The notes beneath the pieces were generated by a model. That model did not search any database, was not told the origin of the DNA, and worked only from the letters and a program-made list of their open reading frames with translations. From Alkalispirillum mobile (GTDB lineage Bacteria; Pseudomonadota; Gammaproteobacteria; Nitrococcales; Halorhodospiraceae): DNA of 64,000 bases. The stretch covers positions 186,001 to 250,000 of the forward strand of contig NZ_RCDA01000003.1 of the NCBI RefSeq assembly GCF_003664325.1, given 5' to 3'. The translations under genes and the position numbers were made by a program. Below, piece by piece: positions 1-64,000 of the stretch. Each line of letters starts with the position of its first letter. The first letter of the stretch is position 1.

Positions 1-1
1 G

Positions 2-1084
2 GTGCGGGCGCGGGAGTGGGTCAAGGGGCTGCTCGAGATCCAAGAGACGGCCGGCAATTCGCTGGAGTTCATCGAAAACGTCAAGATCGACCTGCTACCG
101 GACGAGATCTACGTCTTTACCCCCAAGGGCGAGATCATGGAGCTGCCCAGCGGCGCCACGGCGGTGGACTTCGCCTACGCCGTGCACTCGGATGTCGGTA
201 ACGCCTGCATCGCCGCCAAGGTGGACCACCGGCTTACCCCGCTGCGCACCCCGCTGCAGACCGGGCAGATGGTGGAGATTATCACCGCCCCGGTGGGTCG
301 GCCCAACCCGGTCTGGCTCGATTTCGTGGTGACCGCCAAGGCCCGCGCCGCCATCCGCCACTCGTTGAAGAAGCTCAAGCAGCACGAGGCCGAAGACCTC
401 GGGCGGCGCATGCTCGACCGGGCCCTGACCAGCCTGTCGCTGAGCCTGGAGGACCTGCCCGCCGACGAGGTGCGCGAGCGCGCCATCGAACTGGGCGAGA
501 AGGACCTGCCGACCCTGCTGCGTGCCGTCGGCCTGGGGCGGCGGGTGCCCTGGGTGGTGGCGCAAAAGCTGGCCGGGATCGGTCAGGAGACCCCGGTCGA
601 GGGCGAGCCGGTCCCGTTGCCGCACCAGGCTGATCGCCAGCAACTCAGTATCCGCGGTACCGAGGGCACGGTGGTGAGCTTCGCCAAGTGCTGCCGGCCG
701 ATCCCGGGGGATCCCATCCTCGGTTTCGCCAGCGCCGGGCGCGGCGTGGTGGTGCACCACCGCGACTGCCGCAACGTGGCCGCCTCGCGCAAGCAGGCGG
801 ACAAGTGGATCGACGTGCAGTGGGAGCCGGAGGTGGAGGGGAGCTTCTCCACCGTGATCGCGGTGGACGTGGTCAACGAGCGGGGGGTACTGGCCACCCT
901 GGCCACTACCATCGCCGAGGCCGAGGGCAACATCGACAACGTGGTCATCGACGAACGGGATGCCATGATCTCCACCGTGCGCTTCACCCTCAGCGTGCGC
1001 GATCGCCGCCACCTGGCGAACATCATGCGCCGGCTGCGCGTGACCCGCCCGGTCCAGCGCATCACCCGGCGCAAGGGCAACTGA
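2..1084 (+). CDS. spoT: bifunctional (p)ppGpp synthase/hydrolase SpoT, C-terminal part (5' end outside window)
   Basis: C-terminal regulatory half of a RelA/SpoT-family enzyme that controls the stringent-response alarmone (p)ppGpp. Visible in order: a TGS domain at about residues 30-95 ([16 protein letters not shown]), a helical linker, the conserved cysteine-containing segment [11 protein letters not shown] near 228-238, and a C-terminal ACT domain from about 280. The hydrolase and synthetase domains lie to the left of the window, so the frame is open from the first bases and the GTG at position 2 is not taken as the real start. The SpoT rather than RelA assignment rests on the intact CC motif and the ridA-recG neighbours, the usual gammaproteobacterial order. 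Confidence 0.93.
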
Positions 1085-1109
1085 CCGCTCAACACAACAA
1101 GGACCCGTC

Positions 1110-1493
1110 ATGGAACGCAAGACCATCCAGACCGACAAGGCCCCGGCCGCCATCGGCCCCTACTCCCAGGCCATCCAGGCCGGCCGCACCGTCTACCTGT
1201 CCGGCCAGATCCCCCTGGTGCCCGAGACCATGGCCCTGGTGGAGGGCGACATGGAGGCGCAGATCCGCCAGGTCTTCAACAACCTGCAGGCGGTGGCCGA
1301 GGCGGCGGACGGCCGACTGGCCGACGTGGTGAAGCTGAACATCTTCCTCACCGACCTGAGCCATTTCGGCCTGGTCAACGAGATCATGCAGGCGTACTTC
1401 GCCGAGCCCTATCCGGCGCGGGCGGCCATCGGGGTGGCAGAACTGCCCAAGGGCGCCCGGGTGGAGATGGACGCCATCCTGGTCCTGCCCTGA
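1110..1493 (+). CDS. ridA: RidA family 2-iminobutanoate/2-iminopropanoate deaminase
   Basis: 127-residue member of the YjgF/YER057c/UK114 family, which hydrolyses reactive enamine/imine intermediates released by PLP enzymes such as threonine dehydratase. The family signature AIGPYSQAI is at the N-terminus, and the C-terminal [17 protein letters not shown] segment carries the conserved active-site arginine. Length matches the family (about 125-130). It lies 25 nt after spoT and 10 nt before recG, so probably cotranscribed. Confidence 0.95.
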
Positions 1494-1503
1494 CGCGGCG
1501 GTT

Positions 1504-3609
1504 TTGACCAAAGCCCCCTTGCCAGCACTGCGGGACGACCCGGCCATGCAGCCGGTCACCACCCTGAAAGGGGTGGGCCCGCAGATGGCCCAGCGCCTGG
1601 CACGCCTGCACCTGGAGACGGTGCAGGACCTGTTGTTCCACCTGCCGCTGCGCTACGAGGACCGCGATACGGTGCGGCAGCTGGGCGCCATGCAGCCCGG
1701 CGAGTCCGGGGTGATCGTGGGCCGGGTGGAGCACGCCGGGGTCGCGGAGGGGCGGCGCCGCCGGCTGATCGTGCGGATCAGCGACGGCACCGGGCAGGCC
1801 GACCTGGTCTTTTTTCACTTTCATCCCGGCCAGCGGCAGCAGATGCGCCCCGGTACGCCGATCCGGTGCTTCGGTGAACTCCGCCCCGGCCCCACCGGAC
1901 TGCAGATGGCCCACCCGGAGTACCGGCTGGGCCCCCAGGCCGAGGCCGGTGACTCGGGGCCGCACGGACTCACGCCCGTCTATCCCGCCACCCAGGGGCT
2001 GCAGCAGCAGACCCTGCGGAAACTGATCGACCAGGCGCTGGCCCGCGCCCGGCACATGCCCGACTGGCTGCCCACGGAACTCACCCGGGACCTGGGCCTG
2101 CCCAGCCTGGCCGAGGCGCTCCACTACGTGCACAAGCCGCCGGTGGATGCCGACACCGCGCCACTGGTGGAGGGGCGCCACCCCTGCGTGCAGCGGCTGG
2201 CGGTGGAAGAGCTGCTGGCCCACCATCTATCCATGCGCCGACTGCGGGCGCACCTGCAGGCCTCTGCCGACGCCCCGGCCATCCACGGGGACGGCCGGTT
2301 GACCCGGCGGCTGCTGGAATCCCTGCCCTTCGCCCTCACCAACGCCCAGCGCCGGGTGGACCGGGAGCTGGCCGGCGACATGGCCCACGCGGTGCCGATG
2401 CTGCGGCTGGTGCAGGGGGACGTGGGCTCGGGCAAGACCGTGGTGGCCGCGCTGGCGGCGCTGCGCGCGGTGGAGGCCGGCTACCAGGCGGTGATCATGG
2501 CCCCCACCGAGCTGCTGGCCGAGCAGCACCTGCGCAGCTTCAGCGAGTGGCTCGCCCCGCTGGGCCTGGAGGTGGGCTGGGTCTCCGGGCGGGCCAGCGG
2601 GCGCAAGCGCGAGGCGGTGCTGGCCGCCCTGGCCGCGGGCGAACTCCCCGTGGTGGTGGGGACCCACGCCCTGTTCCAGGAGGACGTGCGGTTCCACGCC
2701 CTGGGGTTGGTCATCGTCGATGAGCAGCACCGCTTCGGCGTGCACCAGCGCCTGGCCCTGAAGGAGAAGGGCCACCAGGGCCGCAGCCAGCCCCACCAGA
2801 TCATCATGACCGCCACCCCCATCCCGCGCACCCTGGCGATGACCGCATACGCCGACCTGGATGTGTCGCTGATCGACGAGCTGCCCCCCGGGCGCAAGCC
2901 GGTCAAGACCGTGGCGCTGTCCGAGAGTCGGCGCGACGAGGTGGTGGCCCGCATCGGCGCGGCGCTGGAGCAGGGGCGCCAGGCCTACTGGGTCTGCACC
3001 CTGATCGAGGACTCCGAGGTGCTGGAGGCGCAGGCGGCCGAGGCCACCTATGCCGCGCTTGAGGAGGCCCTGCCGGAACACGCCGTGGGACTGGTGCACG
3101 GGCGGATGAAGCCGACGGAAAAGGATGCGGTGATGGCGGACTTCGCCGCCGGCCGGATCGGGCTGCTGGTGGCCACGACGGTCATCGAGGTGGGGGTGAA
3201 TGTTCCCAATGCCAGCCTGATGATCATCGAGAACGCCGAGCGCCTCGGGCTGGCCCAGCTCCACCAGTTGCGCGGGCGGGTGGGCCGCGGTGAGGCCGAA
3301 AGCAGCTGCGTGCTGATGTATCATGGCCCGTTGTCCCGCACGGCGCGGGCGCGGCTGGAGGTGCTGCGCCGGAGCAACGACGGCTTCGAGATCGCGCGCC
3401 GGGATCTGGAGATCCGCGGGCCGGGCGAGCTGCTCGGGACCCGCCAGACCGGGGACCTGACCTACCGGGTCGCGGACCTGAACCGCGACGCCGCGCTGCT
3501 GCCACGGGTCCAGGCATTGGGCGACCGGCTGCAACAGCAGCACCCCGAGCGCGTCGAGCCGCTGGTGCGCCGATGGGTGGGCGCGGCCGAGCGCTACGGG
3601 CAGGTCTGA
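1504..3609 (+). CDS. recG: ATP-dependent DNA helicase RecG
   Basis: Full-length RecG (701 residues; E. coli 693), the branch-migration helicase that reverses stalled replication forks and processes Holliday junctions. Visible: N-terminal [15 protein letters not shown], an OB-fold wedge domain, Walker A GDVGSGKT near 305-312, motif II DEQH near residue 406, motif [17 protein letters not shown], and the C-terminal motif VI region LRGRVGRGE. The long frame starts with TTG at 1504. An ATG at 1546, after GGGACGA, would give 687 residues and is an equally credible start. It runs straight into ubiC. Confidence 0.95.
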
Positions 3610-3662
3610 GTCCCGCGCCGGTGCCCGCTCGCCGGGCCGGAACGCATTGTTTGGAGAATCGT

Positions 3663-4211
3663 TTGTACCGGAACACAGAGGCAAGTTGGCGGCCGCGTCG
3701 CCACCCGGTGCGGCGCAAGGCGCCGGCCGGCCTGCAGGCCTGGCTGGACGAACCGGGCTCGCTTACCGCCCGGCTGCGCCGCAGCGTGCCCGGTGACCTG
3801 GTGGTGACCGTGCTGGTGGAGCGCTGGGGCCGGCCCAGCCAGGACGAGGCCCGGGCGGTGGCCCTGCCCGACGGGCGCCATGCGCGGATTCGCGAGGTGT
3901 TGCTGGGCAGCCGGGATACCGCGTGGATCTATGCCCGCACCATCATGCCGCCGGAAGCCCTGGCCGGTGATGGCCGGCGCCTCGCCCGGCTTGGGCGGAC
4001 GCCGCTGGGTGGGGCGCTGTTCCGGGGACGGTCGGTGGTGCGCGGGCCGTTGAGCATCGCCCGGTTGACTCGCCGGGACCCGCTGGCGCGGCGGGTGCCG
4101 GGGGGCGGGGCCGGCTACTGGGCGCGGCGCTCGCGGCTGTGGTACGGCGATGCCGGCCTGCTGGTCACCGAGGTGTTTCTGCCGCCGTTGCTGCGGTATC
4201 TGGAGGACTGA
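3663..4211 (+). CDS. ubiC: chorismate--pyruvate lyase
   Basis: UbiC-type chorismate lyase, which makes 4-hydroxybenzoate for ubiquinone from chorismate. Recognisable segments are [17 protein letters not shown] near the N-terminus, [20 protein letters not shown] in the middle and [23 protein letters not shown] at the end. The TTG at 3663 is chosen because GGAG lies six bases upstream; it gives 182 residues against 165 in E. coli. GTG 3621 or ATG 3573 (overlapping recG) would extend the protein with low-complexity Arg/Ala sequence. The ubiA gene, encoding the next enzyme, follows after 5 nt. Confidence 0.85.
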
Positions 4212-4216
4212 ACCCC

Positions 4217-5098
4217 ATGGAGCTCACCGCTGATACGCTGCGCGACCGCGCCTGGCAGTACGCGCAACTCACCCGGCTCAACCGGCCCATCGGCAACTTC
4301 CTGCTGCTTTGGCCCATGCTCTGGGCGCTGTGGATTGCGGCGGACGGTCTGCCCGATCTCAAGGTGCTCGTGGTGTTCGTGCTCGGCGTGTTGGTCATGC
4401 GTGCCGCCGGTTGCGTCATCAACGACTACGCCGATCGCGATTTCGATGGCCACGTCAAGCGCACCACCCATCGGCCCATGGCCAATGGCCGGGTGAGCGA
4501 GCGCGAGGCCCTGACCCTGTTCGTGGTGCTCTGCCTGGTGGCCTTCGGCCTGGTGTTGTTGATGAACTGGCTGACCATCGCGCTCTCGCTGGTTGCCGTG
4601 GCCCTGGCTGCCACCTACCCGTTCATGAAGCGCTACACCCACTTTCCACAGGTCCACCTGGGGGCGGCGTTCGGTTGGGCCATCCCCATGGCCTTCGCGG
4701 CTCAGACCGGGGCCGTGGCGCCGGTGGCCTGGCTGCTGTTCATCGCCGCGGTGGTCTGGGCCACCATCTACGACACCCAGTACGCCATGGTGGACCGGGA
4801 CGACGACCTCAAGATCGGCGTGAAATCCACCGCCGTGCTCTTTGGCCAGGCCGATCGCGCCATCATCGGCGGCCTGCAGGTGGTGATGCTGGGGCTGCTG
4901 GTCGCTGCCGGCCTGGCGGTGGGGCTGGGGCTTTTCTGGTACCTGGGGCTGGTGGCCGCGGCCGGGCTGTTCGCCTATCAGCAGTGGCTGATCCGCGCGC
5001 GCCAGCGCGAAGACTGCTTCCGCGCCTTTCTCAACAACAACTGGTGGGGCGGGGTGGTGTTTCTGGGCCTGGTGCTGGACCTCCACCTCGCGGCCTGA
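4217..5098 (+). CDS. ubiA: 4-hydroxybenzoate octaprenyltransferase UbiA
   Basis: Integral membrane prenyltransferase (293 residues) that attaches the polyprenyl tail to 4-hydroxybenzoate in ubiquinone synthesis. The first Asp-rich motif [20 protein letters not shown] begins near residue 69; the second, [13 protein letters not shown], is in the C-terminal half. Several hydrophobic helices alternate with these cytoplasmic loops. The ATG at 4217 fits the family N-terminus ([14 protein letters not shown]); the frame is open further upstream into ubiC but that extension is not family-like. Forms an operon with ubiC and converges on comF. Confidence 0.95.
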
Positions 5099-5110
5099 CC
5101 GCTACCGCAC

Positions 5111-5854
5111 CTAGCGCGATCCGGGCGGTGGCGGCGTCCGCGCCGTCGCCCAGGCCTCCACCGTCTCCACCCCGGCTGCCTTCAGTACCCGGGCGATCTC
5201 GTCAAGGGTGCATCCGGTGGTCATCACATCGTCCACCACCGCCACGTGCCGCGCCGGCAAGGTTCCATTCACCGCGAAGGCCCCGAGTACGTTCCCCGGT
5301 CGCTGTGCGCGGTCCAGCCCGCTCTGGGTGCTGGTGGCGCGTACCCGCCGTAACCCGTGCCAGATCCTGACCCCGGGCAGTGCGCTTGTCAGCTGGCGCG
5401 CCAGCTCCGTGGCCTGGTTATACCCGCGGGCGCGCAGCCGCTGAGGGTGCAGCGGCACCGGCAACAGCAGTTCTGGCAGGGGCTCCGGCCGGGAGTCCGC
5501 CACCTCGGCCAGTAGGGCACCCAGCACCCGCCCGGTGGCCAGCTGGCGGTGGAATTTGAACCCGGTGATCAGCCGGTCCACTGGGAACCGGTAGTGGAGC
5601 GGAGCGAGCACCCGGTCGAAACAGGGGCGTGCCTGCAGGCAATCGCCGCACAGGTCGTTGGCGACGGCGCCAGCGGGCAGGGGGACACCGCAACCTGCGC
5701 ACGGCCGGCTTAGCCAGGGCAGGTCTTGCCGGCAGCCGGCGCACAGGTCCAGCGCCGGTGGCTCGCCCGGCGCGCCGCACAGCACGCAACAGGGCGGGTA
5801 AAGCCGGTCGAGCCCGCGCTCCAGGGCTTGCAACCAGCGGCGTACGCCTTCCAT
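5111..5854 (-). CDS. comF: ComF family phosphoribosyltransferase-like protein
   Basis: 247-residue ComF/GntX-type protein. The N-terminal third is a cysteine-rich double zinc ribbon (CCVLCGAP, LCAGC, CAGCG, LCGDC) and the C-terminal half is a type I phosphoribosyltransferase fold with the PRPP loop VAVVDDVMTTGCT. ComF acts in DNA uptake for transformation; many proteobacterial homologues next to biotin genes have no defined role. The ATG at 5854 is chosen because GGAGGAG lies just upstream on the minus strand; the frame extends to 5917 without family similarity. It is divergent from bioB across the BirA-type operator, so it may share biotin control. Confidence 0.85.
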   Translation of the reverse strand: MEGVRRWLQALERGLDRLYPPCCVLCGAPGEPPALDLCAGCRQDLPWLSRPCAGCGVPLPAGAVANDLCGDCLQARPCFDRVLAPLHYRFPVDRLITGFKFHRQLATGRVLGALLAEVADSRPEPLPELLLPVPLHPQRLRARGYNQATELARQLTSALPGVRIWHGLRRVRATSTQSGLDRAQRPGNVLGAFAVNGTLPARHVAVVDDVMTTGCTLDEIARVLKAAGVETVEAWATARTPPPPGSR

Positions 5855-5932
5855 GGCAGTCTCCTCCGCAGTGAGCACATCCGGGCAGTTTAGCGGAATG
5901 GTTAGCCGCCTTGGCACGAGAAACAGGCCAAT

Positions 5933-5966
5933 TTGTAAACCACAAAATAACGATACAGGTTGACGG
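5933..5966. promoter_or_regulatory. BirA-type biotin operator
   Basis: Left half TTGTAAACC (5933-5941) and right half GGTTGACGG (5958-5966) are separated by 16 nt. The E. coli bio operator has TTGTAAACC, a 16-nt spacer, then GGTTTACAA, so the left half is identical and the right half matches at six of nine positions with the same spacing. BirA bound to biotinyl-AMP is the expected repressor. The site lies between comF and bioB and overlaps the bioB -35 element. Confidence 0.82.
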
Positions 5967-5987
5967 CGTGTGAGGGGTTGTTAGCAT
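5960..5987 (+). promoter_or_regulatory. probable sigma-70 promoter of the bio operon
   Basis: TTGACG (5960-5965) and TAGCAT (5982-5987) are separated by 16 nt. The -35 hexamer lies inside the right half of the BirA operator, so repressor binding would block it, as in E. coli. The predicted transcript starts near 5994 and would carry the whole palindrome in its leader. The -10 match is moderate (four of six). Confidence 0.55.
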
Positions 5988-6010
5988 CCGCTGAGCCCCC
6001 AAAATATCGT

Positions 6011-6212
6011 GTTGTGCTGTTGAGGTGGGTGCAGGTGCCGGCGGGCCGACTATTGCGCACCGAGCAACGCAGCGAAAAGGCGGAGACAAGGCGCGCCTGT
6101 CCGAGCGAAGCGAGTTCGCGCCGCCGCCTTTTCGCGAGTAGCGCAGGGAACCCCGAAGGGGTGCGCACTACCGGAGGCCCGCCGGCACCTGTACCCACCT
6201 CGACAGCACAAC
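6011..6212. repeat. 202-bp imperfect palindrome upstream of bioB (MITE-like or leader hairpin)
   Basis: The outer arms at 6011-6047 and 6176-6212 are 37 nt each and complementary except at two positions. Inside them TATTGCGCACC pairs with a GGTGCGCACTA segment at one mismatch, and GCGAAAAGGCGG pairs with CCGCCTTTTCGC. The right half contains ACCCC-TTC-GGGGT read on the minus strand. No coding capacity was recognised. The size and terminal complementarity look like a non-autonomous palindromic element; a function in the bio leader is also possible. Confidence 0.75.
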
Positions 6213-6232
6213 CCATACCGGAGCCGAACTCC

Positions 6233-7228
6233 ATGGACCCGAGCCCGATCCGCCACGACTGGACCCAGCGGGAGGTCCTGCAGCTCTTCCAGCAGCCCTT
6301 CAGCGACCTGCTGCACCAGGCTCAGGCCACCCACCGGGCCCACTTCGACCCCAACCGAGTCCAGGTCAGCACGCTGCTGAGCATCAAGACCGGTGCCTGC
6401 CCCGAGGACTGCAAGTACTGCCCGCAGAGCATCCGCTACGATACCGGCCTGGAGCGGGAACAGGTCATGGCGGTGGAAGAAGTGGTCGACGCCGCCCGGC
6501 GGGCCCGCGCTGCCGGCGCCACCCGCTTCTGCATGGGTGCCGCGTGGCGTTCGCCCAAGGACAAGGACCTGCAGACCGTCGAGGCCATGGTGCGCGAGGT
6601 CAAGGCGCTGGGCATGGAGACCTGCCTCACCCTCGGCATGCTGCGCGACGGCCAGGCCGAGCGCCTGCGCGACGCCGGGCTCGACTACTACAACCACAAC
6701 CTCGATACCTCCGAAGCGTACTACGACGAGATCATCACCACCCGCAGCTACCAGGATCGCCTCGACACGCTGGAAAAGGTGCGTGATGCCGGCCTCAAGA
6801 CCTGTTGCGGCGGCATCATCGGCATGGGGGAGGCGCGCGAGGACCGGGTCGCGCTGCTCCGAACACTGGCCACGCTGCCCGTCCATCCCCAAAGCGTGCC
6901 CATCAACCAGCTCGTCCAGGTGCCGGGCACGCCGCTGCACGGTATCGAGCCGCCCGACCCCTTCGAGTTCGTCCGCACCATCGCCGTCGCCCGTCTGCTC
7001 ATGCCCGGCAGCTACGTCCGCCTGTCCGCCGGGCGCGAGCAGATGTCCGATGAACTGCAGGCGCTGTGCTTTCTTGCCGGCGCCAATAGCATCTTTTACG
7101 GTGACAAGCTGTTGACCACCGGTAACCCCGAGGCCGATGCGGACCGCCAACTGCTGGACCGGCTCGGCATGGGGTTCGAGGAACGCGCCTGCGCCCAGAC
7201 CCAATGCGAGACCAACGACCCGGCATGA
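6233..7228 (+). CDS. bioB: biotin synthase BioB
   Basis: 331-residue radical-SAM enzyme that inserts sulfur into dethiobiotin. The SAM-cluster motif [10 protein letters not shown] gives Cys56, Cys60 and Cys63. Other family segments are YYNHNLDTS and [11 protein letters not shown], which supply ligands of the second cluster, and [13 protein letters not shown]. The ATG at 6233 begins the family-like [10 protein letters not shown]; the frame is open upstream only because it crosses the palindrome. bioF follows with an ATGA overlap. Control by the upstream BirA-type operator is expected. Confidence 0.97.
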
Positions 7229-8400
7229 ACCGCCCCGGCCTTGACCAGGTGCTGAGCCAGCGCCTGGCCGAGCGGCACGCTGCAGGGCTGCACCGCAGCC
7301 CGCGACGGCTGCAGGGCGTGGAAGGTCCCTACGGCCTGACGCCCGACGGGCGCACCGTGGTGGTGTTCTGTGCCAACGACTACCTGGGCCTGGCCAGTGA
7401 CCCCCGGCCCGGTCAGGCCATGGCCCAGGCCGCGGTGGACCAGGGCGCTGGCAGCGGCGCTGCCCACCTGGTCAGCGGCCACCGTCCGGAGCACGAGGCC
7501 CTGGAGCGCGACCTGGCCGCCTGGACAGGGCGCGAGGCGGCGCTGCTCTTCTCCACCGGCTACATGGCCAACCTGGGGGTGATCGACGCCCTGGTGGGGC
7601 GGGGAGACACCGTCCTCGAGGACCGCCTCAACCACGCCTCACTGCTCGACGGGGCGCGGATCTCCGGTGCCCGGCTGCGCCGTTATCACCATGCCGACGC
7701 CGAACACCTGGACGCCCTGCTGCAGAAGGACACCGGCCGCCACCGGCTGGTGGTGACCGACGGGGTCTTCAGTATGGACGGCGACTGCGCACCGTTGCCG
7801 GCGCTGGCCCGGGTCGCCCGTCGTCACGGGGCGTGGCTGATGGTGGACGACGCCCACGGGCTGGGCGTGCTGGGCCGGAGCGGTGCCGGCCTGCTGGCGG
7901 AAGCCGGGTTGGGGCAGGCGGACGTCCCCGTGCTGGTGGGCACGCTGGGCAAGGCCTTGGGCAGCTTCGGGGCCTTCGTGGCGGGTAGCCGCGTGCTGAT
8001 CGACGCCCTGGTTCAGTCCGCCCGTACCTGGATCTACACCACCGCCCCGGCCCCCGCCCAGGCGGCCGCCACCCGGGAGGCCCTGGCGATGGCCCGCGAC
8101 CAGGACTGGCGCCGGGACCACCTGGGGCGGCTGATCCGCCGTTTCCGCGACGGTGCCGCCGACCTGAACCTGCCCCTGATGCCCTCCAAGACCCCCATTC
8201 AGCCCGTGCTGGTGGGCGAGGCCGGGCAGGCGCTGGCCGCCAGCCGGGCCCTGGAGGCGCGCGGCTACTGGGTTACCGCCATCCGGCCCCCCACCGTGCC
8301 GCCGGGTACGGCCCGGCTGCGCGTGACCCTGAGCGCCGCCCACGCCGACCACCACGTCGACGGCCTGCTCGGCGCCCTGGGGGACTGCCTGCCGCGATGA
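7225..8400 (+). CDS. bioF: 8-amino-7-oxononanoate synthase BioF
   Basis: 391-residue PLP-dependent alpha-oxoamine synthase that condenses pimeloyl-ACP with L-alanine, the first step of biotin ring assembly. Family features are [10 protein letters not shown] near the N-terminus, [13 protein letters not shown], the [11 protein letters not shown] strand, and the PLP lysine in [14 protein letters not shown] (Lys243). The ATG at 7225 overlaps the bioB stop (ATGA), and bioH begins by overlapping the bioF stop, so translational coupling is likely. Confidence 0.96.
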
Positions 8401-9158
8401 TCTTCACCCGCACCGAAGGACAGGGCAGCGAGCCGTTGGTGCTGGTTCACGGCTGGGGATTCGATCACACCGTGTTCGCCCCCTGGCTGCCCGCGCTCAC
8501 GGACCGCTGGCGGGTCACCCGGGTGGACCTGCCGGGGCACGGCCGCAGCCCCGCGTCCGGCGCGGCGGGGGGGCTGACGGAGTGGGCAGCGGCCATCCGG
8601 CGGGCGATCCCGGAGGACGCCCTGTGGGCCGGCTGGTCCCTGGGGGGGCTGCCGCTCCTGCAGGCGGTCATCGACGGGGCCAGGCCGCGGGCTCTGCTGC
8701 TGTTGGCCGCCAGCCCCTGTTTTTGCCAACGCCCGGACTGGCCCCACGGGGTGCCTGCCGCCGATCTGGACGCCATGGTGCATGGCCTGGACGCTGCGCC
8801 GGAGGCCACCGTGCACCGCTTCCGCACCCTCTTAGGCCGGGGCGGGGTGGCGGACCGGCGGGCCCTGAAGCCCTGGCGCCGGCGCCCCTCCGCGTCGCCC
8901 GGGGCCCTGCGCGCCGGCCTGGCGCTGCTGCGGGATACCGACCTGCGGGCCGGTCTGGCTCGCGTGGACTGCCCTGCCTGCTGGCTGGCCGGCGACGGCG
9001 ACCCGCTGATCCCCCGGGCGGCCGCGGCGTGGGGAGCCCGGGCCATGCCCCGGGGGGAAATCGCGTATCATCCCCGGGCAGGGCACCTGCCCTTTCTCAC
9101 CCACCCCGAGTGGGCCACCGACGCCCTGCAAGCCCTCAGCCGACAAAGCCGATCATGA
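8397..9158 (+). CDS. bioH: pimeloyl-ACP methyl ester carboxylesterase BioH
   Basis: 253-residue alpha/beta hydrolase that removes the methyl ester from pimeloyl-ACP methyl ester and so ends the BioC-started pathway. Motifs are LVLVHGWGFD near the N-terminus, the nucleophile elbow GWSLGG (Ser81), an Asp in GDGDPLIP and His in RAGHLPF. In E. coli bioH lies outside the bio operon; here it sits between bioF and bioC with 4-nt overlaps on both sides. The context makes BioH much likelier than a generic esterase. Confidence 0.93.
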   Translation: MIFTRTEGQGSEPLVLVHGWGFDHTVFAPWLPALTDRWRVTRVDLPGHGRSPASGAAGGLTEWAAAIRRAIPEDALWAGWSLGGLPLLQAVIDGARPRALLLLAASPCFCQRPDWPHGVPAADLDAMVHGLDAAPEATVHRFRTLLGRGGVADRRALKPWRRRPSASPGALRAGLALLRDTDLRAGLARVDCPACWLAGDGDPLIPRAAAAWGARAMPRGEIAYHPRAGHLPFLTHPEWATDALQALSRQSRS

Positions 9159-10030
9159 CCCGTACCCCCATCGACAAGCTCCAGGTCCGCCGCCGCTTCC
9201 ACCGCGCCGCGGACAGCTACGACCAGGTCGCCGTGCTGCAGCGCGAGGTGGGCGAGCGGCTGATCGAGCGCCTGCCCCTGATCCTGATGCAGCCGCAGAC
9301 CATCCTCGACGTGGGCTGCGGTACCGGCTTCTGCACCCGCGCCCTGCAGGACCATTACCGCAAGGCGCGGGTCATTGGCCTGGACCTGGCCCCGGCCATG
9401 CTCCAGGCCACCCGGCGCCGGGGCCGTTGGCTGCGCCCCATCCGCACCGTCTGTGCCGACGCCGAGCGCCTGCCGCTGGCCTCCGAGAGCATGGACATGG
9501 TCTTCTCCAACGTGGCGCTGCAGTGGCTGCCCGACCTGGAACGGGTCTTCGCCGAGTTCCAGCGGGTGCTCCGGCCCGGCGGGCTCCTGATGTTCTCCAG
9601 CTTCGGCCCCGACACGCTCAAGGAGCTGCGCGAGGCGTGGGCGCAGGTGGACGACAAGCCCCACGTGCACGAGTTCATCGACATGCACGACGTGGGTGAT
9701 GCCCTGATCCAGGCGCGTTTCGCCGATCCGGTGATGGACATGGAGGCCTTCACCCTGACCTACGACGATCCCATGGGCGTGCTGCGCGACCTGCGCGGCC
9801 TGGGGGCGGGCAATGCCGCCAGTGGCCGCAGCCGCGGGCTCACCACCCGGCGGCGGCTCCAGGCCATGTGCCAGGCCTACGAGGCGGCCCACCAGGGGCC
9901 GGATGGGCGCATCCCCGCCAGCTGGGAGGTGGTCTACGGCCACGCCTGGGCCAGCGAGGGCCTGCCCCAGCGGCGCGAAGGTGATACGGTCAGCATCAGA
10001 GCGGATCACATCCCGGTCCGCCGACGCTGA
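9155..10030 (+). CDS. bioC: malonyl-ACP O-methyltransferase BioC
   Basis: 291-residue SAM-dependent methyltransferase that methylates malonyl-ACP to start pimelate synthesis on the fatty-acid machinery. It has the BioC N-terminus VRRRFHRAADSYD, the SAM motif ILDVGCGTGFCTRAL and the later ALQWLPDLERVFAEFQRVL segment. The ATG at 9155 overlaps the bioH stop. The frame stays open a further 573 nt upstream across bioH, but only as a shadow of that gene. Last recognisable biotin gene of the operon; no bioD or bioA follows. Confidence 0.93.
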   Translation: MTRTPIDKLQVRRRFHRAADSYDQVAVLQREVGERLIERLPLILMQPQTILDVGCGTGFCTRALQDHYRKARVIGLDLAPAMLQATRRRGRWLRPIRTVCADAERLPLASESMDMVFSNVALQWLPDLERVFAEFQRVLRPGGLLMFSSFGPDTLKELREAWAQVDDKPHVHEFIDMHDVGDALIQARFADPVMDMEAFTLTYDDPMGVLRDLRGLGAGNAASGRSRGLTTRRRLQAMCQAYEAAHQGPDGRIPASWEVVYGHAWASEGLPQRREGDTVSIRADHIPVRRR

Positions 10031-10072
10031 TTCCGGCGGCCGCGCCGCCTCCCTACGCCCGGAGAAACGCCC

Positions 10073-10459
10073 ATGACGCTTGCCTACTGGATGGTCCTGG
10101 TTGCCGCCTTCCTGCCCTTCGTGTTTGCCGCCACGGCCAAGTTCGGCGGTGGCGGCAACGACTTCGACAACCGGGCGCCGCGCGCCTACCTGGAGCAGCT
10201 CTCCGGCTGGCGGCAGCGGGCCAACTGGGCCCAGCAAAACCAGTTCGAGGCCTTCCCGCCCTTTGCCGCCGGGGTGATCATCGCCCACCAGGTGGGGGCC
10301 GCCCAGGGCGCGGTGGATACCCTGGCGGTGCTGTTCATCCTGCTGCGCCTGGCCTTCGGGGTCTGTTATGTCCGCGATCTGGCCACGCTGCGCAGCCTGA
10401 TCTGGATGGCCGCCTTCGCCTGTATCGTCGGCCTGTTCGTGGCTGCCGCGGTGGCGTGA
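10073..10459 (+). CDS. MAPEG family membrane protein
   Basis: 128-residue protein with about four hydrophobic helices and the MAPEG pattern of proteobacterial homologues: DNRAPRAYLEQLSGWRQRA followed by NQFEAFPPFAAGVIIA, then a helix with CYVRDLATLRSLIW. The eukaryotic members handle eicosanoids and glutathione; the role of the bacterial ones is unknown. It lies 42 nt after bioC, preceded by GGAGAAACGCCC, and overlaps the next gene, so it may be read from the bio promoter without being a biotin gene. Confidence 0.85.
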   Translation: MTLAYWMVLVAAFLPFVFAATAKFGGGGNDFDNRAPRAYLEQLSGWRQRANWAQQNQFEAFPPFAAGVIIAHQVGAAQGAVDTLAVLFILLRLAFGVCYVRDLATLRSLIWMAAFACIVGLFVAAAVA

Positions 10460-10773
10460 TGAAACGGGTGTTCAGCGTCGAGAACCGGATGCTGGTGGAG
10501 CGCTACCGGCAGGTGCTGGAGGATGCAGGCATCCCCTGCCAGTTGCGCAACGAGTTTCTCGGCGGCGGCGCCGGGGAACTGCCGGTAAACGAGGTCTGGC
10601 CCGAGATCTGGGTGGCCGACGAGGACGAGGATCGGGCCCGGGCGCTGCTGGCGGCGCAACAGGCGCGGGAGGCGGACCCCGGCCCCGACTGGACCTGCCC
10701 GCGTTGCAAGGAGACCCTGGGTGGCCAGTTCGATGTCTGCTGGAACTGCGGGATGCTCCGGCCCGGGGAGTGA
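10459..10773 (+). CDS. DUF2007 domain protein with C-terminal zinc ribbon
   Basis: 104-residue protein. The N-terminal 65 residues (VFSVENRMLVERYRQVLEDA, then EIWVADEDEDRARALL) match the DUF2007 putative signal-transducing fold. The C-terminus carries two CxxC knuckles, CPRC and CWNC, suggesting a single zinc site. No function is known for the family. The ATG at 10459 is preferred over the adjacent GTG at 10456; either start overlaps the MAPEG stop. Confidence 0.8.
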   Translation: MKRVFSVENRMLVERYRQVLEDAGIPCQLRNEFLGGGAGELPVNEVWPEIWVADEDEDRARALLAAQQAREADPGPDWTCPRCKETLGGQFDVCWNCGMLRPGE

Positions 10774-10833
10774 GGGCGCTGTTGCCCTACTAATCCCCTT
10801 GTTAGACTGCGGGTTCCTTTAACTGAACCAGAG

Positions 10834-13098
10834 ATGCACCTGATGTGGCTCTCCGCCCCCCGCCAAGGTGCCGGTGACCGGGTCCGCCGGTTGCGGTACT
10901 TTCTGCTACTGGCCCTGGTCACGTGGACGGTGACGTTTGCCGGCATGGCCTGGTGGTTGACGGGCCACTTCCAGAGCGTCACGCAAGATCTCGCTTACCA
11001 GGAGGCGAAGGCGAATTTCAACAAGGACCAGGCCTTCCGCTTCTGGGGGACGCTGCACGGTGGTGTCTACGTGCCGGTCAGCGAGGAAACCCCGCGCAAC
11101 CCGCACCTGGCCCACCTCCCGGAGCGGGACATCACCACGCCGCAGGGCCAGGAACTCACCCTGATGAACCCGGCCTACATGCTGCGCCAGCTCAACGAGC
11201 AGTTCGGCGAGTTGTTCGGCGTGCGCGGCAACATCACCAGCCTGGACCCGCTTCGCCCCGAGAACGCCCCTGACGACTGGGAGCGCGAGGCCCTCAAGAC
11301 TTTCGAGGACGGCGAGGAAGAACGGCTGGAGGTCTCCTACATCGAGCGTGAACCCTACCTGCGCTACATGGCGCCCATGCAGACCGATCGGGGCTGCCTG
11401 GAATGCCATGCCCACCAGGGCTACGAGGAGGGGGATATCCGGGGTGGGGTCTCCGTGGCCGTCCCGCTCTCCGGCTACAAGGAGCACGAGCAGGTGAACG
11501 TGAGCCGCACCCTGGGCGCGCTCTCGGGGGTCTGGCTGATTGGTCTGGCGGGGTTGGGCTATGCCGGTCGGCGCCTGGTGCGTGACGCCCGTAACCAGGA
11601 GGCGGCCAGCCGCGAGATCCGGGCGCTGAACGAGGGGCTGGAGGAGCGGGTCCGCCAGCGCACCGCCGAACTGGAGGAGGCGCGCGAGTCGGCGGAATCG
11701 GCCAATCGCGCCAAGAGCGTCTTCCTGGCCAACATGAGCCACGAGTTGCGCACCCCGCTCAACGCCATCCTGGGCTTTGCGCAACTGGCGGGGCAGGGGC
11801 CCGGTGCGAGCCCGGACCAACGGGAGCACCTGGGTTACGTGCAGCGCAACGGCGAGCACCTGCTCTCGCTGATCGACGATGTGCTGGACATGGCCAAGAT
11901 CGAGTCCGGGCGCCAGACCCTGGAGGAGGGCACGGTGAACCTGGCGCGCACCCTGGATGACGCCGTGGAAGCGCTGCGTCACCGGGCCGAGGGCAAGGGC
12001 CTGGGCCTGGTCGCCGAGCGTGACCCGGAACTGCCGCGGTATATCCACAGCGACGGCCGGAAGCTCCGCCAGATCCTTATCAACCTCATCAGTAACGCCG
12101 TGAAGTACACCGACCGGGGCCGGGTGGCCGTGCGAGCGGACCGCTGCCCGGCCGCGGCGGGGACGGAAACGTTGCGCCTGGAGGTGGTCGACACCGGTCG
12201 CGGCATCCCGCTGGACGACCAGGCGCGGATCTTCGAGCCCTTTTTCCAGAGCGGCCAGTTGGGTGCCGCCGAGGGGACCGGCCTGGGGCTGCCGATCACC
12301 CGTCAGTTTGTCGAGCTGATGGGGGGCGAGATCAGTCTGCAGAGCACCCCGGGCGAGGGCTCCCGGTTCGTGGTCAGCCTGCCGCTGCGGGTGGCCGAGG
12401 GGGACGAGGAGGCGCAGCAGACACCCCGTCGGGTGGTCGGGCTGGCACCCGGTCAACCGGCGTGGCGGGTACTGGTGGTGGACGACGCCGACGCCAACCG
12501 CTTGTTGCTCAAGCGGTTGCTGGAGCAGGTGGGGTTCCGGGTGCGCGAGGCGGCCAACGGCGAGGAGGCCGTCGCCTGTTTCCAGGACTGGGCGCCCCAT
12601 TTCATCTGGATGGATCTGCGCATGCCGGTGATGGATGGCTACCAGGCCAGCCGGGCCATCCGGCAATTACCCGGGGGTGACCGGACGGTAATCGCGGCCC
12701 TCACCGCCAGCGCCTCCCTGGTCGAGACGGAGGCGGTGAAGGAGAGCGGCTGCGTGGAACTGCATCGCAAGCCCTTCCGCGAGGCGGACCTGTTTGCCGC
12801 CATGGAGCGCCACCTGGGCGTGGAATACCGCTACGCCGAACCGTCGGACGAGGAGCCGGCCGCCGATGCCGAGGATCCGGGTATCCCGGAGGATTTCCCG
12901 CAGCGGCTGCAGGCGTTGCCCTCAGAGCAACGCCAGGCGCTTATTGACGCGGTGCGGGCGGGCGATCTGGAGGCATTGGAGGCTGTCGTCCAGGCGATTG
13001 CCCGGCAGGATGGCGCCCTGGGGCGTGCCCTGCACGGCCTCGTTCAGGAGTTCCGCTACCAGGACATCCTCCGGGCCCTGCAAGAGGAGAGGGGCTGA
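10834..13098 (+). CDS. hybrid sensor histidine kinase with c-type haem sensor domain
   Basis: 754-residue membrane sensor. A first transmembrane helix (about 20-42) and a second (about 224-243) flank a roughly 180-residue periplasmic domain of the Tll0287/DUF3365 type with a CxxCH haem c site, [11 protein letters not shown] (Cys188, Cys191, His192). Then come a coiled coil (260-295), HisKA with SHELRTPLN (phospho-His303), HATPase_c ([24 protein letters not shown]), a receiver with Asp594 in [11 protein letters not shown], and an acidic helical tail from about 635. The haem suggests sensing of redox state, NO or oxygen (inference). The HD-GYP gene starts within its stop codon, so the kinase probably signals through c-di-GMP. 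Confidence 0.9.
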
Positions 13099-14543
13099 TG
13101 GCGACCGGGACCGCACAGCACGCCACGCCGGGCGAAGTGCTGGTGGTGGACGACAACCCCGCCAACCTGCGGCTCATGGTCAAGGTCCTGCGCGACGGCG
13201 GGTACACCGTGCGGGTGGCCCCCGGTGGCCGGCTGGGCCTGGAGTCGGTGCAGGCGCGGCCGCCGGACCTGGTGCTGCTCGATATCCGCATGCCGGACAT
13301 GGACGGCTATGAGGTCTGCCGGCGTCTGAAGGCCGACCCCGCCACCGGGGACATCCCGGTCATCTTCCTCAGTGCCCTGCGCGAGCCCGCCGACAAGGTC
13401 AGGGGGTTTGCCGAGGGGGCGGTGGACTACATCACCAAGCCCTTCGTGACCGAGGAGGTGCTGGTGCGGGTGCAGAGCCACCTCGCGTTGCGCGCCTCGC
13501 AGCAGCGGCTGGAGGCGCAGGTGCAGGACCGCACCCGGGCGCTTCGGACCCTGTCCGCCGGCAACCAGGCCCTGGTCCACGCCCAGACCCTGGATGACCT
13601 GCTCCGCGGCATGCGCGACGCCATCGTCCACCAGGGGGGGTATGACGGTGTGGTGATCACCTTCACGGATGGTGGCCGGTATCCGCCGACGGCCTCCGCG
13701 GCGGCGGACGGGGAGCCGGTGGTGCCGCCCGATGGGCCCTGCCTGCTGCCGTCGGCCGGCCAAGAGGGGCAGCGGGCGCTGCTGCTGCCGCTGCGGGATG
13801 CCGCCGGCGTGGTGGGGGCGTTGCAGGTCGACAGCCATCGTCCGGGGGTGTTCACGGATGCGGAGGAGGTACAACGGCTGGTGGAACTGGCCGGCGACCT
13901 GGCCTACGGCATCCGGGCGCAGCAGCGGCGGGAGGAGAGCGAGCAGACCCGGCGGGCGTTGGCCCAGTCGCTGGAGCAGACGATCGAGGCAATCGCGGCC
14001 ACCATCGAGGTCCGTGACCCCTACACCGCGGGCCACCAGCGGCGTACCACCGACCTGGCCGAGGTGATCGCCGAGGCGCTGGGTCTGGACGAGGAGCGGC
14101 GCCGGGGTCTGCACCTGGCGGGCGCGATCCACGACATCGGCAAGATATCCATCCCTGCCGAGATCCTCTCCCGCCCCGGCCGGCTCAGTGACGTGGAGTT
14201 CGAAGTCATCAAGACCCATGCCGCCACCGGCTATGAGATCCTCAAGGGCATCGACTTCCCCTGGCCGGTGGCGCAGATCGTTCGGCAGCACCACGAGCGG
14301 CTGGACGGGTCCGGCTACCCGGACGGCCTGCAGGGGGACGAAATCCTGCTGGAGGCGCGCATCCTGGCGGTAGCCGACGTGGTGGAGGCGATCTCCTCCC
14401 ACCGCCCCTACCGGGCCGCGCTCGGGCTGGACGTGGCCCTGGAGGAGTTGCGCGCGAAACGGGGGGTACTCTTCGACCCGGACGTCGTGGATGCCTGCCT
14501 GGCGCTGGCCGAGCAGGGCTGTCTGCCGGTGGCGCAATCCTGA
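13098..14543 (+). CDS. response regulator with HD-GYP c-di-GMP phosphodiesterase domain
   Basis: 481-residue RpfG-like protein. The receiver (residues 10-130) has phospho-acceptor Asp62 in LLDIRMPDMDG and the conserved Lys in YITKPF. A coiled coil leads into a GAF-like domain (about 155-280). The C-terminal HD-GYP domain shows HLAGAIHDIGKISIP and HHERLDGSGYPDG, with metal-binding HD and GYP residues intact, so c-di-GMP hydrolysis to pGpG/GMP is expected. The start codon overlaps the stop of the haem-containing hybrid kinase, its likely cognate sensor. Confidence 0.92.
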   Translation: MATGTAQHATPGEVLVVDDNPANLRLMVKVLRDGGYTVRVAPGGRLGLESVQARPPDLVLLDIRMPDMDGYEVCRRLKADPATGDIPVIFLSALREPADKVRGFAEGAVDYITKPFVTEEVLVRVQSHLALRASQQRLEAQVQDRTRALRTLSAGNQALVHAQTLDDLLRGMRDAIVHQGGYDGVVITFTDGGRYPPTASAAADGEPVVPPDGPCLLPSAGQEGQRALLLPLRDAAGVVGALQVDSHRPGVFTDAEEVQRLVELAGDLAYGIRAQQRREESEQTRRALAQSLEQTIEAIAATIEVRDPYTAGHQRRTTDLAEVIAEALGLDEERRRGLHLAGAIHDIGKISIPAEILSRPGRLSDVEFEVIKTHAATGYEILKGIDFPWPVAQIVRQHHERLDGSGYPDGLQGDEILLEARILAVADVVEAISSHRPYRAALGLDVALEELRAKRGVLFDPDVVDACLALAEQGCLPVAQS

Positions 14544-14580
14544 CCGCCCGGCCCGCCCCGGGCTGGTAGAATCGCGTCCC

Positions 14581-16524
14581 ATGATTACCCTCAAGGACAT
14601 TACCCTCTCCCGTGGCCCCGAGGAGCTGCTGCGCGGGGCCGCCCTGACCGTCTACCCGGGCCAGCGCCTGGGCCTGGTCGGACCCAACGGCTGCGGCAAG
14701 AGCACGCTGTTCGCCCTGCTGCAGGGCGAGATCGGTCCCGACACGGGCGAGGTGGACATCCCCCGCGACTGGCGCATTGCCCACGTGGTCCAGGAGACAC
14801 CGGCGCTCGCCTGCAGCGCGCTGGACTACGTGCTTGACGGCCACAAGGCGCTTCGCCAGCTGCAGGCGCAACTGGCGGAGGCCGAACAGCGTAACGATGG
14901 CGAAGCGATGGGGCGGCTGCACGCCCGCCTGGACGCCATCGACGGCTACACCGCGGCCTCCCGCGCCGAGACCCTGCTGGAGGGGCTGGGCTTCGACGCG
15001 GCCGAGCGTGCCCGCCCGGTCAGCGACTTCTCCGGTGGCTGGCGGATGCGCCTCAACCTCGCTCAGGCCCTCATCCAGCCCTCCGACCTGCTGCTGCTGG
15101 ACGAGCCTACCAACCACCTGGACCTGGAAGCGGTGCTCTGGCTGGAGCAGTGGCTGTGCCAGTTCCCGGGGGCGTTGCTGCTGATCTCCCACGACCGCGA
15201 CTTCCTGGACGCCGTCGTGCAGGGCATCGTGCACGTCGACGGCCAGCAGCTGGTGCACTACACCGGCGGCTACAGCGACTTCGAGAAACGCCGGGCCGAA
15301 CGGCTGGCCCAGCAGCAGGCCCAGTACGAAAAGCAACAGGCGGAGATCGCCCACCTGCAGAAGTTCGTCGACCGGTTCCGGGCCCAGGCCAACAAGGCCA
15401 AGGCTGCCCAGAGCCGGGTCAAGGCGCTGGAGCGGATGGAGCGCATTGCCCCGGCCCACGTGGATGCCCCCTTCGAGTTTCACTTCCCCGAACCGCCGCG
15501 CGCGGCCAACCCGCTGCTGGTGCTCGATCGGGTGGACCTGGGCTACGGCGGTGAGCCGGTGCTGCACCAGGTGCACCTCTCCCTGCGCCCCGGCGAACGG
15601 ATGGGCCTGCTCGGCCCCAACGGGGCTGGCAAGTCCACCTTCATCCGCGCCCTGGCCGGGGAGTTGCCGGCCCAGGCCGGGCAGATCGTCACCAGCCAGG
15701 GCCTGGCCGTGGGGTACTTCGCCCAGCACCAGTTGGAGCAGCTGGACGGCGAGGCCTCGCCCCTGTTGCACCTGCAGCGCCTTGCCCCGAAGGCGCAGGA
15801 ACAGACCCTGCGCAACTTCATCGGCGGCTTTGGCTTCTCCGGCGACGATGCCGACCGCGCCGTTGCCCCCTTCAGCGGTGGCGAGAAGGCGCGCCTGGTG
15901 CTTGCCCTGCTGGTCTGGCAGCGCCCCAACCTGCTGTTGCTGGACGAGCCCACCAACCACCTGGACCTGGAGATGCGCCACGCCCTCACCGTCGCCCTGC
16001 AGGAGTACGAGGGGGCCGTGGTGCTTGTCTCCCACGACCGCCACCTGCTCACCACCACCTGCGACGAGTACTACCTGGTGGCGGAGGGCGCCGTGCGCCC
16101 CCTGGACGGCGACCTGGAGACCTACCGCCAGTGGTTCGTCGAGTGGCGGGAGGCCCGCAAGGCCGCGGCGGCTGAGGCCGGTGCCGCCGAGGCGGATCGC
16201 GGTGCGGCCGGACTCGGCGGCACCGCGCACACCGCCGAGTCCCGCAAGGCGCAGCGCCGCGCCCAGGCCCGCCAGCGCGAGCAACTCCGGCCCCTTCGCC
16301 GCAAGGCCGAGCAGTTGGAGAAGGACCTGGACGAGGTGGGCGGGGACCTGGCGCGGGTGGAGGAGGAGTTGGCCGACCCGGCGCTCTACGAGGGGCAGGG
16401 CAAGGCGCGCTTGACGGAACTACTCCGGCGCCAGGGCGAACTGAAGACGCGGCAGGAGGCGCTGGAGGGTGACTGGATGGAGGCCCTGGAGCGCCTGGAA
16501 GCGGCCGAGGCGGCGCTGGAATGA
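14581..16524 (+). CDS. ABC-F family ATPase, YheS-like
   Basis: 647-residue soluble protein with two ABC ATPase domains and no membrane segments. Walker A motifs are GPNGCGKST (near 34) and GPNGAGKST (near 345); signature sequences DFSGGWRMRLNLA and PFSGGEKARLVLA; both Walker B strands read LLLLDEPTNHLDLE. Between the domains is the P-site linker rich in Lys/Gln, and the C-terminus is a charged coiled coil. ABC-F proteins bind the ribosomal E site and act on stalled translation; YheS is the closest named subgroup. The start at ATG 14581 matches the family MITLKDITLSRG. Confidence 0.92.
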   Translation: MITLKDITLSRGPEELLRGAALTVYPGQRLGLVGPNGCGKSTLFALLQGEIGPDTGEVDIPRDWRIAHVVQETPALACSALDYVLDGHKALRQLQAQLAEAEQRNDGEAMGRLHARLDAIDGYTAASRAETLLEGLGFDAAERARPVSDFSGGWRMRLNLAQALIQPSDLLLLDEPTNHLDLEAVLWLEQWLCQFPGALLLISHDRDFLDAVVQGIVHVDGQQLVHYTGGYSDFEKRRAERLAQQQAQYEKQQAEIAHLQKFVDRFRAQANKAKAAQSRVKALERMERIAPAHVDAPFEFHFPEPPRAANPLLVLDRVDLGYGGEPVLHQVHLSLRPGERMGLLGPNGAGKSTFIRALAGELPAQAGQIVTSQGLAVGYFAQHQLEQLDGEASPLLHLQRLAPKAQEQTLRNFIGGFGFSGDDADRAVAPFSGGEKARLVLALLVWQRPNLLLLDEPTNHLDLEMRHALTVALQEYEGAVVLVSHDRHLLTTTCDEYYLVAEGAVRPLDGDLETYRQWFVEWREARKAAAAEAGAAEADRGAAGLGGTAHTAESRKAQRRAQARQREQLRPLRRKAEQLEKDLDEVGGDLARVEEELADPALYEGQGKARLTELLRRQGELKTRQEALEGDWMEALERLEAAEAALE

Positions 16525-16642
16525 ACGGGTGCGCTTGGGCGATGGAGTGGATGCCGCCCTGCAGCAAAACTCAGTATTAGACTAGGATTAATTATCGGGG
16601 CGAGTAAGTTATTCTAAAGCCATGCCCTCAGGGAGAAGGACC

Positions 16643-17557
16643 ATGGCATTCCGGCTTGACGGCAAAGGCCCCCTCGCCGACGACATCCGTAAGCTGGCCC
16701 GCGGTCGCGTCGACGCCGCCGTGGAGGTGTTGGCCGACCCGCGGGACCCGCATGAGTCCGTCCACCAGGCGCGCAAGCGCTTCAAGGAGATGCGGGCGCT
16801 GGTGCGCCTTTTCCGCCCCGCTCTGGGCGGCAGAATCGCACGCCGCGAGAACACCTGGTACCGCGATCACGCCCGCGCGCTGTCCGGCTACCGTGACGCC
16901 CAGGCGGTTATCGAGACCGTGGACGCCCTTGCCGGGCAATTCCGCCTGCCCGCCCAGCAGGAGGCCCTGCAGGCCTGTCGCCAGGCCCTGGTCCGCCGCC
17001 GCGACCGCCTGGTCGAGGAAGAGGGCAGCCTGGCGGAGCAGATCGCAGGGCTGATCGACGAGCTGGCCATCGCCCGTGAGCGCATCGGCAGCTGGCCGAT
17101 GAAGGCAACCGGGGCGGCAGCCTTCACCGGCGGTTTTCGCCGTTACTATGCCGATGGCGCCCGCGCCATGCAGCAGAGCCACCTGACTGGCGCCCCCGAA
17201 CCCTGGCACGAGTGGCGCAAGCGGGTGAAGGACTACTGGTACCATGTCCAGATCCTGCGCCCGCTCTGGCCCCCGGTGCTCAAGGCCCTGCAGGCCGAGC
17301 TGAAAAGCCTGTCCGACCTGTTGGGTGACGACCATGACCTCGACGTCCTGGAGACCCTGCTGGCGCAGGAACCGGAGCACCTCGACGAACTGCATCGCCG
17401 GATGATCCACGGGATGATCGCCCAGCAGCACGAAGCGTTGCGCGTCCCAGCATTGCGACTTGGCCAGCGGCTCTACGCGGATCGCCCCGGTGCCGTCAGC
17501 CGGCGGCTGCAGGCGTGGTGGACGGTCTGGCGGGAAGAGCAGGGCCAAAAGGAGTAG
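16643..17557 (+). CDS. CHAD domain protein
   Basis: 304-residue helical CHAD protein with the conserved basic/His pattern: DPHESVHQARKRFKEMRALV near the N-terminus, WYRDHARALSGYRDAQ, and in the second half WHEWRKRVKDYWYH and SDLLGDDHDLDVL. CHAD domains bind inorganic polyphosphate, and some members sit on polyphosphate granules (established for the family). The ATG at 16643 directly follows the strong ribosome site AGGGAGAAGGA; an upstream ATG at 16622 has none. It is preceded by a 118-nt AT-rich gap that probably holds its promoter, and followed after 62 nt by a ParA-like gene. Confidence 0.88.
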   Translation: MAFRLDGKGPLADDIRKLARGRVDAAVEVLADPRDPHESVHQARKRFKEMRALVRLFRPALGGRIARRENTWYRDHARALSGYRDAQAVIETVDALAGQFRLPAQQEALQACRQALVRRRDRLVEEEGSLAEQIAGLIDELAIARERIGSWPMKATGAAAFTGGFRRYYADGARAMQQSHLTGAPEPWHEWRKRVKDYWYHVQILRPLWPPVLKALQAELKSLSDLLGDDHDLDVLETLLAQEPEHLDELHRRMIHGMIAQQHEALRVPALRLGQRLYADRPGAVSRRLQAWWTVWREEQGQKE

Positions 17558-17619
17558 GCCCCGGCACCGAACAATCGGCCGGCAGAGCCGAGGCAACGGG
17601 CTACGGCCCGGGAGGATTT

Positions 17620-18384
17620 TTGGAAGTTATCGCCTGTTACAACCTCAAGGGGGGCGTCGGCAAGACGGCGGCCGCCGTCAACCTGGCCTGGCTGGCCGCC
17701 CGCGACGGGCTGCCCACCGTGTTCTGGGACCTGGACGTACAAGGCGCTGCCAGTTGGTACCTGGGGGTGGACGAGGGGCTGGAGGGCAAGCCGCGCAAGC
17801 TCATCAGCGGCAAACGCCCGATCGGCCGGGAACTGCGCGAGACCGAATGGGACAACCTGCAACTGTTACCCGCTGACGAGAGCTACCGCCACCTGGACCT
17901 GCGCCTGGAGGAGAAGGGCGATCCGGACCGGCTACAGGGCTTGCTCGAGCCGCTGTCCGAGACCTACGCCCTGGCCGTGCTCGATTGCCCGCCCAGCTTT
18001 TCCCGGCTGTCCGAGAATGTCTTTCGCGTCGCCAGCCGGGTGCTGGTGCCCCTGGTGCCCACGCCGCTCTCCCTGCGCGCCTGGCAGCAACTGCGCGCCT
18101 TTTTCAAGGCCCATGACCTGCCGCGCAGCAAGCTGCTGCCCTTCTGGTCCATGGCGGATCGCCGGCGCAGCCTGCACCGCCAGTTGCTGGAGCGCCCGCC
18201 GCTGAACATGAAGCGCCTGCTCGGCCCGGCCATCCCCTACAGCACCCAGGTGGAGCAGATGGGCGTGCACCGCCAGCCGCTGCCCGCCTTCGCACCCAGC
18301 AGCCCCGCGGCCCGCGCCTACGAGGCGCTGTGGGCCGAGGTCCGCGACCACCTGAAGGGGCTGCCGGGCCACCGACTGGGCTAA
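17620..18384 (+). CDS. ParA/MinD-like ATPase, orphan
   Basis: 254-residue P-loop ATPase with the deviant Walker A NLKGGVGKT (Lys10 and Lys15), switch region FWDLDVQGAASWYL and Walker B LAVLDCPPSF. It has no N-terminal DNA-binding extension and no ParB partner beside it, as in ParA proteins that position protein or storage cargos on the nucleoid. The TTG at 17620 is chosen because GGAGG lies four bases upstream; the frame is open to 17515 inside the CHAD gene. Its only same-strand neighbour is the CHAD gene, which may encode the partner (inference). Confidence 0.85.
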   Translation: MEVIACYNLKGGVGKTAAAVNLAWLAARDGLPTVFWDLDVQGAASWYLGVDEGLEGKPRKLISGKRPIGRELRETEWDNLQLLPADESYRHLDLRLEEKGDPDRLQGLLEPLSETYALAVLDCPPSFSRLSENVFRVASRVLVPLVPTPLSLRAWQQLRAFFKAHDLPRSKLLPFWSMADRRRSLHRQLLERPPLNMKRLLGPAIPYSTQVEQMGVHRQPLPAFAPSSPAARAYEALWAEVRDHLKGLPGHRLG

Positions 18385-18413
18385 AACCGACGGCGCAGGC
18401 CGCGGGGCGTGGC

Positions 18414-18707
18414 TCAGAACTTCTCCGGCCGGAGCACTTCCACGTCGCTCAGGTAGAGCACCATCGCGAAATCACGGAAATACCGGCGGTGGAGTTCTTC
18501 GGATATCTGCTGGGCCACGTTGGCCTCGCAGACGACCTCCACCCGGATGTTTGCGCCCTGGTCGAAATCGGCGTTTCGCACACCGCGTTGGCCCTCGCCG
18601 CGGGCCTCGGTGATGGTGTACCCGTGCGCCCCGGCCGCCTTTATGCATTGGACAAGCTGGCGCTCCAGCGCTTGTTCGGTGATGACCGTGAGCAGTTTTC
18701 GTTTCAC
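18414..18707 (-). CDS. sbtB: PII-like regulator SbtB of the bicarbonate transporter
   Basis: 97-residue PII-like protein: MKRKLLTVITEQALERQLVQ, a short T-loop region GEGQRGVRNADFDQG and the C-terminal strand DFAMVLYLSDVEVL. SbtB binds adenine nucleotides, including cAMP in cyanobacteria, and gates SbtA from the cytoplasm. The GTG start has AGGAGG six bases upstream and lies 2 nt after the sbtA stop, which identifies it as SbtB rather than GlnB/GlnK. It ends VLRPEKF and lacks the C-terminal cysteine-pair extension (CGPxGC) of the best-known cyanobacterial proteins. Confidence 0.88.
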   Translation of the reverse strand: MKRKLLTVITEQALERQLVQCIKAAGAHGYTITEARGEGQRGVRNADFDQGANIRVEVVCEANVAQQISEELHRRYFRDFAMVLYLSDVEVLRPEKF

Positions 18708-18709
18708 CG

Positions 18710-19657
18710 TCAGCCTCCTGTCGCGGGGTAGAGGGCATTCAACACGCCGTAGTATAGGGGGACACCCACCAGGACGTTGAAGGGAAAGGTGATGGCGAGC
18801 GCGGCGGTCAGCGAGAGCCCTGGATTGGCCTCGGGCACCGATAGTCGCATCGCCGCCGGTGCCGCGATGTAGGAGGCACTGGCCCCCAGTGTGGCGAGAA
18901 GGACGGCGCCGCCGAGACTCATGGACAGTAGCCAGGCTGTCAGCCCTCCTACAGTCGCCCCCAGCAGGGGGAAGACAAGGGCAAACGCCAGCAGGAAGAT
19001 CCCGTGACGCCGGATAGTGCCCGACTGGGAAGCCGCAACCAGGCCCATTTCCAGCAAGAAGAGGGCGAGGAACCCCTTGAAAGCATCGATGAACAACGGC
19101 TCAAGTGGTGCCACGCCCTCGGCCCCGACGATCAGGCCGATGAGCAGGCCACCGAGCAGCAACACGACGCCCTTGCCGAGGAAGACCTCCCGCATCACCT
19201 CGTTCCACCCGTTATCGGGGCGCAGGCCGCGAACCAGGATGATCCCCAGCAGGATGGCAGGTACCTCAAGCACCACCACGAACGCCGCGGAGTACGCCTC
19301 ATACGGCACCCCAACGGTGTCCAGGAACGCAACCGCCACCGCGTAGGTACCGACGCTGACCGACCCGTAGTGAGCTGCGATAGCGGCGGCGTCAGAACGG
19401 GGCAGCTTGCGTGACAAGCGCAGCAGGGCGAAGGCCAGCAGGCCCAATACCACGCCCATCAGGGCAACCCCGCCCAATTGCGGGAGCAGGCGGACCCAGT
19501 CCGTCTCCGCCAACTCCATGCCCCCCTTGAGGCCGATGGAGAGCAACAGCACCACGGTGAGCAGTTCATAAACGGCGGACGGTAGCCGCATTTCGGCCTT
19601 CAACAGCCCCGCACCGAACCCCAGAAGGAAGAACAGGATGACCGGGTCGAGTTGCAA
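18710..19657 (-). CDS. sbtA: sodium-dependent bicarbonate transporter SbtA
   Basis: SbtA/DUF897 membrane permease of about ten hydrophobic helices, 315 residues from the TTG at 19657. Recognisable parts are DPVILFFLLGFGAGLLKAE at the start, AAHYGSVSVGTYAVA, and LLATLGASASYIAAPAAMRL near the end, the repeated Gly/Ser-rich motifs that form the Na+/bicarbonate sites. The TTG at 19657 follows a G-rich stretch and starts right before the first helix; an upstream TTG at 19771 would add a basic leader unlike the family. Operon with sbtB, divergent from a carbonic anhydrase gene. Confidence 0.88.
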   Translation of the reverse strand: MQLDPVILFFLLGFGAGLLKAEMRLPSAVYELLTVVLLLSIGLKGGMELAETDWVRLLPQLGGVALMGVVLGLLAFALLRLSRKLPRSDAAAIAAHYGSVSVGTYAVAVAFLDTVGVPYEAYSAAFVVVLEVPAILLGIILVRGLRPDNGWNEVMREVFLGKGVVLLLGGLLIGLIVGAEGVAPLEPLFIDAFKGFLALFLLEMGLVAASQSGTIRRHGIFLLAFALVFPLLGATVGGLTAWLLSMSLGGAVLLATLGASASYIAAPAAMRLSVPEANPGLSLTAALAITFPFNVLVGVPLYYGVLNALYPATGG

Positions 19658-19711
19658 ATCAGCCCCCAGGCGCTGGCTTTTTGGTCGGCGCAAGATATTA
19701 CCACGGGTTAT

Positions 19712-19726
19712 CAAGCGTTGCGCTTG
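19712..19726. promoter_or_regulatory. palindrome in the sbtA/can divergent promoter region
   Basis: CAAGCG (19712-19717) and CGCTTG (19721-19726) form a perfect inverted repeat around TTG. It lies near the middle of the 138-nt gap between the divergent sbtA and carbonic anhydrase starts, where a shared regulator would bind. The regulator is not identifiable from this sequence; a LysR-type CO2 regulator is only a guess. Confidence 0.4.
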
Positions 19727-19795
19727 CACCGGCTTGCGGCGGATCCGTCCGTCGGTCAATGTTGGAGGCAACTGTCAATCAAACTGGGGAATGAT

Positions 19796-20428
19796 ATGCC
19801 TTGCCTGCAGGAATTACTCGCCAACAATAAGGTGTGGGCCGAGGAAAAAAGGGCGCGCGACCCGGACTTCTTTGCACGGACCGCGGCCGAACAGGTGCCC
19901 GAGTACCTCTGGATCGGGTGTTCGGACAGCCGTATCGCGGTGGGGGAGATGCTGGGCGTGGAGCCGGGGGAGGTCTTCGTGCACCGGAACATCGCCAACG
20001 TGGTCGCCCATAATGATGTCAATTGCCTGAGCGTGCTGCAGTACGCGGTGGATGTCCTGAAAGTGCCCCACATCATTGTCTGTGGTCACTATGGCTGCGG
20101 CGGCATCAAGGCGGCGCTGAGCAACCACTACGTGGGCTTCGTGAACAACTGGCTGCGGCTGATCGAGGATGTCTACCACCTGCACGAGGAGGCTTTCCGT
20201 GACCTTCCCCTTGAGCGCCAGGTGGACCTGTTGTGTGAACTCAATGTCCGCCAGAGCGTGCGGAATGTCTGCCGGACTACGATGGTCCAACGGGCGTGGC
20301 ACAGGGGGCAGGCGCTGAGCGTGCATGGCTGGATCTACGAACTGGACAGCGGCCACATCCGGGAGTTGGGGCTCGACTTTCAAAGCCCGGCCTGCCTGCC
20401 TGCCATCGATCGGCTGAAAATGGATTGA
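19796..20428 (+). CDS. can: beta-carbonic anhydrase
   Basis: 210-residue beta-class carbonic anhydrase interconverting CO2 and bicarbonate. Zinc ligands are Cys42 in IGCSDSR and His98/Cys101 in VCGHYGCGG, with the Asp44-Arg46 dyad present; NRxVANVV-like FVHRNIANVVAHND follows. The ATG at 19796 has GGGGA five bases upstream and gives a family-like MPCLQELLANNKVWAE. No signal peptide, so cytoplasmic. Divergent from sbtA-sbtB, it fits a carbon-concentrating module feeding CO2 to Rubisco, if the host is autotrophic. Confidence 0.95.
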   Translation: MPCLQELLANNKVWAEEKRARDPDFFARTAAEQVPEYLWIGCSDSRIAVGEMLGVEPGEVFVHRNIANVVAHNDVNCLSVLQYAVDVLKVPHIIVCGHYGCGGIKAALSNHYVGFVNNWLRLIEDVYHLHEEAFRDLPLERQVDLLCELNVRQSVRNVCRTTMVQRAWHRGQALSVHGWIYELDSGHIRELGLDFQSPACLPAIDRLKMD

Positions 20429-20473
20429 ACTGTGCCCGACTGCAGCGGGTCTGAAAGGGTTGGGAGGTGTCCC

Positions 20474-21019
20474 ATGAAAATCCTGTTGGCCCTATTGGCC
20501 GCGCTTCTTATGGCAGGGTGTGCCACCGGCGTGCCGGAGCCCATACGCAGCGCACCGGAGGCCGCGCCCGGGGTGCAGGCGGTGCGCGAAGCCCCGGACG
20601 AGGCGGTCGGGGAGACGGTCCGGTGGGGCGGGGTGATCGCCGAGGTTCGCAACCGGTCCGATCACACCGAGCTGGAGGTGGTGGCCCGCCGGCTGCAGTC
20701 CGGTGGACGCCCGGTGGACCGGGATGACGCCAGTCCCGGGCGCTTCCTGGCCCAGGTCCCTGGCTTCCTCGATCCGGCCATCTACGCGGCGGGGCGTGCG
20801 ATCACCGTGCGTGGTGTTGTGCAAGGGGTGCGCGAGCAGGCCGTCGGGGAGTACGCCTATTCGTTCCCGGTGGTCCAGGCCGAGGTGTACCACCTCTGGC
20901 CAGAGCGGGAGCCCGTGCGCGATTACCGCCGGGACCCGTTCTACGACCCCTGGTATGACCCGTGGTACCGGCCGTGGCACCGGCCCTACCGTCACCCCTA
21001 TTACGGTCCCTACTGGTGA
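20474..21019 (+). CDS. Slp family outer membrane lipoprotein (first copy)
   Basis: 181-residue lipoprotein with lipobox LMAGC (Cys16) and the Slp/YeaY core: VRWGGVIAEVRNRSDHTELEVVA, then GRFLAQVPGFLDPAIYAAGR and ITVRGVV. E. coli Slp is a starvation- and acid-inducible lipoprotein of unknown mechanism. Residues from about 150 to the end form an aromatic, proline-rich tail with DPWYDPWYRPWHRPY, absent from the second copy. ATG 20474 follows GGGAGG. A paralogue starts a few bases past the stop. Confidence 0.88.
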   Translation: MKILLALLAALLMAGCATGVPEPIRSAPEAAPGVQAVREAPDEAVGETVRWGGVIAEVRNRSDHTELEVVARRLQSGGRPVDRDDASPGRFLAQVPGFLDPAIYAAGRAITVRGVVQGVREQAVGEYAYSFPVVQAEVYHLWPEREPVRDYRRDPFYDPWYDPWYRPWHRPYRHPYYGPYW

Positions 21020-21024
21020 CGCCC

Positions 21025-21528
21025 GTGAACCGAACGTTCAAGCTTGTTGCGCTGTTGCTGTCGCCCTTGTTGCTCGCGGCCTGTGCCACCGGGCCCGGGT
21101 TCGATACCGCGGGCGTCGACCGGGAGCTGACACCGCAACGACTCTCTGCGGTGGCGGACGTGGCCGAGGACGAGCAGGTGGTCTGGGGCGGTATCATCGT
21201 GGCGTCGAAAAACCTGGAGGACCGCACCCGCCTCGAGGTGCTGGCCTACCCCCTCGACCGCAGCCAGCGGCCCCGGACCGCGCAGAGCCCGCAGGGTCGA
21301 TTCATCGTGGAGCACCCCGGCTACCTGGAGACCGCCGATTACGGGCCGGGGCGAAGCCTCACGGTCGCGGGCGTGGTCGACGAGGTGGTCGATGGCCGGA
21401 TCGGGGAGGCGGCCTACCGCTACCCCCGGGTCAAGCCCGATGATCTGTACCTCTGGCCCCAGGCCAGTGAGGTGCAGCGGACCTCGCCGCGGGTCCACTT
21501 CGGCGTCGGGATTATCCTTACCAATTGA
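21025..21528 (+). CDS. Slp family outer membrane lipoprotein (second copy)
   Basis: 167-residue paralogue of the preceding lipoprotein: lipobox LLAAC (Cys20), then VVWGGIIVASKNLEDRTRLEVLA, GRFIVEHPGYLETADYGPGR and LTVAGVVDEVVDGRIGEAAY. GTG 21025 is preferred because GGTGA lies five bases upstream; GTG 21016 overlaps the preceding stop and is the alternative. The aromatic Pro-rich tail of the first copy is missing. The pair probably arose by tandem duplication and is cotranscribed. Confidence 0.87.
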   Translation: MNRTFKLVALLLSPLLLAACATGPGFDTAGVDRELTPQRLSAVADVAEDEQVVWGGIIVASKNLEDRTRLEVLAYPLDRSQRPRTAQSPQGRFIVEHPGYLETADYGPGRSLTVAGVVDEVVDGRIGEAAYRYPRVKPDDLYLWPQASEVQRTSPRVHFGVGIILTN

Positions 21529-21593
21529 GTGGTATGATGCATTGCTACGTGGGCAGGGCTGCCCCGTGGCCGGCACATTATCAGGAGCCGCGC

Positions 21594-22130
21594 ATGCGTT
21601 TAAAAGCAGAAGAATCCTCGCTGCTGGTGGTGGACATCCAGCAGCAGTTGGTCCCGGAGATCCACGACCACGAGCGGGTGGTGGACTGCACCGCCTGGCT
21701 GATCGACGTGGCGGCCATCCTCAAGATCCCGGTGCACGCCACCGAGCAGTACCCCAAGGGGCTGGGGCACACCATCCCGCTGCTGCGCAGCCGCCTGGAG
21801 GAGGATCACGTCCACGAGAAGATCTGCTTTGGCTGGCCGGACGAGCCCGAGGCCCTGACCCGGTTGACCCGGCCCCAGGTCGTGCTGACCGGCACCGAGG
21901 CCCATGTCTGCGTGATGCAGACGGCGCTGGCATTGCTGGAGGCCGGGCGCGAGGTCTTCGTGGTGGCCGAGGCGGTCGGCTCCCGGCGGTCGCACGACCG
22001 GGACTGCGCACTGGAACGCATGCAACAGGCCGGCTGTTGGCTGGTCACCCGTGAGATGGTCGCCTTCGAGTGGTTGCAGCGGGCGGGCACCGACGTCTTC
22101 CGTGAGGTCCTGCAACGCTATATCCGCTAA
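21594..22130 (+). CDS. isochorismatase family cysteine hydrolase
   Basis: 178-residue isochorismatase-like hydrolase with the Asp-Lys-Cys triad of the family: Asp14 in LLVVDIQQ, a lysine in HEKICFG (Lys76) and nucleophile Cys106 in GTEAHVCVMQTALAL. The YcaC-like subgroup cleaves amides or related bonds, but the substrate cannot be read from sequence. ATG 21594 has AGGAG six bases upstream; an upstream in-frame ATG at 21525 touches the lipoprotein gene and lacks a ribosome site. Monocistronic or end of the Slp unit. Confidence 0.88.
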   Translation: MRLKAEESSLLVVDIQQQLVPEIHDHERVVDCTAWLIDVAAILKIPVHATEQYPKGLGHTIPLLRSRLEEDHVHEKICFGWPDEPEALTRLTRPQVVLTGTEAHVCVMQTALALLEAGREVFVVAEAVGSRRSHDRDCALERMQQAGCWLVTREMVAFEWLQRAGTDVFREVLQRYIR

Positions 22131-22169
22131 CGCCCCGCCCACGTCACGCACTTCTAAACCGAACCTTGT

Positions 22170-22976
22170 ATGACTGATGGCTCCGACCCATCCGAACCCC
22201 ACCCACCTGAGATCCTGTTGGTCGAGGATCAGCCGGTTAACCGGGTACTGGCGCGCGGCCTGATCGAACAGCTCGGCTACCGTGTACGCGAGGCGGAAAA
22301 CGGATATGCCGCCCTGGACAGCGTGGCCCGGCGTGCCCCGGACCTGATCCTGATGGACCTCCAGATGCCCGGTATGGACGGCCTGGAGGCGACGCGGCGC
22401 CTCCGTCGGAGCCCGGAAGGCCAGTACATCCCCATTATCGCCATGACCGCGCACACCCTGGAAGCGGACCGCGACCAGTGCCTCGGCGCGGGCATGGACG
22501 ACCACCTCAGTAAACCCATCGACCGTGACCACTTGGGCGATTTGCTGGCCCGTCACTTGTCCGGCGGTGGCCTGAGGACGGCGGTGTCCGCAAACGCGCA
22601 GGACGCCGCCCCGGCCTCGCCCCCAGGCCTGAACCTCGCCCGCCTGCGCGAGGTGACGGGCAACGATACCCGGACCATGACCGAGCTGTTGCGCCTGTTC
22701 CGTGACGACGCCCCCGCCCGCGCCCGGCGCATCGAGGCGGCAGCCGAGGCGGGTGACCGGGAGCGTCTGGCCCGGGAGGCCCATGCCCTCAAGGGCGTGC
22801 TGCTGGGACTGGGTGCGGTGGAAGCCGAGATCGCCGCCCGCAGTCTGGAAGAGCGCGCGCGGGCGTGTACGGCGGACGAGGCACTTCGGGCCGTGGCCGA
22901 GTTGCAGGGTGTTCTGGCGAAGCTGGATCAGCAGATCGAGACCGTCCTGGCGGGGTTCGAGAGGGGGTCGACCTGA
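22170..22976 (+). CDS. receiver-Hpt two-domain phosphorelay protein
   Basis: 268-residue cytoplasmic protein. The receiver domain (about 13-130) has the acidic pair in LLVEDQPVN, phospho-acceptor Asp63 in LILMDLQMPGMDG and Lys in LSKPIDRDH. A short linker leads to an Hpt domain (about 155-265) with the phospho-histidine in AREAHALKGVLLGLGA. Such receiver-Hpt proteins relay phosphate from a hybrid kinase to another regulator. It precedes the chemosensory operon, but the FliA promoter lies between them, so it is a separate unit. Confidence 0.9.
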   Translation: MTDGSDPSEPHPPEILLVEDQPVNRVLARGLIEQLGYRVREAENGYAALDSVARRAPDLILMDLQMPGMDGLEATRRLRRSPEGQYIPIIAMTAHTLEADRDQCLGAGMDDHLSKPIDRDHLGDLLARHLSGGGLRTAVSANAQDAAPASPPGLNLARLREVTGNDTRTMTELLRLFRDDAPARARRIEAAAEAGDRERLAREAHALKGVLLGLGAVEAEIAARSLEERARACTADEALRAVAELQGVLAKLDQQIETVLAGFERGST

Positions 22977-23019
22977 CCCCTCGCGTTGATGCCCCGTCCC
23001 ACCCTTCCGGAATTCCTCT

Positions 23020-23047
23020 TCAAGTTTTCCCTTGGTCTGGCCGATAA
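23020..23047 (+). promoter_or_regulatory. FliA (sigma-28) promoter of the chemosensory operon
   Basis: TCAAGTTT (23020-23027) and GCCGATAA (23040-23047) are separated by 12 nt. The -10 equals the FliA consensus GCCGATAA, and the -35 differs from TAAAGTTT at one base, in the form often seen in pseudomonads. Transcription would start near 23055, about 40 nt upstream of the first STAS gene, placing the operon in the late flagellar regulon. Confidence 0.8.
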
Positions 23048-23067
23048 ACCTGTTAGGATCAGGGTCG

Positions 23068-23084
23068 TGTACACGTTTTGTACA
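23068..23084. repeat. two TGTACA palindromes 11 bp apart in the chemosensory leader
   Basis: TGTACA occurs at 23068-23073 and 23079-23084, separated by CGTTT, roughly one helical turn apart. Each copy is self-complementary. They lie downstream of the FliA -10 and directly abut the AGGAG ribosome site at 23084-23088, so a bound repressor or RNA pairing there would affect expression. Possible operator; no regulator identified. Confidence 0.4.
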
Positions 23085-23095
23085 GGAGTGGGCTG

Positions 23096-23395
23096 ATGTC
23101 GGAACAAGCAAACCACCGGGTGGCGCTGGGCACCATGCTGGAGGTCTCTATGGCGGCGGAGCTATACGGACGCCTGGCCGAGGCCCTGGCAGCGGGTGTC
23201 AAGGCCATCGAGCTGGATGGCAGCGAGCTGGAGCGTGTTGACGGCGCCGGCCTGCAACTGCTGCTCGCCTTCATGCAGGAGGCGGAGCGACAGCAAGTCG
23301 ACTGCAGCTGGGCAGAGTCACCCGCCATGCTGGTGGATGCGGCCCGGCTGCTTGGCATGGACAGTGCTTTGAAGCTTCAGGCCGGCCCGGCCTGA
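23096..23395 (+). CDS. STAS domain protein, first gene of the chemosensory operon
   Basis: 99-residue single STAS domain, the fold of anti-sigma-factor antagonists, with the segment LERVDGAGLQLLLAFMQEA. At the place where antagonists have the phosphorylated Ser/Thr (DS/TxG), this protein has Gly50, so phospho-switching by a partner kinase looks impossible. Similar small STAS proteins lead F7-type chemotaxis clusters and their role there is unknown. ATG 23096 follows AGGAG at 23084-23088. cheY follows after 28 nt. Confidence 0.87.
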   Translation: MSEQANHRVALGTMLEVSMAAELYGRLAEALAAGVKAIELDGSELERVDGAGLQLLLAFMQEAERQQVDCSWAESPAMLVDAARLLGMDSALKLQAGPA

Positions 23396-23423
23396 CCGAT
23401 TGACGATCGAGGGAGTCAGAAAA

Positions 23424-23786
23424 ATGGCGAAGATCCTGGCGGTGGACGACTCCGCTTCCATGCGGCAGATGGTCAGCTACACGCTCAAGCAGGCCGGCCA
23501 CCAGGTGGTGGATGCCGCCGATGGGCGGGATGCCCTGGCCAAGGCCAAGGCGGGGCGATTCGACGCGGTGATCACCGACGTGAACATGCCCAACATGGAC
23601 GGCATCACCCTGGTGAAGGAGCTGCGGGCGCTGCCGAACTTCAAATTCACGCCCATCCTGCTGCTCACCACCGAATCCGCGCCGGAGAAGAAGCAGCAGG
23701 GGAAGGCGGCTGGCGCCACCGGCTGGCTGGTCAAGCCCTTTGATCCGGAAAAGCTGCTGGCCACCGTCAAAAAGGTCGTCCGCTAG
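23424..23786 (+). CDS. cheY: chemotaxis response regulator CheY
   Basis: 120-residue single receiver domain with the acidic pair in ILAVDDSASMRQM, phospho-acceptor Asp52 in ITDVNMPNMDG, Thr in LLLTTES and the conserved Lys in WLVKPFDPEK. There is no output domain, as expected for a CheY that takes phosphate from the CheA encoded next. ATG 23424 is preceded by GAGGGAG. The pathway has a second and third receiver in the last gene of the operon and in CheB. Confidence 0.95.
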   Translation: MAKILAVDDSASMRQMVSYTLKQAGHQVVDAADGRDALAKAKAGRFDAVITDVNMPNMDGITLVKELRALPNFKFTPILLLTTESAPEKKQQGKAAGATGWLVKPFDPEKLLATVKKVVR

Positions 23787-23822
23787 CGACACACCACTGC
23801 CGTTCTGACACCGGGGGGCGTC

Positions 23823-26021
23823 ATGAGCATCGACATGGGGCAATTCCTGCAGACCTTCTTCGAGGAGAGCTTCGAGGGCCTGCAGGAGATGGAGGCCGGC
23901 CTGCTGGCGCTGGACAGCGGCGATCCCGATACCGAGACGCTGCACACCATCTTCCGCGCCGCCCACTCCATCAAGGGCGGGGCCGGCACCTTCGGCCTGC
24001 AGGCCCTGGCCGGCTTCACCCACCACATGGAGACGCTGCTCGACCGGCTCCGCGAGGGTCGGCAGGCCGTGACCCCCGAGGCGGTGAACCTGCTGCTGGA
24101 GTCGGTCGATTGCCTGCGCGGCATGCTCGAGGCCGCCCAGGACGGCGGCGAGGCGGATCCGGAACAGGCCGTGGCCCTGGAGAAGCGGCTGGCCGCGCTG
24201 GTGGCGGAGGGCAATGACCCCTCACCGGTGCCGGATGCCCCGGAGTCCGAAGAGTCGCAGGCATCGCAGGCGGTCGACTCGCCGGCTCCCGGCGGCTGGC
24301 GGATCGGCTTTCGCCCCGAACCGCACCTGTTCATGACCGGCAACGATCCGCTGCGGCTGGTCGAAGAGCTGGCGGAGCTGGGCGAGGTGACCGCCGAGTG
24401 CGATAGCGGGCAGTTGCCCGCCTTCGGCGACCTCGACCCGGAGCAGTGCCATCTGAGCTGGACCCTGACCCTGCAGGGCGGAGCGGATGAAGACGCGGTA
24501 CGCGAGGTCTTCGAATGGGTGGAGGACGACTGCGAACTCACGATCAGTCCGCTGGCGCCCGAGGGCGCTGAGGACGAGCCGCCGGCGGCCGAAGGGTCCC
24601 CCGACGCGCCAGAGGAGAGCACCGCAGCTGCCGCCCCGGACGTTGATGACGAAGGCGACGAGGCCGCCGATGCCGCGGTGGTTTCCGAGGCGCCCGCCCC
24701 TTCGTCCGCGGGTCACGGCGATAACGGGAACCAACCCCCGGCGCCCGGTGCCGGCGGCGGCAATGGCCAGCCGCGGAAACCGGCAGCGGCCAGCTCCATC
24801 CGGGTGAACACCGACAAGATTGATGCACTCATCGACATGGTGGGCGAACTGGTCATCACCCAGTCCATGCTCAATCAGCTGGGCGAGGACTTCAGCGAGG
24901 ACAAGCTGGAGCAGTTGCGCGACGGCCTGGGACAGCTCGAGCGCAACACCCGGGAGCTGCAGGAAAACGTCATGCGCATCCGCATGGTGCCGATCAGCTT
25001 TGCCTACGCCCGGCTGCCGCGCATTGTCCACGACCTGTCCGACAAGCTCGGCAAGCAGGTGGAACTGAAGCTCGAGGGTGAGCAGACCGAACTGGACAAG
25101 ACGGTCATGGAGAAGCTCATCGACCCGCTGGTCCACCTAGTGCGCAATTCGCTGGACCACGGCATTGAGCCCCCGGCGCAGCGGCGCGAGCTGGGCAAGC
25201 CGGAGACCGGCACCCTGGAGATCGAGGCCTATCACAAGGGCGGTTACATCGTCATCGAGATCAACGACGACGGCGCCGGGATCAGCCGCGACAAGCTGCT
25301 GGCCAAGGCCCGGGCCGCCGGGTTGCTGCAGGCGGGCGAGGAACTGCCCGACGAGCAGGTGCTGGACCTGATCTTCCATCCGGGGCTTTCCACCGCCGAG
25401 GAGGCCACCGACGTCTCCGGGCGCGGCGTCGGCATGGACGTGGTCAAGCGCAACATCCGGCAACTGGGCGGCAACATCAACCTGCGTTCGCAGCCGGGTG
25501 AGGGCACGCAGCTGACCATCCACCTGCCCCTGACCCTGTCCATCCTCGACGGGCAGCTCTTCCGCGTGGGCGGCCAGGTCTACATCGTGCCACTGGTCTC
25601 CATCATCGAGTCGCTGCAGATCCAGCGCGAGAAGCTCAGTCGGGTGGCCGGCAAGGCGGAGCTCTACCACTGGCGCGAGGGGCACCTGCCGGTGCTGCGG
25701 CTGCGTGAGCTCTTCAACGAGCCCGACCCGGGCGGTGAACTGGCCAACGGCCTGATGGTGGTGGTCGAGGACGACGACCGAAGGGTGGGGCTGCACGTGG
25801 ACGAGCTGCTCGGCCAGCAGCAGGTGGTCATCAAGAGCCTGGAGGCCAACTACCAGCGGGTTACCGGCTTTGCCGGCGCCACCATCCTCGGTGACGGCAC
25901 CGTGGCCCTGATTCTCGATATCGCCGGGCTGGTGGATCTGGCCCAGGCACAACGTAAACCAGCCGATGCGGCGGCCATGCGCGTCGCCACCGAAGAAGCG
26001 CACGGGGAGCAAACCCAATGA
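23823..26021 (+). CDS. cheA: chemotaxis histidine kinase CheA
   Basis: 732-residue CheA. The P1 Hpt domain carries phospho-His48 in IFRAAHSIKGGAG. An acidic linker includes a compact domain at about 158-245 (WRIGFRPEPHLFMTGNDPL), probably the response-regulator-binding region. P3 dimerisation begins near 325 (IRVNTDKIDALIDMVGELVI). The P4 kinase has the N box HLVRNSLDHGIE, DDGAGIS and GRGVGMDVV. The P5 CheW-like domain ends near 715. It overlaps cheW by 4 nt. Kinase activity should be controlled by the receptors encoded downstream. Confidence 0.96.
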   Translation: MSIDMGQFLQTFFEESFEGLQEMEAGLLALDSGDPDTETLHTIFRAAHSIKGGAGTFGLQALAGFTHHMETLLDRLREGRQAVTPEAVNLLLESVDCLRGMLEAAQDGGEADPEQAVALEKRLAALVAEGNDPSPVPDAPESEESQASQAVDSPAPGGWRIGFRPEPHLFMTGNDPLRLVEELAELGEVTAECDSGQLPAFGDLDPEQCHLSWTLTLQGGADEDAVREVFEWVEDDCELTISPLAPEGAEDEPPAAEGSPDAPEESTAAAAPDVDDEGDEAADAAVVSEAPAPSSAGHGDNGNQPPAPGAGGGNGQPRKPAAASSIRVNTDKIDALIDMVGELVITQSMLNQLGEDFSEDKLEQLRDGLGQLERNTRELQENVMRIRMVPISFAYARLPRIVHDLSDKLGKQVELKLEGEQTELDKTVMEKLIDPLVHLVRNSLDHGIEPPAQRRELGKPETGTLEIEAYHKGGYIVIEINDDGAGISRDKLLAKARAAGLLQAGEELPDEQVLDLIFHPGLSTAEEATDVSGRGVGMDVVKRNIRQLGGNINLRSQPGEGTQLTIHLPLTLSILDGQLFRVGGQVYIVPLVSIIESLQIQREKLSRVAGKAELYHWREGHLPVLRLRELFNEPDPGGELANGLMVVVEDDDRRVGLHVDELLGQQQVVIKSLEANYQRVTGFAGATILGDGTVALILDIAGLVDLAQAQRKPADAAAMRVATEEAHGEQTQ

Positions 26022-26530
26022 GCGAGATGAGCGCAAGCCAGCAGGATGCCGCCCTGCAGGGCACCGTGGGGGAGGGTGATCAGTACCTCACCTTCAACCT
26101 GGGCGACGAGGAGTACGGCGTCGACATCCTGCGGGTGCAGGAGATCAAGGGGTGGAGCGGTGCCACGCCCATCCCCAACACGCCGGATTACGTCAAGGGC
26201 GTGATCAACATGCGCGGCACCATCGTGCCGGTCATCGACCTGCGGGAGCGGTTCGGCATGCCCAGCCGCGAGTACACCCAGTTCACCGTGGTGGTGCTGG
26301 TGCGCGTGCTCGGGCCCGGGGACAAGGAGCGGATCATGGGCCTGGTGGTGGACGCCCTCTCCGAGGTCTACGGCATCCCGGAGGACGAGCTCCGGCCGCC
26401 ACCGGAGTTCGGCAGCATCATCCGTACCGACTTCATCCGCGGCCTGGCGCAGGTGGACGAGAAGATGATCATCGTCCTGGATGCGGACCGGTTGCTTGCC
26501 GAAGAAGAGCTGGCCACGGAGAGCGTCTGA
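26018..26530 (+). CDS. cheW: chemotaxis coupling protein CheW
   Basis: 170-residue CheW adaptor linking receptors to CheA: YLTFNLGDEEYGVDILRVQEI, then NTPDYVKGVINMRGTIVPVIDL, the family signature, and GLVVDALSEVYGI. Length is typical. Start and stop overlap with cheA (ATGA). A ParA-family gene starts 3 nt after its stop. Confidence 0.96.
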   Translation: MSEMSASQQDAALQGTVGEGDQYLTFNLGDEEYGVDILRVQEIKGWSGATPIPNTPDYVKGVINMRGTIVPVIDLRERFGMPSREYTQFTVVVLVRVLGPGDKERIMGLVVDALSEVYGIPEDELRPPPEFGSIIRTDFIRGLAQVDEKMIIVLDADRLLAEEELATESV

Positions 26531-26533
26531 GCC

Positions 26534-27286
26534 GTGCGCGTGCTGTCCGTGCTCAATCAGAAGGGCGGTGTGGGCAAGACCACCACCAGCTCGGCGCTGG
26601 CCCACGGGCTGGCCCTGTCCGGAAACCGGGTCCTGGCCATGGACCTGGACCCGCAGGGCCACCTGGGCGCCAGTCTGGGCGCCGACAGCGACCGCCCGGG
26701 CATGGACAGCGTGCTGCTGGAAGGGGCGAGTCCCGAGGACTTGATGCGACCCGCCCGGGAGGGGCTGCAGCTGCTCACCTCGGGTGCGCGTCTGATGCAG
26801 GTGGAGCAGCAGGGCGGTGGCGGCCCTGAGCGGGGCTGGCGGCTGAAGGCCGCCATCGACGGCATGAGCGATGTCGCCGACTGGGTGGTGATCGACTGCC
26901 CGCCCTCATCGGGTCTGTTGGTCATGAACGGCCTGCTGGCGGCCGATGACCTGCTGGTGCCGGTGAGCAGTGATTTTCTGGCGCTGCAGGGGCTGTCGAC
27001 CCTGATGCAGACCCTGCAGCGGGTGGAACAGCGCTTGGGGGCATGGAGTCGCAAGTGGCTGGTGCTCACCCGCTTCCACCCCCGGCGCCGGCTGCCCCGC
27101 GAGGTGCAGGACAAGTTGCTGGAGTACTTCCCGGACCAGCTGCTGCGTACCGCGATACGGGACAACGTGGCACTGGCCGAGGCCCCCGGTTTCGGCCAGA
27201 GCATCTTCGAATACCAACCCGACAGCAACGGTGCCGCCGATTATGCCGCGCTGGTCGAGGACTTGAAGCAGGGGAGGGTGCACTGA
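26534..27286 (+). CDS. ParA-family ATPase of the chemosensory operon
   Basis: 250-residue ParA/Soj-like ATPase with deviant Walker [13 protein letters not shown] (Lys10, Lys15), switch [13 protein letters not shown] and Walker [12 protein letters not shown]. Relatives in chemotaxis operons (ParC in Vibrio, PpfA in Rhodobacter) place receptor clusters at poles or over the nucleoid. The start is GTG at 26534. The last base of its stop codon is the first base of the soluble receptor start, which suggests that receptor is the cargo. It is only distantly similar to the ParA-like protein at 17620. Confidence 0.9.
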
Positions 27287-29184
27287 TGGCCCGCAGCAGC
27301 CGCAGCGGTTCCGGCCGCAAGAAGCTCGGCAACGATCCGTTGGCCTGGATGAAGCAGGAGGCCGCCGACGCGCAGCCCCCGCCGGAGCCAGCGGACCAAC
27401 AGGAGCCGGTGCCCCCGCCGCCATTGGCCGGGGAGGACCGGCAGCCGGAACCGTCACCGGGAACCGGACACGACGACAACGATCACGCGGAATCCGAACA
27501 GGCGCAATCAGCCGAGGAGGGCAGCCCAATGGCCACCCCGAGCAACACCCGCAAAAGCAATGACCAGGTCACCGTCAGTCGCGACGAGTGGAACACCATC
27601 TACCGTTTCAAGCTGGCCATGGACACCGCCACCACGGCGTTCATGAAGACCGGGCCGGACGGTCGCATCGAGTACCTGAACGAGCCCATGCTGGCCATGC
27701 TACAGCAGCGGGAGGCGGAGATCGCCACCGAAAATCGCGGATTCCGGGCGGATACGCTTGAGGGCGAGCCGCTGGTCGACGTGCTGCCGCAGTTCCGGGT
27801 CTATGCCCGCCAGATGGAAAGGGTGCGCGAGGATGCCCTGCAAGAGGAACTCTCCATCGGTGATGTCCACTTCCGGGTGTACGTCACCGGCGAGGACTCC
27901 GAGGAGGGTGACTTTCTGGGTAACACCCTGGAGTGGTTCGACGTCACCGATGAGCGCCGGCGTGAGGAGGCCGAACGGATCGCGCAGGCCGATCTCGATG
28001 ATGTGATCGCCAAGATCCGCGAGGGCCGGCTGGACGAGCGCATCGATACCGACGAGATGGCCGAGGGCTTCATCAAGACGCTCAGCGACGACATCAACCA
28101 GGTGATGGCCGCCGTGCAGGCACCGATGCAGGAAGTGGTGCGGCTGATGCAGGGTGTGGCCGAGGGCAACCTCGATGACAAGATGGAGGGGGAGTACAAG
28201 GGTGACTTCGGCCGGCTGCAGGATGCGGTGAACGAGTCGATCACCAACCTCCGCCGGGTGGTGGCGGAGATCCGCGAGGCCACCACCAGTGTGGGCACGG
28301 CGGCCGGTGAGATCTCCGAGGGCAACCAGGACCTCTCCCAGCGCACCGAAGAGCAGGCCAGTTCCCTGGAAGAGACCGCCTCCAGCATGGAGGAGCTGAC
28401 CAGCACGGTGAAGCAGAACGCGGATAACGCCCGCGAGTCCAACCAGCTGGCCACGGCCGCCCGGGAGCACGCCGAGAAGGGGGGAGAGCTTTCCGCCAAG
28501 GTGGTCACCGCGATGTCGGACATCAAGAGTTCGAGCCGCGAGATCGCCGACATCATCACCGTTATCGACGAGATCGCCTTCCAGACCAACCTGTTGGCGC
28601 TGAACGCGGCGGTGGAGGCGGCGCGGGCCGGCGAGCACGGTCGCGGTTTCGGCGTGGTGGCAGCGGAGGTGCGCAACCTGGCCCAGCGCAGCGCTACCTC
28701 GGCGAAGGAGATCAAGGCGCTGATCAAGGACAGCGGCGAGAAGGTCGAAGAGGGCACCCGGCTGGTGGACCAGTCCAGCGAGACGCTGGAAGAGATCGTC
28801 AAGGGCGTGAAGACGGTCACCGACAAGGTGGCGGAGATCGCGGCGGCCAGCGAGGAGCAATCCTCGGGCATTGACGAGATCAACAAGGCGGTCACGCAGC
28901 TGGACGAGGTGACACAGCAGAATGCGGCCTTGGCGGAAGAGTCCGCTGCCGCGGCGGAGTCCCTGGATTCCCAGGCCCAGAGCCTGCGTGAACTGATGGC
29001 CTTCTTCGGGGGTGAGGCCGAGGCGGCCCCTGCCGCGGCGCCCAGGCCGAGCCCGAAGCGGCCTGCGGGTACGTCCCGCCCCGGTGCCCAGGCGCGCCGT
29101 CCTGCACCCTCTTCGGCCTCGTCCCGCCGTCAGCCGGCACCGGCCGGCAACGGCGCGGATGACAGCGAGTGGGAGGAGTTTTGA
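27286..29184 (+). CDS. soluble methyl-accepting chemotaxis protein (PAS-HAMP-HAMP) with EWEEF tail
   Basis: 632-residue chemoreceptor with no transmembrane segment. Residues 1-25 are basic ([19 protein letters not shown]) and 30-80 are acidic, Pro-rich and disordered. A PAS domain (about 95-220) contains [17 protein letters not shown]; two HAMP-like helical units follow (225-320). The methylation helix carries [17 protein letters not shown] and the CheA-contact tip carries [18 protein letters not shown]. The C-terminus ends EWEEF, of the xWxxF type that tethers CheR (NWETF in E. coli Tar, GWEEF in Aer2 of P. aeruginosa). The start overlaps parA by one base; a second start at 27529 has AGGAGG upstream. 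Confidence 0.93.
27515..27531 (+). promoter_or_regulatory. possible internal ribosome site and start within the soluble receptor gene
   Basis: A perfect AGGAGG (27515-27520) lies eight bases before an in-frame ATG (27529-27531, Met82). The annotated upstream start at 27286 has AGGGGAGGGTG about seven bases before it, so both are credible. Starting at Met82 would yield a receptor lacking the basic and Pro-rich N-terminal segment but keeping PAS, HAMP and signalling domains. Confidence 0.5.
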
Positions 29185-29243
29185 TGGCGTTCGCACGCGC
29201 CGGCAGGCGCCCGGGTCCTGCTCACCGGGCCCGGGGGTGAGGG

Positions 29244-30068
29244 GTGGCTGAACGGGAGCGGGAATTCCGCTTCACCCCCGAGGACTTCGAGTGGGTGCGG
29301 ACGCAGGTCGGTCGCGAGACCGGCATCGAGCTGGGCGAGAACAAGATGGACATGGTCTATTCTCGCCTGGCCCGACGTCTGCGCGCCCTCGGGCTGCCCG
29401 ATTTCGCCAGCTACCGGGCGAAGCTGCTGAACGGCGGCGGCGAGGAGATGGGCCACTTCGTCAACGCCCTGACCACCAACCTCACCGCCTTCTTTCGCGA
29501 GTCGCACCACTTCGATCACCTGGCCGGGGTGCTCAAGGCGCATCCGGGCGGACCCATCCGGATCTGGTCTGCCGGCTGTTCCACCGGCGAGGAGGCCTAC
29601 TCCATCGCCATGACCGCCCGCGAGGCCCTGGGCGAGCGGGCCGCGGCCGACCGGGTGCACATTGAGGCCACCGACCTGGACAGCAACGTGGTGGCCCACG
29701 GTGCAGCCGGCATCTATGAACAGCGGCGGGTGGCGGGCCTGTCCCGGGCGCAACTCAAACAGCACTTTCTGAAAGGCCGGGGACGGATGGCCGGCAAGGT
29801 CCGGGTGCGGCCGGAGGTCCAGCGGCTGGTCAGCTTCAGCCAGCTCAATTTGCTGCACGACTGGCCCTTCGACGAACCGTTCGACGTGGTGTTCTGCCGG
29901 AACGTGATCATCTACTTCAGCAAGGCCACGCAGCGGACCCTGTTCGAACGCCTGGTGGCCGCCGTGCAGCCCAGGGCCTGGTTGTACATCGGCCACTCCG
30001 AGACCCTTTGGAAAGTCTCCGACCGGTTCGAGAACCACGGCCGCACCATCTACCGGCTGGAGGGTTGA
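29244..30068 (+). CDS. cheR: chemotaxis protein methyltransferase CheR
   Basis: 274-residue CheR that methylates receptor glutamates using SAM. The N-terminal helical domain includes GIELGENKMDMVYSRLARRL; the catalytic domain has IRIWSAGCSTGEEAYSIAM, ATDLDSNVV and FDVVFCRNVIIYF. The beta-subdomain that binds receptor pentapeptides is present around 165-215. GTG 29244 follows GGTGAGGG. It is 59 nt from the receptor gene whose product ends in a matching CheR-binding motif. Confidence 0.95.
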   Translation: MAEREREFRFTPEDFEWVRTQVGRETGIELGENKMDMVYSRLARRLRALGLPDFASYRAKLLNGGGEEMGHFVNALTTNLTAFFRESHHFDHLAGVLKAHPGGPIRIWSAGCSTGEEAYSIAMTAREALGERAAADRVHIEATDLDSNVVAHGAAGIYEQRRVAGLSRAQLKQHFLKGRGRMAGKVRVRPEVQRLVSFSQLNLLHDWPFDEPFDVVFCRNVIIYFSKATQRTLFERLVAAVQPRAWLYIGHSETLWKVSDRFENHGRTIYRLEG

Positions 30069-30072
30069 GGCG

Positions 30073-30714
30073 ATGAGCAGCGCGGTAAAGCCGGCAGCGC
30101 CCCGGGAGGCCCTCCCCGGCTTCGACCACGTGAACCGCTACTGGGATCCGGTGCACGGCATATACGCGGCCAAGATCCTGCCGGGAGAGTTTTACGTCAC
30201 CCGAGGCCATGAGATGGTGGTCACCACGCTCGGCTCCTGTGTGGCGGCCTGCGTGCGCGACCGGCACCTGGGCGTGGGCGGCATGAACCACTTCATGCTG
30301 CCCGTGCGCGGCGGTAATCCGGACCACTGGGAGCAGGATCCGCTGAGCCTGGCCACGCGCTACGGCAACCACGCCATGGAGCAGCTGATCAACACCATTC
30401 TGGGGCTGGGCGGGCGCCGCAGCCGACTGGAGGTGAAGCTGTTCGGCGGCGGTCGGGTGCTGGCCGGGGTCACCGACGTGGGGCAGCGCAACATCGAGTT
30501 CGCGCTTGACTACGTGATCACCGAGGGGCTGCAACTGGCCGCGCGCGATCTCGGGGGTGAATATCCGCGAAAGGTGCAGTATTTTCCGGAGTCCGGCCGG
30601 GCCCGGGCCAAGAAGCTGTACCGGACCCGCAACGACACGGTGGTGCAGCGCGAGGTGCACTACCTGGAGGAGATCGACCAGTCGCCAGTCAGCGGTGAGG
30701 TCGACCTCTTTTGA
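30073..30714 (+). CDS. cheD: chemoreceptor glutamine deamidase CheD
   Basis: 213-residue CheD, which deamidates receptor glutamines. The catalytic Cys is in [14 protein letters not shown], the His in GGMNHFMLP, and the later [16 protein letters not shown] strand is typical. The C-terminus ends SGEVDLF, closely resembling the end of the second receptor-like protein (EGDVELF). Lies 4 nt after cheR and runs 20 nt into the cheB leader. Confidence 0.95.
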
Positions 30715-30737
30715 GTTCTGATGACCCTGGAGAGCGC

Positions 30738-31799
30738 ATGATACGCGTACTGGTGGTGGACGATTCGGCGCTGATCAGGCGACTGCTCACCGAGATGCTG
30801 GAGAGCCAGCCGGACATCGAGGTGGTCGGCGCCGCCCGGGACCCCTACGACGCCCGCGAGCAGATCAAGGCGCTGGACCCGGACGTGCTCACCCTGGACG
30901 TGGAGATGCCGCGCATGGACGGCATCACCTTCCTGCGCAATCTCATGCGCCTGCGCCCCATGCCGGTGGTGATGGTGTCCTCCCTGACCGAGTCGGGGGG
31001 CGATATTACCCTGGACGCCCTGGCCCTGGGGGCGGTGGATTTCGTCACCAAGCCCGATGCGGACGTGGCGCACTCGCTGGCCGAGTACACCGACGAGATT
31101 GCCGACAAGGTGCGGGCCGCCAGCCGGGCCCGGGTGCAGAAGCTGACCGACCAGCCGCGCCGCCCGGGGCGGCAACTGGCCAGCGCCCGCAGCGGCGGGT
31201 TCCGTACCACGGACCGGCTGATTGCCATCGGCGCATCCACCGGCGGCACCGAGGCCATCCGCGATGTGCTGGAGCAGATGCCCCCCGACTGCCCCGGCAT
31301 CGTCATCGCCCAGCATATCCCCGGCGGGTTCAGCGCCGCCTTCGCCCGGCGGATGGACGAGAACACCGCGTTGACCGTGTTCGAGGCGCGGGACGGGCAG
31401 CGTATCCTGCCCGGGCACGCCTACATCGCCCCCGGCGGCTACCACCTGAAGGTGGAGCGCGACGGGGCCCGCTACATCTGTCGCCTGTCCAGTGGCGCCC
31501 TGGTCAACCGCCATCGCCCGTCGGTGGACGTGCTGTTCCGGAGCGTGGCGGAGCAGGCCGGCAAGAGCACCGCCGCTGCCCTGCTCACCGGCATGGGCAA
31601 GGATGGGGCCGAGGGGCTGCTGGCCCTGCGGGAGGCCGGCGCCTGGACGGTGGCGCAGGATGAGGACAGCAGCGTGGTCTGGGGCATGCCCGGAGAGGCG
31701 GCGCGCATCGGCGCGGCCTGCGATGTGCTGCCGCTGGACCGGATCGCCGAGCGGCTGCTCACGGCTGCGCGGGGCAAGACCAGGGAGGAAAGCGCATGA
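30738..31799 (+). CDS. cheB: chemotaxis methylesterase CheB
   Basis: 353-residue CheB: receiver with DDS near the N-terminus and phospho-acceptor Asp54 in [12 protein letters not shown], then a methylesterase domain with Ser in [11 protein letters not shown], His in [14 protein letters not shown] and Asp in [11 protein letters not shown]. It removes receptor methyl groups when phosphorylated by CheA. ATG 30738 follows GGAGAGC; a TTG at 30711 inside cheD is less likely. The following receptor gene overlaps by 4 nt. Confidence 0.95.
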
Positions 31800-33028
31800 C
31801 TGACGCAAAAGCAGGTTCGGACACCGCACGGCCGGGGACCGGCGGCGGGCTGTGGCGCTACGGTGTGCCGGGAGTGGTGACGGCGGCCGCCGCCGGCGGG
31901 GCGTTCGTCTGGCCGGTGGCGGCCGTTCCGGCAGTGCTGGTCACCGCGGTGGCGTGGCTCCTCGGTGCCCGGCTGGCCGACGGCGGACAGGCGGAGGCCG
32001 AGGGCGAGTCGCTGGAGAAGCTGGAGCAAGAGCTGCGCGGTCTGCTGCACGATATCGATGACAGCCTGCAGGCGGAGTTCCGCACCGTGCTCGATGACCT
32101 GGGTCAGATCCGCGGTCTGGTCTCCGATGCCGTCGGCCAGCTCAACGACAGCTTCCACGGGATGCAGGCCGGTACGCGCGAGCAGGAAGAACTGGCCAAC
32201 AACGTCATCACCCAGACCGGGGGTGACAGTAACCTGGATCAGTTCGGTATCCGGAGTTTCGTGCAGGAGACCGAGGGCACCCTCAACAACTACGTGGATC
32301 TGGTGGTCTCCATGAGCCGCAACAGCGTGGAGACCGTCCACGCCATGGACGATATCGCCACGCAGATGGACGGTATCAGCCAGTTGCTGGTCAACATGAA
32401 GGGCATTGCCGAGCAGACCGACCTGTTGGCGTTGAATGCCAGCATCGAGGCGGCCCGCGCCGGTGATTCCGGGCGTGGCTTCTCCGTGGTTGCGGAGGAG
32501 GTCCGGAATCTCTCTGTTCAGGCCGGGGAATTTAATGAGAAGATCGGCGGCGAAGTGGGGCGGGTGCGGACCAGCGTCGACAAGGCCCGCAAGGCGGTCG
32601 GTGACATGGCCTCACAGGATTTGAACGAGACCCTGCAGGCCAAGGATCACATCACCGACATGATGACCCGGCTCCGTGAGTTGGACGACGAGGTCGAGCA
32701 GGCCGCGGGGCGGATACAGCAGGTGGCGGAGTCCATCGATGGCCACGTCGGCGCCGCGGTGCGCTCGTTGCAGTTCGAGGATATCGTTACCCAGTTGGTG
32801 GACAGCTCGCGCAGCGGCGTGGAGGGGCTGGACCGCTACCTCAGCGGCCTGGGTCATGTGCTCAGTGAGACCGCCGACCAGGCGGAGCATGGTGCGGACT
32901 ACGTGGCGCGTCTGGCCGAGGCCCGGCGCCGTCTGGCGGAGCAGCGGGATGCCCGGGAAAGCCGCCGTGCCGAGGCGCGCCACGTGGCGCAGCGCAACAT
33001 GGACGAGGGGGACGTGGAGCTTTTCTGA
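31796..33028 (+). CDS. receptor-like membrane protein with CheZ-type D-x-x-x-Q motif
   Basis: 410-residue protein with two adjacent hydrophobic segments (about 20-40 and 41-60) and then only coiled coil. The receptor signature [19 protein letters not shown] (206-223) and [15 protein letters not shown] show a chemoreceptor hairpin tip. It lacks a ligand domain, HAMP and the usual Glu-rich methylation helix. After the hairpin, residues 326-333 read QFEDIVTQ, matching the F-x-D-x-x-x-Q arrangement of the CheZ active site (Asp143/Gln147 in E. coli). It ends EGDVELF, like CheD. No cheZ, cheC or cheX is in the operon. Membership of the receptor superfamily is sure; phosphatase function is inference. 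Confidence 0.85.
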
Positions 33029-33078
33029 GTACACGGCCTAGCGAGTTTTATCGCCCTTTAAGAAACCGGGGAGAGCCC

Positions 33079-33411
33079 ATGTCAGTCAAAGATTACACCG
33101 CCCGCAACGGCAAGGAACTGGTGCTGGAGATCAAGGGCCAGTTCGACTTTGCGCTCCACAAGCCCTTTCGCCAGGCCTACCGTGGCCACAACGGGGTGGA
33201 GGTGTACCGGGTGGATCTTGCCCAGGCGGAGTACATGGACAGCTCGGCGCTGGGCATGCTGCTGCTGCTGCGCGAGCACGCTTCCGGCCAGGGAGCCAAA
33301 GTGGTGCTGTGCAACTGCCAGGAAGAGGTGGAGAAGATCCTGCGCATCGCCAACTTCCAGAAGCTCTTTCAGATTGAGCGCAACGGGGTTGAGGCCCGCG
33401 GGGATTCCTAA
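33079..33411 (+). CDS. STAS-domain anti-sigma-factor antagonist, HsbA-like
   Basis: 110-residue STAS protein with the canonical phospho-site YMDSSALGMLLLLREHA (Ser56 at the expected position), LEIKGQFDF near the N-terminus and EEVEKILRIANFQKLF at the end. Pseudomonas HsbA, a comparable antagonist, links FlgM and a diguanylate cyclase to a PP2C regulator. Its stop abuts the start of a REC-PP2C-HATPase gene, its probable phosphatase/kinase partner. Unlike the first STAS protein of this operon, it can be phosphorylated. Confidence 0.9.
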   Translation: MSVKDYTARNGKELVLEIKGQFDFALHKPFRQAYRGHNGVEVYRVDLAQAEYMDSSALGMLLLLREHASGQGAKVVLCNCQEEVEKILRIANFQKLFQIERNGVEARGDS

Positions 33412-35223
33412 ATGAGTGCCGCGGACTCGCCAGGGCTGACCGATACCGACCCGACGGACAGGGAGCGGGTGCCGGAGCCGGACGAGCTGACCGTGCTGGT
33501 GGTGGACGACGAGCCGGTCAACGTACTGCTGTTGGAGATGATCCTGAAGGCCCGCGGCTTCAATGTGGCCACGGCCGAGGACGGCGCCAAAGCGGTGGAC
33601 CGGGTGCGTGACGGGCACTGCGACCTGGTCCTGATGGACGTGATGATGCCGGGCATGGACGGCTACGATGCCACCCGGCATATCAAGCGCATCGAGGCCG
33701 AGACCGGGCGGTTCATCCCGGTATTGTTCGTTACCGCCCTCACCGACGAGAAGCGGCTGGCCGAGTGCGTGGCCTGTGGCGGGGATGACTTCCTCACCAA
33801 GCCGATCAGCCGGGTCCAGCTCAACGCCAAGATCGACTCCTGGCTGCGCACCCAGGCCATGCACCGGACGTTGCAGGGCCAGCACGATGAGCTGGAGCGC
33901 CATCAGCAGCGCCTGGACATGGAGCAGCAACTGGCGCGCCGTATCGTGGGCAAGGCCGTGGCGTCGCCGGTGCTGGAAACCCCGGGGCTGCGCTACCGCT
34001 ACCATCCGGCCGAGATCCTCAGCGGTGACATCCTGCTGGCCGGTTGCACCCCGGGTGGGCGGTTGATGCTCATGCTGGGCGATTTCACCGGGCACGGCAT
34101 TGCGGCGGCCATCGGTGTCATTCCCCTGTCGAACATCTTCCGCAGCATGACCCGTAAAGGCTTCTCCCCGGCGGAAGTGCTGCGCGAGGCCGATGCCCGC
34201 ATGTGCGAGGCCCTGCCGGCGGAGATGTTCCTGGCGGCGATCACCCTGGAGCTGGATCCGGTGAGTCGTACCCTCACCGTGTGGAACAGCGCCATGCCGC
34301 CCCTGCTGGTCATTGGCCGGGATGGCACGGTCCGCCACCGCATCGGCTCCAGCCAGCTGCCCCTGGGCGTGGACGGCGCCCACTCACCGGGCCGGGAGCT
34401 GCCCACTATGCTGGAGTTGCAGGCCGGCGACCGGCTGTTCCTGTGCAGCGACGGCGTGGTGGAGGCCGGGGGCCGGCAACCATTTGGCCAGCAGCAGGTG
34501 GAGCAGGTGCTGACGGAATCGGCACCGGACCAAGGGGTGGAGCGGCTCGAGCAGGCGCTGGTCGCGCACCTGGGGCACGACCTGCCCGGCGCGGATGACA
34601 TCACCTTTGTCGAGTTAGACTGCGGTCGCTTGTTGAGTGAGCTGGCCGGCTGCCGCGAGGCCGATGGCCTGGCGGCAGAGACAGGCCCTGACGTACGCCA
34701 GGGCGAATGGGGCTGTGAGATCCGGCTGGGCGCGGCACTGTTGCGCCGGATGAACCCGCTGCCCCTGTTGCTCGGTGCGGTGGAGCGATTGCACGGTCCG
34801 GTGCAGCAACGGCAGAGCGTCTACATGGTGCTGGCCGAACTCTATGCCAACGCCCTGGAACACGGGCTGTTGGGGCTGGACTCCGGCATCAAGAAGACCG
34901 AAGACGGCTTTGTCGCGTACTACGAGATGCGCGAGAGCCGTCTCGCGGACCTGGCCGAGGGCGAGATCACCTTCCGGTTGCGTAACGAGGGCGAGCGCCT
35001 GGTGATCCGCGTCGAGGATGACGGCCCGGGGTTTGATTATCAGGGCCTGCAGGCGTGGTTGGCGGAAAACCAAATGCAGGCGGACGCATCGGATGGCGAT
35101 GACCCAGAGGCGGAGGCGTTGGTGACGCCGGCCGGGAGAGGCCTGATGCTGGTCAGTGCCCTGTGTGAGCGCCTGGAGTGGCAGGGGCGGGGGAACTGCG
35201 TGGAGGCGGTGTTCCGCTGGTGA
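33412..35223 (+). CDS. receiver-PP2C phosphatase-HATPase kinase regulator, HsbR-like
   Basis: 603-residue cytoplasmic switch protein. The receiver (25-145) has phospho-acceptor Asp76 in LVLMDVMMPGMDG. A coiled coil precedes a SpoIIE-type PP2C domain (about 190-400) with SGDILLAG, GDFTGHGIAA and LPGADDITFVEL metal-binding segments. The C-terminal part (430-600) is a HATPase_c of RsbW type (ELYANALEHGLL, VEDDGPGFDY). It could both dephosphorylate and phosphorylate the adjacent STAS antagonist depending on receiver phosphorylation, perhaps by CheA. It closes the operon; an inverted repeat follows. Confidence 0.9.
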   Translation: MSAADSPGLTDTDPTDRERVPEPDELTVLVVDDEPVNVLLLEMILKARGFNVATAEDGAKAVDRVRDGHCDLVLMDVMMPGMDGYDATRHIKRIEAETGRFIPVLFVTALTDEKRLAECVACGGDDFLTKPISRVQLNAKIDSWLRTQAMHRTLQGQHDELERHQQRLDMEQQLARRIVGKAVASPVLETPGLRYRYHPAEILSGDILLAGCTPGGRLMLMLGDFTGHGIAAAIGVIPLSNIFRSMTRKGFSPAEVLREADARMCEALPAEMFLAAITLELDPVSRTLTVWNSAMPPLLVIGRDGTVRHRIGSSQLPLGVDGAHSPGRELPTMLELQAGDRLFLCSDGVVEAGGRQPFGQQQVEQVLTESAPDQGVERLEQALVAHLGHDLPGADDITFVELDCGRLLSELAGCREADGLAAETGPDVRQGEWGCEIRLGAALLRRMNPLPLLLGAVERLHGPVQQRQSVYMVLAELYANALEHGLLGLDSGIKKTEDGFVAYYEMRESRLADLAEGEITFRLRNEGERLVIRVEDDGPGFDYQGLQAWLAENQMQADASDGDDPEAEALVTPAGRGLMLVSALCERLEWQGRGNCVEAVFRW

Positions 35224-35258
35224 GCGGGGCGCTTTCCCGAGTCTTCCGGTAGGCGAAC

Positions 35259-35294
35259 CGCCCCCGGCCCGCGCAGAGCGGCCTGCCGGGGGCG
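35259..35294. terminator. hairpin between the chemosensory operon and the FKBP gene
   Basis: CGCCCCCGGC (35259-35268) pairs perfectly with GCCGGGGGCG (35285-35294) around a 16-nt loop, in the 108-nt gap between two convergent genes. Only a short T-run follows on the plus strand (CGTTTA), so termination efficiency is uncertain; the stem is very stable and could serve both directions. Confidence 0.6.
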
Positions 35295-35331
35295 CGTTTA
35301 CCCGATGGGGCGGCGGGGCCGCCCGGGCAGC

Positions 35332-35802
35332 TTACTGCTGCTGTTCGGGCTGGCCGTTCTCGACCTCTTCGCTGGTGGCGTCGCGGATGTCCACCACCTT
35401 CACATCGAAGTTCAGGGTGACGCCGGCCAGCGGATGGTTGGCATCCACTTTCACGGTCTCGTCGCCCACTTCGCGCACGGTGATCAGCTGCGCGCCGTTG
35501 GGGGTCTGGGCCTGGAACTGCATGCCGGGCTCGACCTTGTCCACCGAATCGAACATCTGCTTGGGGACATCCTGAATCAGGTTGTCGTCGCGCTCGCCGT
35601 AGGCATTGGAGGGCTCGATGGTTACTTCCACCGATGCGCCGTTGTCCTGGCCTTCCAGCGCCTGTTCCAGGCCCGGGATGATGTTGCCCGCGCCGTGGAG
35701 GTAAGCCAGCGGCCCGCGACCCTCGGAGGAGTCCAGCAACGTGCCTTCGGTGTCTTTCAGGGTGTAGTCGATGGACACGACCCGGTCTTTGGCAACCTGC
35801 AT
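35332..35802 (-). CDS. FKBP-type peptidyl-prolyl isomerase, SlyD-like
   Basis: 156-residue SlyD/FkpB-type isomerase: VVSIDYTLKDTEGTLLDSS, GPLAYLHGAGNIIPGLEQALEG and an inserted chaperone flap (about 70-120, PSNAYGERDDN). It is cytoplasmic, without signal peptide. The metal-binding His/Cys-rich C-terminal tail of E. coli SlyD is absent; the tail is short and Gln/Glu-rich. It would assist proline isomerisation and folding. Divergent from the HDOD gene. Confidence 0.92.
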   Translation of the reverse strand: MQVAKDRVVSIDYTLKDTEGTLLDSSEGRGPLAYLHGAGNIIPGLEQALEGQDNGASVEVTIEPSNAYGERDDNLIQDVPKQMFDSVDKVEPGMQFQAQTPNGAQLITVREVGDETVKVDANHPLAGVTLNFDVKVVDIRDATSEEVENGQPEQQQ

Positions 35803-35838
35803 GGTGTTACACCTGATTTTTCGAGAATGAACCTTTCA

Positions 35839-35880
35839 GTATACGCGGCGATTTTCTCCAGTTAAACCGGCAGCGTATAC
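35839..35880. promoter_or_regulatory. inverted repeat in the FKBP/HDOD divergent region
   Basis: GTATACGC (35839-35846) and GCGTATAC (35873-35880) are perfect reverse complements separated by 26 nt, within the 172-nt gap between divergent starts. GTATAC is itself palindromic. The arms could be two operator half-sites for a dimeric regulator or hold divergent promoter elements; no regulator was identified. Confidence 0.35.
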
Positions 35881-35974
35881 AGCCGGGGCGTGCCGTGCGA
35901 CAGGACACGGCAGGCGGCGACAACCTGTGGCAAGATGGCCGTCATTGTTGCCTGGCAGATGACCCTGACCACCT

Positions 35975-37210
35975 ATGATCGCCATTCCTGACGAGACACG
36001 GCTGGCCTCGTTGGCGCCGCTGAACGAACTGAGTGAGACGCGCCTGGCCCGGCTGAGCGAGAAGGCGGAGTTGTCCCGGGTGAACCGCGGGGACACCCTG
36101 CAGGCGCCCAACGAGGACCGGAGTCTCGTCTACCTGCTCCACGGGCAGTTCACGCTGGTCTCCAAGGGGGGTGGCGCCGATAGGATCACCGCGGACTCGG
36201 AGGCGGCGCGTGAGCCGCTCTTCGACGGGCGGCCCCATCAGACCGTGGCGCGGGCGGACGTGGACAGTGTCATCATGCGCCTCCCCCGGCCGCTGTTTGA
36301 TGTGCTCGCCGACGAGGAGCGGAGCGCCGGATACGATGTCCACGAGGTGCAGGTGGATGAATCGGGCATGCGCCTGTTTCAGCGCATTCTGCATCACTTG
36401 CATGCGGGTACGCTGGACCTGCCGGTGATGCCGGAGATCACGCTGCGCTTGAAGGGGCTGTCGGAGGAGGAGGCGGATCTCACCGCGCTCGGCCGCATCG
36501 TGCAGCTCGAGCCCTCCGTGGCCGCGCGGGTGGTCCAGGCCTCCAACAGCCCGGTCTACCGGCGCAGCGGGGGACGGGTGACCACCCTGCGCGAAGCCGT
36601 GGCCATGCTCGGTTTCATCACGGTGAAGAAACTGGCGCTGGCCATGACCTTGTCGGCGCCCTTCGAAAGCCAGTCCCCCTCGGCGCGGCGTCTGCTTAAG
36701 CAGAACTGGCGCACCAGCGTGGCGGTGTCCGTGACAGCGGCCGTCATCGCGCAACGCTCCGCGGCCGGACTCGACATGGACCGCTGCCTGCTCGCGGGCC
36801 TGACCCACGATATCGGCGCCGTGCCCATCGTGACGTTCGCCGAGAAGGCCGGCATATCGGACAGCACGGAGCTGTCGGAAGTGGTGCAGGGGCTGAGCGG
36901 CCTGGTGGGGCGCGAGGTGCTGGAGGCCTGGGACTTTGACGAGGACCTGGTCGAGGTGCCGGAGGCGAGCACCGACTTCATGCGCCAGCACGATGGTCCG
37001 GCCGATCTGGCTGATGCCGTGGTCGTGGCCCGACTATTCTGCGCCGCCAACGGCGGTGATGACACGGCGCTGGAGACCTTGCACACCACCCCGGCACTAA
37101 GCCGCCTGCAGTTGCCGGGCGAGGGGCCGGAGGCCGACGTGGAGGTACTCAACGCCGCCCGTGCCGAGTTGGCAGAGCTGGAAAAGGCGCTGATGGGTGC
37201 GGCGGACTGA
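35975..37210 (+). CDS. HDOD domain signalling protein with cyclic-nucleotide-binding-like N-terminus
   Basis: 411-residue cytoplasmic protein. Residues 10-125 resemble a degenerate cNMP-binding barrel (LARLSEKAELSRVNRGDTLQ, LLHGQFTLVSKGGG), without a clear phosphate-binding cassette. The HDOD domain (about 135-335) shows PVMPEITLRLKGL, IVQLEPSVAARVVQASNSP and LREAVAMLGFITVKKLALAM. HDOD proteins act in flagellar, biofilm and stress regulation by protein contact and usually lack catalysis. It lies next to the chemosensory operon but has its own promoter region. Confidence 0.88.
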   Translation: MIAIPDETRLASLAPLNELSETRLARLSEKAELSRVNRGDTLQAPNEDRSLVYLLHGQFTLVSKGGGADRITADSEAAREPLFDGRPHQTVARADVDSVIMRLPRPLFDVLADEERSAGYDVHEVQVDESGMRLFQRILHHLHAGTLDLPVMPEITLRLKGLSEEEADLTALGRIVQLEPSVAARVVQASNSPVYRRSGGRVTTLREAVAMLGFITVKKLALAMTLSAPFESQSPSARRLLKQNWRTSVAVSVTAAVIAQRSAAGLDMDRCLLAGLTHDIGAVPIVTFAEKAGISDSTELSEVVQGLSGLVGREVLEAWDFDEDLVEVPEASTDFMRQHDGPADLADAVVVARLFCAANGGDDTALETLHTTPALSRLQLPGEGPEADVEVLNAARAELAELEKALMGAAD

Positions 37211-37236
37211 GCAGTTTTACGGTCTGCCTAGTGCGT

Positions 37237-38043
37237 CTAGTCCGTCTCCGGGCCCGTCTCCGGCTCCAGCAACGGCCATTCCGATGCGTCGATCGTCTCT
37301 CGGTATGCGTGCCAAGTGGCATGGCCCAGCAGCGGCATAAGCACCAGAAAGGCCAGCCAGGCGGTAGCGACGGCAATCCCGACACAGCCCACGATTATCA
37401 ACGCCCAGGTCAGCATCGCCGGCTTGTTGCGCATGACCGCATTGACGCTGGTGACCACTGCGGTGATCGCATCCGCGCGGCGCTCGATCAACATGGGCAG
37501 CGAGAAGGCGCTGGCCACGAACACCACCAGGCTGAACAGCGCCCCAACGGCCATGCCGCTGCCGAGGAACAGTGCCAATTCCCCGATTGCGGGCTCGGCG
37601 GTATCCGGGAAGAAGACATAAAGGGTGTTGGCGGCCCGCGCCCAGATCAGCAGCACCACCACCAGGATGACGGCGAAGAACAGGGTGCTGCGCAGTGACC
37701 TGAGGGTGCTGCGTAAACCCCGGCGCAACGAGACGTTTTCCCCACGTTCCAGTTGCAGGCTAAGCGCGTAGACCGTCAAGGCCAGCAACGGTCCCACGAA
37801 GACAAAGCCGGAAACCAGTCCGAGGTAAAGCCCCAGGTTGCCGAACTGCCATGTCGCCCCCGTGACCAGGTAACTGAGGATCACGGTAATTGCGCCGAAG
37901 AGCAGGCTCTGCCGGGGCGCGGCGCGCAGGTCTGCCCACCCCCGACGCAACCAGCGCCAGGGGGCATCCACCCCCACCTGGCGGCAGGGTGCCAACATGG
38001 GCAGCTCTTCTGGCGACCTGGCCGGCGGGGGCGTCTGGCTCAT
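37237..38043 (-). CDS. DUF2189 integral membrane protein
   Basis: 268-residue protein with about six hydrophobic helices (for example SLLFGAITVILSYLV, FFAVILVVVLLIWA, PAMLTWALIIVGCVGIAVAT). The WRWLRRGWADLRAAPRQSL start and LMPLLGHATWHAYRETID end are family signatures of DUF2189, which is often found near cytochrome or respiratory genes but has no known function. It follows the fumarase gene by 16 nt on the same strand. Confidence 0.85.
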   Translation of the reverse strand: MSQTPPPARSPEELPMLAPCRQVGVDAPWRWLRRGWADLRAAPRQSLLFGAITVILSYLVTGATWQFGNLGLYLGLVSGFVFVGPLLALTVYALSLQLERGENVSLRRGLRSTLRSLRSTLFFAVILVVVLLIWARAANTLYVFFPDTAEPAIGELALFLGSGMAVGALFSLVVFVASAFSLPMLIERRADAITAVVTSVNAVMRNKPAMLTWALIIVGCVGIAVATAWLAFLVLMPLLGHATWHAYRETIDASEWPLLEPETGPETD

Positions 38044-38059
38044 GGGGTGCGCACCCTCC

Positions 38060-39577
38060 TCAGGCCTCGGTGACCGGGATCCCCTTGATCCGGGCCTGCC
38101 ACTCGCGCGGGCCGGTCTCGTGCACCGACTCGCCGCGGCTGTCCACCGCGACCGTCACCGGCATGTCCTCCACCTCGAACTCGTGGATGGCCTCCATGCC
38201 CAGGTCCTCAAAGGCCACCACCCGACTCTTGCGGATGGCCTTGGACACCAGGTAGGCCGCGCCACCCACGGCGATCAGGTAGACCGCGCCGTGCTTGCGG
38301 ATGGCCTCTACTGCCTCGGGGCCGCGCTCTGCCTTGCCGATCATGCCCATCAGGCCGGTCTCGGCCAGCATCTGGTCGGTGAACTTGTCCATCCGGGTGG
38401 CCGTGGTGGGGCCGGCCGGGCCGACCGGCTCGTCGCGCACCGGGTCCACCGGGCCCACGTAGTAGATGAACTTGCCCTTCAGGTCGACGGGCAGTTCCTC
38501 GCCGCGGCTGAGCATGTCGGTCATGCGCTTGTGGGCGGCATCGCGGCCGGTGAGGATGGTGCCGGACACCAGCAGGGTATCGCCCGGCTTCCAGCTCTGG
38601 GCCTCCTCGGTGGTCACTTCGTCGAGGTTCACGCGCTTGACCTCGCCGCCGCCCTCGCGGGCTACCTGCGGCCAGTCCTCCAGCTTGGGTGCCGGCAGAT
38701 CGGCCACGCCGGAGCCGTCCAGCACGAAGTGGGCGTGGCGGGTGGCGGCGCAGTTGGGGATCATGGCCACGGGCTTGTTGGCGGCGTGGGTGGGGTAGTC
38801 GCGGATCTTGATATCCAGCACCGTGGTCAGCCCGCCGAGCCCCTGGGCGCCGATGCCCAGCTCGTTGACCTTGTCGAAGATCTCAAGGCGCAGCTCCTCG
38901 GCGGTGTTTTGCGGGCCGCGGGCCTTCAGCTCATGGATGTCGATGCTCTCCATGCAGGCCTCCTTGGCCATCAGCATGGCCTTGTCGGCGGTACCGCCGA
39001 TGCCGATGCCCAGGATGCCGGGCGGGCACCAGCCGGCACCCATCTTCGGCACCTGCTCCAGCACCCAGTCGACGACAGAGTCGGAGGGGTTGAGCATGGC
39101 GAACTTGGTCTTGGCCTCGGAGCCGCCGCCCTTGGCCGCCACCTGCACGTCCACCGTGTCGCCGGGCACCAGCGACATGTGGATGACCGCCGGGGTGTTA
39201 TCGCCGGTGTTCTTCCGAGCGCCGGCCGGATCGGCCAGGATGGAGGCGCGCAGCTTGTTGTCGGGCAGGTTGTAGGCCCGGCGCACGCCCTCGTTGACCA
39301 TGTCCTCGACGCTCATCTCCGCGTCCCACTGCACGTTCATGCCGATCTTGAGGATCACGGTGACAATGCCGGTGTCCTGGCAGATGGGCCGGCGGCCCTC
39401 GGCGCACATGCGGGAGTTGATCAGGATCTGCGCCAGGGCATCCTTGGCGGCAGGCGATTCCTCCCTTTCCCAGGCTTCGTGGGCGGCGTCGATGAAGTCC
39501 TTGGGGTGGTAGTAGGAGATATACTGCAACGCGTCGGCAATGCTCTGGATGAAGTCATCCTGGCGGATGGTAGCCAT
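38060..39577 (-). CDS. class I fumarate hydratase (iron-sulfur)
   Basis: 505-residue class I fumarase interconverting fumarate and malate in the TCA cycle through a [4Fe-4S] cluster. Candidate cluster cysteines lie in RPICQDTG, GAGWCPPG and MIPNCAATRH, in the order expected for the family. The N-terminal alpha domain and C-terminal beta domain (GDTLLVSGTILTGRDAAHKRM) are fused in one chain. A tartrate dehydratase activity cannot be excluded, but those enzymes are usually two-subunit. Oxygen-sensitive; a class II enzyme may exist elsewhere. Confidence 0.93.
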   Translation of the reverse strand: MATIRQDDFIQSIADALQYISYYHPKDFIDAAHEAWEREESPAAKDALAQILINSRMCAEGRRPICQDTGIVTVILKIGMNVQWDAEMSVEDMVNEGVRRAYNLPDNKLRASILADPAGARKNTGDNTPAVIHMSLVPGDTVDVQVAAKGGGSEAKTKFAMLNPSDSVVDWVLEQVPKMGAGWCPPGILGIGIGGTADKAMLMAKEACMESIDIHELKARGPQNTAEELRLEIFDKVNELGIGAQGLGGLTTVLDIKIRDYPTHAANKPVAMIPNCAATRHAHFVLDGSGVADLPAPKLEDWPQVAREGGGEVKRVNLDEVTTEEAQSWKPGDTLLVSGTILTGRDAAHKRMTDMLSRGEELPVDLKGKFIYYVGPVDPVRDEPVGPAGPTTATRMDKFTDQMLAETGLMGMIGKAERGPEAVEAIRKHGAVYLIAVGGAAYLVSKAIRKSRVVAFEDLGMEAIHEFEVEDMPVTVAVDSRGESVHETGPREWQARIKGIPVTEA

Positions 39578-39708
39578 TGGCGTCCTCCGGGGTGGGTCGT
39601 TTTATAGTCGTTGATCCGTCGGGTGTTCGGTTGCGCCGCAGTATATACCAGAGTCGGCGGCGTTTGCCCGTGGCAACATGGTGTTGGCGGTTGGCCGGGG
39701 CGGCGAGG

Positions 39709-39755
39709 CGGGCCGTGGGGCTCCGAGTGGGCGCCCCTTCGGGGCTCGCAGTAAC
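39709..39755 (+). repeat. GC-rich hairpin repeat resembling the right half of the bioB palindrome
   Basis: In the 217-nt gap upstream of tspO, GCCCC-TTC-GGGGC (39733-39745) forms a hairpin inside a segment that begins GCGGGCC. Read beside the minus strand of 6130-6183, both share GCGGGCC, then CTCCG, AGTG, CCCCTTCGGGG and CTGC/GCAG-like ends with few mismatches. This suggests a dispersed repeat family with members just upstream of genes. Confidence 0.4.
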
Positions 39756-39794
39756 GGCGGGGCAAGCCAGTTTCAATGGAGAGGATCAGGTCTC

Positions 39795-40289
39795 ATGACG
39801 GATCAAATGCGCACCAATCCGCGCAGCCATTTCCCGATGCTGCTGGCATTTCTGTTTATGGTGTTGGTGGTCTCTTCGTTGGGGGGCGCGGTGACCGCTA
39901 CCAGCGTGGATGACTGGTACCGGGAGCTGGCCAAGCCGCCGTTCAACCCGCCGGACTGGCTATTCGGGCCGGTGTGGACGGTACTTTACCTGGCCATCGG
40001 CGTGGCCGGCTGGCGCCTGTGGCGGGTGCTGGGCTGGGCGCAGGGGCGTGGCGTGCTGGCGCTCTGGGGCCTGCAACTGGTGATGAACCTGTGCTGGTCG
40101 GTGATCTTCTTCGGGCTGCAGGCGACTGGCGCGGCGCTGGTTTGGATCAGTCTGCTCTTTCTCGTGCTGCTGGCCTGCATCCGCAAGTTCGGCGAGGTGG
40201 ACCGCTGGGCGGCGTGGCTGTTCGTGCCCTACGCGCTGTGGGTGGCGTTCGCGATGGTGCTCAATGGCGCGATCTGGTGGTTGAATTGA
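39795..40289 (+). CDS. tspO: TspO/MBR family tryptophan-rich sensory protein
   Basis: 164-residue membrane protein of five predicted helices, rich in tryptophan: WYRELAKPPFNPPDWLFGPVW, LYLAIGVAGWRLW and LQLVMNLCWSVIFFG are the family signature. TspO binds porphyrins and affects tetrapyrrole-dependent regulation; in phototrophs it modulates photosystem genes in response to oxygen. ATG 39795 is preceded by GGAGAGGATCAGG. The frame is open upstream into the repeat but has no family similarity there. Apparently monocistronic. Confidence 0.95.
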   Translation: MTDQMRTNPRSHFPMLLAFLFMVLVVSSLGGAVTATSVDDWYRELAKPPFNPPDWLFGPVWTVLYLAIGVAGWRLWRVLGWAQGRGVLALWGLQLVMNLCWSVIFFGLQATGAALVWISLLFLVLLACIRKFGEVDRWAAWLFVPYALWVAFAMVLNGAIWWLN

Positions 40290-40422
40290 GCGCAACGACT
40301 CGCCTGCGCTGCCGTTCTTAAAGTGTTGCCTGCAATGTGCGTAGCCGATTGGCGAGCGCGTGCTTGACGCTTTCGTGGATACAGGAGAACGGATAGCGGG
40401 ATATGGCGCGGCTGCCTCGGCA

Positions 40423-40674
40423 TCAGAACAGTGCCTCGATATCGGTGGCGTCACCCTTGGTGCGGGTGGCGACCTGCAGTTCCAGATCGAGCGCGGCCAG
40501 AATGGCGAGCAGGGTTTCCAGTTTGACGGCCGGGTTGCCGTTCTCTACCAGAGAGATCGTCTCTTGCCGATAGCCGGCCCGCTCTCCCAGGGCTTGCTGG
40601 GTGAGGTGTTGTTTCCTGCGGGCCCGGCGGATGAGATTGCCGAGTTGTTTGGGGGTGCGGGCGAGGACGTTCAT
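40423..40674 (-). CDS. HipB-type helix-turn-helix repressor, orphan
   Basis: 83-residue XRE/HipB-like protein: LGNLIRRARRKQHLTQQALGERAG, then the recognition helix YRQETISLVENG and a C-terminal strand LQVATRTKG. In toxin-antitoxin loci such a protein neutralises and represses HipA, whose gene normally follows. Here only 133 nt remain before the convergent tspO gene and nothing there resembles HipA. A promoter and an inverted repeat lie just upstream, suggesting autoregulation. Confidence 0.85.
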   Translation of the reverse strand: MNVLARTPKQLGNLIRRARRKQHLTQQALGERAGYRQETISLVENGNPAVKLETLLAILAALDLELQVATRTKGDATDIEALF

Positions 40675-40680
40675 GCGTTG

Positions 40681-40709
40681 ATTATGCGCTAAACGCGATA
40701 AGCCGGCAA
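40681..40709 (-). promoter_or_regulatory. promoter of the HipB-type gene, predicted leaderless
   Basis: On the minus strand TTGCCG (40709-40704) and CATAAT (40686-40681) are separated by 17 nt. Counting seven bases from the end of the -10 places +1 at 40674, the A of the ATG. Only CAACGC lies between -10 and start, with no ribosome site. Translation from a leaderless transcript is therefore predicted. Confidence 0.55.
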
Positions 40710-40728
40710 TATAGGATTTGGCGCATAA
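40682..40728. promoter_or_regulatory. inverted repeat overlapping the HipB-type gene promoter
   Basis: TTATGCGC (40682-40689) and GCGCATAA (40721-40728) are perfect reverse complements with a 31-nt spacer that contains the -35 element. The left copy overlaps the -10. Dimers of the HipB-like protein binding both copies could repress their own gene and perhaps the divergent rdgC. Confidence 0.45.
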
Positions 40729-40869
40729 GTGATTTTTATGTGCTACCCATCATAAAGTGCCTGTCTCGCAGTCACGCCCCGTCCGCTTGCGATTGCCACC
40801 GTTGCCGGTTGTCCCGCAGATGCCTGGCTCGCATAATGTCCCGCTTTCCAGTCGCAGCGGATGCACGCC

Positions 40870-41868
40870 ATGTGGTTCAAGAACCTCACCCTGTACAAGC
40901 TCCAATCTCCCCTGCGCGAGACCGCCGAGGGTCTGCAAGAGGCGCTGGCCGCCTTTGCCTGGGAGCCCGCCGCCCGCTTTGAGATGCAGCGGGTGGGGTG
41001 GGTGCCGCCCATGGGCCAGCCCGATGCGCCGTTGACTCACTCGGTGGGCAACTTCCACCTGCTCTGCCTGCACGAGGAGAGCAAGCTGCTGCCCGCCTCG
41101 GTCATTCGCGATGCGCTGGATGAGAAGGTCGGTGAGATCGAGCACAAAGAGAGCCGCAAGGTGCGCCGGCGCGAGAAGGATCAACTCAAGGAGGAGGTGA
41201 TCCTCGATCTGCTGCCGCGTGCCTTCAGCCGCCACCGGCGCACCTGGGGCTACATCGACGCCCGTGACGGCTGGCTGGTGGTGGATACCGCGAGCGCCCG
41301 GGCCGCCGAGGACTTCGTCGAGCACCTGCGCGAAGCGCTGGGCACCCTGCCGGTAGCCCTGCCGGAGACGAAGGAGAGCCCGCAGGCGGTGATGACCCGC
41401 TGGCTGGCCGAGGACGACATCCCCGGCGATATCGAGCTGGGCGAGGAGGCGGTGCTGGAGGACCCGCGCGCCGAGGGCTGCGAGGTGCGGGTCAAGCGCC
41501 AGGACCTGGTGGCCGAGGAGATGCGCGCCCACATCCAGGCCGGCAAGCGTGTGCGCACCCTGGCACTGACCTGGGGCGAGCGCCTCTCCTGCGTGCTGGA
41601 CGCCAGCCTGGTGGTCAAACGCCTGAAGTTCCTGGACATGGTCCAGGAACAGGCCGCCGAAGAGGAGGCTGAGACCCCCGAAGAGCGTCTGGACGTGGAC
41701 TTCTCCCTGATGAGCCTGGAGCTGCAGCGCTTCTACCCGCGCTTGATGGAACTGTTCGGCGGTGAGCGGCAGGGGCCGGCGGAAGAGGACCCCCGTCCGT
41801 CCGCGGAGGAGCAGACTGCCAAGGCGGATGATGACGGCATCACCGGCAGCGCCACGCCCCGCCTCTGA
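40870..41868 (+). CDS. rdgC: recombination-associated protein RdgC
   Basis: 332-residue RdgC, a ring-shaped DNA-binding protein that limits RecA access during recombination and replication. The N-terminus MWFKNLTLYKLQSPL matches the family start, so ATG 40870 is chosen over ATG 40861. Also visible are GWVPPMG, RKVRRREKDQLKEEVILDLLPRAF and a charged C-terminal region that is longer and more acidic than in E. coli (303 residues). Convergent with the tesA-type gene. Confidence 0.94.
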   Translation: MWFKNLTLYKLQSPLRETAEGLQEALAAFAWEPAARFEMQRVGWVPPMGQPDAPLTHSVGNFHLLCLHEESKLLPASVIRDALDEKVGEIEHKESRKVRRREKDQLKEEVILDLLPRAFSRHRRTWGYIDARDGWLVVDTASARAAEDFVEHLREALGTLPVALPETKESPQAVMTRWLAEDDIPGDIELGEEAVLEDPRAEGCEVRVKRQDLVAEEMRAHIQAGKRVRTLALTWGERLSCVLDASLVVKRLKFLDMVQEQAAEEEAETPEERLDVDFSLMSLELQRFYPRLMELFGGERQGPAEEDPRPSAEEQTAKADDDGITGSATPRL

Positions 41869-41884
41869 TCCCGCCCCGGTCTGG

Positions 41885-42499
41885 TCAGAGTAGCGGCGCC
41901 AACTCCGGCCAGACCAGCTCCAGCATCTTCGGCTGCGCTTCGGCGTTGGGGTGGATGCGGTCGTCCTGCATCAGGCCGCCCTCGGTGGCGATGCCCTCCA
42001 GCAGGAAGGGCACCAGCGGGATGCCGTAGTCGTCGGCCAGTTCGTGGAACAGCGCCTCGAAGCGTTCGTTGTAGGCTGGCCCGTAGTTGGGCGGCAGGCG
42101 GATGCCCACCAGCAGAACCTCCGCCCCCGCCGACTGTCCCATTTCAATGATGGCGGACAGGTTGCGCCGGGTCTCTGCCGGGGGCAGGGCGCGCAGCCCG
42201 TCATTACCGCCCAGTTGCACCACCAGCACCTCCGGGTCATGCGCCTCCAGCAGGTCGGCCAGCCGGTTCAGCCCCTGCCGGGTTGTATCGCCACTGGTGG
42301 CGGCATTGATAACCTTGTGCGGGTGGCCCTCGTCGGCCAGCCGGTCCTGCAACAGGGCCACCCAGCCGTCGCGCTCGCGCTCCAGGCCGTACGCCGCGCT
42401 CAGGCTGTCGCCCAGCACCGCGATGCGCGGGGCCTCGGCCGCCACCGTGGCGGTGACCGGGCCCAGCAACAGAACAATCAGCAGGAGACGCAGCAGCAT
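41885..42499 (-). CDS. tesA: periplasmic GDSL esterase/lysophospholipase, TesA-like
   Basis: 204-residue SGNH hydrolase with a signal peptide (LLRLLLIVLLLGPVTATVAA). Block I RIAVLGDSLSAAYGL holds the nucleophile Ser, block III LGGNDGLRALPP the Asn, and block V DDRIHPNAEA the Asp-His pair. E. coli TesA has thioesterase, lysophospholipase and protease activities. ATG 42499 has GAGG seven bases upstream. It is divergent from the ABC transporter genes, as in E. coli tesA-ybbA-ybbP, and the two start codons overlap. Confidence 0.93.
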   Translation of the reverse strand: MLLRLLLIVLLLGPVTATVAAEAPRIAVLGDSLSAAYGLERERDGWVALLQDRLADEGHPHKVINAATSGDTTRQGLNRLADLLEAHDPEVLVVQLGGNDGLRALPPAETRRNLSAIIEMGQSAGAEVLLVGIRLPPNYGPAYNERFEALFHELADDYGIPLVPFLLEGIATEGGLMQDDRIHPNAEAQPKMLELVWPELAPLL

Positions 42500-43229
42500 G
42501 ACGGTAACCTCCAGTATGGCCAGCGAAAGCACTGAGCCCGAAGCCGGTATCGCCACCCGTGCACCGGTCCTGCGCACCGAGGGGCTGACCATGCGCTTCT
42601 CCGGGCCGGACGGCGAGATCCGGCTGTTCGACGGGCTGGATCTTAGCATTACCCGAGGTGAGTCCGTGGCCATTCTCGGCGCCTCCGGCTCGGGCAAGTC
42701 CACACTCCTTGGACTGCTGGCGGGCCTGGATGTGCCCACCGGCGGACGCGTCTGGCTCGCTGATCAGGAGATCACCGCCCTGGACGAGGACCAGCGCGCC
42801 CGAGTGCGCGGGGAGCACCTGGGCTTCATCTTCCAGGCCTTCCACCTGCTGGGCGGGCTGAATGCGCTGGAGAACGTCATGCTGCCGCTGGAACTCGCCG
42901 GCGGCGCCCGTGCCCGGGCACGGGCCGGCGAGGCCCTGGCCCGGGTGGGCCTGGGCGGCCGGCTGCACCACTACCCGCGCCAGCTCTCCGGCGGCGAGCA
43001 GCAGCGGGTGGCCATTGCCCGCGCGCTGGTCACCGAGCCCAGCCTGCTGATGGGGGACGAGCCCACCGGCAACCTGGACCGCCGCACCGGCGAGCAGGTG
43101 GCCGATCTGCTGTTCCGGATCAATCGCGAGCAGGGCACCACCCTGGTGCTGGTGACGCACGACCCGGCCCTGGGCGAGCGCTGCGACCGCGTGCTGAACC
43201 TGGCCGACGGCCGGCTGGAGGGGGTATGA
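42498..43229 (+). CDS. ybbA: ABC transporter ATP-binding protein YbbA
   Basis: 243-residue ABC ATPase of the LolD/MacB type: Walker A GASGSGKST, signature LSGGEQQRVAIARAL, Walker B LLMGDEPTGNLD and H-loop LVTHD. It pairs with the large permease encoded next; substrates of YbbA-YbbP are unknown, with export of lipids or hydrophobic compounds suggested for the family. ATG 42498 has AGGAGA nine bases upstream; ATG 42516 is the alternative. The start overlaps the divergent tesA ATG, and the stop overlaps ybbP (ATGA). Confidence 0.92.
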   Translation: MTVTSSMASESTEPEAGIATRAPVLRTEGLTMRFSGPDGEIRLFDGLDLSITRGESVAILGASGSGKSTLLGLLAGLDVPTGGRVWLADQEITALDEDQRARVRGEHLGFIFQAFHLLGGLNALENVMLPLELAGGARARARAGEALARVGLGGRLHHYPRQLSGGEQQRVAIARALVTEPSLLMGDEPTGNLDRRTGEQVADLLFRINREQGTTLVLVTHDPALGERCDRVLNLADGRLEGV

Positions 43230-45706
43230 GCGCCTGGCGGCAGGCCCTGCGCCTGCTCTGGCGGGATGGGCGCGCCGGCGAACTGCGCCTGCTGCTGGCG
43301 GCGGTGATTATCGCCGTGGCCGCCGTTTCCGGGGTGGCCTGGCTGGCCGACCGCGTCTCCCAGGCCACCGACGTGCGCGCCGCCGAACTGCTGGGCGGCG
43401 ACCGGGTGGTGCGCAGCAACGACCCCATCCCGGAGGACTGGGTGGACCAGGCCCGCGACTACGGCCTGCAAACGGTGCGCAGTGCTGAGTTCCCCAGCGT
43501 GGTGGTGGCCGGCGAGTACACCCAGCTCGTCTCCCTGAAGGCGGTGGAGTCCGGCTACCCTCTGCGCGGCAGCCTGCAACTGCGCGACGAGCCGGAGGGG
43601 CCGCTCAGCGCTGTGCAGCAACCGCCGGAGCCGGGCGCGGCCTGGATCGCGCCGCGGCTGCTGCCGCTGTTGGAGATGGATGTGGGCGACACCCTGGAGG
43701 TGGGCGCCCGGGCGCTGGACACCGAGCGGCTGATCGCCCTGGAGCCGGATCGCGGTGGCGGCTTTTTCAACCTGGCCCCGCGGGTGCTGATCCACTGGGA
43801 CGACCTGGAGGGCACCGGCCTGGTCCAGGAGGGCAGCCGCATTCGTTATCGCCTGATGCTCGCCGGCGAGCCCGCCGACCTCGCCCGCTACGAGGCCTGG
43901 CTCACCGACCACGCCCCGGAGGCGGAACTGCAGGCGCCGGGGGAGGGCGACCCGGCCCTCAGTTCGGTCATGGAGCAGGCCCAGCGCTTCCTCGGCCTGG
44001 CGGCGCTGCTCACGGTGGTGGTGGCCGGCGTGGCCATCCTGCTCACCGCCCGGCACTACGCCAGCCGCCAGATTGATCGCATCGCCATCATGCGCTGCCT
44101 CGGCGCCACCCAGCGCCAGGTCACCGCCATCCTCACCTGGAAGCTGCTCTGGCTGGGGCTGCTGGCCGGGCTGATTGGCACCGCGCTCGGTTACGGGCTG
44201 CATCTGGGCATGGTCGCCCTGCTGGCCGATTACCTGCCGGACGACCTGGCCGGCGCCGGACCGCTGCCGGCGCTCACCGGTACCCTCGTGGCGCTGTCCG
44301 CGCTGCTCGGTTTCGCCCTGCCCAGCCTTCTGCGGCTGCGCGACGTGCCGCCGCTGCGGGTGCTGCGTCGGGACGCCGGTAGCGGCGTGCTGCGGGGCTG
44401 GCTGCCCTATCCGGTGGCGCTGGCCGTCATCTTTGGGCTGATGTGGTGGCAGGGGGGTGACCTGCGCCTGGCCGCGGCCGTCTTCGGTGCCGTGATGGCC
44501 GGGCTGGCCGCCCTGGGGGCGATCGCCGCCGCCGTGGTCTATGGCCTGCGCCGCACCCGGCGGGCCCGCATCACCACCCTGTCCGGCCTGGTGCGCCGGC
44601 CGGCCACCGCCACCCTGCAGATCGTCGCGGTAGGGCTGGGGCTCACGGCCCTGCTGCTGCTCTCGGTGGTGCGCGAGGACCTGCTGGCCACCTGGGAGCG
44701 GGGCGTGGATCCGGAGGCGCCCAACTACTTCCTGATCAACGTCCAGCCGGACGAGGTGGACGAGTTGGAGCGGTTCCTCGCAGACCGAGCGGGTGTCAGT
44801 GCCGAACTCTACCCGATGATCCGCGGCCGCTTGGTGGGCATGAACGGCGAGGCGCTGGACCCGGAAGATTACGCTGAGCCGCGTACCCGCCGGCTGGTGG
44901 CCCGCGAGTTCAACCTTTCGCATACGGACAACCTGCCCGACGACAACCGGGTGATCCGCGGGCGCTGGTTCGATGAGCGTCAGGCCGACCGACCCCAGTG
45001 GTCGGTGGAGGAGGACATCGCCCAGCGGATTGGCGTGGATGTGGGCGATACGCTCACCTACCGCATCAGTGGGCGCGAGGTCACCGGGGAGGTGACCAGC
45101 ATTCGCCGGGTGCAGTGGGACAGCTTTAACGCCAACTTCTTCGTCATCGGCAACCCCGGGTTGCTGGCGGACGCGCCCACCACCTACATCACCAGCTTCC
45201 ACCTGCCGGAGGGCGAGGCCCGGGTCATTGCCGACCTGGTGCGCCAGTTCCCCAGCGTCACCCCGGTGGACCTGGGGGCCATCCTGGAAGCGGTGCGCGA
45301 CATTATCCGTCAGGGCTCACGGGTGGTGGAGCTGATGGCCACCCTCACCCTGGTGGCCGGGGTGCTGGTGCTGCTGGCCGCGCTGCAGATCACCGGTGAC
45401 CAGCGCCGATTCGAGACCGCCCTCATGCGCTCGCTGGGGGCCAGCCGGGCGCACATCCGGCGCATGGCGCGGCGCGAGTTCCTGCTGCTGGGCGCGCTGA
45501 GTGGCGGCCTGGCCGGGGTGGCGGCCGGTTTGGCCGGCTGGGGCGCGGCCGGGCCGCTGTTCGATCTGGACTACCAGTTCAACCCCTGGCTGCCAGCGCT
45601 GGGTGTGGCGGGTGGGGCGGTGCTGGTGTGGGCTGCCGGGGCACTGGCCACGCGAGACCATTACCGGCAATCGCCGATGACGTTGTTGCGGGATCCGGAC
45701 GATTAG
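43226..45706 (+). CDS. ybbP: ABC transporter permease YbbP
   Basis: 826-residue membrane protein with two FtsX-type permease units, about ten transmembrane helices and two large periplasmic domains. The N-terminal helix is LRLLLAAVIIAVAAVSGVAW. The first FtsX unit has AALLTVVVAGVAILLTARHY and AIMRCLGATQRQVTAI; the second has ATLTLVAGVLVLLAALQIT and ALMRSLGASRAHIRRMARRE. Length equals the E. coli protein (804) plus small insertions. Forms a transporter with YbbA. Confidence 0.93.
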   Translation: MSAWRQALRLLWRDGRAGELRLLLAAVIIAVAAVSGVAWLADRVSQATDVRAAELLGGDRVVRSNDPIPEDWVDQARDYGLQTVRSAEFPSVVVAGEYTQLVSLKAVESGYPLRGSLQLRDEPEGPLSAVQQPPEPGAAWIAPRLLPLLEMDVGDTLEVGARALDTERLIALEPDRGGGFFNLAPRVLIHWDDLEGTGLVQEGSRIRYRLMLAGEPADLARYEAWLTDHAPEAELQAPGEGDPALSSVMEQAQRFLGLAALLTVVVAGVAILLTARHYASRQIDRIAIMRCLGATQRQVTAILTWKLLWLGLLAGLIGTALGYGLHLGMVALLADYLPDDLAGAGPLPALTGTLVALSALLGFALPSLLRLRDVPPLRVLRRDAGSGVLRGWLPYPVALAVIFGLMWWQGGDLRLAAAVFGAVMAGLAALGAIAAAVVYGLRRTRRARITTLSGLVRRPATATLQIVAVGLGLTALLLLSVVREDLLATWERGVDPEAPNYFLINVQPDEVDELERFLADRAGVSAELYPMIRGRLVGMNGEALDPEDYAEPRTRRLVAREFNLSHTDNLPDDNRVIRGRWFDERQADRPQWSVEEDIAQRIGVDVGDTLTYRISGREVTGEVTSIRRVQWDSFNANFFVIGNPGLLADAPTTYITSFHLPEGEARVIADLVRQFPSVTPVDLGAILEAVRDIIRQGSRVVELMATLTLVAGVLVLLAALQITGDQRRFETALMRSLGASRAHIRRMARREFLLLGALSGGLAGVAAGLAGWGAAGPLFDLDYQFNPWLPALGVAGGAVLVWAAGALATRDHYRQSPMTLLRDPDD

Positions 45707-46078
45707 TGGGCCACCTGGCGCGAGACTCCGCGCCGGCGTTGGACGAGGTGTTGCGCCCGGCTCAAGCCGTCAACGACAACTTGGTCTCTGGCAGTGCCGG
45801 GGGTGTGTTGGAGCGACCGAATCCGGGAACTACGGCCTTGAGGGCGCGGACACTTCCAGCAAGTAGAGGATCCTGACCGGTTTAACGGACTCTTGTTCCA
45901 TGCGCTGCGTCGGATGGGCAAGGCGGGGTTGAACGACTGCTGCAGGGGCTGAGGTGGCCCCGGTGCCATGGGCGGCAGCACTCGTCAAAAAGGGGAGAGG
46001 TCAGGCGCACACTGAAACATGCCTGTTTAATTAATTACTTTAATCCAAACAGTCTGCTTCTTTTGATTCCTGGATATC

Positions 46079-46097
46079 AATTGACACTGTCAATTGT
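46079..46097. promoter_or_regulatory. perfect 19-bp palindrome, candidate operator
   Basis: CAATTGACA (46079-46087), one central C, and TGTCAATTG (46089-46097) are perfect reverse complements. The palindrome contains a TTGACA hexamer on each strand, so it may cover a -35 element of a promoter reading toward the lipoprotein gene. No convincing -10 lies at 16-18 nt, so the promoter itself is uncertain. Confidence 0.55.
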
Positions 46098-46240
46098 GAT
46101 CTGCTCGACAGGCTAGGGAGAAGCGGCTAGGCTAAAGTTTATAAAAAATCATTAATACATCGTGGGTAAAGTCTGATGCTTGGGGCACTAGACGCTACTC
46201 TCCACGTGTTTTTCCAGAAGTGCACAATAACGCTAGGGGT

Positions 46241-46370
46241 GCCCGGGAAACAGGGCTAAGGGCGATGTTGGGCAGTCTGCCTGGCATCGCCTGGAGCGCA
46301 CCCGTATAGGGCTGATGGGATCAGCCGCGTGGTGCGAGATGGAGCTGCTGACCGTTCGGCAGCATTTTTT
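46241..46370 (+). ncRNA. structured leader RNA or small RNA with terminator/anti-terminator pairing
   Basis: Successive stems: GCCC/GGGC (46241-46244 with 46253-46256); GGCGATG/CATCGCC (46261-46267 with 46285-46291) enclosing GGCA/TGCC; CGCACC/GGTGCG (46297-46302 with 46331-46336) enclosing GGCTGAT-GGG-ATCAGCC; then the terminator stem. The 5' terminator arm GCTGCTGA (46344-46351) can instead pair with TCAGCCGC (46321-46328) at seven of eight positions, so two folds exclude each other. I compared it by eye with c-di-GMP-I and SRP RNA and found no match. Confidence 0.5.
46344..46370 (+). terminator. rho-independent terminator-like stem 18 nt upstream of the lipoprotein start
   Basis: GCTGCTGA (46344-46351) and TCGGCAGC (46356-46363) form an eight-base-pair stem with one G-U pair and a CCGT tetraloop, followed by A and six T residues (46365-46370). 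Its place directly before the AGGAGGGA ribosome site suggests attenuation of the lipoprotein gene or the 3' end of a small RNA. Confidence 0.65.
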
Positions 46371-46387
46371 GGTTAGGAGGGAAGCGA

Positions 46388-47596
46388 ATGACTTCGAACG
46401 TGAATTTGTGGGGCCGTCACCTGGGCCGTCTTTTGGTTGCAGGCGCCGTGGTGCCGCTGATTGTTGCTGGTTGTAACTCCAGCAGTAGCAGTAGCAGCGG
46501 CAACGGTGGCGATACCGACCGGGACGTTCAGCAGGTCCAGTTGACTCAGGAAGAGGCAGATACCGCAGCAGCGGCAGGGTCTATCGATGCGGTGGATGAG
46601 GTTGACACCCTTATTGAAGCCGCGATGGAGCAGGCAGAACCGGAGGGCGGGTTTGATCTCGCGGGCGGGGCCGTTGCGAGTGGTGCTTCCGAAATTGAGG
46701 AAAAGCTGACCCGGGAATCTGGTGGAGCCATCGCCGCCGGCTCAAATGGCTGGGGATCGCATCAATGTGGTGAGGGCGGCACTATCAACGTTGACCGTGA
46801 CGTGGACTTTCTGGATGTCCAGGCGGATCAATGCCGGGATGTTGAGGAACAAGACGAATTCATGTACTTCCGTTTGGAGACTCTGGTCGACGGTCAGTTG
46901 ACGGTGGACGAGTCGTGGGCATCTGAGTCCCCGGATTACGCGAATGTAACCAGCTTCGACGCCAATGATTGGCTCACGGAAATCGCAATGGAGTCTGGGG
47001 ATGCCGAGCCGCTAACATCCGTCATGCGCATGAACGGTGGGATTACCCATGAATACAACGAGAACAATAACGTCGAGGACGATTTCCTCACTCAGATGAC
47101 CCAGGACTTCTCGCAAGACATCACCATGGAGTGCGGCAGTACCTACTTCGATATGGAGTATGCGGTCGCTGGGGGCAATGGTCTGAGGGTTGAGGCTACG
47201 CCAGTCTCTGGGGCTGACAAGTTTGACTTGAGTATCAACGGCGGGCTCGTTATGAGTTTTGCCAGTAACGCCTCCGGTAGTGGTCAAGGCTTTCAACAGG
47301 AATTGACTTGGGAGACGAAGGAGGACCTGCGGTACAGCACGGATGCCTATGAAGATGGCGAGTTCCCGGAGACGGGTACGCTTGCGGTTTCCGGCGAGGT
47401 CGGGGGCCAGGCTGTTGACCTGATGCTTACCTACGGCAACGGAGAGGTATGCGTTGAAGGGGCCACTGGGCCGCTCGATGCAGGAGACGGCTGCTTCACT
47501 CAGGCAGACTTGGATGACATGGACGAGGACGACGATGCCGAGGAGTTCATCGACTTTGATGAGTCAGCCTTTGCTGAGTGCACGCCATCTCCGTAA
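46388..47596 (+). CDS. acidic lipoprotein of unknown function
   Basis: 402-residue protein with a 28-residue signal sequence and lipobox LIVAGC (Cys29), a seven-serine linker, then an acidic, Gly/Asp/Glu-rich domain with about seven cysteines that could form disulfides (SHQCGEGG, QADQCRD, TMECGST, EVCVEG, GDGCFTQ, FAECTPSP). No domain was recognised. Codon use is visibly less GC-biased than in neighbours, suggesting a recent arrival or weak expression. Its own region carries an operator-like palindrome and a structured leader; a hairpin follows the stop. The TPR lipoprotein gene is convergent. Confidence 0.75.
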   Translation: MTSNVNLWGRHLGRLLVAGAVVPLIVAGCNSSSSSSSGNGGDTDRDVQQVQLTQEEADTAAAAGSIDAVDEVDTLIEAAMEQAEPEGGFDLAGGAVASGASEIEEKLTRESGGAIAAGSNGWGSHQCGEGGTINVDRDVDFLDVQADQCRDVEEQDEFMYFRLETLVDGQLTVDESWASESPDYANVTSFDANDWLTEIAMESGDAEPLTSVMRMNGGITHEYNENNNVEDDFLTQMTQDFSQDITMECGSTYFDMEYAVAGGNGLRVEATPVSGADKFDLSINGGLVMSFASNASGSGQGFQQELTWETKEDLRYSTDAYEDGEFPETGTLAVSGEVGGQAVDLMLTYGNGEVCVEGATGPLDAGDGCFTQADLDDMDEDDDAEEFIDFDESAFAECTPSP

Positions 47597-47638
47597 AGCG
47601 CATCTTTTAGTACTTTGTTAGTCATCTGTATGGATAGT

Positions 47639-47666
47639 GCCCGGAGGAGGTTTTCCCTCTCCGGGC
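47639..47666. terminator. hairpin between convergent lipoprotein genes
   Basis: GCCCGGAG (47639-47646) pairs perfectly with CTCCGGGC (47659-47666) around a 12-nt loop containing TTTT, and ATTGTCTTCT follows. It lies 43 nt after the unknown lipoprotein stop and ends 9 nt before the minus-strand gene end, so it can serve both transcripts. Confidence 0.6.
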
Positions 47667-47674
47667 ATTGTCTT

Positions 47675-48409
47675 CTAAGGTGAGGCGGCTTGGTGGTCGG
47701 GGTGGTGAAGGTGCAGGATCTGCTTGGCCTGGTCCGCTGCCTCGTCGTCGCCCTTCTCTCGCAGTGCGCTCACCTGTAGTGCCATTGCATCGGCAGCACT
47801 GGTAGCCCTCGGGTAGTGTTCTCCTACGTACCGGGCGCGATCGAGCGCTTCTTCATAATTGCCAGCCGCGAGTTGTTCTTCTGCTAATGCCAGTTCATGT
47901 CGGGCCACCGACTCCCTCAGCCGGCTCATTGCCTCGAGCGCTTTCTCCGCGAACTCACTCTCTGCGTCATGCTCTGCCACATCGCGATAGGCGCCGAACG
48001 CCTGCCTTGCCAGTTGCTGGTCCCCGGGGCCGTCGTCCTGGCTCGCCTCCCATTCATGTTCCTTCGCCATGGCCCGGACATACAGGGCGTAAGGGACAGC
48101 CGGATGATCGGCCTGCTGCTCGGCCAGTCGGCCGGAAACGGCGCGGGCCTCCGTCATGTCCCCAGCCTGGTAGGCAATCCAGGCCAATTCCGCCTTGGCC
48201 TGGCCGGCATGCCCCGAACCCGGGTGGGCCTCCAACAGCCCATTAAATTTCGCCTTCGCTTCCCCGCGCTCGCCGGACTCGAGCGCCTCGACTCCCGCTC
48301 TGTACAAATCGGCAGCAGAGGCGGTGCTCCGCTCCGGACCGGATGTGCTGGCACAACCGGCCAGTGCCGTTGCAAGCGTGGTGTAGAGCAGCAAAGAGCG
48401 TGCGCGCAT
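47675..48409 (-). CDS. TPR-repeat lipoprotein
   Basis: 244-residue lipoprotein with lipobox LAGC (Cys19) and about five TPR-like helical pairs: ADLYRAGVEALESGERGEAKAKF, HPGSGHAGQAKAELAWIAYQ, and AEEQLAAGNYEEALDRARYVGEHYP. The arrangement resembles BamD/YfiO in outline but the sequence is shorter and more divergent, so I do not call it BamD. ATG 48409 follows GGAGTCCC. It is divergent from gspC, with 140 nt between, and might assist secretin assembly (inference from position and lipoprotein-TPR type). Confidence 0.75.
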   Translation of the reverse strand: MRARSLLLYTTLATALAGCASTSGPERSTASAADLYRAGVEALESGERGEAKAKFNGLLEAHPGSGHAGQAKAELAWIAYQAGDMTEARAVSGRLAEQQADHPAVPYALYVRAMAKEHEWEASQDDGPGDQQLARQAFGAYRDVAEHDAESEFAEKALEAMSRLRESVARHELALAEEQLAAGNYEEALDRARYVGEHYPRATSAADAMALQVSALREKGDDEAADQAKQILHLHHPDHQAASP

Positions 48410-48549
48410 CAGGGACTCCAATCCAACTTTCTGGCGAAGGCTGCAATGGTAAATCATCGGTCTGCCCGTAGCGATTCCCACCAGGGACGAATGGCTTCAA
48501 TGGGTGGGGTGACTGCGGTATCCTGCCGCAAGACTATCGGGGGCCCGGA

Positions 48550-49509
48550 ATGCCTAAAACAATAGCCAGTCTGCGGCGTGCCGACCTAGGACGTCTCGGC
48601 AACCGCCTGCTGCAATCCCGTTGGCTTCGAAGAGCGTTAGCGCTGGTGCTGGTGATACTGCTGGCGCAAGGGGGAGCCCAGTTGACCTGGTGGTCGCTGG
48701 GCTACAGCCCGGCCGACCAGATACCGGCCGCAGCCATCGATGCAAATACCCCAGCCGGGCCTGAAAGCGCAGGTCGGGCCAGTGAGGCCCGTCAGGGCCT
48801 GGGGCATGTCGCATCGATGAGTTTGCTCGGTGAGGCGACAGAAGAAGACGCCGATCAGGCTGTAATTGCCGATGACCTGCCTGAGACACGACTCAACCTT
48901 CAACTCCAGGGGGTCGTGTCCAGAGGGGGGCAGGGGGCGGGTGCCGCGCTGATTGCCTCGGGCGGCAGCGTAGCGGTCTACCGGGTATCGCAGGAGGTGC
49001 CCGGTGGTGCAGAACTCGTCCAGGTGCAGGCGGATCGTGTCATCCTGCGCCGAGACGGCCAGCATGAAGCTCTGAAGTTGCCGCGCTCCCTGGCCGAAGT
49101 TCAGACCGCCGAGGTGTTTGCACAACCGGACAGCAATGGTCGCCAGGCCAGCGCGTCGGCTACCGAGCGCACGCCCCCTTCAGCTGCCAGGATCGATGCG
49201 CAGGAACTGGCCTCGCTGCGTGACACACTCGCGGACAACCCGGAGCAGTTGTGGGAAATGGTCAACGTCAGGCCGGTGATGGAGCAGGGCCAACTCCAGG
49301 GCTACCGACTGCAGCCACGCGAGCACCAGGCCCTGTTCCGAGAGGCCGGGCTTCGGGATGACGACGTAGTGACCGCAGTGAACGGCGTGCCGCTGGATAA
49401 CCCGGCCCGTATGGGCGAATTGTTGGAGGGCTTGGGGACAACCAGCCGGCTCGATCTGGATGTGCGCCGCGACGGGCGCACCGAAACGATTGTTGTGGAG
49501 TTTGAATGA
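48550..49509 (+). CDS. gspC: type II secretion system protein GspC
   Basis: 319-residue bitopic inner-membrane protein. One N-terminal helix (about 30-50, LVLVILLAQGGAQLTWW) precedes the periplasmic HR domain (LNLQLQGVVSRGGQGAGAALIASGG, then YRVSQEVPGGAELVQVQADRVIL) that contacts the secretin. A PDZ-like domain (about 245-319) holds GLRDDDVVTAVNGVPLDNPARM. It begins the gsp operon and overlaps gspD by 4 nt. Confidence 0.93.
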   Translation: MPKTIASLRRADLGRLGNRLLQSRWLRRALALVLVILLAQGGAQLTWWSLGYSPADQIPAAAIDANTPAGPESAGRASEARQGLGHVASMSLLGEATEEDADQAVIADDLPETRLNLQLQGVVSRGGQGAGAALIASGGSVAVYRVSQEVPGGAELVQVQADRVILRRDGQHEALKLPRSLAEVQTAEVFAQPDSNGRQASASATERTPPSAARIDAQELASLRDTLADNPEQLWEMVNVRPVMEQGQLQGYRLQPREHQALFREAGLRDDDVVTAVNGVPLDNPARMGELLEGLGTTSRLDLDVRRDGRTETIVVEFE

Positions 49510-51524
49510 GACGACTCAGGTGGCCGACTTGGGGCCGGCAATGGCCGTGCGTGCTTCTGCTGGGCCTGGTGTTCGGGTTTGGCATCCAGGCCCACGCCAA
49601 CGAGGACGAAGGCATTACGCTCAACTTTCAGGATGCGGACCTGAAAGAGGTCGTGGCGCTGGTATCCCAGGAGACGGGGGTGAACTTCATCGTCGACCCC
49701 CGGGTACGAGGGGACCTCACCATCGTCTCGCAGACCCCCGTCGATTCGGACGGGCTTTACCAGGTGTTCCTATCCGCCCTGAAGATTCACGGCTTCGCCA
49801 CGGTACCCACGCCAGAGGGGGTGCGCATCATCCCCCACGCCCGCGCCCGTCAGGACAGTGTGCCCAGTGGCGATGAGGCTACCCGTGGGCTCGGCGAGCA
49901 GGTCGTTACCCGCGCCATCGCGGTCGAGCATGTCCAGGCCAATGAAATGGTGCCAGTTCTGCGTCCCCTGGTGCCGCAGGATGGCCACCTGGCGGCCTAT
50001 GCCGGCTCCAACACGCTGATCGTGTCCGATACCGCGGCCAACGTGGACCGGATCGAGGCCATCGTTGACCGCGTGGACCGGGACACCAGCGGTGGTTTCG
50101 ACGTGATCCACTTGGAGCATGCCTCGGCCGGTGAGGTGGCCCGGATGGTTCAGGAACTGGAAGAAGAGGAGCGTGCCGGGCGCCGCTTGCGGGTGGTGCC
50201 GGATGAGCGGGCTAACGCGGTGATGATTAGCGGCGATGAGCACCGGCGGCTCACCGCACGTGCGTTGATCAGTCAATTGGACTCGGAAATGGCCGGGGCG
50301 GGTACCGCGCAAGTCGTCTACCTGCGTTTTGCCTCCGCGGAGCAGCTAGTACCCGTTTTAGAGGGAATTGGTGAAAGCCTGCTCGACTCCGGCGGGGGCG
50401 AAGAAGGGGCAGGCCAGGGACTGGATATTCGGGCGCATGAGAGTACCAATGCCATCGTGATGAATGGCCCTACCGATGTGCTCCGGTCATTGCGCTCCGT
50501 GGTGGATCAATTGGATATCCGTCGCGCCCAGGTGCTGGTAGAAGCCGTGATTGCCGAGGTATCGCAGGATCGCATCGAAGAGCTGGGCGTGCAGTGGGGT
50601 GTATTGTCCGGGGACAGCGGGGTAGGGCTGGTGAACTTCGGCGGGGCAGCCAGTGGTGGCGGTGGTTTGCTCGACGCCATTCGCACCGGTGCCGCGGTGG
50701 ACTCAGGCGAGCTCGGCGATATCAATCTGGGTGACGGCGCGTCAATCGGCGCCGGTGATTTCAGCGGTTCCACCAAGGTCGGCGCCCTGATTCGTGCCTT
50801 GTCCGGCGACTCGGCCAGCAACATTCTCTCCACCCCCTCGCTGATGACCATGGACAACGAGGAGGCCGAGATTGTCGTGGGTCAGAATGTGCCCTTCATC
50901 ACTGGGCGGGCCATCGAGGACTCGGGTCAGGCCTTCAGCAGCATCCAGCGGCAGGATGTCGGTGTGCAGTTGCGTATCCGCCCCCAGATCAACGAGGGCG
51001 ACACGCTGAAGCTGGATATCGAGCAAGAGGTCTCCAGTATCGGGGGGCGGGTGGAAGATGCCGCCGACCTGATCACCGATATGCGGAGCGTGCGCACCAG
51101 TGTCATGGTCGAGAACGGTCAGCTCGTGGTGTTGGGCGGTCTCATCGACGACCAACTGCGCACCCGGACCCAGAGCGTGCCCCTGCTGGGCAACCTCCCC
51201 GGCCTGGGCCGGCTCTTCCGCTACGATCGCAGCGAGAGCGAGAAGCGCAACCTGATGGTCTTCCTGCGTCCCGTCATCATTCGCAATGCAGAGGCGCAGG
51301 AGCGCGCCACCGCCGACCCCTATAACCGTATGCGCGCCATTCAGCAGCGTTTCCGGGATGATGGCGTACCGCTCCTGCCGGATGAGCTCTCCCCGGTGTT
51401 GGCGGAATCGGAACAGCTCATGTCACTGCCGCCGGCCTACGATGACCGCCCGGACAGTTCCTCCGGTACGGGCCCCGGGCGGGACACCTTGCAGCCTCCC
51501 TCCCGTCGCGGCTTTTTGGACTGA
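49506..51524 (+). CDS. gspD: type II secretion secretin GspD
   Basis: 672-residue outer-membrane secretin. A signal peptide (VLLLGLVFGFGIQAHA) is followed by the N0 domain (LNFQDADLKEVVALVSQETG), N1-N3 repeats and the secretin core with VPFITGRAIEDSG and the VVLGGLIDDQLRT, LPGLGRLFRY motif. It multimerises into the exit channel. C-terminal residues beyond 615 are an S-domain-like tail that could recruit a pilotin; none was identified here. Confidence 0.95.
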   Translation: MRRLRWPTWGRQWPCVLLLGLVFGFGIQAHANEDEGITLNFQDADLKEVVALVSQETGVNFIVDPRVRGDLTIVSQTPVDSDGLYQVFLSALKIHGFATVPTPEGVRIIPHARARQDSVPSGDEATRGLGEQVVTRAIAVEHVQANEMVPVLRPLVPQDGHLAAYAGSNTLIVSDTAANVDRIEAIVDRVDRDTSGGFDVIHLEHASAGEVARMVQELEEEERAGRRLRVVPDERANAVMISGDEHRRLTARALISQLDSEMAGAGTAQVVYLRFASAEQLVPVLEGIGESLLDSGGGEEGAGQGLDIRAHESTNAIVMNGPTDVLRSLRSVVDQLDIRRAQVLVEAVIAEVSQDRIEELGVQWGVLSGDSGVGLVNFGGAASGGGGLLDAIRTGAAVDSGELGDINLGDGASIGAGDFSGSTKVGALIRALSGDSASNILSTPSLMTMDNEEAEIVVGQNVPFITGRAIEDSGQAFSSIQRQDVGVQLRIRPQINEGDTLKLDIEQEVSSIGGRVEDAADLITDMRSVRTSVMVENGQLVVLGGLIDDQLRTRTQSVPLLGNLPGLGRLFRYDRSESEKRNLMVFLRPVIIRNAEAQERATADPYNRMRAIQQRFRDDGVPLLPDELSPVLAESEQLMSLPPAYDDRPDSSSGTGPGRDTLQPPSRRGFLD

Positions 51525-51537
51525 GTGTTCGGTGGCC

Positions 51538-53067
51538 ATGAGCAGCGTCGAAGAGCAGTTGCAGGCCCTGGAGAGCGAGGATGCCCCGGTTGGTAGGGAG
51601 GTCGGTGGTGTCTCCTTCAATTGGGCGCGTCGGCATGGTGCCGTACCACTGGAATGGACGGAGAACGCGGCAGATGTCGCCTGCCGGTCAGATGTAAGCC
51701 CGCAGGCCCTTGCCGAGCTGCGGCGGCAGCTTGGACGTCCGCTGAACGTTGAATCAGTAGACGACGAGACCTTCGACCAGTACCTGCAGGAGACCTACCA
51801 GCACAGCGCCGGTGAGGCCGCCCAGATGATGGCGGGCCTGGGTGACGACCTGGATCTGCACAGTGTCGCCCAGCAGCTGGCCGAGCCGGAAGACCTGATG
51901 GAGAGCGAGGATGACGCCCCCATCATCCGGCTGATCAACGCGCTGCTCACCGAGGCGATCAAGGAAGACGCCTCGGATATCCACATCGAGACCTTCGAGC
52001 ACCGCATGACCGTACGCTTCCGGGTGGACGGTGTGCTGCGCGAGGTGCTGCAACCACCGGTAGGGCTGGCGCCACTGCTGACCTCGCGCATCAAGGTAAT
52101 GGCCGAACTGGATATCGCCGAGAAGCGCCTGCCCCAGGACGGCCGCATCTCCCTGCGCGTGGCGGGCCGCGCCGTGGACGTCCGGGTCTCCACATTGCCT
52201 GCGGGGCAGGGTGAGCGCGTCGTGCTGCGTCTTCTGGACAAACGGGCCGGCCGGCTGGACCTCTCCCACCTGGGTATGGACCCGGACAGCCTGTCCGCCA
52301 TGAATGCGCTGGTGAACAAGCCCCACGGCATCCTGCTGGTCACCGGGCCCACCGGTTCCGGCAAGACCACCACCCTGTATGCTGCGCTGAGCCGCATCAA
52401 TGACCGTCAGCGCAACATCATGACGGTGGAAGACCCGATCGAGTACTACCTGGACGGTGTCAGCCAAACGCAGGTCAACACCAAGGTGGACATGACCTTC
52501 GCGCGTGGCCTGCGGGCGATCCTGCGCCAGGACCCGGACGTGGTCATGATCGGTGAGATCCGCGACCTGGAGACCGCGCAGATCGCCGTCCAGGCCAGTC
52601 TGACCGGGCACCTGGTGCTTTCCACGCTGCATACCAACACCGCCATCGGGGCGGTGACCCGCCTGCGCGATATGGGGGTGGAGCCCTACCTGCTGGCCTC
52701 CAGCCTGCTGGGGATGATGGCACAGCGCTTGGTTCGTCTGCTCTGCCCGGAGTGCCGCAAGGCCTACAGCGCGGACCACAGCGAATGCGAGCTGCTGGGG
52801 CTGGATGCCAATGCACCGCCCACCCTGCATGCGCCCGTCGGCTGCGATGCCTGTCACCATACCGGCTACCAGGGCCGTACCGGCATCTACGAGCTCATTC
52901 CCCTGGACGAGACCCTGCGCAGCATGATCCACGACGGTGCCGGCGAGCAGCAGATGGAGCGGCACGCCCGCACCCGCTCGCCCAGTATCCGCGCCGACGG
53001 CGTGCGCCGTATCCTGGCCGGCGAGACCTCCATCGAAGAAGTGCTCAGGGTCACCCGGGAAGAGTAA
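51538..53067 (+). CDS. gspE: type II secretion ATPase GspE
   Basis: 509-residue cytoplasmic secretion ATPase. The N-terminal domain binds GspL. Walker A is GPTGSGKTTTLYAAL, the Asp box is MTVEDPIEYYL, Walker B is VVMIGEIRDLETAQ and the His box is LSTLHTN. The zinc site has two CxxC pairs, LCPECRKAY and GCDACHHTG. ATG 51538 gives MSSVEEQLQALES; a GTG two codons upstream is possible. Frame upstream overlaps gspD and is discounted. Confidence 0.95.
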   Translation: MSSVEEQLQALESEDAPVGREVGGVSFNWARRHGAVPLEWTENAADVACRSDVSPQALAELRRQLGRPLNVESVDDETFDQYLQETYQHSAGEAAQMMAGLGDDLDLHSVAQQLAEPEDLMESEDDAPIIRLINALLTEAIKEDASDIHIETFEHRMTVRFRVDGVLREVLQPPVGLAPLLTSRIKVMAELDIAEKRLPQDGRISLRVAGRAVDVRVSTLPAGQGERVVLRLLDKRAGRLDLSHLGMDPDSLSAMNALVNKPHGILLVTGPTGSGKTTTLYAALSRINDRQRNIMTVEDPIEYYLDGVSQTQVNTKVDMTFARGLRAILRQDPDVVMIGEIRDLETAQIAVQASLTGHLVLSTLHTNTAIGAVTRLRDMGVEPYLLASSLLGMMAQRLVRLLCPECRKAYSADHSECELLGLDANAPPTLHAPVGCDACHHTGYQGRTGIYELIPLDETLRSMIHDGAGEQQMERHARTRSPSIRADGVRRILAGETSIEEVLRVTREE

Positions 53068-53110
53068 ATGCCTCAGTCGATAGCCTGGAACCAATTGCGA
53101 CGGTCCGCTT

Positions 53111-54325
53111 ATGGGTGCGTTTGAGTACCAGGCCCTGGATGCGGGCGGCCGCCAGCGCAAGGGCGTGCTGGAGGGGGATACGCCAAGGCACGTGCGCACA
53201 CAGCTGCGTGAGCGGGGGCTGGTGCCGTTGCAGATCCAGGCGGTGGAGGAGCGCGAGGCCCGGGCCGGTAGGGGGCCGCTGCTGGCCCGCGGCGTCAGCG
53301 CTACGGATCTCGCCCTGCTGACCCGGCAGATGGCTACCCTGGTGCGCTCCGGACTGCCGCTGGAGGATGTACTGCGAACCGTCTCCCGTCAGACGGAGAA
53401 ACAGCGCCTGAAAAGCCTCATGCTGGCGGTGCGCAACCGTGTGCTGGAGGGTTACAGCCTGGCCCAGGGGCTGGGGGAGTTCCCCCATGTCTTTCCCGAT
53501 ATCTACCGCACCACGGTGGCGGCAGGGGAAAAGTCTGGCCATCTCGACGTGGTGCTGGAGCGCCTGGCCGAGTACACCGAGGGCCGTCAGCGAATGCGCC
53601 AAAAGGTCCAGATGGCGCTGTTCTACCCGGTCATCCTCACCCTGATGGCCATTGGCGTCACGTTGACGCTGCTAACCTACGTGGTGCCCGAGGTGGTGGG
53701 TGTCTTCGATCATATCGGTCAGGACCTGCCCCTGCTGACGCAGGCCCTCATCACCACCAGCGACTTCATGCGGGATTACGTGCTCTACGGCGCTATCGGC
53801 GCTATCGCGCTGTTCTTGGTTCTGGGGCGGCTGTTCCAGCGGCCGCGGGCGCGCTACGCGCTTCACGCCCTGCTGCTGCGGTTGCCCCTGGTGGGCCGGC
53901 TGATTCGCGGCGTCAATGCCGCCCGCTTTGCGCGCACCCTCAGCATACTCACGGCCAGCAGCGTACCGGTGCTGGAGGCGCTGCGGGTTGCTGGTGCGGT
54001 AGTGAGCAACGAGCCCATGCGCCAGGGCGTGGAGGCGGCGGCCCGGCGGGTGCGCGAGGGCAGCGGGCTGGCGAGTGCCCTGGAGCAGACTGGCTACTTC
54101 CCGCCTATCACCGTGCACCTGATTGCCAGCGGTGAGTCGGGCGGCAAGCTGGAGCAAATGCTCGACCGCGCTGCCGAGAACCAGGAGCGAGAGCTGGAGA
54201 GTCTGACCGGCATGTTCCTCGGGCTCTTTGAGCCCCTGTTGATCCTGTTGATGGGCGGCGTGGTCATGGTGATCGTGCTCGCCATTCTGCTGCCGGTCTT
54301 TGAACTGAACCAGCTGGTCCAGTAA
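53111..54325 (+). CDS. gspF: type II secretion inner-membrane protein GspF
   Basis: 404-residue polytopic platform protein with two repeated cytoplasmic domains and three helices. Typical segments are MGAFEYQALDAGGRQRKG at the start, LLTRQMATLVRSGLPLEDVL, YPVILTLMAIGVTLTLLTYVVPEV and, in the repeat, FARTLSILTASSVPVLEAL, with the end helix LLILLMGGVVMVIVLAILLPV. Binds GspE and GspL. gspG follows after 43 nt with its own AAGGAGG. Confidence 0.95.
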   Translation: MGAFEYQALDAGGRQRKGVLEGDTPRHVRTQLRERGLVPLQIQAVEEREARAGRGPLLARGVSATDLALLTRQMATLVRSGLPLEDVLRTVSRQTEKQRLKSLMLAVRNRVLEGYSLAQGLGEFPHVFPDIYRTTVAAGEKSGHLDVVLERLAEYTEGRQRMRQKVQMALFYPVILTLMAIGVTLTLLTYVVPEVVGVFDHIGQDLPLLTQALITTSDFMRDYVLYGAIGAIALFLVLGRLFQRPRARYALHALLLRLPLVGRLIRGVNAARFARTLSILTASSVPVLEALRVAGAVVSNEPMRQGVEAAARRVREGSGLASALEQTGYFPPITVHLIASGESGGKLEQMLDRAAENQERELESLTGMFLGLFEPLLILLMGGVVMVIVLAILLPVFELNQLVQ

Positions 54326-54368
54326 AGGCCCGGTCGGATACCGAAACAAGAAGGAGGATAGTGGTGAC

Positions 54369-54803
54369 ATGATGACAAGAAGGCGGCAGTCCGGTTTTAC
54401 CCTGATTGAGATCATGGTGGTCGTGGTTATCCTCGGTATCCTCGCGGGTATCGTGGTCCCGCGGATCATGGACCGGCCCGATGATGCACGGATCAGCAAG
54501 GCCCGCTCCGATATCCGCGCCATCGAATCGGCACTGAATCTCTACCGGCTGGATAACAACGTCTATCCCAGCACCGACCAGGGGCTGGAAGCGCTGGTGG
54601 AGGAACCCACGGGTGACCCGCAGCCGCGCAACTGGCGCGAGGGCGGCTACCTGGACCGACTGCCCAAGGACCCCTGGGGCAATGACTACCAGTACCTCAA
54701 CCCCGGGGAGCACAGCGATATCGACATCTTCAGTTACGGGGCGGATGGGCAGCCGGGCGGCTCCGGCGCGCAGGCCGAGATCGGTAACTGGGAGCTGGAC
54801 TGA
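54369..54803 (+). CDS. gspG: type II secretion major pseudopilin GspG
   Basis: 144-residue major pseudopilin with prepilin signal QSGFTLIEIMVVVVILGIL, cleaved by the prepilin peptidase between Gly and Phe, the conserved Glu at +5, and the calcium-site region PKDPWGNDYQYLNPG. Its C-terminal segment DIDIFSYGADGQPGG is standard. The prepilin peptidase GspO/PilD is not encoded in the window. ATG 54369 and 54372 are adjacent; the ribosome site AAGGAGG lies upstream. Confidence 0.96.
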   Translation: MMTRRRQSGFTLIEIMVVVVILGILAGIVVPRIMDRPDDARISKARSDIRAIESALNLYRLDNNVYPSTDQGLEALVEEPTGDPQPRNWREGGYLDRLPKDPWGNDYQYLNPGEHSDIDIFSYGADGQPGGSGAQAEIGNWELD

Positions 54804-54808
54804 CCCTT

Positions 54809-55351
54809 ATGCCTTGCCGGCCGGCCAGTGCCTCCGCCGGGTTCACTCTGTTTGAACTGTTGGCTGTCATCATCATTCTCGGCTTGGTGGTGGGGATGGC
54901 CGCGCTCTCCGTGGGTGCCGGTGGCCGAGACCAGCAGATCGAGGAGCAGGGCAACCGTTTCATCGCCCTGGCCGGGCTGGCCCGACAGGAGGTGATGCTC
55001 GGGGGGCCGAGCCTGGCGATAGGGGTGACACAGCACGGGTATCACTTCCTACATGAGGTGGAGGTGGAGGACGGGGTTACCGCGTGGCTCCCCTTGGGCG
55101 AGCACCGTTACCTGCGCAGTCGCGACCTGCTGCCCGACGACCTGGAGCTGGAGCTCACCCTGGAGGGAGTGGATACGCGCCTTGAATTGCAGCCCGAGCA
55201 GCCGGACCCGCACATTTACGTTTACGGCACCGGTGAGGTGACGGAATTCAACCTGGTTATCAGGGATATGCGCGAACCTGATCGCAAGCGGGTGGTCACC
55301 GGCGATCTCGGCGGGCAGCTCGAATTGCGCCAGGAGCTGCCGGATGACTAG
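54809..55351 (+). CDS. gspH: type II secretion minor pseudopilin GspH
   Basis: 180-residue minor pseudopilin with the prepilin motif SAGFTLFELLAVIIILGLVVG and a globular beta domain ending in RKRVVTGDLGGQLELRQEL. In the pilin tip complex GspH joins the major pseudopilin to the GspI-J-K tip. Starts 5 nt after gspG and overlaps gspI by 8 nt. Confidence 0.9.
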   Translation: MPCRPASASAGFTLFELLAVIIILGLVVGMAALSVGAGGRDQQIEEQGNRFIALAGLARQEVMLGGPSLAIGVTQHGYHFLHEVEVEDGVTAWLPLGEHRYLRSRDLLPDDLELELTLEGVDTRLELQPEQPDPHIYVYGTGEVTEFNLVIRDMREPDRKRVVTGDLGGQLELRQELPDD

Positions 55352-55802
55352 GCAGCGCGGTTTCACCTTGCTTGAGGTGCTGGTGGCCCTGGCGATACTG
55401 GCCACCGCCTTGGGGGCTGCCATCAAGGTCGCCAGCGAGAACGCCGCCAACGCCGCCTACCTGCGGGATCGCACCCACGCCCACTGGGTGGCCGCTAACC
55501 AGATCAACCGTTTCCAGGCCGACCTGGAGCCCCTGCCAGAATCCGGTCCGCTGGATGGCGTGGAGCGTCTGGGAGGGCGGGACTGGTTCTGGCAGGCGAC
55601 CCTGGAGCCCTGGTCGCCGGAACTGGCCGGGCTGCCGGCGATCCCGGGGCTGCGCCGCCTGCAAGTGTCCGTGCATGGCGATGAGGGGCGCGAGGGCCAA
55701 CCATTGGCCCAGGCCGAGGTGGTGCTGGGCGACGACAGTCTCCGGGAGTTCGATGCTGAGGACATGGAAGGGGCTGATGAGCACTTGCCCGATGACCTGT
55801 AA
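55344..55802 (+). CDS. gspI: type II secretion minor pseudopilin GspI
   Basis: 152-residue minor pseudopilin with short leader MTRQRG and N-terminal helix FTLLEVLVALAILATALG. The segment WVAANQINRFQADL and GRDWFWQATLEPWSP fit GspI, which nucleates the pseudopilus tip with GspJ and GspK. Longer acidic C-terminus than in enterobacteria. Overlaps both neighbours. Confidence 0.92.
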   Translation: MTRQRGFTLLEVLVALAILATALGAAIKVASENAANAAYLRDRTHAHWVAANQINRFQADLEPLPESGPLDGVERLGGRDWFWQATLEPWSPELAGLPAIPGLRRLQVSVHGDEGREGQPLAQAEVVLGDDSLREFDAEDMEGADEHLPDDL

Positions 55803-56439
55803 TCCGCCCAAGGGGTTCACCCTGCTGGAGCTCCTGGTCGCCATGGCTATCTTCAGCCTGCTCGCGGTCATGGCCTACGGTGGGCTCATGTCCGTGCTGG
55901 ACAGCCGGGCACACACCGACCAGGCCGCTGAGCGGCTGGACGAGAAACAACTGGCCTTCGCCATGCTCGACCGGGACCTGCGCCAACTGGTGGATCGCCC
56001 GCGACGGGATGCCTACGGCGACCGCCGGCCCTCGCTGATGCTCGACGACCTCCGCAGCCCGCCGCGCCTGCAATTGGTGAGCGCGGGGGCGCGTAGCCAC
56101 GGCGCGCGCTCGGAGCTTCGCCGAGTGGGTTACGAGGTAGACGACGGCGTGCTGTACCGCTTGCTCTGGCCTGCCATCGACGGTGGAGAGGAGGAACCCC
56201 AAACTCGTGTGGCTATACTGGGCAACAAGTCGGGTAATGAGATACAGACCTTGGAGTTTTACTTTTACTATCCGGGGGTAGACGGCAGTACAACTCGAAG
56301 CCGCGCCTGGCCTGCACCGGAGCTGGATACTCCGGAAGCAGGGCTGCCGGTAGCCGTCGAAATCCAGCTTGAGACGGCACACGCGGGTGAGATCTCGCGG
56401 GTGTTCGCGGTCTCTGACACGGGGAACCAAGAACGATGA
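55777..56439 (+). CDS. gspJ: type II secretion minor pseudopilin GspJ
   Basis: 220-residue minor pseudopilin with leader ending PPKG and helix FTLLELLVAMAIFSLLAVMAY, then LAFAMLDRDLRQLVDRPRRD typical of GspJ. ATG 55777 (after GGAAGGGG) overlaps gspI by 26 nt; ATG 55792 would give a shorter leader and is also possible. The frame opens further upstream within gspI as a shadow. Instead of gspK, a subtilase gene comes next, overlapping by 4 nt. Confidence 0.9.
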   Translation: MSTCPMTCNPPKGFTLLELLVAMAIFSLLAVMAYGGLMSVLDSRAHTDQAAERLDEKQLAFAMLDRDLRQLVDRPRRDAYGDRRPSLMLDDLRSPPRLQLVSAGARSHGARSELRRVGYEVDDGVLYRLLWPAIDGGEEEPQTRVAILGNKSGNEIQTLEFYFYYPGVDGSTTRSRAWPAPELDTPEAGLPVAVEIQLETAHAGEISRVFAVSDTGNQER

Positions 56440-58634
56440 TGCGTATCCACCGAGGCGTTCTGTTAGGGGGGCTTGGGCTGGCGTTGGCCCTGCCGGTACC
56501 ACTCACTGTAGCCACAGCGGAACCCGGGGCCCAAGCGGGGGATGCCCCCTCGGCTGACTGGGCGGGTCAGTCGGCGGCACCGGGAGAGTTGCTCGTGGTC
56601 CGCCGGGATGAGGCGGTTGCCGCTGGGGAGCACCCCGCCGCGGTGCATTCGGCTGTGGGGGCCAGCATAGCGCGTCGGCTGCTGGGCGGACGTGCCGAAC
56701 ATGTGCGACTGCCACCGTCGGCGGACATGGAGGCAATCATGCGCCTTTATGCCGATGATCCGTCCGTGGAGTGGGTGGAGCCCAACTACCGCGTGTACAG
56801 TGCCTCGATCCCGGATCCCGAGCCCGAGAACTATGGCGAGCAATGGGCATTGCAGGCCATCAACGTGGAGGAGGCCTGGGAGGAAACCACCGGTTCTGAG
56901 GACGTGCTTGTCGGTCTGCTGGATACCAAGGTGGATACCGAGCATCCAGACCTGCAGCAGAATCTTGCCGAACCGATTTATCCGGATTGTGCGAACACGT
57001 CCAACTTCGGGGGGAGGCCAGAGCTCCACGGCACGCATCTGGCCGGGACCATAGGTGCGCAGGGTATCGGTGTAGCGGGGGTAAACCAGGAGGTGTCGCT
57101 ACTAAATTACGTGGTCCTGGAAAGCGAGGGCGATGGGCAAACGGCCAGGGGCACGATCAGCGATATCGTATGCGCGCTGGAACAGGCAGCTGCCGACGGG
57201 GTGCGGGTTATAAATGCCAGCTTTACTACCAGTCGCAGTGAGACCCTCAAAACCGCCATCGCGGACGCTGCAGAAGACGATGTGCTGGTGGTGGCTGCTG
57301 CAGGCAACAGCGGTGAGGAGTTGGATTACGAGGGCGCCGGCACGGGCGTCTGGCCGGCCAGTTACCGGCTGTCGAACGTGATCGCGGTCGCCGCCTCCAC
57401 CGAAGACGATGAGCTTGCGTCATTCTCCAATTTCGGGCGTAACGATATCGAACTTGCTGCACCCGGTAACCTCATTATCGGGACCGTCCCGGAGGATCGT
57501 TACGAGCGCTTGAGCGGCACTTCGATGGCGGTACCCCACGTGGTCGGTGCGGCCGCACTGATCCTGGCGGAGCATGGTGCAGACGAGACCTCATACCGGG
57601 AAGTCCGGGAACGGCTATTGGCGTCTGTCCGGGATGGTGGCAGCTCGACCGATTGGGCCTCGGTGACCAAGGCGGGCGGCATTCTGGATGTCGGCCGCGC
57701 CGTAACCGCGGCGATTGATGACGTCCCCGCACTGGCTCCCAGTGACCTTCGGCTGGAGCGGGAGGATGGCAGCAGCGAAATCGCATTGAGCTGGATCAAC
57801 AACAGCACCCAGGTCGACGACTTGTGGCTGGAACACTGCACCGGGTTTGAGTGCGAGGAGGATGCAAGCGACTTCGAACGGATCGAATCGCTGTCGCTAT
57901 CGTCAGGGGATACCGACGCCCAGCATGAACCCCCAGCCCCCATTAAGCCCAGCTATAACGCCTACCGGGTGTGTGCGGTGAAGGGCTTGAACCCGGAGGT
58001 GGCCTGTTCTGCGCCTAGAGCCCTGGCGGTACCGCCAACGGCCCCCTCAAGCGTCGAGGCCATCGCGATCGGTGGGCAGGTGGCTGTCCGTTGGCAAGAC
58101 AATTCCGCTGTGGAAGAGGCCTTCCGCGTTTACGAGCGGGACCTGTCGGATAACGAAAACGACGCCGAATGGAAGCGGGTAGCGACGACCGATGAGAATG
58201 TTGAACAGGCAACCGTGCCGCTGCCTGACGAGGGTGAGTACCGCTACGCCGTTTGTGCCTTCGCTGAGGTCAGCGGCTGTTCCGAGTTCGCTACCGCCTC
58301 TGACACGGTGGTGGTGTCCGATGATGATTCCGGCAACGGTTCCAGTAGTAGTGGCAGTAGCAGCAGCGGCTGTTTCATCGCCACGGCGGCCTGGGGCAGC
58401 GAGTGGGACGACCCGGTAGCGGCGCTGCGCGAGTTTCGCGACGAGGAGCTGCTCACCACCCAGGCGGGGCAGGAGCTCGTCAGCCTTTACTACCACTTCA
58501 GCCCCGTCATCGCCGACTGGGTGGCCGAGGACGACGAGCGCCGTGCCCGGGTCCGGGAGTGGGTTGCCCCCCTGGCTGCCCTGGCGGAACAAGCCTTGGA
58601 ACAGCGCGGGGAAGAGGCGACGGAGGCTGAGTGA
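56436..58634 (+). CDS. secreted S8 subtilase with FnIII-like domains and CFI-box C-terminus
   Basis: 732-residue preproprotein: signal peptide (1-28, LLGGLGLALALPVPLTVATA), I9-type propeptide (about 49-122), and subtilisin domain (about 135-425) with Asp163 in LLDTKVDTEHPDL, His198 in HGTHLAGTIGA, Asn291 in AAGNSG and Ser363 in GTSMAVPHVVGAA. Two FnIII-like domains (433-533, 537-628) follow, then a serine-rich linker and GCFIATAAWGS (Cys646) with LREFRDEELL and YYHFSPVIADWV, matching the CFI-box C-terminal domain of secreted proteins. It is embedded between gspJ and gspK with 4-nt overlaps, so it is likely a substrate of, or processing enzyme for, the secretion system. DTK replaces the usual DTG. 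Confidence 0.9.
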   Translation: MMRIHRGVLLGGLGLALALPVPLTVATAEPGAQAGDAPSADWAGQSAAPGELLVVRRDEAVAAGEHPAAVHSAVGASIARRLLGGRAEHVRLPPSADMEAIMRLYADDPSVEWVEPNYRVYSASIPDPEPENYGEQWALQAINVEEAWEETTGSEDVLVGLLDTKVDTEHPDLQQNLAEPIYPDCANTSNFGGRPELHGTHLAGTIGAQGIGVAGVNQEVSLLNYVVLESEGDGQTARGTISDIVCALEQAAADGVRVINASFTTSRSETLKTAIADAAEDDVLVVAAAGNSGEELDYEGAGTGVWPASYRLSNVIAVAASTEDDELASFSNFGRNDIELAAPGNLIIGTVPEDRYERLSGTSMAVPHVVGAAALILAEHGADETSYREVRERLLASVRDGGSSTDWASVTKAGGILDVGRAVTAAIDDVPALAPSDLRLEREDGSSEIALSWINNSTQVDDLWLEHCTGFECEEDASDFERIESLSLSSGDTDAQHEPPAPIKPSYNAYRVCAVKGLNPEVACSAPRALAVPPTAPSSVEAIAIGGQVAVRWQDNSAVEEAFRVYERDLSDNENDAEWKRVATTDENVEQATVPLPDEGEYRYAVCAFAEVSGCSEFATASDTVVVSDDDSGNGSSSSGSSSSGCFIATAAWGSEWDDPVAALREFRDEELLTTQAGQELVSLYYHFSPVIADWVAEDDERRARVREWVAPLAALAEQALEQRGEEATEAE

Positions 58635-59452
58635 GCGGCACGCGGCGGCAAGACGGTGTGGCCCTGGTCACGGCACTGCTGGTGGTTGCCCTGGCGACCA
58701 TCGCCACCGTGGCCATGACCACCCGCCAACACCTGGATATCCGCCGCACTGGCAATCTGCTCGAGCATGACCAGGCTTACTGGCATGCCGCCAGCGGTGA
58801 GGCGCTGGCCGCCCAGGCGCTGAGGCTGATCGCGGAGAACCCGGGTGCCATCCCCTGGGATGAGTGCCGCACGCCACCGGTTTCGGTGGAGTTGGACGGC
58901 ATGGCGGTGCAGTTGGTGGCCGAGGATTTGCACTGCCGGCTTAATGTGAACAACCTGGCCGACAGTGACGACGAGGAGAGCCGCGACACCTTCCTGCGCC
59001 TGGTGGAGGACGTGGCTGCCGGGCAGGGCTTGGGCGGGGTCGACCCGGACGGTATCCTGCATGCCGTCCGGGATTGGATGGACCCGGAGGTGGACGACCC
59101 CTGGTATGCCGGTCTGCAGCCGCCTTACCGCAGCCCCGGGACCATGCTCTCCAGTGCAAGCGAGCTGGCCTTGGTGCGTGGCGTCGATCCCGACCTGTTC
59201 CAGGCATTGCGGCCTTACATCACCGCCGTGCCGGCACGCGGGGTGTCAATCAACTATCAACAGGCCCCCGAGCAGTTGCTCGAGGCCGCGGACGAGTCGA
59301 GGGAGCGCGACGCGGAAGAAGAGGCGTTGGAAGCGCCCACCTGGGTCCGCCTGCATATTGCCGTGGACAGCCCCGACCGCCGCTACCGCCAGTGCAGCGT
59401 GGCCAATGCCAACACCGGTGAGATCGTGATTCGGCAGCTGCGCGGTTGCTGA
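58631..59452 (+). CDS. gspK: type II secretion minor pseudopilin GspK
   Basis: 273-residue GspK, the pseudopilus tip protein: prepilin segment QDGVALVTALLVVALATIAT, helix WHAASGEALAAQALRL, and the alpha domain LNVNNLADSDDEESRDTF. GTG 58631 overlaps the subtilase stop (GTGA). It lacks the Glu at +5 of the other pseudopilins, as usual for GspK. 25 nt separate it from gspL. Confidence 0.92.
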   Translation: MSGTRRQDGVALVTALLVVALATIATVAMTTRQHLDIRRTGNLLEHDQAYWHAASGEALAAQALRLIAENPGAIPWDECRTPPVSVELDGMAVQLVAEDLHCRLNVNNLADSDDEESRDTFLRLVEDVAAGQGLGGVDPDGILHAVRDWMDPEVDDPWYAGLQPPYRSPGTMLSSASELALVRGVDPDLFQALRPYITAVPARGVSINYQQAPEQLLEAADESRERDAEEEALEAPTWVRLHIAVDSPDRRYRQCSVANANTGEIVIRQLRGC

Positions 59453-59477
59453 ACGGGACCAGACAGATGATGCACAG

Positions 59478-60740
59478 ATGAGCCTTTATCTCCTTATGAC
59501 CCCCCAGGCGCCGCGAGACGATCTCGCCGTGGCCTGGTGCCTGGCGGACACCGATGGGCATGTCCACGACCAGGACGAAACGCCGCCGGATGAGCTCGCC
59601 CAGCGGCTGCCGTCCGGTGCCCAACCGTGGTTGCTACTGCCTCCCGGAGAGGTGACGGTGCACCGGGCCACATTACCCACCCGCAACCGTCAAAAGGCCC
59701 GCCAGGCGCTGCCCTGGGTATTGGAGGAGCACCTGGCGGCCGACCCGGACGAGCTGCATTTTGCCCTCGGTGGCGTCGATGAGCAGGGCCGGCACGCCGC
59801 GGCCGTGATCGACAGCCAACGCATGGCGGCTTGGGTGGAGTGGGCGCGGCGCCACCAACTGGAGCCGCGGGTGGTGACCCCGCTGGAACTGGTCCTGGCC
59901 TCGGAACCCCAGCACTGGCGTCTGTTGCTCGATGCCGAGAGCGGTTGGCTCAGTATGGGCCCGGGTTGCGCCCTGGCCTTGGATGCCGCCATATGGCCCG
60001 TCGCGCTGCCCCGGCTGGTGGCCGAGGTCGAGGCAGAAAAGGACCTGCCGGAGTGCCTGACCGTCCACCCGGTTGGGGCCTCGGCCGATCAACTCGCCCG
60101 ACTGAAGGCCACGCTGCCCGATAGCGTGCGGTTCTCTCAGGAGGCGGACAAGCCATGTCACCTGCCCGCGCTGGCCTCGGCGTTTGCTCCCGGCCAGGCC
60201 ATCAACCTGCTGCAGGGACCGTTCAGTGGTCGAGAGCAATGGCTTCGCCGGCTGCGCCCATGGCGGGCCGTCGCCGGCCTGGGCCTGGCCTGGGTAGGGC
60301 TGCAGTTTCTGCTGCTGTACGCCGAGGTGCGCGACCTGGAGCAGACTGAGCAGGCGTTGCGGGCAGAGACCGTGGAGTTGTATCGCAGCGCCTTCCCCGA
60401 CAGCCGGGTGGTGAACCCGCGGGTGCAGATGCAGCGGGCGTTGGCGGACCTGGCATCCGACACCGACGACGACGGCCCGCGAGGCACAGACGATACCTTC
60501 ACGGCCCTGCTCAGCGTCGTGGCCCCCACCCTGGTGGGCGATGATGCGCCGCGCCTGCAAAGCCTGGCCTTCCGCCAGCAGCGGCTGGAACTGGAGCTGG
60601 ATGCCGCCGGCGTGCAGGCCCTGGAAGCCCTGCGCGAAGCCATCCAAGAGCAGGGTGATTGGCGCGTGCAGATCCACTCCGCGTCCAGCCGGGGTGATCG
60701 CGTGGCCAGCCGGGTGACGGTGCAGGGAGGCGAGTCATGA
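59478..60740 (+). CDS. gspL: type II secretion protein GspL
   Basis: 420-residue GspL. The N-terminal cytoplasmic actin-like domain includes WLLLPPGEVTVHRATLPTRN and QALPWVLEEHLAADPDELHFALG, which bind GspE. One transmembrane helix (about 265-285, GLGLAWVGLQFLLLYAEV) leads to a periplasmic ferredoxin-like domain (about 345-415) that contacts GspM. Overlaps gspM by 4 nt. Confidence 0.92.
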   Translation: MSLYLLMTPQAPRDDLAVAWCLADTDGHVHDQDETPPDELAQRLPSGAQPWLLLPPGEVTVHRATLPTRNRQKARQALPWVLEEHLAADPDELHFALGGVDEQGRHAAAVIDSQRMAAWVEWARRHQLEPRVVTPLELVLASEPQHWRLLLDAESGWLSMGPGCALALDAAIWPVALPRLVAEVEAEKDLPECLTVHPVGASADQLARLKATLPDSVRFSQEADKPCHLPALASAFAPGQAINLLQGPFSGREQWLRRLRPWRAVAGLGLAWVGLQFLLLYAEVRDLEQTEQALRAETVELYRSAFPDSRVVNPRVQMQRALADLASDTDDDGPRGTDDTFTALLSVVAPTLVGDDAPRLQSLAFRQQRLELELDAAGVQALEALREAIQEQGDWRVQIHSASSRGDRVASRVTVQGGES

Positions 60741-61231
60741 AACAGCGGGTCCGGGCATTCTGGCAAGGGCTGGAGCAGCGGGAGCAGCGAATCCTGTCGG
60801 CGGGCGCTGTTATAACGGCAGCCCTCCTGCTGTGGGGCGGTGTCTGGTTACCGCTCTCCGACCGTGCTGAAAGCCTGCGGACTGACGTGGCCGAAGCGCG
60901 GGCGGAAAAGGTCTGGATGGCGCAATCGGCAGAGCGCATCCGGCAGGCCGGGGGTGGCCCCAGCGAGGCGGCGCCCGCGGATCAGGGCTCGCTGCTCGGG
61001 CGGGTCGACCGCAGCGCGAACAGCTTCAGCCTGGCGGAGCGGGTGGACCGCATCCAGCCGGATGGCGATGCGCGGGTCCGTGTCTGGCTGGAGCGGGCCG
61101 ATTTTGACCAGATGTTGCGCTGGCTGGACAGCCTGTCCGAGAACGGGGTGCAGGTGCATGCGCTCAGCGTTGACCCGCTGGACACTCCGGGGCGCATTAA
61201 CGCCCGACTTACCCTGGAGGCCGGCTCATGA
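60737..61231 (+). CDS. gspM: type II secretion protein GspM
   Basis: 164-residue inner-membrane protein with a short cytoplasmic head, one helix (ILSAGAVITAALLLWGGVWLPL), and a periplasmic ferredoxin-like domain ending DPLDTPGRINARLTLE. It stabilises GspL. Overlaps gspL and gspN by 4 nt each. Confidence 0.9.
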   Translation: MKQRVRAFWQGLEQREQRILSAGAVITAALLLWGGVWLPLSDRAESLRTDVAEARAEKVWMAQSAERIRQAGGGPSEAAPADQGSLLGRVDRSANSFSLAERVDRIQPDGDARVRVWLERADFDQMLRWLDSLSENGVQVHALSVDPLDTPGRINARLTLEAGS

Positions 61232-62013
61232 TCCGACGAGTCCTGGGCTATGGCGGTTGGGCACTCGTGGCGCTGGCCGCGTGGGCCTTCTTTCTGGTCT
61301 GGCACTGGCCTGCGGGCATGGCGTTGGCGATGTCCGAGCGCCAGGGTTGGCTGCCCCCGGGCGCGGAATGGGGCACCGTGACCGGCTCCATCTGGTCGGG
61401 TGCCATCAACTCGCCGGCTTGGCAGGGCTGGGAGGCAGACGAACTGGCCTGGTCCGTTACCCCGGCACGCCTGCTGCGCGGAGAGATGGGCCTGGCCTTC
61501 CGCTTGAACGACGAGGGGGGCCGCGTCCACGGACAGGCCTGGCTCAATCCGTCCGGCGCCACCTTGCGTGATGTGCGGGTGGAACTGGACGGGGCGACAC
61601 TTGCCGAGCGCCTGGGCGAGGGTGCTATGGGGCCGGTGGCCCTTGGTGGTACCTTTCGGGGCGAGGTTCGGGAGGCGGCGCTCACCCCGGAAGGCCAACT
61701 CCGGCACCTGGATGCCCGCATGGCCTGGCACGACGCGGCCGTGGATGCGCCGATGGCCATGGCGCTGGGGGACCTTTCCGGTGATTTCGCCGGTGCAGAC
61801 GGGCAGATCGAGGGGCAGTTACAGGATCATGGTGGCCCATTGCGCCTGGAGGCAACCGTGTCGATAGACCCAAACATGCGCTGGCAGATGGAAGGGCACC
61901 TGGGTGCCCGCGAGATGGCTGACGACGCGTTGCCCCAGGCCTTGGAGATGACTGGGCAGCGGAATGCCGACGGCCTGTACCCGGTACGACTGCAAGGGCA
62001 GGTTATGCCATGA
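61228..62013 (+). CDS. gspN: type II secretion protein GspN
   Basis: 261-residue accessory protein with an N-terminal helix (GGWALVALAAWAFFLVW), then a beta-rich periplasmic domain with repeated WQG-like strands (VTGSIWSGAINSPAWQGW, LAWSVTPARLLRGEM). GspN is present in only part of type II systems and its mechanism is not settled. It overlaps gspM and the DUF432 gene by 4 nt. Confidence 0.88.
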   Translation: MIRRVLGYGGWALVALAAWAFFLVWHWPAGMALAMSERQGWLPPGAEWGTVTGSIWSGAINSPAWQGWEADELAWSVTPARLLRGEMGLAFRLNDEGGRVHGQAWLNPSGATLRDVRVELDGATLAERLGEGAMGPVALGGTFRGEVREAALTPEGQLRHLDARMAWHDAAVDAPMAMALGDLSGDFAGADGQIEGQLQDHGGPLRLEATVSIDPNMRWQMEGHLGAREMADDALPQALEMTGQRNADGLYPVRLQGQVMP

Positions 62014-62828
62014 GCCCGGAGGGCGGTAAAGACAATCCCACCCTTCGCTGGTACGGCGATTTCCAGATCGCCGAGGGCTTCACCCGGGTGTGGGCTGTCG
62101 GCCCCATGCGCCTGCGTGTTCACCACGGCCACAACGAATGGCGCTTGCTCCGCGAGCAGGACCCGGACCCGTGGCTGGAGCGTTTCGAACTGGATTACAG
62201 CGACGACCCGGCCCTGGTCCCGGACGGGGATAAGCTGCAGCGGGTGGTCCTCGCCACCCCAGAAGCCCGGGTGCACCTGGAGTTGCGCACCGCGGACCGT
62301 TCCGTGGTCTCCCGCCCGGTCAGCCCCCTGTCGGTGCCGGGGCACGAGTCAGTGCGGGTGTACGTGTCCACACCGGTCTGGGTCAGAGTGACGCTGGGCG
62401 AGCAGCACCACCTGATGCTCGAGCAGCCCAGCTACCGGCTCTCTGACACCTGGTTCGGTCCCAACAACATGGAAGGCGAGATCTGCTACGCCACCCGCAG
62501 CCGGTTTCGACTCGCCCTGTCGGAGCAGGTGCGCTCACCCTCGCGCATCATTACCCCGGTACAGATTCGCAACCAGGCCGATGACCCGCTGGTGCTGGAC
62601 CGGTTGAACGTCCCCATGCCCTGGCTGCCCCTCTACGGTGACGCCGATGCCCACCTGTGGACGCCCGAGGTCAGCCTGGTCCGGCGCGAGGATGGTGATC
62701 TGGCCGAGCTGCGTTTCAAGGACCAGCCGCCCAGGGAGTGTGGCGGTGCCACCCGGCTGAGCTCCGCCCGCCACTCCGGGCGGCAGCACACCGTCTTCCG
62801 AGCCTTCACCGACCTGCTGAGGAGCTGA
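62010..62828 (+). CDS. DUF432 family protein
   Basis: 272-residue protein without signal peptide or membrane helix: LRWYGDFQIAEGFTRVWAVGPM, then TPVWVRVTLG, YRLSDTWFGPNNMEGEICYA and ITPVQIRNQADDPLVLDRLNVPMP. These segments fit DUF432, an uncharacterised family often encoded beside mechanosensitive channels, as here. It overlaps gspN and the MscS gene, so it belongs to the same transcript. Confidence 0.85.
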   Translation: MSPEGGKDNPTLRWYGDFQIAEGFTRVWAVGPMRLRVHHGHNEWRLLREQDPDPWLERFELDYSDDPALVPDGDKLQRVVLATPEARVHLELRTADRSVVSRPVSPLSVPGHESVRVYVSTPVWVRVTLGEQHHLMLEQPSYRLSDTWFGPNNMEGEICYATRSRFRLALSEQVRSPSRIITPVQIRNQADDPLVLDRLNVPMPWLPLYGDADAHLWTPEVSLVRREDGDLAELRFKDQPPRECGGATRLSSARHSGRQHTVFRAFTDLLRS

Positions 62829-63691
62829 TGGACACCTGGTTCAGCACCATTGCCCAGTTTTTCACCGCCGGTCCCGGGGGCAACCTGATCCAGGCCGCCC
62901 TCATCCTGGTGGGCGGCTTCCTCATCGGGCGCATCCTCGCCAACCTGGTCGGTCGCGTGCCCGCCACGCACCTGGACCGGCACATGGGGCTGCTCCTGCG
63001 CCGGGTCATCTTCTACGGCATCCTGCTGCTCGCCTTCACTTCGGCCCTGCACCAGATGGGCTTCAAGCTTGGCGTGCTACTGGGCGCTGCCGGCATCATC
63101 TCGGTGGCCATCGGCTTCGCCTCGCAGACCTCCGCGTCCAACCTCATCAGCGGGCTCTTCCTGGTCTGGGAGCGGCCATTTTCGGTGGGGGATACCATCC
63201 GTGTCGGCACCACGGTGGGCGAGGTGGTCTCCATTGACCTGCTCTCCGTAAAGCTGCGCACGTTCGACAACCTCTTCGTGCGCCTGCCCAACGAGACGTT
63301 GATCAAGACCGAGATGACCAACCTGTCGCGCTTCCCGATCCGGCGGCTCGACCTGCAGATCGGCGTGGCCTACAAGGAGGACATCAAGCGCGTCCGCAAG
63401 GTGCTGGACGAGGTGGCCACCGCCAACCCGCTCTGTCTGGAAGAGCCCAAGCCCCAGTTTCTGTTCCTGGGCTTCGGCGACTCGGCGCTCAACCTGCAGT
63501 TCAACGTCTGGGCGCAGCGCGAGAACTTTCTGGAGATGCGCAACAGTCTCCAGATCGAGATCAAGGAGGCCTTCGACCGCGAGGGCATAGAGATCCCCTT
63601 CCCCCACCGCACCCTTTACGCCGGCAGCGTCACCGACCCCTTCCCGGTCCAGGTGGTGGACCGGGCCGGCGGTGATCGCGACAATCCGTAA
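62828..63691 (+). CDS. MscS family mechanosensitive ion channel
   Basis: 287-residue small-conductance mechanosensitive channel with three helices: the pore-lining GVLLGAAGIISVAIGFASQTSASNLISG segment, then the beta domain RPFSVGDTIRVGTTVGEVVSIDLL and a cytoplasmic alpha/beta vestibule. Such channels release solutes during osmotic downshift. Start ATG 62828 overlaps the DUF432 stop (TGATG). Frame extends upstream as shadow only. Likely an osmotic safety function tied by transcription to the secretion operon. Confidence 0.93.
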   Translation: MDTWFSTIAQFFTAGPGGNLIQAALILVGGFLIGRILANLVGRVPATHLDRHMGLLLRRVIFYGILLLAFTSALHQMGFKLGVLLGAAGIISVAIGFASQTSASNLISGLFLVWERPFSVGDTIRVGTTVGEVVSIDLLSVKLRTFDNLFVRLPNETLIKTEMTNLSRFPIRRLDLQIGVAYKEDIKRVRKVLDEVATANPLCLEEPKPQFLFLGFGDSALNLQFNVWAQRENFLEMRNSLQIEIKEAFDREGIEIPFPHRTLYAGSVTDPFPVQVVDRAGGDRDNP

Positions 63692-63810
63692 CCGCACCGC
63701 CACTTGCATAACGCGCTGCACTGCAACATCCTGTCCCTTGAATACCCGGCCGCGGGCATGGCTTCGCCGTGCCACTACACTGGCGGACAGGCGGAACAGG
63801 AGGCGGCACC

Positions 63811-64000
63811 ATGACACGCGAAGTGGTTGAATCCAGTGATACCGGACGTGGCGCACACCCCTTCGACCGGCTGATGCACGCCAGCATGGGCCGGATCACC
63901 GGAGGGCTCTCGCCGGCGGCCCTGGGGCTGGCCTACGCCGACTGGGCCATACACATGAGCATCTCCCCCGGGCGCCAGGTCGAGCTGGTGGAGAAGGCCT
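63811..64000 (+). CDS. poly-beta-hydroxybutyrate polymerase, N-terminal part (3' end outside window)
   Basis: The first 63 residues, including FDRLMHASMGRITGGLSP, AALGLAYADWAIHMSISPGRQVEL, match the N-terminus of PhaC-type polymerases that make polyhydroxybutyrate storage granules. The catalytic Cys, Asp and His would lie beyond the window end, so the class cannot be decided. ATG 63811 follows AGGAGG at 63798-63803. The 119-nt gap after mscS has a GGCATGG/CCGTGCC hairpin (near 63754-63772) and presumably the promoter. Confidence 0.7.
   Translation, partial: MTREVVESSDTGRGAHPFDRLMHASMGRITGGLSPAALGLAYADWAIHMSISPGRQVELVEKA

Follow-up and report, generated by a model that had tools for sequence, protein, structure and literature searches.

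Premature termination of transcription in a leader, with read-through into the gene behind it, is an already known kind of control (PMC7815308, PMC6786874, PMC11394854). RhlS, a 5' UTR-derived sRNA of rhlI in Pseudomonas aeruginosa, has been shown experimentally and is Hfq-dependent (PMC6786874), and the mpl leader of Listeria monocytogenes, Rli51, is a 121-nt RNA formed by premature termination (PMC11394854). IspZ and ChiZ of Escherichia coli are likewise 5' UTR-derived RNAs that act as sponges of known sRNAs, and the 3' end of IspZ has been ascribed to intrinsic termination (PMC7815308). Here we describe a structured stretch in front of a lipoprotein gene of Alkalispirillum mobile, lying in a window of 64 kb (the whole stretch of DNA that was analysed). 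It is probably the leader of the lipoprotein gene, carrying an intrinsic terminator that would form by default, with the mRNA arising by read-through; expression of the gene is thus probably restrained by premature termination.

Hairpins and terminator of the probable leader

The original prediction had described four perfect stems, the last of them terminator-like with six T residues and the ribosome site of the lipoprotein gene right behind it. All four hairpins are present (Table 1) and the fold is strong, but the stems are not perfect throughout and include G-U pairs and a bulge. The minimum free energy of 46231-46376 is -72.1 kcal/mol, against -56.1 +/- 3.7 kcal/mol for shuffled sequences (z -4.34; none of 200 shuffles as good), and 4 of 1826 windows of 140 nt, taken from both strands of the 64 kb, lie equally far below the expectation from GC content. 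Among the most deviant 140-nt windows of the 64 kb is also the strongly structured stretch 47597-47740, where the lipoprotein gene converges with a minus-strand gene (47675-48481) and which is probably a terminator region common to both.

Table 1 Features of the leader and its surroundings (positions in the window)
Feature	Position	Strand	Basis
Most promoter-like upstream stretch	46039-46133	+	weight-matrix scan; weak
Palindrome of 29 bp, GATATCAATTGACA-C-TGTCAATTGTGATC, perfect only in its inner 9-1-9 part	46073-46101		palindrome search
Alternative helix P1: GGGTGC 46237-46242 with GCACCC 46298-46303	46237-46303	+	folding
Hairpin, 4 bp	46241-46256	+	folding
Hairpin, 14 bp (3 of them G-U)	46261-46291	+	pair probability about 1, all transcripts tried
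Nested hairpin, outer stem bulged	46297-46336	+	folding
Inner stem GGCTGAT-GGG-ATCAGCC of nested hairpin	46310-46326	+	formed in every case
Intrinsic terminator: 8-bp stem, CCGT loop, A, T6	46344-46370	+	pattern scan; pair probability 0.94-1
Shine-Dalgarno AGGAGG	46375-46380	+	sequence
Lipoprotein, 402 aa, lipobox VAGC ending at Cys29	46388-47596	+	sequence and profile searches

The terminator part of that description was confirmed. The stem-loop occupies 46344-46363 and the T6 run 46365-46370, which ends 17 nt before the ATG at 46388, the ribosome site starting 5 nt past the T run. In equilibrium folds the pairing probability of the terminator and of both main hairpins is near 1 for every transcript start tried, from 46074 to 46231, and the outer stem of the nested hairpin forms mainly when the transcript starts near 46231-46241. 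As a base rate, a strict terminator pattern was sought in 442 kb of stretches from the same genome, where it occurs 19 times; the terminator of the leader is the only one of these 5-45 nt ahead of a same-strand start with a ribosome site. Random placement would give 0.9 of 19 under a loose criterion and 0.1 under a strict one (ATG with AGGAG or GGAGG), and the position directly before a ribosome site is thus suggestive, and not significant alone.

The labile part of the leader is 46297-46303, which in the folds pairs either upstream, as P1, or downstream, and leaves the terminator unaffected. P1 encloses the 46261-46291 hairpin and is mutually exclusive with the outer stem of the nested hairpin. 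It is favoured in transcripts starting at 46208 or farther upstream (probability 0.67-1), whereas the competing pairing of 46297-46302 with 46331-46336 (GGTGCG) is favoured when the interval of the original prediction is folded alone. When longer transcripts are folded, P1 and the GGCTGAT hairpin become part of a junction, which is closed by a helix near 46221-46225/46332-46336.

Predicted promoter region and probable passage through the terminator

A simple consensus scan found no promoter anywhere. By weight matrix, 46039-46133 contains the promoter-like pairs TTTAAT-17-TTTGAT, TTGACA-18-TCGACA and TCGACA-17-TAGGCT, with predicted starts at about 46074-46140. These outscore, though still weak, any site with its -10 element between 46340 and 46376, where the best score is poor and about 1340 sites in the 64 kb score equally. 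Because the ribosome site follows the T run so closely, the mRNA would have to start upstream of or within the terminator, and since no credible promoter was predicted behind the terminator, the lipoprotein mRNA would need to pass through it. A terminator embedded in the leader, with read-through, is therefore probable, and a short RNA is possibly released; the terminator itself was found, and the promoter is predicted, from weak weight-matrix sites.

Transcription would start somewhere in 46074-46231 and, judging from the terminator, most polymerases would halt near 46370, leaving a structured RNA some 140-300 nt long. The lipoprotein mRNA would come from those polymerases that read through, as no promoter fits between the terminator and the ribosome site. 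Such read-through may be basal, setting a low level, or may be regulated by something acting on the terminator.

At the promoter, the palindrome at 46073-46101 may provide an additional repressor site. This A+T-rich sequence, a possible repressor operator within the predicted promoter region, belongs to a set of 12 perfect 9-1-9 palindromes counted in 442 kb. The operator candidate TTGACANTGTCAA has two further genomic sites, with one mismatch apiece, and no pattern was seen among these two. A 19-bp palindrome, GTAATACACGGTGTATTAC, occurs twice on L060, at 10425 and 10504 (79 bp apart), possibly as paired operator sites.

The compact structured module with its terminator end would also suit a stand-alone sRNA gene (46231-46370, about 140 nt) that works in trans and has a leaky terminator, adjoining the lipoprotein gene by coincidence. 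We consider this unlikely: the best promoter for a start near 46231 is poor (-10 element CACAAT, about 805 equal sites in the 64 kb), and the lipoprotein mRNA would still need to pass through the sRNA module. In addition, a covariance model of the leader (R1) recovered the window alone among 54 genomes of the order, with no second instance. At nine further positions R1 matched weakly (E 0.036 to 1); these matches were rejected, the six inspected lying inside long open frames and so being taken as chance. Nor was there a family match. Rfam (release 15) gave none in the window at gathering thresholds, and its sole permissive match, Esr41 (16.4 bits, threshold 102), lies on the opposite strand and outside the element, in agreement with the earlier remark that no known family was recognised.

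The proposed antiterminator

It had further been proposed that 46321-46328 pairs with the 5' terminator arm, 46344-46351, to the exclusion of the terminator. Pairing is possible at 7 of these 8 positions, with a C/U mismatch at 46326/46346, a count that is mildly unusual among shuffles (P 0.03). The best duplex energy between the terminator arm and the upstream sequence is matched by 34% of shuffles (P 0.34), however, and the longest pairing run by 86%. In equilibrium folds of complete transcripts the alternative pairing has a probability of about 1% or less, and in folds of growing transcripts it dominates only for 3' ends at 46358-46361, where the 3' terminator arm has yet to be finished, and vanishes once that arm is complete. 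With its mismatch, its chance-level energy and its rarity at equilibrium, the mutually exclusive pairing is not supported, and in these folding models the terminator is on by default. Of the architecture originally proposed, a leader terminator with read-through is retained on the grounds of its anatomy and of the lack of a promoter behind it; the antiterminator switch is not, and there is no positive evidence of a riboswitch. No mutually exclusive antiterminator beyond chance, the mark of a classical attenuator, was found.

It is improbable, then, that a ligand or a stalled ribosome shifts 46321-46328 onto the terminator arm, as in a riboswitch or a leader-peptide attenuator. Forcing the alternative pairs costs only 1.9 kcal/mol relative to the best fold, a gap that binding of some factor could in principle overcome, but nothing in the sequence points to such a factor. 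A 14-codon open frame from the ATG at 46265 to the TAG at 46307 (46265-46309) ends just 5' of the GGCTGAT hairpin, as a leader peptide might, but 40% of shuffles yield a frame of at least 8 codons with a ribosome-site-like motif. CsrA-type GGA motifs, judged by eye, were discounted, being expected in a G-rich leader.

Relatives of the leader and comparison with known systems

The lipoprotein has no match in Pfam, nor have three of its homologues, and none in PDB; NCBIfam gave only SsuA, far below threshold (17 bits vs. a cut-off of 163.5). Its AlphaFold model (pLDDT 32) was unusable, and no relatives were found in plasmids and viral contigs. A profile of the protein retrieved five homologues with clear E-values from another family of the same order, the upstream region being readable in four and cut off by a contig end in the fifth. 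In all four the 300 nt upstream contain no terminator. This absence of the leader, together with the weakness of the promoter predictions, speaks against the leader-terminator view.

A DNA search with the leader found nothing in 40 relatives, nor in plasmids and phages, and a 25-base leader pattern had no match in viral contigs. The sole other copy is on PWLM01000118.1 (L004), from a metagenome bin that bears the title Bacillus sp. CSSed10_241R1. Because collinearity with the window extends over 8.6 kb and identity downstream is mostly about 99%, this contig appears to come from a strain or sister species of Alkalispirillum mobile, and its Bacillus title probably reflects a binning error. Its leader matches 46231-46387 without a difference, which provides no test of covariation and is uninformative on selection because other nearby stretches are likewise unchanged. 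As far as the sequences compared go, the leader element is best read as lineage-specific.

Between 45005 and 46500 the divergence from L004 falls from about 6.6% to under 1%, dropping abruptly at the stop codon of the ABC permease gene upstream of the leader (46 differences in its last 699 bases, then 4 in 524), which suggests a recombination boundary. The lipoprotein gene differs at 47 positions, 25 of which change an amino acid, and has a pN of 0.027 vs. 0.002-0.008 in neighbouring genes; it may be evolving fast or under relaxed constraint.

Conservation no farther than a near-identical strain would fit a chance array of hairpins that arose in GC-rich intergenic DNA and hardly affects expression, as would the random-placement expectations given above and the equally structured windows elsewhere. 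The deviation across the whole element (z -4.3) and a good T6 terminator directly ahead of a perfect ribosome site nevertheless make such an array as doubtful as the riboswitch or attenuator. Very unlikely, too, is that the leader is a sensor of a kind not yet recognised, its junction responding to a ligand or physical signal and so setting read-through into a surface lipoprotein.

If the leader does carry a default terminator with read-through, it would extend premature-termination control to one more gene, from a lineage where RNA has been little studied, and would supply one candidate short RNA. Its importance would be greater only if read-through responded to a signal, and the analysis gave no sign of a response. 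The leader is best read as ordinary in kind, its sequence indicating neither a ligand nor a trans target. It resembles RhlS in termination within a 5' UTR that yields a short RNA with a gene downstream (PMC6786874), a likeness drawn without a claim of sequence homology and differing in that RhlS is established by experiment and requires Hfq. With IspZ and ChiZ it shares the 5' UTR origin; their sRNA targets are known, whereas none is indicated here. Like Rli51 it combines premature termination in the leader with read-through into the gene (PMC11394854), but for Rli51 an antiterminator of greater stability is predicted and an sRNA partner is known, whereas here the terminator is the stable state.
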